44,606 nucleotides of DNA from a virus: positions 1 through 44,606 of IMG/VR virus record IMGVR_UViG_3300009159_000113; one strand, given 5' to 3'. A program made the position numbers and the translations under genes. This document shows, one piece after another, positions 1 to 44,606 of this stretch (the stretch's first letter is position 1; every line of letters starts with the position of its first letter). The notes beneath the pieces are model-generated. The model had not been told where the DNA came from, searched no databases, and saw nothing but the letters and a program-made list of their open reading frames with translations.

Positions 1-170
1 AGGATGCAGAGAGAATCCTTGTTGCACTAGAACTCTTGCGGAGTAAGGTATTGCATTTTGCACAAACTACTGATCCCAGTTATAGCAAGGAAACTCCCTG
101 GTTAGAGTTTAGTTATGTGTCTGAGTTGCTGAATGATATGGAATGCAAATTAGATATAGATCAGTGGTGA
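1..170 (+). CDS. C-terminal end of an unidentified protein (5' partial)
   Basis: An open frame enters from the left edge (first full codon at 3) and runs 55 codons to TGA at 168-170. The translated tail is a plausible soluble helical sequence (begins DAERILVALELL, ends CKLDIDQW) with normal amino acid composition and no internal stops. I do not recognise the family and the start lies outside the window. It matters mainly because it fixes the left border of the gene-free repeat region that begins at 171. It could be an early-region hypothetical gene of the phage. Confidence is moderate because only a fragment is visible. Confidence 0.5.
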   Translation, partial: DAERILVALELLRSKVLHFAQTTDPSYSKETPWLEFSYVSELLNDMECKLDIDQW

Positions 171-230
171 AATGTAGTGAAATCAGGATATAACTGAAAT
201 CAATTAAATGTGTGAATAAATGTATAGTAG

Positions 231-494
231 TTTTCCACAAGTAAGTGTATATCCTGTGGAAAAAGTGTGTTAATTGTGTGATACTCAGTAAATGCCTCTG
301 GTTGTTGTGATCTTGGCCCACATTCTATCACAAACTCCCAGAAATGTCAAGACCCCAGAGACACTGCAAATACTGGCACATGCCCCCTTGACAGTATAGC
401 AAATGACAGTGAATATGCCTGTGGAAAACTATTACAAACCTGTGGAAAAACCTGTGGAAAACTATAGTAAATTGTGGAAAAATAGTTTTCCACA
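231..494. repeat. Seven perfect TTTTCCACA (DnaA-box-like) 9-mers
   Basis: Exact copies lie at 231-239 (+), 255-263 (-), 420-428 (-), 441-449 (-), 453-461 (-), 473-481 (-) and 486-494 (+). The first two form an inverted pair with 15 bp between them. The last five fall within 75 bp. Five of the seven are in the TGTGGAAAA orientation. A given 9-mer is expected well under once per strand in 264 bp, so this is not chance. The word equals the cyanobacterial variant of the DnaA box as I recall it. An unrelated phage regulator is the main alternative. Confidence 0.7.
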
Positions 495-507
495 GGTATA
501 TTCAGTG
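407..507. repeat. 27-bp imperfect inverted repeat around the DnaA-box-like cluster
   Basis: Arm 407-433 and arm 481-507 are reverse complements at 25 of 27 positions. Each arm contains one TTTTCCACA box plus about nine bases on either side. The 47 bp between the arms carry three further boxes. The arms are too far apart for a simple terminator, so a large cruciform or a symmetric protein-binding array fits better. This is a direct observation; the function is inferred. Confidence 0.65.
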
Positions 508-534
508 GCACACAGTGGGGTATATTTAACAGTG

Positions 535-606
535 AATGTGCAGTCCTGTGAGTATTCTTATCAAAACACAGTGAGCTATACCTATTGACAAATGTGCAGT
601 CCTGTG
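535..606 (+). repeat. 16-bp perfect direct repeat, one copy in a promoter spacer
   Basis: AATGTGCAGTCCTGTG occurs at 535-550 and again at 591-606, 56 bp apart start to start. The second copy fills positions 1-16 of the 17-bp spacer between the -35 and -10 boxes of the promoter at 585-613. That placement suggests an operator for a repressor or activator, with the upstream copy as an auxiliary site. Confidence 0.55.
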
Positions 607-613
607 TTATAGT
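585..613 (+). promoter_or_regulatory. Sigma70-like early promoter
   Basis: TTGACA (585-590), a 17-bp spacer and TATAGT (608-613) give a near-consensus host-type promoter pointing right. Transcription would start near 620, about 100 bases before the first small gene at 720. It is the obvious driver of the 720-2165 gene chain, whose genes overlap and share the transcript until the terminator at 2279. Confidence 0.65.
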
Positions 614-643
614 GAATTGGCAGTATGTGGGGGTGTTGGTGTG

Positions 644-685
644 GGTTATTGTGGGGTAATGCGAAAAACCACAACTACCCTAACC
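644..685 (+). promoter_or_regulatory. Hairpin in the 5' leader of the early gene chain
   Basis: GGTTATTGTGG (644-654) pairs with CCACAA (669-674) and TAACC (681-685), giving 11 base pairs with a 6-base bulge (CTACCC) on the 3' side. There is no T-run after it, so it is not a terminator. It lies between the promoter at 585-613 and the start codon at 720 and may stabilise or regulate the leader. This is weak, structure-only evidence. Confidence 0.3.
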
Positions 686-719
686 TACAAACCTTTGAAA
701 CAGAGAGAACGATATAAAG

Positions 720-902
720 ATGAATAAAAAAATTTTTTGGGGTAAAAAAAATCCTGTGAGGTTGCTCTATGAGAGGGGTTATGGAACTACTATAAGTCCA
801 TTAGATGAGGTGCGTTATATTGTGAGCTGCCTTAGAGAAACTGTAAATATAGTTGTGACCAATTATGTAAAAAAATTTTTGGGGGTAAAAAATGAACTGT
901 AA
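720..902 (+). CDS. Small protein of unknown function (60 aa)
   Basis: First frame after the early-type promoter; ATG at 720, stop TAA at 900-902. The protein is basic at both ends because a 25-bp A/T/G-rich repeat (725-749 and 868-892) encodes its start (KKIFWGKK) and its end (KKFLGVK). There is no recognisable domain. Upstream is a purine-rich stretch (GAGAGAACGATATAAAG) rather than a strong ribosome site. An in-frame GTG at 756, just after the first repeat, is an alternative start, with the repeat's GGGG as ribosome site. The stop overlaps the next gene by 11 bp. Expression as a protein is likely but unproven. Confidence 0.45.
   Translation: MNKKIFWGKKNPVRLLYERGYGTTISPLDEVRYIVSCLRETVNIVVTNYVKKFLGVKNEL
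725..892 (+). repeat. 25-bp near-perfect direct repeat (725-749, 868-892)
   Basis: Each copy reads T, A-run, T-run, G-run, T, A-run; the copies differ at one of 25 positions. The second copy ends at the A of the ATG of the next gene (892), so its GGGGG sits in ribosome-site position, 6 bp from that ATG. The repeats may be duplicated translation-initiation leaders, or a recombination remnant. They flank most of the 60-aa gene. Confidence 0.5.
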
Positions 903-1047
903 GTTGACTGCCAGAGATAGGATATTTTGTGAGGGTACTATGGCACAATGCCAGAAGACACTCTCAGATATTTCCATGATGATGGACATAGTTTCTATAG
1001 ATTATGAGATAGAAGAGTTTGTGATTAGTATTGAGGATGACGAATGA
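892..1047 (+). CDS. Small acidic protein of unknown function (51 aa)
   Basis: ATG at 892, stop TGA at 1045-1047. The GGGGG of the upstream repeat gives a ribosome site 6 bp from the ATG. The N-terminal half holds three cysteines (MNCKLTARDRIFCEG..AQC) and the C-terminal half is strongly acidic, ending EFVISIEDDE. The start overlaps the previous gene by 11 bp, and the stop overlaps the next start (ATGA), which is typical of translational coupling in phage operons. No family is recognised. The overlap pattern is the main evidence that it is real. Confidence 0.5.
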   Translation: MNCKLTARDRIFCEGTMAQCQKTLSDISMMMDIVSIDYEIEEFVISIEDDE

Positions 1048-1355
1048 ACTGGGTTGAGTATTGGGTAGGACACTGTTGGATGCGTGGATGGCAGAGTATT
1101 GGAGGTGCCTTTAGGATATGGGGAGATTTAATGGGAGGGAATTATAAGGATTATGATTTGCCTAGAACAGTAGAAGACCCAGAAGCAGAATGTATTGAAT
1201 GGTTCTGGTGGTCATTAGGAGAAGATACTGTATATTCAAAAGAATTTCTTGAGTATCTAATGCAGATAGCAGAAGATGTAAAGAGTGGTAAGGTAAAGAC
1301 TTATTCAATGGATGAAGTTATGGAGGATTTAAAAGGAGGTAGCAATGACATTTGA
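1044..1355 (+). CDS. Tryptophan-rich hypothetical protein (103 aa)
   Basis: ATG at 1044 overlaps the preceding stop (ATGA); a GAGGA ribosome-site-like run lies just upstream. The protein is unusually rich in tryptophan: eight Trp in 103 residues, clustered at 3-26 (NWVEYWVG..CWMRGWQSIGG..IWGD) and at 51-54 (EWFWW). It has an acidic, helical C-terminus. There are no transmembrane stretches of sufficient length and no known domain that I can name. Its last codons carry a strong AAAAGGAGG ribosome site for the next gene and overlap it by 11 bp, so the two are probably translated together. Function unknown. Confidence 0.65.
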   Translation: MNWVEYWVGHCWMRGWQSIGGAFRIWGDLMGGNYKDYDLPRTVEDPEAECIEWFWWSLGEDTVYSKEFLEYLMQIAEDVKSGKVKTYSMDEVMEDLKGGSNDI

Positions 1356-2049
1356 TACTGTTTTTATTTCTGATGTTCATTTAGGAACAGATAGGTGTAA
1401 TACTGAGAAATTCTTAAAGTTTCTTAAAGGGATTAAGACTAAGAAACTTGTGATGGTTGGAGATATCATAGACATCTATTGTATGGAAAAGTATGGAACA
1501 CGATGGAAACGTGAACATACTGAATGTGTTCATGCACTTTTAGATTTGTGTAAAAAGGGTACTGAAGTTGTTTATGTTCTTGGCAATCATGAGGGAGTAG
1601 TTAGAAGGTATTGTAATTTTGAGCACAAGAACTTTATGATGTGCGATGAGTATGTTCATAAGGATAATCAAGGTAATAAGTATCTTTGCACGCATGGCGA
1701 TAAGCACTCTGAGTATTCTTCTGGTTCATGGAAGCAATTAATGTTTAACTGGGGATATGAGTTTATTACGCCATTGAGTCTTTTTTTAAATCGTTATCTT
1801 AGGTTCTCTTTAGTTCATTTTTTAAAGAATACTATGCGTGGTAAAGGATATATTGATAAGTATGAGAATGATATTGTTGGATATTGCATTCAACAAGATA
1901 AGAAGTATGATGGTATTATCTGTGGACACATTCATCATGCAAACATTCGTAAATTTGGTAAGATGATGTATATGTGTTGTGGAGATTTTGTCGATACCTG
2001 TTCTGCTATTTTAGAAAAGAATGGCGTTTATAGTTTGGAGAAATACTAA
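1345..2049 (+). CDS. Calcineurin-like metallophosphoesterase (LpxH/UDP-2,3-diacylglucosamine hydrolase-like)
   Basis: All metal-binding motifs of the calcineurin-like superfamily are present in order: SDVHLG (D10, H12), GD (D40), GNHE (N81, H82), THGD (H117) and GHIHHA (H195, H197). The order and the length (234 aa) resemble LpxH-type phosphatases, which cleave UDP-2,3-diacylglucosamine in lipid A synthesis with two Mn ions. Substrate preference cannot be read from the sequence. A strong GGAGG ribosome site inside the previous gene sits 7 bp before the ATG. In this setting, close to a cytidylyltransferase, it may act on host envelope or nucleotide metabolites. It could also be a general nucleotide or phosphodiester phosphatase. 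The fold assignment is secure; the LpxH label is tentative. Confidence 0.88.
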   Translation: MTFDTVFISDVHLGTDRCNTEKFLKFLKGIKTKKLVMVGDIIDIYCMEKYGTRWKREHTECVHALLDLCKKGTEVVYVLGNHEGVVRRYCNFEHKNFMMCDEYVHKDNQGNKYLCTHGDKHSEYSSGSWKQLMFNWGYEFITPLSLFLNRYLRFSLVHFLKNTMRGKGYIDKYENDIVGYCIQQDKKYDGIICGHIHHANIRKFGKMMYMCCGDFVDTCSAILEKNGVYSLEKY

Positions 2050-2165
2050 TGAGCATTGAAGATCAGACAACATATACAAAAGAGATTGGTGAGTATCTTA
2101 TGAAGGATGTATTAGTAAAACAGAATATTGATAGACTTTGCAAATTACTGGTGGAGTCAATATGA
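2049..2165 (+). CDS. Small hypothetical protein (38 aa)
   Basis: ATG at 2049 shares its A with the TAA stop of the phosphoesterase gene (TAATG) and a GGAG lies 9 bp upstream, inside that gene. The product is a short charged helix-like peptide (starts MSIEDQTTY, ends LCKLLVESI). The stop-start overlap and ribosome site support translation; there is no family match I can name. Confidence 0.5.
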   Translation: MSIEDQTTYTKEIGEYLMKDVLVKQNIDRLCKLLVESI

Positions 2166-2172
2166 CCCTGTT

Positions 2173-2268
2173 ATGAGTTTACGGCATCTCTCAAATGACG
2201 TTGGTGCGGATGGGACTCTCTCCCGCCTGGTTTCCAATTTCCAGTTAAAGAATTGGTGGCGAGCCTGA
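2173..2268 (+). CDS. Candidate 31-aa peptide of unusual base composition
   Basis: ATG at 2173, TGA at 2266-2268. The peptide starts MSLRHLSNDVGADG and ends QLKNWWRA. About half of its bases are G or C, well above the AT-rich genes around it, and it ends only 10 bp before a strong terminator. The same stretch can fold (CCAATT...AATTGG inside CGCC...GGCG), so it may instead be a structured RNA. No clear ribosome site is visible. Either reading is tentative; the compositional contrast is directly seen. Confidence 0.3.
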   Translation: MSLRHLSNDVGADGTLSRLVSNFQLKNWWRA

Positions 2269-2278
2269 ATGACCTAGA

Positions 2279-2305
2279 GGAGAGTTGCATAAACTCTCCT
2301 TTTTT
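2279..2305 (+). terminator. Rho-independent terminator
   Basis: An 8-bp perfect stem GGAGAGTT (2279-2286) / AACTCTCC (2292-2299) with a 5-base loop is followed by six T (2300-2305). It ends the gene chain that starts at the promoter near 585. Confidence 0.9.
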
Positions 2306-2313
2306 GGTATAAT
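2285..2313 (+). promoter_or_regulatory. Sigma70-like promoter overlapping the terminator
   Basis: TTGCAT (2285-2290), exactly 17 bp, then a perfect TATAAT (2308-2313). Transcription would start near 2320, leaving only about 14 bases before the ATG at 2334 and no visible ribosome site. The -35 box and spacer lie inside the terminator hairpin. It probably drives the cytidylyltransferase gene. Confidence 0.55.
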
Positions 2314-2333
2314 AAATTAAAAGTTTTTTTTGT

Positions 2334-2849
2334 ATGAAAATCGGTTTTAATTGCAGTTCATTTGATCTTTTCCATGCAGGGCATGTTACAATGCTAAAAA
2401 TGGAAAAAGAACTGTGTGACTATTTGAAAGTAGCACTTCAAGTTGATCCTTCAATAGATAGACCTGGAATTAAAAATAAACCAGTACAGTCTGTATATGA
2501 AAGATATATACAACTGCAGGGATGTAAATATGTGGATGAAATTCTAGTATATGAGACTGAAGCAGATTTACTTAATTTGATTCAAACTCAAACATTTCAT
2601 ATTCGTTTCTTGAGTGAGGAATATAGGCATATTGAAGTGACTGGTAAACAATATTGTATTGATAATGGAGTTGAAATTTATTATCATTTGAGAAGACATC
2701 AATATTCATCAACAGAGATTAGAAATCGAGTTTATAATCTTGAGCAAAAAAAGAGAGAAGATAAAGAAGATAGGGCGCAAGAAACTGTGATAGGGCAATA
2801 TTCTCCAGAAATTTTAGAAAAATATTCAATTAAAAATAACCAATCATGA
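2334..2849 (+). CDS. Cytidylyltransferase-family nucleotidyltransferase (TagD-like)
   Basis: The N-terminus carries the nucleotide-binding HxGH signature (FDLFHAGH, H14-H17) and the C-terminal part carries the family's second motif (SSTEIRNRV, 125-133), both standard for glycerol-3-phosphate cytidylyltransferases and relatives that couple CTP to a phosphorylated alcohol or sugar. Length before a charged tail (about 145 residues) fits the family; the lysine/glutamate-rich tail (136-171) is extra. The substrate is not determinable. It is preceded by its own sigma70-like promoter and terminator, so it is likely an early, separately expressed gene. It may prepare an activated precursor for envelope or virion decoration, together with the glycosyltransferase-like gene at 6956. 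The stop overlaps a short ATG frame at 2846. Confidence 0.87.
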   Translation: MKIGFNCSSFDLFHAGHVTMLKMEKELCDYLKVALQVDPSIDRPGIKNKPVQSVYERYIQLQGCKYVDEILVYETEADLLNLIQTQTFHIRFLSEEYRHIEVTGKQYCIDNGVEIYYHLRRHQYSSTEIRNRVYNLEQKKREDKEDRAQETVIGQYSPEILEKYSIKNNQS

Positions 2850-2951
2850 CAATCTTAGTTACTGGGGGGTAAGGTAGAATATGTAGATTGTCTGGACCCC
2901 AGAAAAACTTATAAGAAAATTGTGATTACTTATGCTGAACAAAAACGATAA
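2846..2951 (+). pseudogene. Possible remnant of a Rossmann-fold (epimerase-like) gene start, broken at a G-run
   Basis: ATG at 2846 overlaps the previous stop and encodes MTILVTGG before TAA at 2870-2872. MTILVTGG is the usual first strand and glycine loop of NAD-dependent sugar epimerases/dehydratases. A run of six G immediately precedes the stop. A +1 shift there would read on for about 26 codons (KVEYVDCLDPRKTYKK..) to TAA at 2949-2951. That continuation does not look like an epimerase (no GxxGxxG completion). It may be a decayed or recombined gene end, or a short frameshifted peptide. Low confidence. Confidence 0.25.
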
Positions 2952-3117
2952 GATTATCAGAGCAAAATTATACACGCCCCATGTATCTGATTTTGTATGT
3001 GAGCGTATGGATGGCACTCATTATCTGATGATGAATAGACATGAAACAGAATATTATGAATTACTTCCCAATCCTACAGGTGCCACAGAATGGATCTGGG
3101 GGGAGAAAATACAATGA
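2932..3117 (+). CDS. Hypothetical protein (61 aa)
   Basis: ATG at 2932, stop TGA at 3115-3117. Soluble, mixed-charge small protein with a central RMDGTHYLMMNRHETEYYEL segment and a Trp-containing C-terminus. There is no strong ribosome site before the ATG. The stop overlaps the next ATG (ATGA), and a GGGGGAG ribosome site for the next gene lies within its last codons. Family unknown; the coupling to the next gene supports it being real. Confidence 0.5.
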   Translation: MLNKNDKIIRAKLYTPHVSDFVCERMDGTHYLMMNRHETEYYELLPNPTGATEWIWGEKIQ

Positions 3118-3269
3118 ATAGATACAAGGTTATTCTTTCAAGTATTGTAGATGGTGCTACAGTAAGGATTCAGTTTCCTGTGAATAGTGATATGAGTGCT
3201 CTGCAATTAAGAACTTACTATCTTCTGAAAGGTGGATTTTCTGTAAGTGATGTTGAGGTGTTTGAGTGA
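3114..3269 (+). CDS. Hypothetical protein (51 aa)
   Basis: ATG at 3114 overlaps the previous stop (ATGA) and has a strong GGGGGAG ribosome site about 8 bp upstream. The product (starts MNRYKVILSSIVDGATVRI, ends GFSVSDVEVFE) looks like a compact alpha/beta domain, of the kind that alternates strand-helix-strand. I do not recognise the family. Its stop is immediately followed by four tandem 10-bp repeats. Confidence 0.6.
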   Translation: MNRYKVILSSIVDGATVRIQFPVNSDMSALQLRTYYLLKGGFSVSDVEVFE

Positions 3270-3270
3270 T

Positions 3271-3310
3271 TATGAGGATTTATGAGGATTTATGAGGATT
3301 TATGAGGATT
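3271..3310 (+). repeat. Four perfect tandem copies of TATGAGGATT
   Basis: Four exact 10-bp units (3271-3310) plus a partial fifth (TATG) follow the stop of the 51-aa gene by one base. The unit length is not a multiple of three and the array is outside any gene. It marks the border between the small early-type genes and the LamG-type virion genes. Confidence 0.85.
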
Positions 3311-3373
3311 TATGGCGCTTTGTCTCTGGCAGTATCTCTCTCATAAAGAACTAAATAAAAACAAAAAGATATA

Positions 3374-4039
3374 ATGGGAATAAGTTATAATCCTCGTATA
3401 GTCACTGATGGTCTTGTATTTTGTTTTGATGCCAAAAATGTCAAATCATATTCTGGTTCAGGAACTTCTTTTACTGATATTGGTGGCGCTTTAGCAAGTA
3501 ATTCTGGTAGTTTTGCTTCATATAGTTCTACTCCAGGTCACATTTCATTTAATGGATCTAATGGTTCTGGTATTCAGTTTCCATCTTCATCTATTCACGA
3601 TACTCAAACTCCTAGTGTAGAGGTTTGGGTTAGAACAAATGCTCTTTCACAATATGGTTTTTGGTTTGAAAAAGGAACAGTTAATAGTCAGTATTCTTTG
3701 TTCCAAGAAGGAACAACTATTGTGTGGAGACACGCTGGGAATTCACAATATACAACTACATCTACTTACATGACTACTGGTGTTTGGTATCAAGTAGTGG
3801 GAACTTATACTAGTGGTTCTCGTAAAACTTATATAAATGGTTCTTTAGTAACTTCAGATACTGTTTCTTACAGTGTCAATACTGGAGGATCTGGTATTGG
3901 GTTGGGTTCTTTTGGTGGGGGCCAAACTGGATATCAATTTAATGGTGATTTAGCAGTAGTTAAAGCATACAGTAAAGCACTCTCCGCAGATGAAATATCA
4001 CAAAACTTTAATGCTCTCCGTTCAAGGTTCTCAATATAA
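3374..4039 (+). CDS. LamG/concanavalin A-like virion protein, short form (221 aa)
   Basis: The N-terminus (NPRIVTDGLVFCFDAKNVKSY) matches the start shared by the two proteins that follow. From about residue 45 the sequence is a single jelly-roll lectin-like (LamG) domain, with the usual W-YQVVGTY-NG pattern around 138-157. It ends with the shared signature LSADEISQNFNALRSRFSI. Such proteins are common structural or adhesive components of cyanomyovirus virions, often tail-fibre associated; the location here is inferred. It is the shortest of three paralogues and has only a short serine/glycine linker where the others carry large inserts. A weak late-promoter-like ACTAAATA lies at 3350-3357. 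The ATG has no strong ribosome site. Confidence 0.8.
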   Translation: MGISYNPRIVTDGLVFCFDAKNVKSYSGSGTSFTDIGGALASNSGSFASYSSTPGHISFNGSNGSGIQFPSSSIHDTQTPSVEVWVRTNALSQYGFWFEKGTVNSQYSLFQEGTTIVWRHAGNSQYTTTSTYMTTGVWYQVVGTYTSGSRKTYINGSLVTSDTVSYSVNTGGSGIGLGSFGGGQTGYQFNGDLAVVKAYSKALSADEISQNFNALRSRFSI

Positions 4040-4042
4040 ATA
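4035..4042 (+). promoter_or_regulatory. T4-type late promoter TATAAATA
   Basis: Perfect TATAAATA overlapping the TAA stop of the 221-aa gene, 15 bp before the ATG at 4057. It would give a very short leader to the 83-aa gene and the two LamG genes behind it. Confidence 0.65.
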
Positions 4043-4056
4043 CCTAAAAAACTATT

Positions 4057-4308
4057 ATGTACTCTGATAGAAACTTTCTTATTTTTCTAGTTACTGAACT
4101 ACCAAAAGTAGATTTCTCCCAGGTGTGTGAGACTTCAAAAGAGACTGTAAGAAAAAGTGTTGATGAAACCAAGACATTTGTGAAATGGGATGGTGAAGAA
4201 CCTGCATTTGTTGTTGATATTGAAGATGCAGAAGGTCCTTATACTTATGAGGAGATTTTGGTGATTTTAGCAACAGAAGAATGGACTAAACCTATGGAGG
4301 AAATGTAA
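4057..4308 (+). CDS. Small acidic hypothetical protein (83 aa)
   Basis: ATG at 4057 directly downstream of a perfect late promoter, stop TAA at 4306-4308. Acidic soluble protein (KWDGEEPAFVVDIEDAEG in the middle, ending EEWTKPMEEM) with no domain I can name. It sits between two LamG paralogues and ends right at the next start codon; the GGAGG ribosome site for that gene lies inside its last codons. The context suggests a late, possibly virion-associated or assembly-helper protein. Confidence 0.6.
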   Translation: MYSDRNFLIFLVTELPKVDFSQVCETSKETVRKSVDETKTFVKWDGEEPAFVVDIEDAEGPYTYEEILVILATEEWTKPMEEM

Positions 4309-5418
4309 GTGTTAGCACATAGTCCAAGTATTGTGATGAATGGATTGGTATTAGCACTGGATGCTGGAAATACCAAAAGTTATGGTGATAATACCGAGAA
4401 CTTGCTTACTTATAGTGAGCAGTTTGATAATGCTATTTGGGCAAAACAAAATGGATTTAGTATAACTTCAAATACTGCTATTGCACCTGATGGAACTCTT
4501 ACTGCAGATACTGCATCTAGAGTAAATCTGGGTTCAGAATATTTGTATCAATCTACAAGTGCATCAGGAACATATACATTATCTTGTTGGGTAAGGGCAG
4601 TTACTGGAACAACTACATTTAATATGATTTCATATAATGGAGTAGATGGAACTACACAATCCCCAACACTTACTGCAACAACTACTTGGCAAAGATTTTC
4701 TCTTACTGCAACAGTAACAACTAATAATGGTTGGTATCCTTGTATTCCAGCAGTATCTGGTGCTCAACTTTATATTTGGGGAGCACAATTAGAAAGAGGT
4801 TCATCAGTAGGTCCTTATTATCCAACAACAGCAACCACAAAAACACGAGGAACTACTTGGACTGATTTAAGTGGTAATAATAACACTGGAACACTGACAA
4901 ATGGACCATTATATAGTAGTGCAAATGCTGGGTCTATTGCTTTTGATGGAAGTAATGATTATGTAAGCACACCCGTATCAAGTCCAGGAAGTTTGCCCAT
5001 TACTTTTGAGTTTTGGATTAATAGTACAACAAGCACTCCAGTTGGTATATTTGATTCTGCACCAGGACAAGTAAATGTCCTTAGAAATTATTCACCTGGA
5101 TATTTGGAATGGTGGCCTAGTAATCCAAATGTAAATATGGGATTGTCTGCAAATACTTGGTATCAAATAGTTGCTGTATATAGATTTAATACAAATAGGT
5201 ATATTGATTATTATAGAAATGGAACTTTGATATCAACAGTTATGGGAGACACAAATTCCAGTTTTACTTGGACTACATTTACAATAGGTAATATTAATGG
5301 AGGTTCTGCTGGTAACTATTCTGGTAACTTGGCAAAATTTGCAATATACAACAGAGCACTCTCCGCAGCAGAAATCTCACAAAACTTTAATGCCCTTCGT
5401 GGTAGGTATTTAATCTAA
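4309..5418 (+). CDS. LamG-type virion adhesin with an inserted beta-rich module (369 aa)
   Basis: Starts with GTG at 4309: GGAGG at 4296-4300 is 8 bp upstream and the previous gene stops at 4308. Residues 1-25 (SIVMNGLVLALDAGNTKSY) match the paralogues. Residues about 27-183 are an inserted beta-rich module that starts NLLTYSEQFDN.IW and ends IWGAQLERGSSVGPYYPT, a pattern common in phage carbohydrate-binding-like modules. Then TWTDLSGNNNTGTLTNGP opens the LamG domain, ending LSAAEISQNFNALRGRYLI. It is probably a tail-fibre or surface adhesin; the role is inferred from the domains. It overlaps the next gene by one base (TAATG). Confidence 0.8.
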   Translation: MLAHSPSIVMNGLVLALDAGNTKSYGDNTENLLTYSEQFDNAIWAKQNGFSITSNTAIAPDGTLTADTASRVNLGSEYLYQSTSASGTYTLSCWVRAVTGTTTFNMISYNGVDGTTQSPTLTATTTWQRFSLTATVTTNNGWYPCIPAVSGAQLYIWGAQLERGSSVGPYYPTTATTKTRGTTWTDLSGNNNTGTLTNGPLYSSANAGSIAFDGSNDYVSTPVSSPGSLPITFEFWINSTTSTPVGIFDSAPGQVNVLRNYSPGYLEWWPSNPNVNMGLSANTWYQIVAVYRFNTNRYIDYYRNGTLISTVMGDTNSSFTWTTFTIGNINGGSAGNYSGNLAKFAIYNRALSAAEISQNFNALRGRYLI

Positions 5419-6881
5419 TGGCAGTACACGGAGGACCAAAAATAGCAACATCTGGATTAGTTCTTTCACTTGATGCTGCGAATAGCAGTAAGAGTACTCT
5501 GAGTGCCGTTGAAGTTCTTGTAGTTGCTGGTGGTGGAGGAGGAGGTTCTTGGCACGGAGGTGGAGGAGGTGGTGGAGGACTAATCTATAGTTCTGCAGTT
5601 TCTGTTACTCCTGGTTCTGCTGCTACTGTTACTGTTGGTGCTGGTGGTGCTGGTGGTGGAAATACTGCTGCAGGAACTTCTCCAAACGGTGGAGGAAATG
5701 GTGGAAATTCTGTATTTGGTTCTTTGACTGCTATTGGTGGTGGAGGAGGAGGATCTTATCCAAATAATGGTAGTAGTGGAGGTTCTGGGGGAGCAGGAAC
5801 TAACTGGAGCGTGAGTGCAACTGGTGGTAGTGCAACATCTGGGCAAGGTTTTGCTGGAGGATCAAATAATGGAGAAATTAATTATGGAGGAGGTGGTGGA
5901 GGTGCTGGAGGAACTGCTAAAGGTTTATCTAATAACTCTGGTGGAGATGGATTGCCTTATAATATTTCTGGCACTCAAACTTATTATAGTGGTGGTGGAG
6001 GTGCTGGTGTTTATCCTGGATACGCAAATGGCACTTCCTATGGGTATGGTGGATTAGGTGGTGGGGGAAATGGTGGTGATGGTCCTCATGGTGGTGGAAC
6101 TACTCCAGGAAATGGTAGTTCAAATACTGGTGGTGGAGGAGGTGGAGTTGCTGACCTCTACAAAATTGGTGGTGAAGGTGGTTCCGGTATAGTAATCGTA
6201 AGATATCCAGGACCACAAAAAGCAATAGGGGGAGCAGTTACTTCTAGTGGTGGTTATACCATTCATACATTTACTTCAGTAGGTTCCACTACATTTACTC
6301 CTTTATCTACTTCTAGTGGTTCTGCGATTTCAGGACTTACAGATATATCCAATAATGGTAACTTTGGAACTCCTGTAAATGGACCGACTTATAGTAGTGC
6401 GAATGGGGGGTCTATTGTTTTTGATGGGGTTGATGATTATGTGAATTGCGGAACTCCTTCAATAAGTGCTGGAAAAATAACAGTAAATGCTTGGGTGAAA
6501 ATAAATGCTGGTTCATTACTTCAACATATAGTAGATTCTGCATCCAATGCTTGGCATTTGGCAATATTAAACGATAATAGACCTTATTTTTATAATGGTT
6601 CAGTATACCATCAAGCTGCTCCAATACTTAATGTTGGTCAATGGTATATGCTTACGGGAGTTCAAGGAACAACACTGGACATTTATATCAATGGTGTTCT
6701 TGGGCAAAGTTTGGCAAGTAACGTAAATGTAACAACAAATAATGTGATTTTGGGTGCATGGCAATCTGGATCTAGACCATTAACAGGAAACATAGCACAA
6801 GCATCAATATACAACAGAGCACTGACAGCAGATGAAATCTCACAAAACTTTAATGCAACCAGAGGAAGGTATGGGGTTTAA
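5418..6881 (+). CDS. LamG-type virion adhesin with an inserted glycine-rich domain (487 aa)
   Basis: Residues 1-30 match the paralogues (ATSGLVLSLDAANSSKS). From about 32 to 285 lies a glycine-rich domain with many GGGG runs, starting VEVLVVAGGGGGG and closing GSGIVIVRYPG, the usual frame of phage and environmental Gly-rich adhesin domains. A short linker (GGYTIHTFTSVGSTTFTPL) leads back into the shared GLTDISNNGNFGTPVNGP segment, the LamG domain and the common C-terminus LTADEISQNFNATRGRYGV. Polyglycine folds of this type can act as receptor-binding tips in T4-like phages, so host recognition is a reasonable inference. Repetitive Gly codons produce open frames on other frames and strand; these are not genes. 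Confidence 0.82.
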   Translation: MAVHGGPKIATSGLVLSLDAANSSKSTLSAVEVLVVAGGGGGGSWHGGGGGGGGLIYSSAVSVTPGSAATVTVGAGGAGGGNTAAGTSPNGGGNGGNSVFGSLTAIGGGGGGSYPNNGSSGGSGGAGTNWSVSATGGSATSGQGFAGGSNNGEINYGGGGGGAGGTAKGLSNNSGGDGLPYNISGTQTYYSGGGGAGVYPGYANGTSYGYGGLGGGGNGGDGPHGGGTTPGNGSSNTGGGGGGVADLYKIGGEGGSGIVIVRYPGPQKAIGGAVTSSGGYTIHTFTSVGSTTFTPLSTSSGSAISGLTDISNNGNFGTPVNGPTYSSANGGSIVFDGVDDYVNCGTPSISAGKITVNAWVKINAGSLLQHIVDSASNAWHLAILNDNRPYFYNGSVYHQAAPILNVGQWYMLTGVQGTTLDIYINGVLGQSLASNVNVTTNNVILGAWQSGSRPLTGNIAQASIYNRALTADEISQNFNATRGRYGV

Positions 6882-6887
6882 TCAATA

Positions 6888-6916
6888 TTGACATAGGATA
6901 AATAAGGTAGTATCAT
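6888..6916 (+). promoter_or_regulatory. Sigma70-like promoter before the glycosyltransferase-like gene
   Basis: TTGACA (6888-6893), exactly 17 bp, TATCAT (6911-6916). It lies 40 bp before the ATG at 6956 and its spacer contains the late-type element GATAAATA (6897-6904), so the gene may be expressed both early and late. Confidence 0.5.
6897..6904 (+). promoter_or_regulatory. Late-promoter-like GATAAATA
   Basis: Matches seven of eight bases of the T4 late element TATAAATA and fits the looser NATAAATA form of cyanophages. It is positioned 51 bp before the next start codon, in an intergenic gap after the third LamG gene. Confidence 0.45.
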
Positions 6917-6919
6917 TGA

Positions 6920-6935
6920 ATTGGTACGTACCAAT
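6920..6935. promoter_or_regulatory. 16-bp perfect palindrome, possible operator
   Basis: ATTGGTACGTACCAAT is its own reverse complement. It sits at or just after the predicted start of transcription from both promoters at 6888-6916, a classic operator position for a dimeric repressor. There is no T-run and no loop, so it is not a terminator. Confidence 0.4.
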
Positions 6936-6955
6936 ATAAAAAATTGACTTAAGTT

Positions 6956-7711
6956 ATGGCTAAAGGATTTACTGTAAAAGCAAAAACACCTGAACCAGAA
7001 GAACAACCATTGTTTGACATTGAAAGGTGTAAGGAAAATATTAAAGGTAAGAGTATTGTATTTTGTTTACCTGGAAGGGGAGTATCTTATACCTTCCTAA
7101 AGAGTTTTGTGCAACTTTGTTTTGATTTAGTACAATCTGGAGCATCTATTCAGATTTCTCAAGATTATAGTTCTATGGTGAACTTTGCACGTTGTAAAGT
7201 ACTTGGTGCCAATGTACTTGCAGGACCAGATCAAATTCCCTGGCAAGGTAAGTTAACTTATGACTATCAACTCTGGATTGATAGTGACATTGTATTCAAC
7301 ACCAATGCCTTCTGGGCTGTCTTTGATATGGATAAGGACATTGCTGCTGGTTGGTATGCTACAGAGGATGGTAGGACCACCTCAGTTGCACACTGGTTAG
7401 AAGAGGATGACTTTAAAAAGAATGGTGGTGTTATGAATCATGAGATGGTAGATACCATTCAGAATAGGAAAAAACCATTTACTGTAGATTATACTGGATT
7501 TGGTTGGACCTTGATTAAGAAAGGTGTCTTTGAGCATGAAATGATGAAGTATCCTTGGTTTGCTCCTAAGATGCAAGTATTTGACTCTGGAGAAGTTCAA
7601 GATATGTGTGGCGAAGATGTTTCATTCTGTCTTGATGCAAAGAAAGCAGGATTTGAAATTTGGTGTCATCCACAAGTTCGTGTAGGTCATGAAAAAACAA
7701 GAATCATTTAG
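6956..7711 (+). CDS. Glycosyltransferase-like protein (GT-A fold type)
   Basis: 251 aa. After a lysine/proline/glutamate-rich start (1-30), the sequence SIVFCLPGRGVSYTFLKSF begins a nucleotide-sugar-binding type fold. The DxD-type motif is WIDSDIVF (D109, D111), which in GT-A glycosyltransferases holds the metal and the sugar nucleotide. A later FGWTLIKKGVFE segment and GEDVSFC plus a C-terminal VGHEKT histidine fit the acceptor and catalytic side of the same class. Small genes of this type are frequent in cyanomyoviruses. The substrate is unknown; it could modify virion proteins, DNA or host surface sugars. It overlaps the next gene by 23 bp and has promoter elements of two kinds upstream. 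Confidence 0.72.
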   Translation: MAKGFTVKAKTPEPEEQPLFDIERCKENIKGKSIVFCLPGRGVSYTFLKSFVQLCFDLVQSGASIQISQDYSSMVNFARCKVLGANVLAGPDQIPWQGKLTYDYQLWIDSDIVFNTNAFWAVFDMDKDIAAGWYATEDGRTTSVAHWLEEDDFKKNGGVMNHEMVDTIQNRKKPFTVDYTGFGWTLIKKGVFEHEMMKYPWFAPKMQVFDSGEVQDMCGEDVSFCLDAKKAGFEIWCHPQVRVGHEKTRII

Positions 7712-7862
7712 AATTCTTTGTAATGGTAGGGTCATCTATCAAAATCTTTCTCAAGATGAGATGTTTGAAACAATGGATGACCTTTCCCAACAATTTTATG
7801 ACACGGGGCTTCCCAATCCAGAAGACCTTGTGGTAGAATGTATAGGTGATATTGAGGAATAA
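7689..7862 (+). CDS. Small acidic hypothetical protein (57 aa)
   Basis: ATG at 7689 inside the end of the glycosyltransferase-like gene, stop TAA at 7860-7862. The product starts MKKQESFRILCNGRVIYQNL and ends EDLVVECIGDIEE. It is a compact acidic protein with clean coding character and no other frame competing after 7711. Function unknown. The 23-bp overlap suggests co-translation with the upstream gene. Confidence 0.6.
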   Translation: MKKQESFRILCNGRVIYQNLSQDEMFETMDDLSQQFYDTGLPNPEDLVVECIGDIEE

Positions 7863-7867
7863 ACACT

Positions 7868-8011
7868 ATGACAAAACGCCCATCACTGACTAATAAAGTA
7901 GTTATTGAAAGTAAACCTAAAAAAACACGTCAAGGACGTTCTCAGAATACTAGTCTTTCTGCCACTTCAAGCAATGGTCGTAGAAAGCGTTATAGAGGAC
8001 AAGGAAATTAA
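7868..8011 (+). CDS. Small basic hypothetical protein (47 aa)
   Basis: ATG at 7868, five bases after the previous stop; TAA at 8009-8011. Highly basic (KPKKTRQGRS..GRRKRYRGQG) with serine/threonine/asparagine between the basic clusters. The composition suggests nucleic-acid binding or an unstructured peptide. I recall similar short basic peptides at this place in other cyanomyoviruses, but cannot verify this. A clear terminator follows at 8016. Confidence 0.6.
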   Translation: MTKRPSLTNKVVIESKPKKTRQGRSQNTSLSATSSNGRRKRYRGQGN

Positions 8012-8015
8012 TTTT

Positions 8016-8039
8016 AAGGGACCTTCTAGGTCCTTTTTT
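8016..8039 (+). terminator. Rho-independent terminator
   Basis: GGACC (8019-8023), loop TTCTA, GGTCC (8029-8033), then six T (8034-8039). The stem can extend by AAG/TTT on its outer side. It ends the transcript that includes the glycosyltransferase-like gene. Confidence 0.85.
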
Positions 8040-8084
8040 AATGGATATATAGAGTATTAAGGGATAGCAACCCCTTTAAAAGTT

Positions 8085-8106
8085 CTAATTCAAATGAATT
8101 AGGAGG
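8085..8106 (+). promoter_or_regulatory. Hairpin partly covering a strong ribosome binding site
   Basis: CTAATTC (8085-8091) and GAATTAG (8096-8102) form a perfect 7-bp stem with a 4-base loop. The last two stem bases are the first two of the consensus ribosome site AGGAGG (8101-8106), 3 bp before the ATG at 8110. The hairpin could tune translation of the 81-aa gene. A second weaker stem (AAGGG...CCCTT, 8059-8076) lies just upstream. Confidence 0.35.
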
Positions 8107-8109
8107 CAA

Positions 8110-8355
8110 ATGTCCAATTTACCTGTAGATAGAGACAAAAATTACATGTACCAGATGTGGGGGACCACAAATTTGGTGACTGATTATAATGTAAAACTTG
8201 AAAAAAAGACAATTCAAGAGATTATGCATGATGATGTTGCAAAAAATAAGCATCATTTAAAGGAACAAGCAGAACTTCATGCTATTATTCGTAATGATGA
8301 AGATTATGATGATTGGGAATATGGAACAGAACCAGTTTATGGAAAACCTCAATAA
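8110..8355 (+). CDS. Hypothetical protein (81 aa) before gp25
   Basis: ATG at 8110 with the consensus ribosome site AGGAGG 3 bp upstream, the strongest in the neighbourhood, suggesting high expression. The protein is charged and helical, rich in His and Asp toward the end (KNKHHLKEQAELHAIIRNDEDYDDWEYG). No recognised domain. It lies just after a terminator and just before the baseplate operon, whose late promoter overlaps its stop codon. Confidence 0.65.
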   Translation: MSNLPVDRDKNYMYQMWGTTNLVTDYNVKLEKKTIQEIMHDDVAKNKHHLKEQAELHAIIRNDEDYDDWEYGTEPVYGKPQ

Positions 8356-8358
8356 ATA
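8351..8358 (+). promoter_or_regulatory. Late promoter AATAAATA before the baseplate operon
   Basis: Seven of eight bases match TATAAATA; it overlaps the TAA of the 81-aa gene and lies 26 bp before the GTG start of gp25. No other promoter is visible between here and 21600, so it likely drives gp25, gp6 and gp7. Confidence 0.5.
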
Positions 8359-8383
8359 AAAGTAACTTATTAAGTAATTAAAG

Positions 8384-8788
8384 GTGCCTTTAGAGAATAT
8401 ATCAAGAGGATTTAAAGATATCAGCTTGTCTTTTCTAAGGCATCCTGTGACAAATGATATTGGCACCCTTACTAATGAAGATGCAATTAAGCGTTCTGTA
8501 GTTAATTTGGTGAGAACAAGAGTTGGAGAAAGATTCTTCAACTCTCTTTTAGGGTCTAATGTAGAAAATTACTTTTTTGAACTTGCAGATAGTGGTATTG
8601 TAGACCCATTACAAGAAGAAATTAAAACTGTTATTTCAAACTTTGAACCAAGAGTTACTGTTAGGGCAGTTGATGTTGCAGTATATCCTGAAGATAATGA
8701 ACTAGATGTCACTATAACTTATGATATTGTTGGACTTGCAGTTCCAACTCAGGCAATCAATTTCATATTACAACCAACTAGATACTAA
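8384..8788 (+). CDS. gp25: Baseplate wedge subunit gp25 (gpW/gp25 family)
   Basis: 134 aa against 132 in T4. The family pattern is clear: EDAIKRSVVNLVRTRVGERFF, then ELADSG..DPLQEEIKTVI.NFEPRV (helix and FEPR motif), followed by strands DNELDVTITYDIVG and QAINFIL. T4 gp25 is a wedge component that links to gp6 and resembles part of a tail lysozyme-related fold; it acts in baseplate assembly. The start is GTG at 8384, with AAGG right in front of it. The TAA overlaps the gp6 ATG by one base, so the two are coupled. Function by homology is secure. Confidence 0.92.
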   Translation: MPLENISRGFKDISLSFLRHPVTNDIGTLTNEDAIKRSVVNLVRTRVGERFFNSLLGSNVENYFFELADSGIVDPLQEEIKTVISNFEPRVTVRAVDVAVYPEDNELDVTITYDIVGLAVPTQAINFILQPTRY

Positions 8789-10662
8789 TGGCTTTTACAC
8801 AGTTTACTAATCTAGATTTTGATCAGATTAGAGCATCCATTAAAGATTACCTGAGGGCAAATTCAACCTTTACTGACTTTGATTTTGAAGGTTCTAACTT
8901 TTCTATTCTTATAGATGTACTTGCATATAATGCCTATCTGACTGCCTATAACACCAATATGGTAGCCAATGAGGCATTCCTTGATAGTGCCACCTTGAGG
9001 GAGAACGTGGTGTCTCTGGCAAGGAATATAGGGTTTGTTCCCTTGTCCAGAAGAGCAGCAAAAGCAAATATTTCATTTATATTAACTGGTATTGATACTA
9101 CCAAAAAACAAGCAACTTTAAAGGCAGGTGTTGTTTGTACTGGTAACTTAGATAATACAAGTTATATTTTTTCAATTCCAGAAGATATTACTGTTGGAGT
9201 TGCTAATGGAGAGGCAGTTTTCTCCAATATAGACATTTATGAAGGAACTTTACTAACAAAGACCTTTACTGTAGATTCCTCACAACCAAATCAAAAGTAT
9301 ATTATTCCAAATCCATATGTAGATACCTCTACAATTAGAGTAAATGTGATGAATGGGGGCACTACAGAGGAATATTATGCAATAGATAACATTCTCAATA
9401 TCAATTCCACCTCACAAATTTACTTAGTACAAGAAGTTTCTGATGAGAAATATGAAATTTTCTTTGGTGATGGCATTTTTGGTAAAAAATTAAGCAATGG
9501 TGATCAAGTTGATATCTCATATATTGTCACAAATGGTCCAGCAGGTAATGGAGCATCTAATTTTACCTTCTCTGGGAATATTGTAGATGACACTGATGTA
9601 AATATCAGTCAAAAAACTAATATTATAGTAACAAATACACCATCTTCTAATGGAGACAATATACAGTCTACAGAGTCTGTAAGGTACTATGCCCCTAGAT
9701 TGTATGCTGCACAGTATAGAGCAGTCACTGCAGGGGATTATGAGGCACTTTTACCATCAATTTACCCCAACATAGAATCAGTTACTGCTTATGGTGGAGA
9801 AGAATTAAGTCCTCCACAATATGGAAAGGTATTTTTAGCAGCAAAACCAAAAAATTCAGATTATTTGGCAGAATCTACTAAAGAATCTATATTAACATCA
9901 CTTAAAAAATATAGTATTGCTGGGATTAAAGTAGAATTTGTTGATATTAATGTCCTTTATGTTGAATTAGAGTCATCAGTTTACTATAATTCCAATTTAG
10001 TCTCTTCAGTAAGTGATTTAAACGCTAAAGTAAACAATTCATTAACAACTTATTCAAATTCCACAGATTTAAATAAGTTTGGTGGTAGATTTAAGTATAG
10101 TAAAGTAACATCAATTATAGATTCTACCAGTAATGCAATAACTTCCAACATTACTAAAGTAAGAATTAGAAGAAATGTTGGTGCATTAATTAATAGTCCA
10201 ACAAATTATAGAGTTTGTTTTGAAAATTCATTCAATGTAACCAATAAAAATTATAATATTAGGTCAACTGGGTTTACAGTTAATGGTAGTACATCCACAC
10301 TTTATATTGGAGATTCTCCAAATTCAGATTTATTAACTGGAACTTTATTTTTATTTGCCATAGAAAATAATGAAGTGGTTATTAAAGTTAGAAGTGTTGG
10401 TAAAATTGATTATACCACTGGTGAAATTAATATAGATAATATAAATGTATCTTCTACTATTCTAGCAAATAATATTATTCAAATAGATGCTATACCATCA
10501 TCAAATGATGTAATTGCTAAAAAATCAATTTATCTTAAATTGGATGTTGGTAGCAGTAAAATTTCAATGGTAAAAGATGTTATTTCTTCTGGAGAAAATG
10601 CATCTGGTAGTAGATTTACCCCTGAGTCAAGTTATTTCTCTGATACAAAAATAAGAAGTTAA
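8788..10662 (+). CDS. gp6: Baseplate wedge subunit gp6
   Basis: 624 aa against 660 in T4. The N-terminal part contains the typical FEGSNFSILIDVLAYNAYL and ANEAFLDSATLRENVVSLAR helices (about 30-90), which in gp6/baseplate J-like proteins form the helical core that dimerises into the ring around the hub. The central part is beta-rich (YEIFFGDGIFGKKLSNGDQV around 220-240), followed by the conserved RYYAPRLYAAQYRAVTAGDYEALL segment (about 300-325). T4 gp6 is the wedge protein that holds neighbouring wedges together. It starts on the last base of gp25 and is followed one base after its stop by the giant gp7-like gene. Confidence 0.92.
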   Translation: MAFTQFTNLDFDQIRASIKDYLRANSTFTDFDFEGSNFSILIDVLAYNAYLTAYNTNMVANEAFLDSATLRENVVSLARNIGFVPLSRRAAKANISFILTGIDTTKKQATLKAGVVCTGNLDNTSYIFSIPEDITVGVANGEAVFSNIDIYEGTLLTKTFTVDSSQPNQKYIIPNPYVDTSTIRVNVMNGGTTEEYYAIDNILNINSTSQIYLVQEVSDEKYEIFFGDGIFGKKLSNGDQVDISYIVTNGPAGNGASNFTFSGNIVDDTDVNISQKTNIIVTNTPSSNGDNIQSTESVRYYAPRLYAAQYRAVTAGDYEALLPSIYPNIESVTAYGGEELSPPQYGKVFLAAKPKNSDYLAESTKESILTSLKKYSIAGIKVEFVDINVLYVELESSVYYNSNLVSSVSDLNAKVNNSLTTYSNSTDLNKFGGRFKYSKVTSIIDSTSNAITSNITKVRIRRNVGALINSPTNYRVCFENSFNVTNKNYNIRSTGFTVNGSTSTLYIGDSPNSDLLTGTLFLFAIENNEVVIKVRSVGKIDYTTGEINIDNINVSSTILANNIIQIDAIPSSNDVIAKKSIYLKLDVGSSKISMVKDVISSGENASGSRFTPESSYFSDTKIRS

Positions 10663-10663
10663 A

Positions 10664-13600
10664 ATGGATCAAAATAAAAAAGTAGTTAAAATTAATGATA
10701 TTGTTGCAAACCAAATACCAGAGTTTATTTTATCAGAGAATCCAAATTTTTCAGAATTTTTAAAACAATATTACATTTCACAAGAATTTCAAAGTTCTTC
10801 AATAGATCTTGCCGAAAATTTAATAGAATATAAGAATGTAGATACTTTTGATAATACAAATTTAATTACCAATACCACTTTAACTTCTGTTGTAGAATTC
10901 TTTGATGATGTTATTAATGTAGACTCTACAAATGGATGGCCAAAAGAATATGGTCTTTTAAAAATTGATGATGAAATTATTACATATACAGGAATTACTA
11001 CTAACTCCTTTACTGGATGTATCAGAGGATTTAGTGGAATAGAATCATTATCAACTGATAATAATCCAGAATTTTTAAAGTTTTCCCAAACAGATGCTAA
11101 TGAGCATCTATTAACATCAATTGTCTATAATTTAAGCAATCTTTTCTTACAAGAATTTTTTAGGAAAATTAAATATCAATTTTCTCCTGGATTTGAAGAT
11201 GCTATTTTTGACCCACAAATTAACCCACAAAACTTTATTAGTAAGGTAAAGACCTTTTATCAATCAAAAGGTACAGATGAAGCATACAAAATTTTATTTA
11301 AAGTTTTGTATGGAGAAAATGTAGAAGTAATTAAACCTGGAAATTTAACATTTACCAGTTCTGATGATAAATGGGTAGTTTGTGAAACTTTTGCTTGTGA
11401 ATTAATTAGTGGAAATCCTACAAAAATAGATGGACAAACTCTTTATCAAGATGCATCAACTGATGGATCTATTTTATCTGCAAATGGATCCATCTATAGT
11501 GTAGATAGATTTTACTTAGATAATAAAATTTATTACAAATTAAATCTATTTTCAGGGTATTCTAATAATTTAAGTTCTAAAGGTTCTATTAGTGGAACTT
11601 TTGTAGAAACACCAAAGACTTATGTAGTAGAAACTGTTAATGCTAATGAGTCTACTATTACTGTAAATTCTACCATAGGTTTCCCAAATACAGGAACTTT
11701 GATTATAAATGGCATCACTGTAACATATACAGACAAAACCAATAATCAATTTTTAAATTGTTTAGGTTTAACTCAAAATATTTTACCAAAATATGAAGTA
11801 TATGGTTCTAACTATGTTTATGCTTATGATACTGAGTTAAATCAACAAGTAACTTTAAGAATTCTTCCATTATTATCTGGATTGAAAGAAACTAATGCAT
11901 TGTATGCTACAGAAAAAGATCCTATTCAAGTAGAAAATCTTGGTAGTTTATCTGATAATGGATTCACAAAAACCTTAATTTACAACCATCCACTTACTGT
12001 ATATTGTGGAAAAGTAAAACAAACTTTAAATTCTGTAGATGTAGAAGGTTTAGGATTATCAAATGGTATTTGTAGAACTTTATATAATCACAAATTAAAG
12101 ACTGGAGATTCCATTAGCCTTTATAATTATAACACAGATGAATTAATTGTAGGAAACTCAAATATTACAGTAAATGTACTTTCAAAAAAAGAGTTTTCTT
12201 TAAGTGTTTCTGGAATTGGAACTGATAGTATTGGTAAAAAAATAGTAGCTAAGAGAGTATTAAAGAAATCATTATCAATACAGTATCCAGAAATCAATAA
12301 TAAATTTACATCAAATATACAAGATTCTTATGAAGATGATAATTATAATTACATAACATCTAATGGATTCCCCAATTTTAGCAATATAACCCCATACAAG
12401 AGAGAATTTACATTTACTGGAATTGGAATAACATTAAATGGGTTACATAATTTTAATGACGGGGAATTAGTAACACTTATTGATGCTTATAATGTAGGAT
12501 TTTCTACTGGAGAATCTTTTTATGTCAAAGTTGTAGATACAGACACTATTAATTTGGCATATTCAGCAGAAAGTGCTCATTTGGGATCATTTGTTACATT
12601 ACCAGTTGGCATTTCAACATTAATTGATTTTAATTTATACAATAATAACTTTACATCTAGTAAATCATTTAAGAAAATACCAAAAATCTTAACTGTTCCT
12701 ACAGAAGAACAAGTATCTCCACCAGGAAACATTGGTATTTTAGTTAATGGCGTTGAACTACAAAATTATAAATCATTTGATAAAATTTATTATGGAAAAA
12801 TTAATAAAATAAATGTATTAAATGGTGGAATTGATTATGACATTACTAATCCCCCAAGATATGAAGTAGATTTTGGTAGTGATACAGAAACTGTTTTAGT
12901 TTCCAATATGACTGGAACTTTAACTGAACTTATTGTTACAGATTCTGGGTATAATTACAAAACCACACCAACAGTTACATTGTCTGGTGGAGGCACTGAT
13001 GGAACTGTAAAAACTGATGTGAAGATGAAATTAAAATCTAAAATAATAGAATTTAATGCTGGTTCTACTGCCAATCCTACAATTGTCAATACAATTAATG
13101 AAAGATTTGATATTGTTCATGGATTTGTTACTGGAGATGCTGTTATATACCAATCTTTTAATCAAACCCCAATTCCTATTGGATTAGTTGATGCTGATGG
13201 GTCATTAATTAATAATGGAACTTATTATATAATTAATTTAAATAATGGAAATTCATTTGCTTTAGCATCTACAAAAAATGATGCTTTACTTGGGAATTCC
13301 ATTAATTTGAGATCTACAGGAACTGGAATACAAAGATTTGTTGGGGTAGATAAAAAATTAGTAATAGATAAAGTCAATATAGTTGGTGGAAATTTAGAAT
13401 TTAAATATAAGAAATTATTTACATATGAAGAAGGTGTAAATTATTTTGATAATATTTTTATAATTCAAAATCATGGATTAATAGAAAATGATGAGGTATT
13501 CTATTCATTTACTGGCACTGCATTAAATAATCTTTCAACAACTACAAAATATTATGTTAAAAAACTTGATAATAATAAATTTAAATTAAAAACAAGCAAA

Positions 13601-16600
13601 ACATCTACTAGTACTGTAAATTTTGGAGCATCAGATTCTACATCTATTCATTATTTTGAATATTCTCCAATAACTGTTAATATTTCTGGAGCATTAGAAA
13701 AAGATATTTCAAATAACTTTATAGGAACACCAGCTACAATTAAACCAATTGTTTTAGGAAAAGTAGATACAGTTAATGTAGTAAAATCAAAATCAGGATA
13801 TGGTAGTGATTCTATAGTTAATTTTAATTATTCTCCAAAAGTTTCAGAATTAGTTGGGTCTGGTGCATCTATACAAGCATTAATTTTTAATGGAGAAATT
13901 AATTCAGTTTTAGTAAAAACTAAAGGTACAAATTATTTTAATTCTATTAAACTCCAAGTAGTTGGAACAGGATATGGAGCAGTTTTAGAACCCAACATAG
14001 TAAATGGAGAAATTGTTTCTGTAAACATAGTAAATCCAGGCGTTGGATATGATAATACCACAAGAATTAATATTATTAGTGTAGGGAAAGATTTAAAAGT
14101 TTCTTCTGAATTACAATCTTGGACTTTAAATGAAATTGATAAACTTGCACTATCAAATACTATTGATGGTGTTTTACTTGGAAAAAATTATAATTTGTTT
14201 GGAAATATTTTTGGAATATTCCATTTAACCAATTCCAATTTCTTTACTGAATTTAGAATCCCATCAGTAACAACTACAAATCCTCCTACAGTCCATTCTA
14301 AAATTATTGGATGGGCATATGATGGTTGTCCAATCTATGGACCAGATGGATATAAAAACTCAGATGGAACTGGTGGCATAAAAAGATTAACTTCTAGCTA
14401 TAATTTAAAACAAAATAAAGAAACCCCAAATACATATTCATTTATTGAAGATTATGAATATATTAATGGATTAGGAGATTTGGATGAACACAATGGAAGA
14501 TATTGCATAACTCCAGAATATCCAAATGGGGTTTATGCATATTTCTGCACTATGACCAATAATAGGATTCCAGTATTTCCATACATTATTGGAGATACTT
14601 ACAAGTTTGTAATTGAGTCTGATAATTTTAATCTTAAAATTAATCAATCTATCAATTTTAACAATTTAGATATTGTAAAACATACTCTTCCATATGGGGT
14701 AGAAAATAAAGATAATTATTATGATTATGTAAAATTTAATGCCAACTCATCAGTTAATGATGGTATAGTAGTTAATACTTCTTTAGGGTCTGTAGATGAT
14801 ATTTTAGTTTTAAATGGAGGAAAATCTTATTCCATTTTAGATGCAATTAATTTTGATAATACAAATACCGATGGATTTGGTGCTTTTGCAGAAGTTTCAG
14901 AATTGTCTGGTGTTGGTGTCAATAGTATAACTTCAGTAATAAATCAAATATCAAACTTAACTTTTACTTATGATAATAATAAAGTTATTGGAATATCTAC
15001 ACTCCCACATAATTTAATTAATGATACTTATGTTAATATAAGTTCTATATCTGATGCAAATTTTGTAGAAATTGAAGGATTTAGAAAAATTAATACTTTA
15101 TCATTTACTACTAATTTAGCAGAATCTTTAGGTAGTCAATCAATAACTGGAACCTTTACATCAATAAAAGTAAAATCTTCTATTTTTAATTTTGATATTG
15201 ATTTTAAAATTCAAATAGAGGATGAAATTTTAACTGTAGTTGGATTAGATTATGAAAATAATGCAGTCAATGTTCAAAGGGAACTATTTGCTCCAGCACA
15301 TGCTGCTAATGTAACTGTTACATTATTATCAAACAAAATTTATTTTGATTATCCAAAGATTTTAAATTTAAATGAATCTAATGATTCATATTATTTCTTA
15401 CCATCTAGTTCAGTTTCTATTGGAACAGATAGGTCAGTTGGTATGGGCAACACTTTAACCATTTATCCTTTAGGATATGGTGTAAGTGTTACCAAATTTA
15501 TATCTCCTGGTGAAATCTTATTGCCAAATAATAAATTTAATACTGGGGATAGTATTGTATATCATCCAGGACAAAATCCAATTATAGTAAATGGTGGAGC
15601 AAGTTTAAATACTTTAGCAAATTTATATGTTATTAAAACTGGAGAAAATACTATTGGATTAGTAACAGAAAGAAGTCAACTAAAGTCAACAGATAATTTA
15701 ATACTTTTTAGTGCATCACAAACATTAGATACTTCTGGATTACACAAGTTTACTACAAATAGAGATATAGTTACTGGAAATGTTTTATTCAATCAAGTTA
15801 CAGTAAATACAACAGAAAATCATAATTTATCAGTTAATGATGAAGTATATTTAAATGTTACTTCTGGCATTACAACCACGCTAACTGTTACTTATGGTTC
15901 AGGATCTGCAAAATTATCAATCAATGGATTAATAAATCCAAAAATTGATTTATATAAAAATGATACTGTTATATTTGATTTATCCTCAAGTACTTTATCT
16001 AACACAGTTTTTAAACTTTATACTGATAAAAACTTTGTAAATGAATATCTTGGCAATCAGGAAAATGGATTAGAAGTTATTAAAGCAGATACTTCACTAA
16101 CATTGAAAATATCAGAATATACTCCAAGAATACTTTATTATAACATAGAATCTACAATTAAAAAAGTTTATATTGATGAGACTGTAGATAGATTTAATAC
16201 TATTTTAACAAATGAAAGTTACTATTCAAATAAACATTTAAATGTGGTATCAACAACAGATACATCATTTACATTAAATTATCCTAATGTTTGCGAAAGA
16301 CCTCAATACACATCAGCATTATCTACATTATTATATAATGTAATCTCATCAAATTATTCTGGTCCTATTGCAAAAATTAATATTTTATCCAAAGGATGTG
16401 AATATAAAAAATTACCTTTAATTAAATCTATTTCTGGAAATGGTTCTGATGCAAACTTATTACCAATAAGCAATACTATTGGAAAAATAATAAAATCAAA
16501 AATTATTAATAATGAGTTTGTTTTACCTTCAGATAAAACATTAAATCCATTTTCAAATCTTTATTCTACAATTTTTGTTTATGATAATTATAAAGTAGGT

Positions 16601-18853
16601 TCTTTACAAATTATTTCTGGTGGAGCAAATTATCTACAAGCACCAACAGTAAATCTTTATAGTAAAGCATCAAAGCAAATCATACAAGATTTTGTAACTT
16701 CAGTTGTTATGAAAGATGGTTCTATTAATACCATTGATTTAATTGATGGTAGTTCTGGACTAAAATCCACAGATACTAAATTAGTTTTTAAAAATAATAC
16801 AAATGGAGTTCAAATATTAGGAGCATCTTATAATTCATTAGATAAAAAAGTTACTTTAACTTTAAAAACTCCACCATTAGGATTTACTCTATCTAATAAG
16901 TTGCCATTTACTGCTGGTGATACAATTTTTATAGAAAATGTCACACCATCTGGATATAATTCATCATCATATGATTATGAATTTTTTGTTATAGATTCTG
17001 TTAATCCTGCTTATGGGTCAGTAGATGGAGCTTCAATTACATATATTTCTCCAAGTGATCCTGGATTTTTTGCCTTAGATTTATCTCCAAATGCAATAGT
17101 TGTCAATTCAAAATATATCCCACAAATAAATGTCACTTTAAAGAAAAATAATTTTTATTCAAAAGAATCTATATTAAATCATAATTCTATTGTTATTAAT
17201 AATGATAAGAATGATCCTATATCAGATATTGTTAAAGTTAATACTCCAGATACTATTATTGTTGGAGATTCTATTATAGGTGCAAGTAGTAATGCCAAAG
17301 GAAAAGTTTCTAAAATTGAAACTTATTTTGCAAAATTCTTTAAAGATTCCAGTGTTTCTCAAGAATTTGGTTGGAAACAAGATAGAGGAAAACTTTCTAA
17401 TGTAGTTCAAAAATTGCCAGATAATGATTATTATCAAAATTTTTCATATTCATTAAAAAGTACTGAACAATTAAGTAATTGGGATTCTATTGTTTCAGAT
17501 TTATCTCATGTATCTGGATATAAAAAGTTTTCAGATTTAATGGTAGAATCTGTTCCTGAAATACAATTATCTGGAATAACAACAACACCAGGATCTTCTT
17601 CATCTTTAAATATTTCCTTAGAATCTTATGTTGATATAAACACTAAAAATACTTATGATTTGGTTACTGAAAATGTTGAAGATTATAATTTAGTTTCTTC
17701 TGATAAAATTACATTCAATAGCAGAATCATTTCTGATTATCTTTTATCTAAGAATAATAGAGTTCTATCAGTAGATAACATTTCAAATTTATTTAATTTA
17801 GATAATGCTCCTGTAGTTTCAATTCTTGTAGATCAAATTCTTTCCAAACTAACATCAAAATATATTTTCTTTATTCAATCATCAGAAACATTTTTGGGCA
17901 GTTATTTAAATCCAATGTTTTTTGAATTGTATTTAACTAGAAATGGAAATACTATAAATTTAACTTCTTATGCATATGATGATCCTAAAGGACTTGGAAA
18001 AATAACAGCAGATATAGATCCAACTAATAATGAGATTATACTTGTCAATTTTGCTCCCACAAATCCTTATGTAAGAATTTCTGTAAGAGCAATTAAAGAA
18101 GATGCAAATTTAAATGTAGGAATTACTACAAATTCTTATGGATATAATAAAAATATCAATATAACTACAACATATGCTGCTGAACTAACACCAACACAGA
18201 AAACAATATACTCAATACCTTTATCAGAAACTAATTCTGGAACTTTATTTGTTGGAATTTCATCATCAGCAAATAGTATTGAAAAATATTATGAAACTTC
18301 TTTCTTATATAATTTTGGAGATTTACAAACTAATATTTACTCTGAAAATATATTATCTGGAATTGGTACAATTGGCATTTCTACAAGTGGATCTAATTTA
18401 ATAATTACATATGATGGAGAACCAAATGTTCCAGTAACTGTATATGGCAACTTTAATTTTATAGTAAATTCATCAACATCTCCACAACAACAAATTGATG
18501 GTTTTAGTAGATTAAATAGTAATAGTATTTCTATTGTTGGAGCTACTTCAGGAAACCCAGAACTTGTGTCTACCATGGATTCTGGGTATTCTGCATCAAA
18601 ATATATTATTCAAGTAGAAAAAATAGTAGGGGTCACTTCAGAAAAAAGTTTAATCGGTATTGATATGGTTAATTATTTTGGAAGTGATTATATGAAAAAT
18701 ATTCAATATGGGGTTTTAGGAAATATTAGTGATTTGAACTTTAGTGTACAATATGATGTCCTTTCAGATACCTATCAAGTATTTTATATTCCAACAGAAA
18801 ATGCAGATTACAATATCACGTTCTTTGAAAAAAACATTTCATCAATACTTTAA
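10664..18853 (+). CDS. gp7: Giant gp7-like baseplate wedge protein with YHYH-type domain (2729 aa)
   Basis: Residues about 196-222 (FYQSKGTDEAYKILFKVLYGENVEV) match the best conserved segment near the C-terminal part of T4 gp7 (FYSTKGIEASYKFLFKVLYNEEVEI as I recall it); position after gp6 agrees. T4 gp7 is 1032 aa, so the phage protein lacks the T4 N-terminal part and has about 2500 extra residues. These include repeated beta modules (NHGL-TGD-IYYV-type at about 582-655, 811-890, 930-995 and 1615-1695), GSGY-type repeats, IDDEIITYTG-type modules (about 90 and 1515), and a YHYH-like domain at 1213-1309 (IIGWAYDGCPIYGPDGY, LDEHNGRY, PNGVYAYF, VFPYIIG). The literal YHYH is YAYF. It probably forms the outer wedge arm and carries surface-exposed domains. 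The gene is intact. Confidence 0.82.
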   Translation: MDQNKKVVKINDIVANQIPEFILSENPNFSEFLKQYYISQEFQSSSIDLAENLIEYKNVDTFDNTNLITNTTLTSVVEFFDDVINVDSTNGWPKEYGLLKIDDEIITYTGITTNSFTGCIRGFSGIESLSTDNNPEFLKFSQTDANEHLLTSIVYNLSNLFLQEFFRKIKYQFSPGFEDAIFDPQINPQNFISKVKTFYQSKGTDEAYKILFKVLYGENVEVIKPGNLTFTSSDDKWVVCETFACELISGNPTKIDGQTLYQDASTDGSILSANGSIYSVDRFYLDNKIYYKLNLFSGYSNNLSSKGSISGTFVETPKTYVVETVNANESTITVNSTIGFPNTGTLIINGITVTYTDKTNNQFLNCLGLTQNILPKYEVYGSNYVYAYDTELNQQVTLRILPLLSGLKETNALYATEKDPIQVENLGSLSDNGFTKTLIYNHPLTVYCGKVKQTLNSVDVEGLGLSNGICRTLYNHKLKTGDSISLYNYNTDELIVGNSNITVNVLSKKEFSLSVSGIGTDSIGKKIVAKRVLKKSLSIQYPEINNKFTSNIQDSYEDDNYNYITSNGFPNFSNITPYKREFTFTGIGITLNGLHNFNDGELVTLIDAYNVGFSTGESFYVKVVDTDTINLAYSAESAHLGSFVTLPVGISTLIDFNLYNNNFTSSKSFKKIPKILTVPTEEQVSPPGNIGILVNGVELQNYKSFDKIYYGKINKINVLNGGIDYDITNPPRYEVDFGSDTETVLVSNMTGTLTELIVTDSGYNYKTTPTVTLSGGGTDGTVKTDVKMKLKSKIIEFNAGSTANPTIVNTINERFDIVHGFVTGDAVIYQSFNQTPIPIGLVDADGSLINNGTYYIINLNNGNSFALASTKNDALLGNSINLRSTGTGIQRFVGVDKKLVIDKVNIVGGNLEFKYKKLFTYEEGVNYFDNIFIIQNHGLIENDEVFYSFTGTALNNLSTTTKYYVKKLDNNKFKLKTSKTSTSTVNFGASDSTSIHYFEYSPITVNISGALEKDISNNFIGTPATIKPIVLGKVDTVNVVKSKSGYGSDSIVNFNYSPKVSELVGSGASIQALIFNGEINSVLVKTKGTNYFNSIKLQVVGTGYGAVLEPNIVNGEIVSVNIVNPGVGYDNTTRINIISVGKDLKVSSELQSWTLNEIDKLALSNTIDGVLLGKNYNLFGNIFGIFHLTNSNFFTEFRIPSVTTTNPPTVHSKIIGWAYDGCPIYGPDGYKNSDGTGGIKRLTSSYNLKQNKETPNTYSFIEDYEYINGLGDLDEHNGRYCITPEYPNGVYAYFCTMTNNRIPVFPYIIGDTYKFVIESDNFNLKINQSINFNNLDIVKHTLPYGVENKDNYYDYVKFNANSSVNDGIVVNTSLGSVDDILVLNGGKSYSILDAINFDNTNTDGFGAFAEVSELSGVGVNSITSVINQISNLTFTYDNNKVIGISTLPHNLINDTYVNISSISDANFVEIEGFRKINTLSFTTNLAESLGSQSITGTFTSIKVKSSIFNFDIDFKIQIEDEILTVVGLDYENNAVNVQRELFAPAHAANVTVTLLSNKIYFDYPKILNLNESNDSYYFLPSSSVSIGTDRSVGMGNTLTIYPLGYGVSVTKFISPGEILLPNNKFNTGDSIVYHPGQNPIIVNGGASLNTLANLYVIKTGENTIGLVTERSQLKSTDNLILFSASQTLDTSGLHKFTTNRDIVTGNVLFNQVTVNTTENHNLSVNDEVYLNVTSGITTTLTVTYGSGSAKLSINGLINPKIDLYKNDTVIFDLSSSTLSNTVFKLYTDKNFVNEYLGNQENGLEVIKADTSLTLKISEYTPRILYYNIESTIKKVYIDETVDRFNTILTNESYYSNKHLNVVSTTDTSFTLNYPNVCERPQYTSALSTLLYNVISSNYSGPIAKINILSKGCEYKKLPLIKSISGNGSDANLLPISNTIGKIIKSKIINNEFVLPSDKTLNPFSNLYSTIFVYDNYKVGSLQIISGGANYLQAPTVNLYSKASKQIIQDFVTSVVMKDGSINTIDLIDGSSGLKSTDTKLVFKNNTNGVQILGASYNSLDKKVTLTLKTPPLGFTLSNKLPFTAGDTIFIENVTPSGYNSSSYDYEFFVIDSVNPAYGSVDGASITYISPSDPGFFALDLSPNAIVVNSKYIPQINVTLKKNNFYSKESILNHNSIVINNDKNDPISDIVKVNTPDTIIVGDSIIGASSNAKGKVSKIETYFAKFFKDSSVSQEFGWKQDRGKLSNVVQKLPDNDYYQNFSYSLKSTEQLSNWDSIVSDLSHVSGYKKFSDLMVESVPEIQLSGITTTPGSSSSLNISLESYVDINTKNTYDLVTENVEDYNLVSSDKITFNSRIISDYLLSKNNRVLSVDNISNLFNLDNAPVVSILVDQILSKLTSKYIFFIQSSETFLGSYLNPMFFELYLTRNGNTINLTSYAYDDPKGLGKITADIDPTNNEIILVNFAPTNPYVRISVRAIKEDANLNVGITTNSYGYNKNINITTTYAAELTPTQKTIYSIPLSETNSGTLFVGISSSANSIEKYYETSFLYNFGDLQTNIYSENILSGIGTIGISTSGSNLIITYDGEPNVPVTVYGNFNFIVNSSTSPQQQIDGFSRLNSNSISIVGATSGNPELVSTMDSGYSASKYIIQVEKIVGVTSEKSLIGIDMVNYFGSDYMKNIQYGVLGNISDLNFSVQYDVLSDTYQVFYIPTENADYNITFFEKNISSIL

Positions 18854-18860
18854 TTAAAAA

Positions 18861-21599
18861 ATGGCAAATATAGAAGCAACATATATTCCAAATGTTTTTG
18901 GAAGAACAAGTTTTCCACTAGAACATCAAACATATCCCATTTTTTATAAAAGGTTTGATGGTAGTAGTAGTAATATAGTAGATACTGATAATGATACTAT
19001 AAAAATTATAAATCATTTTTATAATACTGGAGAACCAATTAAATATCAACCTTCCATAACTGGATATAGTATTGGAATAAATTCATTAAGCCCTGGTGCT
19101 AGTGGGATTACTACATTGCCTCCTATAATATATCCCATTGTTGTAAATAAAGATACTATAAGAGTTGCTCTTGCTGCATCCTTAGCATTAAGTAATTCAT
19201 ATGTGGATATTACAAATGTTGGGGTTGGAACAGACCACACATTTGAAATGTTTAAGCAAAATTCAAAATCATTAATTACTATTGATAATATAATTCAATC
19301 TCCATTATCTGTTGGTTCTACCACAGGATATACAGTTTCTCCCTCCAATAATTCTGTTATTATAGTAGATTCTTTAGAAAATATTAAACCAGGAACTATT
19401 TTAAAATTTAATACAGAATTAGCAAGGGTAATTTCAATTTTAGATTACAATACAAAAAGTGTTATTTTATTGAGAAATGCTTCATTTTTAGGAACAAATT
19501 TGGAAAATATTAATAATTTTTCAGTAGTTTCTATAATGGAAGGAAATTATAATATTTTAAAAAGTAATATTTATTTTACTAGTGCTCCACTAGAAGGAAA
19601 AGTTATTAATGTTAAAATACCTGCAGAAGATATAATTTATACAGAGTACTCATTTAATTTAGTTGGAAGTACATTTCAAACTGGAGATCAAGCTGTCATT
19701 TATTCAATTAGACCACCAGATGGATTAATTTCTAATAAAAATTATTTTTTAATTAAAAATTTTGAAAATAATTTTAGTTTTGCATCTTCTTATTTGGATT
19801 CACAAAATAATATAAAAATACCAATTTCAAATCCATTTCCAATTTCAGACCCAGTTAAAACTATTGAGATATTTCAAGTTGAACCAAATAATAATAGTAC
19901 TTTTAATGGAAGAATATTTTTAAAATCAAATTATGATAATAATTTAGTTTTTGATGATATTTCAGAACAATTTAATGGAATTACTACATCCTTTACACTA
20001 ACTTCTTCTGGAATTAATACAGTTGGAATAAAATCAGATAATGGAATTGTATTGATTAATAATATTTTTCAATATCCAGAATTTGAAGAATCTTTTATTT
20101 TTAATGAAGATACTGTTTCTGGAATTACCAGTATTACCTTTATAGGCAATAATAAAACTGGAATATTAACATCTAAAGATTATGATGTTAATATTGCAGG
20201 ATATCCAAGAGGAGGAATAATAGTTGGTTATGGGTTATCTTCTGGAAATAATTATCAACCTCTAGTTCAAGCAGAAGCATATGTTTATGCAATTACTCCA
20301 GAGGGAACTATAGCAGGAGTAACAATAACCAATCCAGGATCTGGTTATAAAGATGGTACTTATAGTGTAAGATTTGAAAATCAAAATGAAGAGTTAAGTT
20401 CTGCTTTGGCAGAAGCTATTGTGTCTGATGGTCAGGTAGTTGTTATAAATCTTATAGATAATGTTCCAACTGGAACATATACTCCATCAACTTCCCCATC
20501 TGTAATTATAGATCCTCCAATAGCATATGATAATGTTCCTCTTCAAGGGTCTACATTAGGTATAGGTGCTTCTGTATCATTTAATATTTCCATTAATGGA
20601 ACAATTAAAGATTTTTATGTTACTAATGCTGGGTATGGATATACAATAGGAGAAGTTCTTTATCCTACAGGAATAGTTACTGCTTCAGCATATACTGCTT
20701 CTGATGCTTTACAATTCACAGTTACAGAAGTTGGGAAGGATGCTTTTGCTGCTTGGAATATAGGAATATTGCAAAAATTAGATGATTTAACTCCCTATGT
20801 AGATGGAGTTAGAAAAACCTTTACTATTAGAGAAACTATAGACAATGTATCAAATCCACTTAGCTTAGAATCTGAAGCAGGGTCTGAAATTGATTTGTCA
20901 TATAATCTATTAGTATTTTTAAATGATGTATTACAAATCCCAGGACAATCTTATAAATTTAATGGAGGAACACAAATAACTTTTGTAGAAGCACCTCCAG
21001 CACTATTGAAAGAAGATGGTACATACGAAAGAAGTACTTTAAAAGTTTATTTTTACAAAGGTACTTTTGGTGATACTGAACTAGTTGATGTGGAAGAAAC
21101 TATTAAAAAAGGTGATAATGTACAAATTAAAAAAGATCTTTTTGCAACATCCCCACAAAAACAACTTTCTAGGACAGTAAAAGAAATATTGACTTCAGAT
21201 CAATTAAAAACTGAATTATATAATTTAGAAGGATTATCTTCAAATTCATCACAATTAAGAGCAATTGATTGGACTCAACAAAAGAGAGATTTAATTATTG
21301 ATGGATACATAGTACCAAAATCTAGAATATCTCAAAAATCTAAAGTTGGAATATATACAGGAATAAGTGTTACTGCAGGAACTTTTACTGGAATAAGTAC
21401 TGTTGGAATTAACACGTTGGTTGGTGTTGGAATTCAACTTGGAGATTATTTAGAATCTGACTTTATAGGATATGGATCTACTGTAGTTTCAATTGGATCA
21501 TCTTATGTTGGATTATCAACTTATCAAAATTCAGTTGGAATATCTTCAGTTTCAATTTGGAGATATATATATGATGCATCTAATAATGTTTGGAATTGA
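18861..21599 (+). CDS. Beta-rich virion structural protein between gp7 and gp8 (912 aa)
   Basis: Starts 7 bp after the gp7-like stop. No T4 counterpart sits here. The first half carries beta modules of the same type as in gp7 (NHFYNTGEPIKYQ, about 50-130; STFQTGDQAVIYS, about 270-320). GSGY-type repeats occur at about 483 (IAGVTITNPGSGYKDGTY) and 583 (IKDFYVTNAGYGYTIGE). The C-terminal third has a different, more conserved look: KVYFYKGTFGDTELVDVEE, then LSRTVKEILTSDQLKTELYN, AIDWTQQKRDLIIDGYIVPKSR. The tail end is a glycine/threonine-rich strand set. Inferred to be a baseplate-periphery or fibre-attachment protein of cyanomyoviruses. Exact role unknown. Confidence 0.7.
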   Translation: MANIEATYIPNVFGRTSFPLEHQTYPIFYKRFDGSSSNIVDTDNDTIKIINHFYNTGEPIKYQPSITGYSIGINSLSPGASGITTLPPIIYPIVVNKDTIRVALAASLALSNSYVDITNVGVGTDHTFEMFKQNSKSLITIDNIIQSPLSVGSTTGYTVSPSNNSVIIVDSLENIKPGTILKFNTELARVISILDYNTKSVILLRNASFLGTNLENINNFSVVSIMEGNYNILKSNIYFTSAPLEGKVINVKIPAEDIIYTEYSFNLVGSTFQTGDQAVIYSIRPPDGLISNKNYFLIKNFENNFSFASSYLDSQNNIKIPISNPFPISDPVKTIEIFQVEPNNNSTFNGRIFLKSNYDNNLVFDDISEQFNGITTSFTLTSSGINTVGIKSDNGIVLINNIFQYPEFEESFIFNEDTVSGITSITFIGNNKTGILTSKDYDVNIAGYPRGGIIVGYGLSSGNNYQPLVQAEAYVYAITPEGTIAGVTITNPGSGYKDGTYSVRFENQNEELSSALAEAIVSDGQVVVINLIDNVPTGTYTPSTSPSVIIDPPIAYDNVPLQGSTLGIGASVSFNISINGTIKDFYVTNAGYGYTIGEVLYPTGIVTASAYTASDALQFTVTEVGKDAFAAWNIGILQKLDDLTPYVDGVRKTFTIRETIDNVSNPLSLESEAGSEIDLSYNLLVFLNDVLQIPGQSYKFNGGTQITFVEAPPALLKEDGTYERSTLKVYFYKGTFGDTELVDVEETIKKGDNVQIKKDLFATSPQKQLSRTVKEILTSDQLKTELYNLEGLSSNSSQLRAIDWTQQKRDLIIDGYIVPKSRISQKSKVGIYTGISVTAGTFTGISTVGINTLVGVGIQLGDYLESDFIGYGSTVVSIGSSYVGLSTYQNSVGISSVSIWRYIYDASNNVWN

Positions 21600-21607
21600 A
21601 ATAAATA
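21600..21607 (+). promoter_or_regulatory. Late-promoter-like AATAAATA before gp8
   Basis: Directly after the stop of the 912-aa gene and 18 bp before the gp8 ATG. It matches the NATAAATA form seen before several other late genes in the window. Confidence 0.45.
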
Positions 21608-21625
21608 ACATAAAGTGCCACTAAA

Positions 21626-23179
21626 ATGCCAGCAATTATAACAGATAATTTAAGAATACAAAATTGCACTAATACAATTGATGATATTAGTGCAAATGGA
21701 AATTACTATACATTTATAGGTCTTTCCAATTACCAAGAGATTAGAACAGATTGGAATAGTAATACTCCAGATCCAATAGATAATTTTAATCATTTAAATG
21801 AATATAAAAATACTGTTCTTGGTGTTAAAAAATTAACATCTTCTAATGTAATTAGAGTTATTCCAAAAATTGTTTGGCAGTCTGGATTAAAATATGATAT
21901 GTATAGGCATGATTATAGTGCCAACAATTTAACACCAATTACGAATTATACTACATTGTATAGTAGTAGATATTATGTAATGAATAGTGAATATAAAGTT
22001 TATATTTGCATCAACAATGGGGCATCTCCATCCAATAATAATAAGGGTGTAGTATCAGTTAATGAACCATTACATACAGACATTCTTTTAGAGTCTGATG
22101 GATATACTTGGAAATATTTGTATACTATTTCACCAGCAGATGTATTAAAATTTGATTCTACTAATTATATTTCTGTTCCTAATAATTGGGAAACAAGTAC
22201 AAATACAGAAATTGCTAGAATTAGAGATTCTGCTGTTGATGGAGCAATCCAAACTATTTTAATTGAATCTGCTACAGAATATTCAACAAGTCAAACAATA
22301 ATCAATAATGTTGACATTCTTGGTGATGGTACTGGAGGAAAAGCAACAGTAGAATTTGATGAGCAATTAAGGCCAAGTAAAGTTACAGTCACTTCATCAG
22401 GTTCTGGTTATACATTTGCAACACTTGATTTAGATTCTATTGTAGCACCAAAATTTTCAAAATCAATATTTAATGTAATTATTCCCCCACCAGGAGGACA
22501 TGGAGGTAATATTTACAAAGAACTTGGATGTAATAAATTATTGGCATATACCAGGATAGAAAATATTATTGGAAATCCAGACTTTATTGAAGGAAATCAA
22601 TTTGCTAGAGTTGGAATTTTTAGAAATTTAAAGGCATTTGGAGGAACTACTAATTTTACTGACACAACAGGTTCTGGTGTTTATGCTATTAAATTGTTGG
22701 GAGATGCATCTGCAGGATTTACTGAGGATTCTAAAATTATTCAAGCAAGTACAGGTGCTGTTGGAAGTGTAGTCAGTGTCACTTACATTAATTCAACAAC
22801 ATTTGTAGTTAAATATACAAAACCAAAAGAATTTTATACAGATACTTATACTTCAGGAACTACAACTTCTTCAGATCCATATTTTGTTGGTACTTCTTTT
22901 TCAAACTATACTGAACCTTCTAATGGATACAATTATGCAAATTTTGATGGAAGCAGCGTAGTTATAACTGATGGAGTAACTTCATCTACTTATTCAGTAG
23001 ATACTTCATTTTTTGGAATTAATGTTGGTAATATATATTTTGGTCAAACTTTTGTTGGTGGTCTTTCCAATCCAGATATAAATACAAAGAGTGGTGATAT
23101 TGTCTATGTAGATAACAGAGTTTCTGTTACCAGACAATCTCAACAAAGAGAAGATATTAAAATTATCATAGAGTTCTAA
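21626..23179 (+). CDS. gp8: Baseplate wedge subunit gp8
   Basis: 517 aa against 334 in T4. Conserved blocks are in the T4 order: YYTFIGLSNYQE..W near the start, VLGVKKLTSSNVIRVIPKIVW (about 67-87), SDGYTWKYLYTISPADV..NYISVP (about 159-190), and the C-terminal GDIVYVDNRVSVTRQSQQREDIKIIIEF type end. T4 gp8 forms dimers in the wedge and binds gp7 and gp10. The extra length is a middle insert (about 250-480) with one GSGY-type repeat (SKVTVTSSGSGYTF) and a TGAVGSVVSV-type module like those in neighbouring proteins. Upstream AATAAATA may be its late promoter. It ends two bases before the overlap with the next start. Confidence 0.88.
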   Translation: MPAIITDNLRIQNCTNTIDDISANGNYYTFIGLSNYQEIRTDWNSNTPDPIDNFNHLNEYKNTVLGVKKLTSSNVIRVIPKIVWQSGLKYDMYRHDYSANNLTPITNYTTLYSSRYYVMNSEYKVYICINNGASPSNNNKGVVSVNEPLHTDILLESDGYTWKYLYTISPADVLKFDSTNYISVPNNWETSTNTEIARIRDSAVDGAIQTILIESATEYSTSQTIINNVDILGDGTGGKATVEFDEQLRPSKVTVTSSGSGYTFATLDLDSIVAPKFSKSIFNVIIPPPGGHGGNIYKELGCNKLLAYTRIENIIGNPDFIEGNQFARVGIFRNLKAFGGTTNFTDTTGSGVYAIKLLGDASAGFTEDSKIIQASTGAVGSVVSVTYINSTTFVVKYTKPKEFYTDTYTSGTTTSSDPYFVGTSFSNYTEPSNGYNYANFDGSSVVITDGVTSSTYSVDTSFFGINVGNIYFGQTFVGGLSNPDINTKSGDIVYVDNRVSVTRQSQQREDIKIIIEF

Positions 23180-23180
23180 A

Positions 23181-26100
23181 ATGCCCCAAAGTACTAATCT
23201 CAATAAAAGTCCATATTTTGATGACTTTAGCGAGAGTAATGATTACTACAAGGTTTTATTTAAACCTGGAGTAACAGTACAGACTAGAGAATTAACTACG
23301 CTCCAATCAATATTACAAAATCAAATTGAAAAATTTGGAAATTCTTTTTTTAATGATGGTGGTGTAGTAATTCCTGGTGGGTATAAATATGATAATAATT
23401 TTACTGCAGTAGAAATAGAAAGTACCTACAATGGTATTGATGTAGAATCATATTATTCTAATTTAATTGGAAAAGAAATCCAAGGAAAATTATCAAATAT
23501 TAAAGCAAAAGTAGTAAAAGTTCTTTCTAAGTTAGATTCAAAAAGAGAATCTACAACACTTTATATTAATTATTTAAGTTCATCAAACACTACAGATACT
23601 ACATCTTTTACAGATCAAGTATTTTTTGATGGGGAAGAATTAATTGTTCTTGAAGACCTTCAAGTAGGAAATTCATATATTTTTACAAATTCAGAATTTG
23701 CAAAAGTTTCTTCTTTTGTAAATAGAGTTTCTACATCAATATCTTCTGCTGCCAAAATAGATTCTGGTGTTTATTTTGTAAGAGGATATTTTGTAAATGT
23801 AAATGAAGATACTATAATTTTAGATCAATATTCAAATACACCTTCTTACAGAGTTGGATTACAAATTGTAGAAAGTTTAGTAAATTCTGATGAAGATTCA
23901 TCATTAAATGATAATGCCCAAGGATTTTCAAACTATGCAGCTCCAGGAGCAGATAGATTAAAAATTACTTTAAGTTTAATTAAAAAACCTTTAGATGACT
24001 TTAATGATAATGATTTTATAGAACTTTTTAGAGTTACTAATGGTTTATTGCAAACTATTAAAAAGAATGATAGTTTGAATAGTATTAATGATATCTTAGC
24101 AAGAAGAACATTTGAGGAATCTGGAAACTATTATGTTTATCCATATTCAATAGAAGCAACTGAATCTTTAAATAATTACCTTGGAAATGGTGGAATATAC
24201 TTAGATACTCAAAAAACACAAGATGGGTCAACTCCATCTGCAGATCTTGGGTTACTCAAAGTTTCTCCAGGTAAATCATATGTAAAGGGATATGAGATAT
24301 CTACAGGGTCTGTATTATTAGATTATCCAAAACCAAGAGAAACAAAAACAGTTAATTCATCATCTTCATTTTATGGTGGTGATTTAATTAGAATTAATAA
24401 TGTTTTTAATTCACCAAACATTGGATTATCTACATCAGACACAATATCTTTGATGAATCAAAGATTGGAAAATGGCGTTGCTTTAGGAAGCACTATTGGT
24501 CTTGCTAGAGTTTATGATTTTGAATCTAATAATACATCTTATTCAAGTCCATCAAGTCAGTTTAATTTATATCTATTTGATATTCAAACATATACTAACC
24601 TAACATTATCAGGATCTGTTGCATCAATCAATGTTGGGTCTTTTATAAAAGGAAATAATAGTGGTGCTACTGGATATGTTAAAGTAGTAACAACTGGATC
24701 AAATATAAATTTATATCAAGTATCTGGAAAATTCTTTGTTGGAGAATCTTTAACTGTAGATGGTGTAGAAGTTGTTCAAACCATTCAAACAATAACAGAT
24801 TATTCTATCAATGATGTTAAATCAGTATATCAACCAATTACAAGTTTTAGAGGAGATTCTGTATTATCTAAAGGATACAGTATTATAGGACCATTTACAT
24901 TTAACATAGATGCTGGTATTACTACAGTCACATCTGATAATGGAAGTTCATTTGCTAGTGCATTGAATGTAAATGATGTTATTTCATATTCAATCTCAGG
25001 AATTAATTCAGCAATTTATGTTGGTGTAACATCAATATATGCATCAAAAAATAAAATTGAAATTGTTGGATTATCTACAGTAACAAATATTTGTTCTGGA
25101 GACATTGGAACAGGAACATATCAAATACAAAATTTAAATTTAATTAGACCAACAATAGTTATTAATAAGGAAGAATCTTCCTCTTTATATTCAAAATTAA
25201 GCAATTCTAATATTTCTAATGTAGATACATTAAACACCAATATTTACATTAAAAAGCAAAATACACTTTCCAGAACAGGAACAACTTTAACATTGCCAAC
25301 ATTAACTGGCAATTATGTTTATACTTCTTTTGATGAAGAAAGATATTTGTTATCAAATTCTGATGAAACATTAGAAAATCTTTCTAATGCAACTTTTACA
25401 TATACTAATGGAAATAAAGATTTAACTATTTCTGGATTAACTAACTTTACAGGAACATCTTATATTATTTCAACTCAAATTAAATCAAAAGTAACATCTA
25501 AATTTAAAAAATTAAACAGATGTTTTGTTTCTACAGTAACAAATACAAAATATACTGAACCAAAAAATGTTGGGTTGGCAGCAACAACTGTTTATGGCGT
25601 AAGAGTTGAAGATAATGAAATTAGCTTGAATGTTGCTGATGCTATTCAAGTTCATGGTATATTTGAATCATCTACAACATCTGATGCAGCATTGCCCTAT
25701 ATTGCCCTCTCAGGAATATCTGGACCACTTTCAAATACCAATGACCTAATAGTTGGTGAAGTTGCTGTTGGAGCAGATTCTGGTGCTGTTGCAATCTATG
25801 CTCAACAAAAAACAACAACACAAATTTACTTGGTTTATAAAAACAATAAATCATTTATTTCAGGTGAAATAGTTACATTCCAAGAAAGTGGATATACTGC
25901 AACAGTATCATCAGTAACATCTGGAGACAAAAATATTGTTAATGATTTTATCTTTGATAATGGACAAAGAAAGCAATATTATGACTTTTCAAGATTAATA
26001 AGAAAAGATAATTCTAAAGAACCTTCAGGAAGATTAAAAATTGTATTTGATTATTTCTCATTTGAATCAACAGATAATGGAGATATTATTACATCAAATA

Positions 26101-29100
26101 GTTATCCATCATCAGTAGATAAAAATTTAATTCCAGTATTTGAATCTATAAGAAATACAGATGCAATAGATGTTAGACCCAAAGTACAATCTTATACTTT
26201 ATCAAATCTTATAAGTCCATTTGATTTTTCTTCAAGAAACTTTAGTAATTATGGAGGAAATGCAGCACAGATTTTAGCTTCTAATGAAAATTTTGTGTTT
26301 GATTATGATTTTTATCTTGGAAGAATTGATAAGATTACTTTAGATAAAATTGGAAATTTCAATTTAGTATTAGGACAACCAAGTGAGTCTCCAACTGTTC
26401 CTACAATTTCAAATGAAGTTCTTGATGTTGCAACTATAGTTGGAAAACCTTATGTTTATAATGTACAAACTGATATTATCATTAATCTTACTGACAATAA
26501 GAGATATACTATGTCAGATTTAAGAGGCATAGAAAATAGAGTTTCAAACTTAGAATATTATACCTCATTGTCTTTACTTGAATTATCAGTAAAAGATTTA
26601 CAAATTGAAGATAAGGATGGATTTAATAGATTTAAATCAGGATTTTTTGTTGATAATTTTGATTCTTATAATTTTTCAAATACAGAATCTTTAATTTATG
26701 ATGCTACTATTTCAAATAATACATTATCTTCTCCAATACAAAAAGATAGAGTAGACTTAACACTATACAGTGATGATTCTGAAGTTACTTCATCTGAAAT
26801 TAATTTATCAAATACTAATTCAAATAATTTAAGATTAACTGGAAAATCATTAACATTAAACTATAGTGAGATAGAGTATGCTTCTCAAAAGTTTGCTAGT
26901 AGAGTAATTAATATAAATCCATATAATGTAACTACTTGGTCAGGTAATCTTACATTAAATCCATCTTCAGATAGATGGGAAGTTCAATTGCAAAAAAGTG
27001 AAACTCGTTGGGGACATCATGTTACAGAAAGATATGTAACTTATAGAGAAACACCTAATATTAGGTCTAGGAATATAGAATTTTCTTCTACAAGATTAAA
27101 ACCAAATACTAGATTTAAATTATTATTTGATTCTAAAGACATTACTTCTAATTTTAATGGTTCTACATATGTATTTCCAAAACTCTTAGAGATAACAGGA
27201 GTAAATAAAGCATTTGAAGTTGGAGAAACTGTTGTGGTATATCCACCAGCAGGGTCACCAGAAAATACTATTCAATGTCAATTTAGAGTATGTGTTCCAA
27301 ATCATAAGTCTGGTCCATATAATTCCCCTACATCAACTTATACTATTAATCCATACAATCCATCTGTAGGTCTTTCTACAATTTATGGACCACAATCTTC
27401 CACTATTAATATAGATACTGCTTCTTTACAAGTATCTAATGTATCAAGTTTCTTTGGAAATATTGAAAAAAATTCAATACTGGTTGGTAGTCAAAGTGGA
27501 GCAACAGCTACTGTATCTGATATTAAGTTAGTATCAGATGATAATGGAACATTGATAGGAAGTATTTTTATTCCAAATCCATTAACATCTCAGACAAAAT
27601 TTAATACAGGAATTTCTCCAGTAAGAGTTTTAGAATATCAATCTCAAGGACTTCCTGGAGAAAAAATTAGTGAATGTGTATCTAATTTTACTTCAAAAGG
27701 AGATGAAATTACATCTGTTACTGTTACATGGGGAGACCCTATAGCACAAAGTTTTATAATTTCAGAAGAAACTGGTATATTCCCATCTTCAGTTGATATT
27801 TTCTTTGCTTCCAAAGATACAACAATTCCAGTATCTTTACAAGTTAGAGAAGTTGTAAATGGTTATCCAGGTGGTTCTGATAAAATTGTAGGTAACTTAG
27901 AGAAAGTTCTGTTCCCATCACAAATTAATATTAGTCAAGATGCTTCTGTTGCAACAACATTTACATTTAATGATTTAACTAGATTGGAAGGTGGAAGAGA
28001 GTATGCTTTAGTATTGATTTCAGATTCTAATAATTATACAGTTTGGACTTCTAGAATTGGTGAAGTTGAAATTACAACAGCAAATAAACCTGAAGTTGAA
28101 AAAATTATAATTAACAAACAACCTTCATTGGGGTCACTTTTCAAATCACAAAATTCCACTACATGGAATGCTGTACAAACTGACGATCTTAAGTTTAATT
28201 TAAAGAGATGTGATTTTATAACTTCTGGAGGAACATCTAGATTCTATAATTCTAAGGTAAATGTTCTTTCTGTTGATAATCTTTTACCACAAAATCCAAT
28301 AGCAATTACCACAGGATTTTCTGCTCCTAATGATGGCAATTATATGTTAATTAGTCATCCAAATCATGGATTAAATTATCCAAATTCTAAAGTTAAGATT
28401 TCTGGAATTCAATCAGATATTCTTCCTGTTAAAATAACAGTTGGATATGGATTAACAGATACTGGTTCAATTAGTGTAGCAAGTACATCCATTTTTTCAA
28501 CTTTTGAAGGAGCAACAGTTTCTCCAACTAATCCAGGATATATTGTAATTGATGGAGAAATTATAGAGTATCAAGGAGTTGGTATAAATCAACTTACAAC
28601 AATTGCAAGGTCTATAGACAGTACTTCTAAAGTAAATCATCCAGTAAATTCATTAGCATATAAGTATGAATTTAATGGAGTATCCCTAAGAAGTATTAAT
28701 ACAGAACACTTTGTAGATTCTGGTGCTAATTCTACAATTACATTAGATTCTTATTATATTAATGTTCCAACTACATTTAAAGATTCTAAATTTGGTGGTG
28801 GCAATTCTGTTTATGCTACTAAAAATAAACTTTTTAATACAGTAGAATTAAATCCAAACTTTATTAATATTTCTAATGGAACAAATGTTGCAGCTTCAGT
28901 AAGAACTGTTTTTGGAACAAGTGCCAATGGAACAGAAATTTCTTATACAGATGCAGGATATTCTACACTAGATGCAACTGGAAAAACTATTTTTAATACA
29001 GTTAGGATGGTAAGTTCTGAAGAAAATGAAAATGTATTTTTAAATGCAACTGAATTTGTTGGAAATAAATCTTTAACCTTAGACTTAACTTTTGATACAA

Positions 29101-29627
29101 ATAGCTCAAACATTTCTCCAATTGTTGATATTGACCAGGCATTTTTAACTACTAAAAATTATAGAATTAATCAACCAATTGTTGGAGTTGGTTATACTTC
29201 AGATAACAGAGTTTCTTCAAATACTTTAGATCCTCATGCATTTGTTCATATTACTAATCCAATTAAACTTATTAACCCAGCAAATTCATTAAAAGTTTAT
29301 GTTGATGTTTATAGACCAAAAGATGCTGATGTTAGAGTTCTTTATAAAATTTTTAGAAATGATACCCCAGATGTAGACCAACAATGGGAATTTTTCCCTG
29401 GTTATTCAAACCTGGATGTAAATGGAAATGTTATTAATCCTTCATATAATAATGGATTATCAGATAGTTTGATGCCTATTAGTAAAGAAAATGAATATCT
29501 TGAGTATCAATATACTATTGATAATTTACCAGAATTTACTGGTTTTGAAATAAAAATAATTGGATCTAGTTCAAATCAAGCACAATCTCCATTGATTAAG
29601 AGATTAAGAACAATTGCTCTGAAATGA
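23181..29627 (+). CDS. Large cyanophage virion protein with DUF4815-type N-terminus (2148 aa)
   Basis: The N-terminus (SPYFDDFSESNDYYKVLFKPG, QTRELTTLQSILQNQIEKFG, VIPGGYKYD) is the typical start of cyanophage DUF4815-type proteins. Residues about 1-430 contain this domain. The middle has several SGATGYVKVV-type and SGATATVSDI-type beta modules. Near 1108-1135 is YTMSDLRGIENRVSNLEYYTSLSLLEL, a helical, coiled-coil-like segment of a kind found in fibre/connector proteins. A DGEIIEYQGVGINQLTTIAR module lies at about 1792-1812. The C-terminus is beta-rich. It lies where T4 has genes 9 to 12 and fibritin, so it may replace baseplate periphery or fibre-attachment functions (gp10/gp9-like). That is inferred from location only. 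Its stop overlaps the next ATG. Confidence 0.78.
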   Translation: MPQSTNLNKSPYFDDFSESNDYYKVLFKPGVTVQTRELTTLQSILQNQIEKFGNSFFNDGGVVIPGGYKYDNNFTAVEIESTYNGIDVESYYSNLIGKEIQGKLSNIKAKVVKVLSKLDSKRESTTLYINYLSSSNTTDTTSFTDQVFFDGEELIVLEDLQVGNSYIFTNSEFAKVSSFVNRVSTSISSAAKIDSGVYFVRGYFVNVNEDTIILDQYSNTPSYRVGLQIVESLVNSDEDSSLNDNAQGFSNYAAPGADRLKITLSLIKKPLDDFNDNDFIELFRVTNGLLQTIKKNDSLNSINDILARRTFEESGNYYVYPYSIEATESLNNYLGNGGIYLDTQKTQDGSTPSADLGLLKVSPGKSYVKGYEISTGSVLLDYPKPRETKTVNSSSSFYGGDLIRINNVFNSPNIGLSTSDTISLMNQRLENGVALGSTIGLARVYDFESNNTSYSSPSSQFNLYLFDIQTYTNLTLSGSVASINVGSFIKGNNSGATGYVKVVTTGSNINLYQVSGKFFVGESLTVDGVEVVQTIQTITDYSINDVKSVYQPITSFRGDSVLSKGYSIIGPFTFNIDAGITTVTSDNGSSFASALNVNDVISYSISGINSAIYVGVTSIYASKNKIEIVGLSTVTNICSGDIGTGTYQIQNLNLIRPTIVINKEESSSLYSKLSNSNISNVDTLNTNIYIKKQNTLSRTGTTLTLPTLTGNYVYTSFDEERYLLSNSDETLENLSNATFTYTNGNKDLTISGLTNFTGTSYIISTQIKSKVTSKFKKLNRCFVSTVTNTKYTEPKNVGLAATTVYGVRVEDNEISLNVADAIQVHGIFESSTTSDAALPYIALSGISGPLSNTNDLIVGEVAVGADSGAVAIYAQQKTTTQIYLVYKNNKSFISGEIVTFQESGYTATVSSVTSGDKNIVNDFIFDNGQRKQYYDFSRLIRKDNSKEPSGRLKIVFDYFSFESTDNGDIITSNSYPSSVDKNLIPVFESIRNTDAIDVRPKVQSYTLSNLISPFDFSSRNFSNYGGNAAQILASNENFVFDYDFYLGRIDKITLDKIGNFNLVLGQPSESPTVPTISNEVLDVATIVGKPYVYNVQTDIIINLTDNKRYTMSDLRGIENRVSNLEYYTSLSLLELSVKDLQIEDKDGFNRFKSGFFVDNFDSYNFSNTESLIYDATISNNTLSSPIQKDRVDLTLYSDDSEVTSSEINLSNTNSNNLRLTGKSLTLNYSEIEYASQKFASRVININPYNVTTWSGNLTLNPSSDRWEVQLQKSETRWGHHVTERYVTYRETPNIRSRNIEFSSTRLKPNTRFKLLFDSKDITSNFNGSTYVFPKLLEITGVNKAFEVGETVVVYPPAGSPENTIQCQFRVCVPNHKSGPYNSPTSTYTINPYNPSVGLSTIYGPQSSTINIDTASLQVSNVSSFFGNIEKNSILVGSQSGATATVSDIKLVSDDNGTLIGSIFIPNPLTSQTKFNTGISPVRVLEYQSQGLPGEKISECVSNFTSKGDEITSVTVTWGDPIAQSFIISEETGIFPSSVDIFFASKDTTIPVSLQVREVVNGYPGGSDKIVGNLEKVLFPSQINISQDASVATTFTFNDLTRLEGGREYALVLISDSNNYTVWTSRIGEVEITTANKPEVEKIIINKQPSLGSLFKSQNSTTWNAVQTDDLKFNLKRCDFITSGGTSRFYNSKVNVLSVDNLLPQNPIAITTGFSAPNDGNYMLISHPNHGLNYPNSKVKISGIQSDILPVKITVGYGLTDTGSISVASTSIFSTFEGATVSPTNPGYIVIDGEIIEYQGVGINQLTTIARSIDSTSKVNHPVNSLAYKYEFNGVSLRSINTEHFVDSGANSTITLDSYYINVPTTFKDSKFGGGNSVYATKNKLFNTVELNPNFINISNGTNVAASVRTVFGTSANGTEISYTDAGYSTLDATGKTIFNTVRMVSSEENENVFLNATEFVGNKSLTLDLTFDTNSSNISPIVDIDQAFLTTKNYRINQPIVGVGYTSDNRVSSNTLDPHAFVHITNPIKLINPANSLKVYVDVYRPKDADVRVLYKIFRNDTPDVDQQWEFFPGYSNLDVNGNVINPSYNNGLSDSLMPISKENEYLEYQYTIDNLPEFTGFEIKIIGSSSNQAQSPLIKRLRTIALK

Positions 29628-29857
29628 TAGAAGGGGATTATGCAAAGGTGGAAGGACATCCATCTTTGATTAGAGATATTAAAACAAATGCTATTTTAAA
29701 TACAGACAGTAATTCTTTATTAAAATATAATTACAACAAAAGTAAATTTTTAAATAAAAAAAATAAAAATGAAACTTTTGAAAATGATATTAGTGAATTA
29801 AAAAAATCTATTGATGAAATTAAATTTATGTTAAAGGAAATTTTAAATGGATCATGA
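29624..29857 (+). CDS. Small coiled-coil protein (77 aa)
   Basis: ATG at 29624 overlaps the previous stop (ATGATAG). It starts MIEGDYAKVEGHPSLIRDIKTNAILN and ends in a heptad-like coiled coil (NDISELKKSIDEIKFMLKEILNGS, about 54-77). The VEGHPSLIRD..TNAILN type start is reminiscent of small structural or chaperone-like T4-like proteins between fibre and neck genes. Very lysine- and asparagine-rich. It overlaps the next gene by 11 bp. The role is unknown; a virion or assembly role is inferred from context. Confidence 0.65.
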   Translation: MIEGDYAKVEGHPSLIRDIKTNAILNTDSNSLLKYNYNKSKFLNKKNKNETFENDISELKKSIDEIKFMLKEILNGS

Positions 29858-30032
29858 AGATTTAAAACTTGAAACTATTACCAAATTATTTGAATTTGAA
29901 AAAATTTCAAGAGAACTTGATACTTGCACTAATATAGATTTAATGAGAAATCTATGCAAATGTTATGTAAAACTTTATATGAAACAACAAGAAACAATAT
30001 CTACTTTAATGTTAGATGATCTAAATAGTTAA
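29847..30032 (+). CDS. Small helical protein (61 aa)
   Basis: ATG at 29847 overlaps the coiled-coil gene by 11 bp; stop TAA at 30030-30032. Predicted all-helical from sequence (LKLETITKLFEFEKISRELD, then NLCKCYVKLYMKQQETISTLM), with three cysteines (CTN, CKC). It is placed right before gp13 and sits in the same transcript as the tail and neck genes. Family not recognised. Confidence 0.6.
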   Translation: MDHEDLKLETITKLFEFEKISRELDTCTNIDLMRNLCKCYVKLYMKQQETISTLMLDDLNS

Positions 30033-30047
30033 AAAAGTAGTGGAATA

Positions 30048-30878
30048 ATGGCAAAGCCCGCATCAAGACAAGAATTAAAAGATTACACTTTAAGGCAACT
30101 TGGTGCTCCTGTTTTAGAAATCAACGTTGCAGATGAGCAACTTGATGATAGGTTAGATGATGCTTTGCAATATTTTAATGAGAGACATTTTGATGGCGTT
30201 GAAAAAATGTTTCTCAAGTATAAATTTACTGATGCTGATATTCAAAGAGGAAGATCTAAAGGTGGTGGATATAATGTTGGTATAGCAACTACTACTGTAA
30301 CTTCTCCTACAGGATCATTTAATTGGGAAGAAAATTCAAATTACATTCCAGTTCCAGATAGTGTAATTGGTGTAGAAAGAGTATTTAAATTAGATAATAG
30401 AACTATTACTTCAAATTTATTTAATGTTAATTATCAATTATTTTTAAATGATATTTATTGGTTTAGTTCAACTGAACTTTTAAATTACTATGTAACAAAG
30501 AGATATCTTGAAGATATTGATTGGATTGTTAATCCACAAAGACAAATTAGATTTAATAAAAGGCAAGGTAGACTTTATATTGATATGAGCTGGGATTCTA
30601 TAACTGCAGGAAACTACCTTATTATGGAGTGTTATAGAATACTTGACCCAAATGATTATACAAAAGTATATAATGATTCTTTCTTAAAAATGTATTTTAC
30701 TGCTTTAGTTAAGAAGCAGTGGGGGCAAAATTTAATTAAGTTTCAGGGTGTTAAACTTCCAGGTGGTATTGAATTGAATGGAAGACAAATTTATGATGAT
30801 GCAGTAAAAGAATTAGAAGCAATTAGATTGAGAATGTTGAGTGAGTATGAAACAGCACCATTCGATATGATAGGATAA
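30048..30878 (+). CDS. gp13: Neck protein gp13
   Basis: 276 aa against 309 in T4. It has the characteristic start SRQELKDYTLRQLGAPVLEINVADEQLDDRLDDALQYFNERHFDG, the DVVIGVERVF-like strand (PDSVIGVERVF, 102-112) and the C-terminal YNDSFLKMYFTALVKKQWGQNL..LPGGIELNG block. In T4, gp13 with gp14 forms the neck and closes the head after packaging so that the tail can join. It follows two small genes by 15 bp and leads directly into gp14 with one base between them. Confidence 0.93.
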   Translation: MAKPASRQELKDYTLRQLGAPVLEINVADEQLDDRLDDALQYFNERHFDGVEKMFLKYKFTDADIQRGRSKGGGYNVGIATTTVTSPTGSFNWEENSNYIPVPDSVIGVERVFKLDNRTITSNLFNVNYQLFLNDIYWFSSTELLNYYVTKRYLEDIDWIVNPQRQIRFNKRQGRLYIDMSWDSITAGNYLIMECYRILDPNDYTKVYNDSFLKMYFTALVKKQWGQNLIKFQGVKLPGGIELNGRQIYDDAVKELEAIRLRMLSEYETAPFDMIG

Positions 30879-30879
30879 T

Positions 30880-32253
30880 ATGTTAAATCCATTTTTCATA
30901 CAAGGAACAACAGGAGAACAAAGTCTCGTTCAAGACTTAATTAACGAGCAATTAAAAATGTATGGCATAGAAGTTTACTATATGCCCAGAGAAATTGTTT
31001 CTCAAGGAAAAATAATTAAAGAAGTTCTATATTCAAAATTTAAACATGCATTTCCAATAGAAGCATATTTGGTCAACTATGAAGGGTTTGATCCAAATAG
31101 CGTTTTAATGTCTAAATTTGGAGTCAAAGTTACTGATGAAATGACATTAATTATTTCAAAAGAACGTTTTGAAACTTATATTGGAGAATTGACAAGAACT
31201 ATTCAAGGCGTAAATGCATTAAGACCAAATGAAGGAGATTTACTTTATATTCCATTAAGTGATAGTTTAATGGAAATTAAATATGTTGAAAATAGAAAAC
31301 CATTTTATCAACTTCAAAAAAATTATGTGTATGAATTAAGATGTGAATTATTTGAATTAGAAGATGAAGAAATTAATACAAGTATCAATGAGGTTGATAG
31401 TGCAATCAAAGCTCTTGGATATGATGCAACAATAACAGTTTCTGGAATTGGTATTACTGCTACTGCATATACTTCAATAGTTACTGGAGGAATTCAAACA
31501 GTAGATATTATCAATGGAGGATATAGATATAGTTCTGCACCAACTATGGTAGTATCTTCTCCAATAACTGGAATCAAAGGGACTTTAGTTGGGTTTACTA
31601 CAAGTAAAAGAAAATTATTGTCTTCCCAAAGTTTGGATCAAGTTTATATTGAAAATCCAGGATCTGGATATTATTCAAACAAACCACCAATAGTTACTTT
31701 TTATGGGGGAGGAGGATATAATACACAAGTTAAAGTTGGAATAGCAACTTCAGGAAGTATTGGTCCAATAACATTATCATATCCAGGACAAGGTTATGCA
31801 TTAGAACCTACTGTAACTATTTCTGGACCAGTTGGAAATGGAATTACTGCTATAGCAAAAGCATTTATAAATTCTAATGGAGGAATTTCTACTATTAGAA
31901 TTCTAAATGCTGGTTATGGATACACAACAGCACCAACAATTACTATTGGAGCAGGATCTACAGTTTCATCAGGTAATTTTATTTTCAACGAAGAAGTTAC
32001 AGGATCTATTTCTGGAGCAAAAGGTTTTGTTAAAACTTGGGATGCTGAAACTAAAAAACTTGTTGTTGATGGATTTGAAACTGATTTTGTTGTTGGAGAT
32101 GTAATTGTAGGATCTGCATCAACTGCTACTTATATTATATCTAAATACAATACATATTTAACAACTTCAGCATATGATGAAGATGAGGAAATACAACAAG
32201 AATCTAATGATATTTTAGTATTTACCGAAGTCAATCCATTTGGTGAAGTTTAA
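30880..32253 (+). CDS. gp14: Neck protein gp14 with an inserted repeat region (457 aa)
   Basis: Residues 1-180 are clear gp14: FFIQGTTGEQSLVQDLINEQLKMYG, YYMPRE, EVLYSKFKHAFPIEAYLVNYEGF, DEMTLIISKERFE, and YIPLSDSLMEIKYVENRKPFYQLQKNYVYEL. T4 gp14 is 256 aa. Here about 200 residues are added: four GSGY-type repeats at about 206, 254, 296 and 338 (for example QVYIENPGSGYYSNKPPIVTF), then a SGAKGFVKTWDAETKKLVVDG module (about 375-400), before a short acidic end that resembles the T4 C-terminus (DEEIQQESNDILVF). Function in neck assembly is expected to be kept; the insert may be exposed on the neck. Same operon as gp13. Confidence 0.92.
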   Translation: MLNPFFIQGTTGEQSLVQDLINEQLKMYGIEVYYMPREIVSQGKIIKEVLYSKFKHAFPIEAYLVNYEGFDPNSVLMSKFGVKVTDEMTLIISKERFETYIGELTRTIQGVNALRPNEGDLLYIPLSDSLMEIKYVENRKPFYQLQKNYVYELRCELFELEDEEINTSINEVDSAIKALGYDATITVSGIGITATAYTSIVTGGIQTVDIINGGYRYSSAPTMVVSSPITGIKGTLVGFTTSKRKLLSSQSLDQVYIENPGSGYYSNKPPIVTFYGGGGYNTQVKVGIATSGSIGPITLSYPGQGYALEPTVTISGPVGNGITAIAKAFINSNGGISTIRILNAGYGYTTAPTITIGAGSTVSSGNFIFNEEVTGSISGAKGFVKTWDAETKKLVVDGFETDFVVGDVIVGSASTATYIISKYNTYLTTSAYDEDEEIQQESNDILVFTEVNPFGEV

Positions 32254-32279
32254 AAAAATAAACTTTACAAAAAATTAAA

Positions 32280-33128
32280 ATGTTTGGAAGATACTTTTAC
32301 CATAAAGCGATAAGCAAAACAGTAACTGCTTTTGGAACTTTATTCAATGACATTCAAGTTAGACATTATGACGAAACTAATAATCCAGTATCTGTATTAC
32401 AGGTTCCCCTTTCTTATGGACCTGTTCAAAAATTCTTAGCAAGAATTGAACAAAGTCCAGCAGGAGATAGAAAGATTGCATTAACTCTTCCAAGAATGTC
32501 ATTTGAAATGACTTCAATAGACTATGACCCACAAAGAAAGTCTTCTGTCATCCAAACATTTAAAGCACCAAAAACATCTGATGGTAAAGTAATAAACAAT
32601 ATCTATTCACCAGTTCCATATAATATTGGGTTTGAACTTAATATTTTAGGAAAACTTCAGGATGATGTACTTCAAATTATAGAACAAATTCTTCCTTGCT
32701 TCCAACCAGCATTTAATGTAAGTGTTAGATTAATTCCAGAAATTAATGAAGTAAGGGATATTCCTATTGTTTTAAATAGAGTTGGATTTAGGGATGATTA
32801 TGAAGGTGACTATACTACAAGAAGAGTTATTATATACACCTTAAACTTTACTGTAAAAACATATCTGTTTAATGAGATTCCAGAAGATAGTCAAGGACTT
32901 ATTAAAAAAGTTCAAGTTGATTATGCAACTGATGCCTTATTAAATGCAAAACGTGAAGTTAGATACACAGTAACTCCAAAAGCACTTCAAGATTATAATG
33001 AAGATAATGTTATTGATGCATCAGATGATCCACTAATTCCTTATGGGGATGACTTTGGATTTAATGATGAAATTACAGATTTCCAAGATTTTAAAGACTT
33101 TAGTTCCACACAGGGAACTGATATTTGA
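32280..33128 (+). CDS. gp15: Tail sheath stabiliser/completion protein gp15
   Basis: 282 aa against 272 in T4. Typical start MFGRYFYHKAISKTVTAFGTLFNDIQVRHYD, then VPLSYGPVQKFLARIEQ, LPRMSFEMTSIDYDPQRK (about 78-96), PVPYNIGFELNILGKLQDDVLQIIEQILP and GDYTTRRVIIYTLNFTVKTYLF. These are the conserved blocks of gp15, which forms the ring at the end of the completed tail and contacts the neck. Twenty-six bases separate it from gp14; there is no promoter signal there. The acidic C-terminal tail (about 245-282) is less conserved. Confidence 0.94.
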   Translation: MFGRYFYHKAISKTVTAFGTLFNDIQVRHYDETNNPVSVLQVPLSYGPVQKFLARIEQSPAGDRKIALTLPRMSFEMTSIDYDPQRKSSVIQTFKAPKTSDGKVINNIYSPVPYNIGFELNILGKLQDDVLQIIEQILPCFQPAFNVSVRLIPEINEVRDIPIVLNRVGFRDDYEGDYTTRRVIIYTLNFTVKTYLFNEIPEDSQGLIKKVQVDYATDALLNAKREVRYTVTPKALQDYNEDNVIDASDDPLIPYGDDFGFNDEITDFQDFKDFSSTQGTDI

Positions 33129-33138
33129 TATATAGTGT

Positions 33139-33564
33139 ATGGGAAACAAATTCTCCAAGATAGAAGAATCACTTAATATAGAGACATCAATTGTTTCTAT
33201 AGCAGATCCTGTCGAAATTTCTCCAATAGATTCTCCTAATGATCCTCAAAAAGATTATGAATATAGTAGAGGTCAACTCTATAGTTTAATCTCAAAAGGT
33301 CAAGAGGCAGTTGATGGTATATTAGAAATTGCACAAGAATCTGGTCATCCAAGAGCATTTGAAGTTGCTGGTCAATTAATCAAATCAGTTGCAGATACTA
33401 CAGATAAATTAATTGACCTTCAAAAGAAAATGAGAGATTTAGATTCTCCTCAAAAGGGTCCAACTACAGTAAACAATTCACTTTTTGTTGGTTCAACTGC
33501 AGAACTTTCTAAACTTATAAAGCAAGGTCTTCTAAATAATGTAGAGGAAACAGAAGTTAAATGA
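33139..33564 (+). CDS. gp16: Terminase small subunit gp16
   Basis: 141 aa against 164 in T4. The sequence SPNDPQKDYEYSRGQLYSLISKGQEAVDGILEIAQESGHPRAFEVAGQLIKSVADTTDKLIDLQKKMRDL (about 34-103) is the well-conserved helical hairpin region of T4-like gp16, which oligomerises and recognises or presents DNA to the large subunit. It is followed by the usual NNSLFVGSTAELSKLIK end. It lies ahead of gp17 in the T4 order but is separated from it by an extra 340-aa gene that overlaps it by 4 bp (ATGA). Confidence 0.9.
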   Translation: MGNKFSKIEESLNIETSIVSIADPVEISPIDSPNDPQKDYEYSRGQLYSLISKGQEAVDGILEIAQESGHPRAFEVAGQLIKSVADTTDKLIDLQKKMRDLDSPQKGPTTVNNSLFVGSTAELSKLIKQGLLNNVEETEVK

Positions 33565-34583
33565 AAAAGTTTAAATCTTTTGCTGCTGCTATGAAGCACG
33601 AGATAGGTGAGAAAGGATATGAAGTAGAAAAGGAAGAGGGACATGGTGATATGAAGGGACACCCTTCTGTGAAACAGATTGCACATAAACATAATATTAC
33701 TCCAGAAGAAGTTGTTGCTCAAGTAAAGAAAGGATATAAGTTAGAGAAAGAGCATACCAATAATATTGATATGGCTATTGATATTGCCCTTCAACATGTT
33801 AATGAGTTTCCAACTTATTATGATGAATTAATTAAGATGGAAACAGGTCTTAAAAAGAACCACAGTAAGTTTAAAGACAATAAAATTCAAGAAGCACTTG
33901 GGGATAGAAAATTCTGTTCATTGTGTGGCAAACACGAATATGAACAAGAATGTTCATATGGTCCAGAAATGTGGAAAAAGTACAGTATAGCAACAGTACA
34001 TCCAGCAAATGAAGAAGCAAAACATGGACTTTATTATAATGTAAATCAAAGAAAGAAAAAAGGATTACCCCCAAAGAAATCTGGAGAAGAAGGATATCCA
34101 ACTGCAAAGGCTTGGAAAGATTCTGCTAAAACTGAAGAATATACTTTTAGTGAAAATTTGAAGCAAGCACAAAAAAATGTTGGTGCAAGTAAGTGTTGGA
34201 CTGGTAAGAAAGTTGGCAAACCACCAACTAAAATGAAAGGTGGAAAAGAAGTTCCTAATTGTGTTGCTGCAGAAGATACTTGTATTTCTTTTTCACAGTT
34301 TATGCAACTTGCAGAAGCATCTCCTGCTTGGCAAAAAAAAGAAGGTAAGAATCCAGAAGGTGGATTAAACAAGAAAGGAATTGCATCTTATAGAAGAGAA
34401 CATCCAGGTTCACATCTTTCACTTGCTGTTACTACTAAACCATCAAAACTTGATCCAGATAGTAAATCTGCAAAAAGAAGAAAATCATTTTGTGCAAGGA
34501 TGGGTGGAATGCCTGGTCCTATGAAAGATGAAAAAGGAAGACCCACAAGAAAAGCACTTTCATTAAGAAAGTGGAATTGTTAA
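33561..34583 (+). CDS. Three-part protein of unknown function between the terminase genes (340 aa)
   Basis: Overlaps gp16 by 4 bp. Residues about 30-98 (VKQIAHKHNITPEEVVAQVKKG, EKEHTNN, MAIDIALQHVNEFPTYYDEL) fit the pattern I know as DUF5661. A middle segment (about 114-240) has cysteines in CSLCGKHEYEQEC and CWTGKKVGKPP..GGKEVPNCV, which may bind metal. The C-terminal part (about 254-340), with GKNPEGGLNKKGIASYRREHPG, KRRKSFCARMGGMPG and RKALSLRKWNC, fits the pattern I recall as DUF6321. All are widespread phage domains without known function. Highly basic overall (many Lys). Intact, and the location in the packaging operon suggests a DNA- or terminase-related job, but this is inferred. T4 has nothing here. 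Confidence 0.75.
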   Translation: MKKFKSFAAAMKHEIGEKGYEVEKEEGHGDMKGHPSVKQIAHKHNITPEEVVAQVKKGYKLEKEHTNNIDMAIDIALQHVNEFPTYYDELIKMETGLKKNHSKFKDNKIQEALGDRKFCSLCGKHEYEQECSYGPEMWKKYSIATVHPANEEAKHGLYYNVNQRKKKGLPPKKSGEEGYPTAKAWKDSAKTEEYTFSENLKQAQKNVGASKCWTGKKVGKPPTKMKGGKEVPNCVAAEDTCISFSQFMQLAEASPAWQKKEGKNPEGGLNKKGIASYRREHPGSHLSLAVTTKPSKLDPDSKSAKRRKSFCARMGGMPGPMKDEKGRPTRKALSLRKWNC

Positions 34584-34603
34584 TTTAATAAAAATTTTTT
34601 ATT

Positions 34604-36250
34604 ATGGACAATAACATTTATCTTGGTAATCCCCTTTTAAAAAAGGCAAATACTCCTATACAATTTTCACAAGACCAAATTGTTGAATTTGTAAAGTGTA
34701 AGAATGATCCTGTATATTTTGCAAAATCATATGTTCAAATTGTAACTTTGGATTATGGACTTCAACCATTTAAACCATATGATTTCCAAGAAAAATTAAT
34801 TAGAAATTTCCACAACAATAGATTTAACATTTGTAAGATGCCTCGTCAGACAGGTAAATCTACAACTGTTGTATCTTATTTACTCCATTATGCTATATTT
34901 AATGATAATGTAAATATTGCCATTCTTGCTAACAAATCATCAACTGCAAGAGACCTTCTCAATAGATTACAAACTGCATATGAAAATCTACCTAAATGGT
35001 TGCAACAAGGTATCTTAGCTTGGAACAAGGGTTCTATGGAACTGGAAAATGGTTCTAAGATTCTTGCTGCTTCTACATCAGCATCTGCAGTTAGAGGTGG
35101 TTCTTATAACATCATCTTCCTTGATGAATTTGCATTCGTTCAAAACCATCTTGCAGATGATTTCTTTGCATCTGTATATCCTACAATTTCTTCTGGACAA
35201 TCTACAAAAGTTATTATAGTTTCTACTCCACATGGTATGAACCACTTCTACCGTTTGTGGCATGATGCAGAAAGAAGTAAAAATGAGTATGTTCCAACTG
35301 AGGTTCATTGGTCAGAAGTTCCTGGAAGAGATGCAAAATGGAAAGAACAAACTATTGCAAACACTTCAGAACAACAATTTAAAATTGAGTTTGAGTGTGA
35401 ATTTTTAGGGTCAGTTGATACTCTTATTTCACCAAGTAAACTTAAGAGTTTAGTATATGATACTCCAATCAAACAAAGTAAAGGATTAGATGTTTATGAA
35501 AACTCATTTCCAGATAAAGATTATGTAATTACAGTTGATGTGGCAAGAGGAGTTGGTAGTGATTATTCTGCATTTGTTGTATTTGATATAACTACTTTCC
35601 CCCACAAAATTGTAGCAAAGTATAGAAATAATGAAATTAAACCTATGTTATTTCCAAACATCATTTATGATGTAGCAAAAAATTACAATAGTGCATTCAT
35701 ACTTTGTGAAGTTAATGATGTTGGAGACCAAGTAGCAGCAATTATTCAATATGATTTGGAATATCAAAATCTTCTTATGTGCTCTATGCGAGGTAGAGCT
35801 GGGCAAATTGTAGGACAAGGATTTTCAGGAAAGAAAACTCAACTTGGTCTTAAAATGTCTAAGACAGTTAAAAAAGTTGGATGTCTAAATCTGAAAACTA
35901 TGATTGAAGAAGATAAACTTATATTTAATGATTATGAAATCATTAGTGAACTTACCACATTTATTCAGAAGCACAACTCCTTTGAAGCAGAACAAGGTTG
36001 TAATGATGATTTGGCAATGTGCCTTGTAATCTATGCTTGGTTAGTTTCACAAGATTATTTCAAAGAACTTACTGAGCAGGATGTTAGAAAAAGATTATAT
36101 GAAGAACAAAAAAATCAAATAGAACAAGATATGGCTCCATTTGGATTTGTTCTTACAGGAATAGAAGATGAAGCAATAATTGATTCTGATGGAGATGTTT
36201 GGAATGTAGATGAGTATGGAGATAAGTCATATATGTGGGAGTACAGGTAA
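34604..36250 (+). CDS. gp17: Terminase large subunit gp17
   Basis: 548 aa against 610 in T4. The ATPase half has Walker A MPRQTGKST (79-87) and Walker B IIFLDE (170-175). A motif III-like STPHG is at 207-211. The nuclease half has the three acidic positions: VDVARG (D312), ILCEVND (E369) and CNDDLAM (D468/D469). This enzyme cuts concatemeric DNA and pumps it through the portal into the head. It starts 20 bp after the 340-aa gene in an A/T-only stretch (a 9-bp A/T inverted repeat without GC pairs). No late promoter lies ahead, so it is probably transcribed with gp16. A second transcription unit begins right after it. Confidence 0.97.
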   Translation: MDNNIYLGNPLLKKANTPIQFSQDQIVEFVKCKNDPVYFAKSYVQIVTLDYGLQPFKPYDFQEKLIRNFHNNRFNICKMPRQTGKSTTVVSYLLHYAIFNDNVNIAILANKSSTARDLLNRLQTAYENLPKWLQQGILAWNKGSMELENGSKILAASTSASAVRGGSYNIIFLDEFAFVQNHLADDFFASVYPTISSGQSTKVIIVSTPHGMNHFYRLWHDAERSKNEYVPTEVHWSEVPGRDAKWKEQTIANTSEQQFKIEFECEFLGSVDTLISPSKLKSLVYDTPIKQSKGLDVYENSFPDKDYVITVDVARGVGSDYSAFVVFDITTFPHKIVAKYRNNEIKPMLFPNIIYDVAKNYNSAFILCEVNDVGDQVAAIIQYDLEYQNLLMCSMRGRAGQIVGQGFSGKKTQLGLKMSKTVKKVGCLNLKTMIEEDKLIFNDYEIISELTTFIQKHNSFEAEQGCNDDLAMCLVIYAWLVSQDYFKELTEQDVRKRLYEEQKNQIEQDMAPFGFVLTGIEDEAIIDSDGDVWNVDEYGDKSYMWEYR

Positions 36251-36261
36251 AAGAATAAATT

Positions 36262-36269
36262 TATAAATA
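36262..36269 (+). promoter_or_regulatory. T4-type late promoter TATAAATA before gp18
   Basis: Perfect TATAAATA followed by C, 37 bp before the gp18 ATG and 11 bp after the gp17 stop. Together with the GAGGAG ribosome site at 36296-36301, it fits high-level late expression of sheath, tube and portal genes. Confidence 0.8.
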
Positions 36270-36306
36270 CTTGTAGAGCAAAAATGAAGCATTTAGAGGA
36301 GTCAAA

Positions 36307-38481
36307 ATGGCGCTTAGCTTAGCATCTCCAGGTATTAAAGTAAGAGAAGTAGATTTAACAAGAGGTGGAATTAGTAATACCACATCTTTGTCAGCTGGAA
36401 TTGCTGCACCTTTTGCAAAAGGTCCAGTAAATCAAATTGTTACTATTACAAGTGAAAATGAATTAGTATCAATTTTTGGCAAACCTTCAGTTAATGATTA
36501 CCATTATGAATCATGGTATTCGGCATCCAACTTTATGGCATATGGTGGAAGCCTAAAAGTTGTTAGATGTTCTGGAACTAACCTCAGAAATGCAAATGCT
36601 GGTGTTTCTGCAGCAGCATTAACAACATTGACTATTGAAAATTATACAGATTATCAAACAGATTATTCATCAGACAGTACATTTCATTGGGCAGCAAAGA
36701 ACCCAGGATATTGGTCAGAAGGGATTAAAGTTTGTGTAATTGATAATTTTGCAGACCAAATTTTATCTGGAGTATCAACAGCAAATGTTGCTGTTGGATA
36801 TGGAGTAACCCAAGCACTTTCAGGAATAGTTGCTGGGGTTGGTCAAACTTCTTCAGCTTCTGGATACCTTAAAGGAATTATTACTGGAGTTGGTTCTTCT
36901 AGTATTACTGTTAAGATTGTATCTAAAGTAGTTGCTTCTGTAGAAACTGTTCAAGAATATACAGAAAATAGCACTTATGCTTTTGCTGCTACTCAAATAG
37001 GAATTCATACTGTAGGGGCAACCACAGTTGGAACAGCTTCTACAGTCTTAACTCCATCCTCAACTGCAGATTGGTATAACAGTCAGTATGTACTTAGCAC
37101 TGCTAATGGAGACTATACTGATTTATCTTGGAGAAGTATTGCTCCAAAACCAAGAAACAATGCATATGTAACCGAAAGAGGTGGTTCTAATGATGCATTG
37201 CATGTTGTTGTTATTGATAGTAAAAAAGCAGCAAACATATCAGGAAATCCACAAACACTCTTAGAAAAATTTGTAAATCTTTCTAAGGCAAGTGATGCTA
37301 CTATTTCACCATCACAAAATGTATACTATAAAGAGTATCTTGCATTAAATTCACAATACATTTATGCAGGCAAATCACTTGGTGATTCTACAAACGCAAT
37401 TTGGGGAGTAGACCCAGTACAAGCTAAGTTCTCATCAGCATTTACTCCAGTTTCAGAATCTCTGGGTCTTTGGGGAGTTGCTTCTGATGCAGTAAACTTT
37501 AATGTAATTGGAAACAAATCATTTAGTTTGACTGGTGGAGCAGACTATAGTGGAGTAGATAATATTGGAGGATTTGCTGTAACATTAGCAAACCTTTCAA
37601 ATGCTTATGATTTATTTGCATCAGATACTGCTTCTACTATCAACTTCTTACTCCAAGGAAGTGCTTCTTTAGGTAAAGAAGATGAACAGGCAAAAGCAAA
37701 CAAACTAATTAGTCTTGCAGAAACTAGAAAAGATTGTATTGCTTGCATTTCACCATACAGAGCAGGAGTTGTTAATGTATCTCCAGCAGCAACCCAACTT
37801 TCAAATATCTTATCATTCTTCTCACCACTGACTTCTTCATCTTATGCAATCTTTGATAGTGGTTATCAATATGTTTATGATAGATATAATCAACAGTTTG
37901 TTTACATTCCTTGTTCTGCAGATGTTGCAGGACTTTGTGTAAGAACTGATATTGACCAATTCCCTTGGTATTCTCCTGCAGGTAAGTCAAGAGGAACTCT
38001 TAAGTTCCCAATCAAACTTGCTTATAATCCAGGACAAGATGAAAGAGATAGACTTTATTCACAAAGAATCAATCCTGTCATTTCATCTCCTGGTTCAGGA
38101 ATTATTCTCTTTGGAGATAAGACTGCTCTCTCTTATCAGTCTGCTTTTGATAGAATCAATGTTAGAAGACTCTTTATTACTATTGAGCAAGCAATTAAAG
38201 GGGCAGCAGATGCTCAACTCTTTGAATTTAATGATAGTACTACAAGAGCAAACTTCATCAACATTGTTGAACCATACTTAAGAGATGTTCAAATTAAGAG
38301 AGGAATCACTGACTTCCTCTTGGTTTGTGATGAAACAAACAACACCCCTGATGTAATTGATAGAAATGAATTTATTGCTGATATCTATGTGAAACCAGCA
38401 AGATCAATTAACTTTATTGGTCTCACCTTTGTTGCTACCAGGACTGGGGTTTCATTTGAAACAGTTGTAGGAACAGTTTAA
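36307..38481 (+). CDS. gp18: Contractile tail sheath protein gp18
   Basis: 724 aa against 659 in T4. Start block SLASPGIKVREVDLTRGG, then AAPFAKGPVNQIVTITSENELVSIFGKPS; C-terminal block KGAADAQLFEFNDSTTRANFINIVEPYLRDVQIKRGI, DRNEFIADIYVKPARSINFIGLTFVATRTGVSFETVVG. These are the strongly conserved ends of gp18. The middle is variable, as usual. The sheath contracts to drive the tube through the cell envelope. It begins the late operon 36307-40869 behind a perfect late promoter and a GAGGAG ribosome site. A short leader frame (ATG at 36284, MKHLEESKWRLA) overlaps its start; I do not regard it as a gene. Confidence 0.97.
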   Translation: MALSLASPGIKVREVDLTRGGISNTTSLSAGIAAPFAKGPVNQIVTITSENELVSIFGKPSVNDYHYESWYSASNFMAYGGSLKVVRCSGTNLRNANAGVSAAALTTLTIENYTDYQTDYSSDSTFHWAAKNPGYWSEGIKVCVIDNFADQILSGVSTANVAVGYGVTQALSGIVAGVGQTSSASGYLKGIITGVGSSSITVKIVSKVVASVETVQEYTENSTYAFAATQIGIHTVGATTVGTASTVLTPSSTADWYNSQYVLSTANGDYTDLSWRSIAPKPRNNAYVTERGGSNDALHVVVIDSKKAANISGNPQTLLEKFVNLSKASDATISPSQNVYYKEYLALNSQYIYAGKSLGDSTNAIWGVDPVQAKFSSAFTPVSESLGLWGVASDAVNFNVIGNKSFSLTGGADYSGVDNIGGFAVTLANLSNAYDLFASDTASTINFLLQGSASLGKEDEQAKANKLISLAETRKDCIACISPYRAGVVNVSPAATQLSNILSFFSPLTSSSYAIFDSGYQYVYDRYNQQFVYIPCSADVAGLCVRTDIDQFPWYSPAGKSRGTLKFPIKLAYNPGQDERDRLYSQRINPVISSPGSGIILFGDKTALSYQSAFDRINVRRLFITIEQAIKGAADAQLFEFNDSTTRANFINIVEPYLRDVQIKRGITDFLLVCDETNNTPDVIDRNEFIADIYVKPARSINFIGLTFVATRTGVSFETVVGTV

Positions 38482-38501
38482 TTTAATCAGGAGAAACTAA
38501 A

Positions 38502-39152
38502 ATGGCTACTTTTCAACAAAGATCTATTGATGCCTTTAAGTCAAAACTTAAAGGAGGTGGTGCTCGTAGTAACTTATTTGAAGTAAGTTTTGGAGCAGAA
38601 CAGGGTGGACTTCCAGGTACAACTGCAACATCCACTGGAGCAACAAATTCAATTTTTTCACAATTGGGTGTTACTTTTGATGAAGGAGACTTAATGCTTA
38701 TTAAGGCTGCAAGTTTACCAGCATCTACTATTTCAGAAATTCCAGTTCCTTTTAGAGGCAGAACTTTAAAAATTGCTGGAGATAGAACCTTTGAGGTTTG
38801 GACCATCACTGTTATCAATGATACAGATTTCAAATGGAGAAGCTTCTTTGAAAAATGGATGAATTATATCATCAAAGTTTCTGATGGAAGTGGTGCTATT
38901 AACACAGGTGATTACATGGCAGATATGAATGTAGCACAACTTTCCAGAGGTCCTGGAGTTCTTCCTAATGTAGTCAATACTCAAGAAATTGACACTTTAA
39001 GAAAGTATGTTGTTAAGGGAGTATTCCCAACTAATGTTTCTGCTATTGACCTTTCTTATAATAATGAAAATGAAATTGAAGAGTTTACTGTAGACCTCCA
39101 AGTTCAATACTGGGAAGCTTATACAGGAACTAATGCTTCTGACATCATCTAA
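38502..39152 (+). CDS. gp19: Tail tube protein gp19
   Basis: 216 aa against 163 in T4. Start block FQQRSIDAFKSKLKGGGARSNLFEVSF, then LMLIKAASLPASTISEIPVPFRGR, KIAGDRTFEVWTITVINDTDF and WMNYIIKVSDGSG; C-terminal FTVDLQVQYWEAYTG. These are the family-typical strands of the tube subunit that stacks as hexameric rings inside the sheath. An AGGAG ribosome site lies 9 bp before the ATG. Same transcript as gp18. The extra length is in loops around residues 33-55 and 145-180. Confidence 0.96.
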   Translation: MATFQQRSIDAFKSKLKGGGARSNLFEVSFGAEQGGLPGTTATSTGATNSIFSQLGVTFDEGDLMLIKAASLPASTISEIPVPFRGRTLKIAGDRTFEVWTITVINDTDFKWRSFFEKWMNYIIKVSDGSGAINTGDYMADMNVAQLSRGPGVLPNVVNTQEIDTLRKYVVKGVFPTNVSAIDLSYNNENEIEEFTVDLQVQYWEAYTGTNASDII

Positions 39153-39177
39153 ATAGTACATAGTTTAAAATTATACG

Positions 39178-40869
39178 ATGGCAAGACTTTTTGGGTTTTC
39201 GATTGATGATGAAAGTACTAAATTACCTAAAAGTGCAATATCCCCTGTCCCCGAGAATAACGAGGATGGGGCTGATTATTATCTAACTAGTGGATTTTAT
39301 GGGCAATATGTAGATATTGAAGGTGTATTCAGAAATGAATATGACCTGATTAAAAGATATCGTGAAATGTCCCTCCATCCAGAATGTGATGCTGCTATTG
39401 AAAATGTAGTTAATGAAGCAATTGTTAGTGACTTAAATGATTCTCCAGTTGAAATTGAATTAAGTAATCTTAATGCCAGTGATGGTTTAAAGAAAATCAT
39501 CAGGGAAGAGTTTAAGTTTATTAAAGATATGATGGATTTTGATAAAAAAGCCCATGAAATTTTTAAGAATTGGTATGTTGATGGACGTCTTTTATATCAT
39601 AAAGTAATTGACCTTAAAAAACCAGAAGAAGGTATTATAGATGTTAGATTTGTAGATGCCCTCAAAGTTAAATTTATGAGGGTTGAAAAGAAAACTGGCG
39701 TAGATGCAAGAAAAGGATTTAATTTAGATCCAAAAGACCCAAATTCTTTTGTAGAACCTGAACTTGATGAGTATTTTGTTTATTATCCAACATCAAGTAT
39801 TCAAAAATATGGAGCAAGTAACAAAGGAATTGCAATAGCAAAAGATGCTATGACCTATGTTACTTCAGGTCTTGTAGATAGAAATAGACAACTTACCTTA
39901 TCATATCTTCATAAAGCAATAAAAGCACTCAATCAATTAAGAATGATTGAAGATGCTTTGGTCATTTATAGAATTTCACGTGCTCCAGAAAGAAGAATTT
40001 TCTATATTGATGTGGGCAATCTCCCTAAGGTTAAGGCAGAACAATATCTGCGTGATGTTATGAACAGGTATAGAAATAAACTTGTTTATGATGCAGGCAC
40101 TGGTGAAATGCGTGATGATAAGAAGTTTATGAGTATGATGGAAGACTTCTGGTTACCTAGAAGAGAAGGTGGTCGTGGTACAGAAATTACTACTCTTCCA
40201 GGTGGACAAAATCTTGGAGAACTTGCTGATGTTCAGTATTTCCAAAAGAAACTTTTTAGAGCACTTAATGTTCCAGAGTCAAGAACTGCATCTGATGGTG
40301 GATTTAACTTAGGACGTTCATCAGAAATCTTAAGAGATGAACTGATGTTTGGTAAGTTTGTTGGAAGATTGAGAAAAAGATTTAGTCAACTTTTTCATGA
40401 TATTCTTAAGACACAGTTAATTCTTAAGAACATTGTTACCCTAGAAGATTGGGACAGAATGAGTGATCATATTCAATATGATTACCTGTATGATGGACAT
40501 TTTGCAGAACTTAAAGAAACTGAATTGATGAATGAAAGACTCAATTTAGCAGTAGCAGTTCAACCATATATTGGAACTTACTATTCTAAAGATTATGTAA
40601 GAAGGAAGGTCTTGAGACAAACAGATCAAGAAATTGTAGATCAGGATAAGTTGATTGTTAAAGAAATTAAAGAGGGACAATATGCTGATCCAAAAGAAAA
40701 TCCTCCAATGGGTTCATCAGGATCTCCAATTTTACCTGTTTCTATAGATCAACAAATGCAAATGTTGGGTCAAATGCCTATGGACCCAGGATTAGAAAGT
40801 CAAGGTGCATCAACTAATGCTCAGGCACAAGCAGCAACTAAAATCAACACTAAATCTGCAGAGATATAA
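39178..40869 (+). CDS. gp20: Portal vertex protein gp20
   Basis: 563 aa against 524 in T4. Highly conserved portal sequence: YREMSLHPECDAAIENVVNEAIV (about 62-84), NWYVDGRLLYHKVIDL, DRNRQLTLSYLHKAIKALNQLRMIEDALVIYRISRAPERRIFYIDVGNLPK, MEDFWLPRREGGRGTEITTLPGG, LNVPESR and ELMFGKFVGRLRKRFSQLF. The portal is the dodecameric channel for DNA entry and exit and starts head assembly. The Q/P/A-rich end (about 505-563) is a flexible tail. The last codons contain a perfect late promoter for the head-core genes. Confidence 0.97.
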   Translation: MARLFGFSIDDESTKLPKSAISPVPENNEDGADYYLTSGFYGQYVDIEGVFRNEYDLIKRYREMSLHPECDAAIENVVNEAIVSDLNDSPVEIELSNLNASDGLKKIIREEFKFIKDMMDFDKKAHEIFKNWYVDGRLLYHKVIDLKKPEEGIIDVRFVDALKVKFMRVEKKTGVDARKGFNLDPKDPNSFVEPELDEYFVYYPTSSIQKYGASNKGIAIAKDAMTYVTSGLVDRNRQLTLSYLHKAIKALNQLRMIEDALVIYRISRAPERRIFYIDVGNLPKVKAEQYLRDVMNRYRNKLVYDAGTGEMRDDKKFMSMMEDFWLPRREGGRGTEITTLPGGQNLGELADVQYFQKKLFRALNVPESRTASDGGFNLGRSSEILRDELMFGKFVGRLRKRFSQLFHDILKTQLILKNIVTLEDWDRMSDHIQYDYLYDGHFAELKETELMNERLNLAVAVQPYIGTYYSKDYVRRKVLRQTDQEIVDQDKLIVKEIKEGQYADPKENPPMGSSGSPILPVSIDQQMQMLGQMPMDPGLESQGASTNAQAQAATKINTKSAEI

Positions 40870-40872
40870 ATA
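40865..40872 (+). promoter_or_regulatory. T4-type late promoter TATAAATA before the head-core genes
   Basis: Perfect match overlapping the gp20 stop codon, 25 bp before the ATG at 40898. Likely drives the gp67-like gene, the 185-aa gene and gp21. Confidence 0.75.
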
Positions 40873-40897
40873 CTTCTATAAAAATTGAGGACTTTTT

Positions 40898-41077
40898 ATG
40901 GATCCTAGTTATGATTTATTGGATATTTTAATGACTGATAATTCCGCAGAACATGCTTCTGATAAAATTAAAGAAATTCTTTATACTAAATCTGCAGAAA
41001 AAGTCAACTCATTAAGACCAGTAGTTGCACAATCGATGTTTGGTGATAATCAAGATCAAGAATCAGAGGAAGGTTGA
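40898..41077 (+). CDS. gp67-like prohead core protein (59 aa)
   Basis: ATG at 40898, TGA at 41075-41077. Small acidic protein: MDPSYDLLDILMTD, a helix ASDKIKEILYTKSAEKVNSLRP, then VVAQSMFGDNQDQESEEG. T4 has the prohead core gene 67 in this position (after 20, before 21), also acidic, with an AARKLF..AARTIDLIKEEK..IARNFL-like helical start as I recall. Size, acidity, helix pattern and position support a gp67-like scaffold core function. It is shorter than T4 gp67 (80 aa) because the acidic tail is short. It overlaps the next gene by one base (TGATG). Confidence 0.7.
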   Translation: MDPSYDLLDILMTDNSAEHASDKIKEILYTKSAEKVNSLRPVVAQSMFGDNQDQESEEG

Positions 41078-41634
41078 TGGCATTAAAAATTGTACAAGAA
41101 ATAGCATCTGTTGCTATTAGTACCACAGGTGTTAGTACTAGTGCTTCTATTGCCTTACAAAGTGGTTATTTTAGATTGACACCAAATAAAGATTGCCATG
41201 TTGCTATTGGAACAAATCCAGGAGCAACATTAAATTCATTATACATTCCTGCAAATAAATCTGAAATTATAAAGGAAAAAGTTGTAAGACAAAAAATTTC
41301 TGGAATTACAACAGGAACTTCTACATTAATTACTTTTAGTCAAAATTTAGGAAATCCCTTTGTGGTTGGAGATTATTTAACAATTGAAAATGCATCTCCT
41401 TCAGGTATTAATACTATTCATAATCTAATAACAGCAATTTCAGAAAATCCATTTACAGGAACAAGTACTCTTACAATTCCATTTAATAGTGCTTCTCTTA
41501 CTAATATTGCAGTTACTAATGCAACTGCTACAAAAAGTATTAAAATAACTGCATTTAGTGATACTTCTGTAGGAGCATCTGGTGGAAGTGGTGTATTACA
41601 CATTTCAGAAGTCCAAATAGCATCTCAGGCATAA
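41077..41634 (+). CDS. Hypothetical beta-rich protein between gp67-like gene and gp21 (185 aa)
   Basis: ATG at 41077 shares its A with the preceding TGA (TGATG); an in-frame TTG one codon earlier is a less likely start. AGAGGAAGG gives a ribosome site just upstream. The protein is rich in Thr, Ser, Ala and Ile and reads as alternating strands: ASIALQSGYFRLTPNKDCHVAIG..PGATLNSLYIPANKSEII, then LITFSQNLGNPFVVGDYLTIEN. It is close in type to the beta repeats of the baseplate proteins. T4 has gene 68 in this slot, but the sequence does not look like gp68. It may be a head-surface or vertex protein. Role unknown. Confidence 0.6.
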   Translation: MALKIVQEIASVAISTTGVSTSASIALQSGYFRLTPNKDCHVAIGTNPGATLNSLYIPANKSEIIKEKVVRQKISGITTGTSTLITFSQNLGNPFVVGDYLTIENASPSGINTIHNLITAISENPFTGTSTLTIPFNSASLTNIAVTNATATKSIKITAFSDTSVGASGGSGVLHISEVQIASQA

Positions 41635-41638
41635 TCAA

Positions 41639-42289
41639 ATGAAACTTATCACAGAAGAGATAGAATCAGTAGAAATTATTACTGAGGAAAAAAATGGTAA
41701 ACAAACCCTGTATATTACAGGACCATTTCTTCAGGCTGAAGTAACTAACAGAAATGGTAGGTGCTATCCATTCCAAATCTTGGAAAGGGAAGTCAAGAGA
41801 TATAATGATGCATTCATTAAGAATGGTCGTGCTCTTGGAGAACTTGGACACCCAGATGGACCTACTGTTAATTTAGATCGTGTTTCCCATATGATTACTG
41901 ATCTTCGTTCAGAAGGTCATAACTTTGTTGGTAAAGCAAAGATTCTTGATACTCCTATGGGTAATATTGCTAAATCTCTTCTTGGTGAGGGTGTAAAACT
42001 TGGAGTTTCTTCAAGAGGCATTGGGTCTCTTGTTGAAAAAAATGGTGTTAAATATGTTGCTGATGACTTTATGTTAGCTACTGCTGCTGATATTGTAGCA
42101 GATCCTTCTGCTCCAGATGCTTTTGTTCATGGTATTATGGAAGGTAAAGAATGGGTTTGGGAAGGTGGCATTCTTAAAGAGAAAGCTGCAGATCAAACCA
42201 AAAAACTTGTAGAAAGATATACAAAACAAAGAAAGTTAAGTGAAATGAAAAAGTTAGACTTGTTAAATCAGTATTTGTTAAATCTTTAA
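41639..42289 (+). CDS. gp21: Prohead core protease gp21
   Basis: 216 aa against 212 in T4. Serine-protease motifs of the herpesvirus-assemblin-like type: GELGHP (H71) and GVSSRG (S124/S125), with conserved RNGRCYP near the start (38-44) and DFMLATAADIVADPSAPDAFV (143-163). In T4 the enzyme cleaves gp22, gp23, gp67 and itself after glutamate in (L/I)-X-E sites during head maturation. The start follows the previous stop by 4 bp with no strong ribosome site, so it may depend on translational coupling. Confidence 0.95.
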   Translation: MKLITEEIESVEIITEEKNGKQTLYITGPFLQAEVTNRNGRCYPFQILEREVKRYNDAFIKNGRALGELGHPDGPTVNLDRVSHMITDLRSEGHNFVGKAKILDTPMGNIAKSLLGEGVKLGVSSRGIGSLVEKNGVKYVADDFMLATAADIVADPSAPDAFVHGIMEGKEWVWEGGILKEKAADQTKKLVERYTKQRKLSEMKKLDLLNQYLLNL

Positions 42290-42291
42290 AT

Positions 42292-42299
42292 TATAAATA
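42292..42299 (+). promoter_or_regulatory. T4-type late promoter TATAAATA before gp22
   Basis: Perfect match 3 bp after the gp21 stop and 49 bp before the gp22 ATG. A separate promoter for scaffold expression fits the high demand for gp22. Confidence 0.75.
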
Positions 42300-42348
42300 A
42301 ATATAGAATAAATTAAAAAAAACCAAAGATTTTATTCGGAGAATACAA

Positions 42349-43521
42349 ATGAGCGCTGGTAGCAATTTACAAGAAATGGAAGTATCTACTAAAAAATCCG
42401 TCACTGCTGTTAATAGTGGTGCTAAACCTGCAGAATCAAGACCAAGTTTTGATGCTAAGGTAGAGGGTCAATCAGCTTCTTGGCAGGACCTTGGTGGTCC
42501 TACCCCAACAGGAGAGAATTCACCTCTTGGTGATTCCAACAAACTCAAGACTGGAGCAACCCTCCAAGCAGTAAGAAATGTAGTCAACAAAGGAGCTAAA
42601 GCTGCTGATGCTATGCCTGCTAAGATTGTAGGTAAGCAAGCAAGCTATGGTGAGGAAGTTGAGAATGATGAAGAGTTAGTTGAAGAAACTGAAGATGATG
42701 TAGTTTCTGAAGAAAAGGAAGCAAAAGAAGGTGGTAAGGCAGATAAGAAAGAAGATAAGAAAGAGGGTGAAAAGGAAGATGATGAAGAAGAAGATATGGA
42801 AGAAGAGTTTGAAATGGACTTTTCTGAAGATGTAACTGCCCTTGTTGGTGGTGAAGATCTTTCAGAAGAGTTCAAAGGTAGAGCAGCACTTATCTTTGAA
42901 TCTGCAGTAAGAGCAAAGATTTCAGAAATCAAAGAATCTCTAGAAGTTAAGTTTAATACTGCATTAGTAGAAGAAGTTGCTGTTATCAAGGAAGAATTGA
43001 CCTCAAGGGTTGATTCTTACCTTGAGTATGTTGCTGAAGAGTGGGTAGATGAAAACGCTCTTCAAATTGAAAGTGGTCTTAAGGGTGAACTCTCTGAGTC
43101 ATTCATGACTGGCCTTAAGTCACTTTTTGAAGAACATTATGTAGAAATCCCTGAAGATAGATATGATGTGTTAGAAAATATGGTCATGAGATTAGATGAA
43201 ATGGAAGAAAAACTCAACGAACAAATCGAAAGAAATGTTCAGTTAAACCATAGACTTAGTGAAGCTGTAAGTGATACCATCTTCAATGATGTTACTGAAG
43301 GGTTAGCTTTAACTCAGAAGGAAAAACTTGCAGGTCTTGCTGAAAGTGTTGAGTTTGAAAGTGAATCAAAATATCGTGGAAAACTGGAAGCTCTGAAGGA
43401 ATCTTATTTCCCAAGAAATTCAGGTTCTTCAAGAGGAGAAATGCTGTCTGAGCAAGCACAAGAAGATTATGGAAATGCTATGAATGCTTACTTGAGAGCA
43501 GTGACTAAGTTCTCTAAGTGA
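42349..43521 (+). CDS. gp22: Prohead scaffold (core) protein gp22
   Basis: 390 aa against 269 in T4. Residues about 100-160 are a dense acidic/lysine stretch (many E, D and K), followed by helical scaffold sequence (ALIFESAVRAKISEIKESLEVKFNTALVEEVAVIKEEL, about 181-220) and the conserved C-terminal block (ESYFPRNSGSSRG, NAYLRAVTKFSK). The N-terminal 90 residues (AKPAESRPSFDAKVEGQSASWQDLGGPTP) are not in T4 and resemble a degradable leader common in cyanophages. gp22 forms the temporary core of the head and is cut up by gp21. Ribosome site CGGAG at 42339-42343 before the ATG. Confidence 0.93.
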   Translation: MSAGSNLQEMEVSTKKSVTAVNSGAKPAESRPSFDAKVEGQSASWQDLGGPTPTGENSPLGDSNKLKTGATLQAVRNVVNKGAKAADAMPAKIVGKQASYGEEVENDEELVEETEDDVVSEEKEAKEGGKADKKEDKKEGEKEDDEEEDMEEEFEMDFSEDVTALVGGEDLSEEFKGRAALIFESAVRAKISEIKESLEVKFNTALVEEVAVIKEELTSRVDSYLEYVAEEWVDENALQIESGLKGELSESFMTGLKSLFEEHYVEIPEDRYDVLENMVMRLDEMEEKLNEQIERNVQLNHRLSEAVSDTIFNDVTEGLALTQKEKLAGLAESVEFESESKYRGKLEALKESYFPRNSGSSRGEMLSEQAQEDYGNAMNAYLRAVTKFSK

Positions 43522-43533
43522 AAACTCTTATAT

Positions 43534-43541
43534 AATAAATA
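43534..43541 (+). promoter_or_regulatory. Late-promoter-like AATAAATA before gp23
   Basis: Seven of eight match to TATAAATA within TATAATAAATAC, 46 bp before the gp23 ATG. The AAGGAGA ribosome site (43574-43580) follows. The major capsid gene is expected to have its own strong promoter. Confidence 0.5.
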
Positions 43542-43587
43542 CATTTAGTTAACAACACTTTAACAAGACAAACAAGGAGAAAAGCAA

Positions 43588-44606
43588 ATGTTCCTTTCAG
43601 AACAATTGCAGAAGAAGTGGGAACCTCTCTTAGAAGCAAGTGGTCTTGATCAAATCACAGACCCTTATAAGAAAGCTGTTACCGCTGTTCTGCTAGAAAA
43701 CCAAGAAAGATTTTTAAATGAGGAAAGAGGATTCCTCTCAGAAACCCCAGCTGGATCATATGCTAGCCAAGGTGGTGCTGGTAGTTATGCAGGTTATGGT
43801 GGAGGAGCCCCATCTGCTGGTCCAGTAGCAGGTTTCGATCCAGTTCTGATCTCATTGATCAGACGTTCAATGCCTAACCTCGTTGCTTATGATTTGGCTG
43901 GTGTTCAGCCAATGAATGGTCCTACTGGACTTATTTTTGCAATGAGAAGCAGATATGTAGATCAAAATGGTAATGAAACCTTCTTCAATGAAGTTGATAC
44001 TGCATACTCTGGACAAAACTCAGGTTACAATACTACTACTGGTGATTACACTGGTGGTTCTGATGATGGTGCATCTGTAGGTTTTGGTACAACTGGATTC
44101 TCACAAGGTGGTGCTGCTGCTGGTAGCAATCCTGCTGATCTTAATGCTTCTGGTGCATCTGGAAGAGAGTATAAGGTTGGTCAAGCAATGGACACCTATG
44201 ATGCTGAGAATCTTGGTGCTGATGGTTCCCATCAGTTCAACCAGATGGCATTCAGCATTGAGAAACTCTCAGTTACTGCAAAGTCTAGAGCACTCAAGGC
44301 TGAGTACACCTTAGAACTTGCACAAGACCTCAAGGCTATTCATGGTCTTGATGCTGAAGCTGAGTTAGCAAACATTCTCTCTTCTGAGATTCTTGCTGAA
44401 ATTAACAGAGAAGTCATTAGAACCATCTACAAGATTGCTGAGCCTGGTGCTCAAGCTAATGTTGCTAATGCTGGTTATTTTGACCTTGATGTTGATTCAA
44501 ATGGTAGATGGTCTGTTGAGAAGTTCAAAGGACTTCTGTTCCAGATTGAGAGAGATGCTAATGCTATTGCATTCAGAACTCGTAGAGGAAAGGGTAACAC
44601 CATCCT
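43588..44606 (+). CDS. gp23: Major capsid protein gp23 (3' partial)
   Basis: ATG at 43588 with AAGGAG seven to eight bases upstream; the frame stays open for 339 codons to the right edge (T4 gp23 is 521 aa). The start MFLSEQLQKKWEPLLEASGL, then VLLENQERFLNEERGFLSE (about 35-52), is the scaffold-binding leader that gp21 removes. L50-S51-E52 fits the (L/I)-X-E cut rule, giving a mature protein from T53 (TPAGSYASQGG). Downstream are the strongly conserved blocks DPVLISLIRRSMPNLVAYDLAGVQPM, TGLIFAMRSRY, SIEKLSVTAKSRALKAEYTLELAQDLKAIHGLDAEAELANIL and EINREVIRTIY. The region is the one used for T4-like phage phylogeny. Certain assignment. Confidence 0.98.
   Translation, partial: MFLSEQLQKKWEPLLEASGLDQITDPYKKAVTAVLLENQERFLNEERGFLSETPAGSYASQGGAGSYAGYGGGAPSAGPVAGFDPVLISLIRRSMPNLVAYDLAGVQPMNGPTGLIFAMRSRYVDQNGNETFFNEVDTAYSGQNSGYNTTTGDYTGGSDDGASVGFGTTGFSQGGAAAGSNPADLNASGASGREYKVGQAMDTYDAENLGADGSHQFNQMAFSIEKLSVTAKSRALKAEYTLELAQDLKAIHGLDAEAELANILSSEILAEINREVIRTIYKIAEPGAQANVANAGYFDLDVDSNGRWSVEKFKGLLFQIERDANAIAFRTRRGKGNTI

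Follow-up and report, generated by a model that had tools for sequence, protein, structure and literature searches.

T4-like cyanophages are among the most abundant viruses of the ocean, and how their DNA replication starts is not established. The origin oriR of phage P1 contains boxes for the host DnaA protein together with iterons, and is used with the phage's own RepA. In bacteriophage T4, an origin consists of a promoter and an A+T-rich unwinding tract and is opened by means of a transcript, according to a review that does not mention DnaA (PMC3016281); the annotated oriF of T4 lies between uvsW and gene 25. DnaA boxes are part of an Ori-Finder origin prediction for Pseudomonas phage PseuGes_254 (PMC11512268). 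For Syn9, a member of the same phage group as the locus described here, a single theta origin was predicted earlier, which agrees with one main origin; the review that cites it gives neither its place nor DnaA boxes (PMC2984593). A sequence-only reading of the DNA analysed below had considered a host-DnaA-dependent origin, or titration of host DnaA, new for T4-like cyanophages. The prediction for Syn9 takes away part of this novelty, although DnaA goes unmentioned in that review. A search of the open-access literature for cyanophage DnaA or DnaA boxes found nothing relevant in the hits that were inspected, which is weak evidence of absence.

Results

The DNA analysed (hereafter the window) is a linear IMG/VR virus fragment of 44,606 bases. 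PHROGs matches bear out its assignment to a T4-like cyanophage: gp25 (at 8384) and gp6 (at 8788) are found downstream of the box cluster, and further T4-like genes of the window encode terminase, sheath, tube, portal, protease and scaffold. An exact-match scan confirmed seven perfect copies of the 9-mer TTTTCCACA within 264 bp (231–494), five of them in 75 bp (420–494). The whole window holds nine exact copies versus 1.14 expected from dinucleotide shuffles, so about 0.007 would be expected in 264 bp. Boxes with one mismatch are not in excess over the whole window (31 versus 26 expected); the signal of the cluster is its count of exact boxes.

All seven boxes are exact matches. Box 1 (231–239, plus strand) and box 2 (255–263, minus strand) form an inverted pair with a start-to-start distance of 24 bp, which belongs to the helically phased class described below. 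In the second group, box 3 (420–428), box 4 (441–449), box 5 (453–461) and box 6 (473–481) are on the minus strand, boxes 4 and 5 standing in tandem at 12 bp, and box 7 (486–494) is on the plus strand. The cluster is indeed intergenic (171–719), preceded by a short ORF with its end at 170 and followed by small ORFs that begin at 720. The inverted repeat that had been described as a 27-bp repeat flanking the five boxes is real, with arms of 30 nt (404–433 and 481–510, 90% complementary); the first and the last of the five boxes lie inside the arms, so the five are not all flanked. As single-stranded DNA, the inverted-repeat region gives a folding z of -8.5.

Some other features of the neighbourhood were observed. 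Beside the cluster, 510–606 contains a 41-nt direct repeat (510–550 and 566–606, 76% identical) with 'AATGTGCAGTCCTGTG', which is kept in two relatives of the window, L010 and L018. A nucleotidyltransferase gene (phrog_7878) that starts at 2334 is immediately preceded by a wcaG RNA (2173–2270; Rfam RF01761, 98.8 bits), and a stretch similar to this RNA is found in S-SKS1 and DSL-LC03 at a sugar dehydratase/epimerase gene. In L010, several small ORFs between 1202 and 3495 start with the same read-through leader (translated NWSLYLPK..PCYHT); a repeated sequence therefore precedes those genes.

The cyanobacterial DnaA box is TTTTCCACA, as seen from binding by DnaA domain IV and from footprints (PMC4674748; PMC3480399). 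A close tandem pair of this 9-mer is present in 196 of 242 Cyanobacteriia genomes, with almost none for a reversed control, and clusters of it adjoin dnaN in two of these genomes. Picocyanobacterial oriC loci were identified by their flanking genes thrC and dnaN, a gene context that agrees with PMC2836286, and have boxes between the two genes. Three of them (L757, L763 and L765) contain exact boxes, one to three each, along with degenerate copies, some others have degenerate boxes only, and TTATCCACA is used in place of TTTTCCACA by some cyanobacteria. The literature and the dnaN-adjacent and thrC–dnaN clusters thus bear out the earlier identification of the 9-mer. The phage boxes thereby match the box of the likely hosts while being nearer to its consensus than the hosts' own. 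The phage locus resembles cyanobacterial oriC in having TTTTCCACA in both orientations at closely phased spacing; unlike oriC, it lies in a small-ORF region without adjoining dnaN or thrC, and is built from an inverted-pair unit with an opposing promoter. The DNA-binding domain of DnaA (Bac_DnaA_C) was not found in any of the 17 phage records searched, and a phage-encoded DnaA was rejected on this ground. The locus also differs from P1 oriR, as neither iterons nor a phage DnaA-type initiator were found.

A search of related cyanophages found the cluster at the same place when it was anchored on gene 25 (8384–8788, plus strand; baseplate wedge; phrog_261, E=1e-49), which itself lies outside the element. 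In seven of the eight whole Kyanoviridae isolate genomes scanned (DSL-LC03, DSL-LC02, S-CREM1, Syn9, S-PM2, S-CAM3 and S-SM2), the densest box cluster is 3.0–7.7 kb upstream of gene 25; that of the window is 7.9 kb upstream. It lies at 19.2 kb in S-PM2 and at 52.6 kb in Syn9. When 300 shuffled 9-mers were put through the same rule, a mean of 0.007 genomes, and at most one genome, had a cluster at that place. P-SSM7 and S-RIM8 also have a cluster upstream of gene 25. The number of exact boxes per cluster ranges from two to seven, with only two in Syn9, S-SM2 and DSL-LC02. Among 46 non-redundant gp6 loci on metagenomic virus contigs, we counted 61 boxes in 189 kb at 3–10 kb upstream of gp6 versus six in 501 kb elsewhere (one in 138 kb at 0–3 kb upstream and five in 363 kb downstream), a 27-fold enrichment. 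The cluster is thus not private to the window; it is a conserved locus of the Kyanoviridae.

The cluster is absent from 8 of 17 isolates: S-CRM01, S-SRM01, S-SKS1, P-SSM2, Sf-FS3, S-B43, S-CAM9 and ACG-2014f, of which S-CAM9 and ACG-2014f were examined in the roughly 11 kb that precede gene 25 and the others whole. All genomes above 200 kb that were examined (S-SRM01, S-SKS1, P-SSM2, Sf-FS3, S-B43 and ACG-2014f) are without it, and most of those of 168–198 kb have it; the large ones may start replication differently. The phosphatase gene of the window (1345–2049) was tried as an anchor and dropped in favour of gene 25, because 77 of 80 relatives had no clustered boxes upstream of it. The three that keep the cluster are L009, L010 and L018, and in the alignment of this group 62 of 63 box-column positions are identical to L018, versus 437 of 486 for the remainder. 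The densest cluster seen, 12 exact copies of TTTTCCACA within 400 bp, is in L204 (from 9576), a virus contig that is rich in AT.

Comparison of the elements showed that they are built on an inverted pair, TTTTCCACA...TGTGGAAAA. In a set that had been chosen irrespective of boxes, the spacing from start to start is 12–14 bp (6 pairs), 21–25 bp (13 pairs) or 34 bp (1 pair), and is therefore helically phased, the classes being one turn apart (Rayleigh R=0.88 at 10.5 bp, p<5e-5); a wider set has the same gaps. The tandem 12-bp spacing of set B was itself selected by the search pattern, and was excluded as evidence. A low-stability AT-rich tract, a candidate unwinding element, often accompanies the pair. 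In the window it is the least stable 40-mer of 150–720 (189–228, directly left of the box 1–2 pair), and is not exceptional for so AT-rich a window (P=0.28). The tract falls among the least stable 0.1–1.5% of 40-mers in DSL-LC03, Syn9, S-PM2 and DSL-LC02, and is unremarkable in S-CREM1 and S-CAM3, as in the window. It lies to the right of the pair in many isolates and to the left in S-SM2 and the window; as a signal, the tract is statistically modest.

Further right of the pair and AT tract, an alignment of 20 elements revealed a common core, TTGTnnTCTTAGCnCGCA followed by GTCAA. In the window the core TTGTnnTCTTAGCnCGCA..CTATCA reads GTTGTTGTGATCTTGGCCCACATTCTATCACA (301–332) and coincides with the -10/start region of a predicted minus-strand promoter. 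On the opposite strand, the core reads TTGAC-N15-TG.TA in most elements, which corresponds to a sigma70-like promoter of the extended -10 type that has a 17-bp spacer and points at the boxes; Syn9 and DSL-LC02 depart from the strict pattern. Strict matches on the opposite strand occur within 320 nt after 26 of 193 oriented pairs versus about 1.9 expected, each palindromic pair being read in both directions. The window copy (322–350, minus strand; TTGACA-17-TAGAAT with a TG extension, 11/12 matches) would fire left at boxes 1–2 from a predicted start near 315, with the AT tract beyond the pair as seen from it. A promoter scan found another, TTGACA-17-TATAGT with a TG extension (585–613, plus strand), which would fire right, away from the boxes and towards the small ORFs at 720 onward. 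These are the two best promoters of the region scan, and they flank the second box group divergently. The leftward promoter faces no conserved gene, because in the isolates the genes annotated on that side of the boxes are small ORFs that read from the opposite strand.

Two other readings of these motifs were rejected. The box palindromes do not suit intrinsic terminators, because the pairs read T-stem-A, the wrong polarity; a terminator scan gave one weak terminator-like match, at boxes 6–7 on the minus strand, versus 0.6 expected. A conserved hairpin in the core is disfavoured as well, because its stems looked variable by eye and the promoter spacing fits the alignment better. The DnaA-trio motif (PMC8287927) is too degenerate to be informative with this small number of sequences.

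GC and GC3 skew show no flip at the locus of the kind seen at bacterial oriC, the right side being if anything C-richer, in a test that is confounded by nearly all genes lying on one strand. A skew switch is missing also at many real phage origins and at some cyanobacterial ones. With no origin-type flip, skew does not support an origin and counts among the points against one. GC3-skew profiles of the seven isolates, started at the cluster, are similar to each other: C-rich over the structural genes and nearer zero or G-rich half-way round.

Position in the genome invites comparison with T4. The gene uvsW is upstream of the cluster in the five isolates on which its placement rests (Syn9, S-CREM1, S-CAM3, S-SM2 and P-SSM7), whereas in S-PM2 it is about 22 kb from the cluster; the sequences of the window, L009, L010 and L018 end short of uvsW. 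In those five isolates the locus thus shares with T4 oriF, or ori(uvsY), the uvsW-to-25 interval, and its predicted promoter and candidate A+T-rich tract may correspond to the promoter and unwinding tract of the T4 origin. It differs in that T4 oriF has a MotA middle promoter and no role for DnaA, whereas the cyanophage locus has DnaA boxes of the host type and a predicted sigma70-like promoter with an extended -10 and a TTGACA -35 element.

Discussion

Taken together, these results make it likely that the locus is bound by host DnaA. Such a site would most probably serve to start phage replication, its opening or priming being assisted by transcripts of the opposing promoter, a function that we favour with modest confidence. 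Judging from the motifs and their placement, an origin is the most likely reading given the position of the locus, the helical phasing and the direction of the promoter; we infer from these that DnaA binds the locus during infection and that the site is opened, primed and active as an origin. In this model, the phased box pair or pairs would be occupied by host DnaA, and RNA polymerase would fire from the opposite-strand promoter at the boxes, in many relatives across the AT-rich side. This opposing transcription may contribute to duplex opening or leave an R-loop that acts as primer. Loading of the phage replisome would come next, and recombination-dependent replication would take over later, as in T4. 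The locus cannot be the only type of origin, since 8 of 17 isolates and most of the phosphatase-anchored relatives are without the cluster. A further point against an origin is that some cyanobacteria can replicate their DNA without DnaA (PMC7198777).

The main rival is a transcription switch with no origin, in which DnaA bound at the pairs would repress or time the left and right promoters and so couple early phage transcription to the DnaA state of the host. Bacterial DnaA does regulate transcription at boxes outside oriC (PMC7198777), the association of promoter and pair is widespread, and the two strongest promoters of the region diverge around the second box group. We nevertheless consider a switch unlikely, as no conserved gene is evident that the leftward promoter could control, the small ORFs on its far side read the opposite way, and the conserved place near T4 oriF would be left unexplained.

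The boxes might instead act as a sink for host DnaA during phage multiplication, thereby halting host initiation. At titration sites of the datA kind, high-capacity binding of DnaA lowers host initiation, and the seven perfect boxes of the window outnumber the exact ones at the three picocyanobacterial oriC loci mentioned above, where the rest are degenerate. Titration is less likely than a switch, and we regard it as improbable: the range of two to seven exact boxes per cluster is mildly against it, Syn9, S-SM2 and DSL-LC02 having only two, and a sponge needs no fixed place, helical phasing or promoter. That several phages have two or three boxes with precise spacing and layout makes this reading weaker. 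It is similarly doubtful that the 9-mer is an operator of a phage-encoded regulator that matches the DnaA box by coincidence, since, while dimeric regulators typically have helically phased inverted pairs as their sites, the 9-mer is exactly identical to the host box, and the mixture of tandem and inverted arrangements with varied spacing suits DnaA better than a fixed dimer operator.

Returning to replication, we tentatively propose, as somewhat short of probable, that a large part of the T4-like cyanophages use a hybrid origin at the place that the DnaA-free R-loop origin oriF occupies in T4, with host DnaA as the recruiting factor and an opposing promoter to open it. If this is true, phage DNA synthesis would be tied to the replication licence of the host, and one mechanism of initiation would have been exchanged for another while its place in the genome was conserved. 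A T4-type phage could then replace or supplement R-loop initiation by recruiting the host initiator. The presence of a fixed DnaA-box locus in well-studied isolates (Syn9, S-PM2 and P-SSM7) makes the question directly testable, and the locus could connect phage replication with the host cell cycle. Many T4-like viruses of picocyanobacteria have a DnaA-box cluster and a facing promoter at one fixed place, in what looks like a host-dependent start of replication without a counterpart in classic T4.
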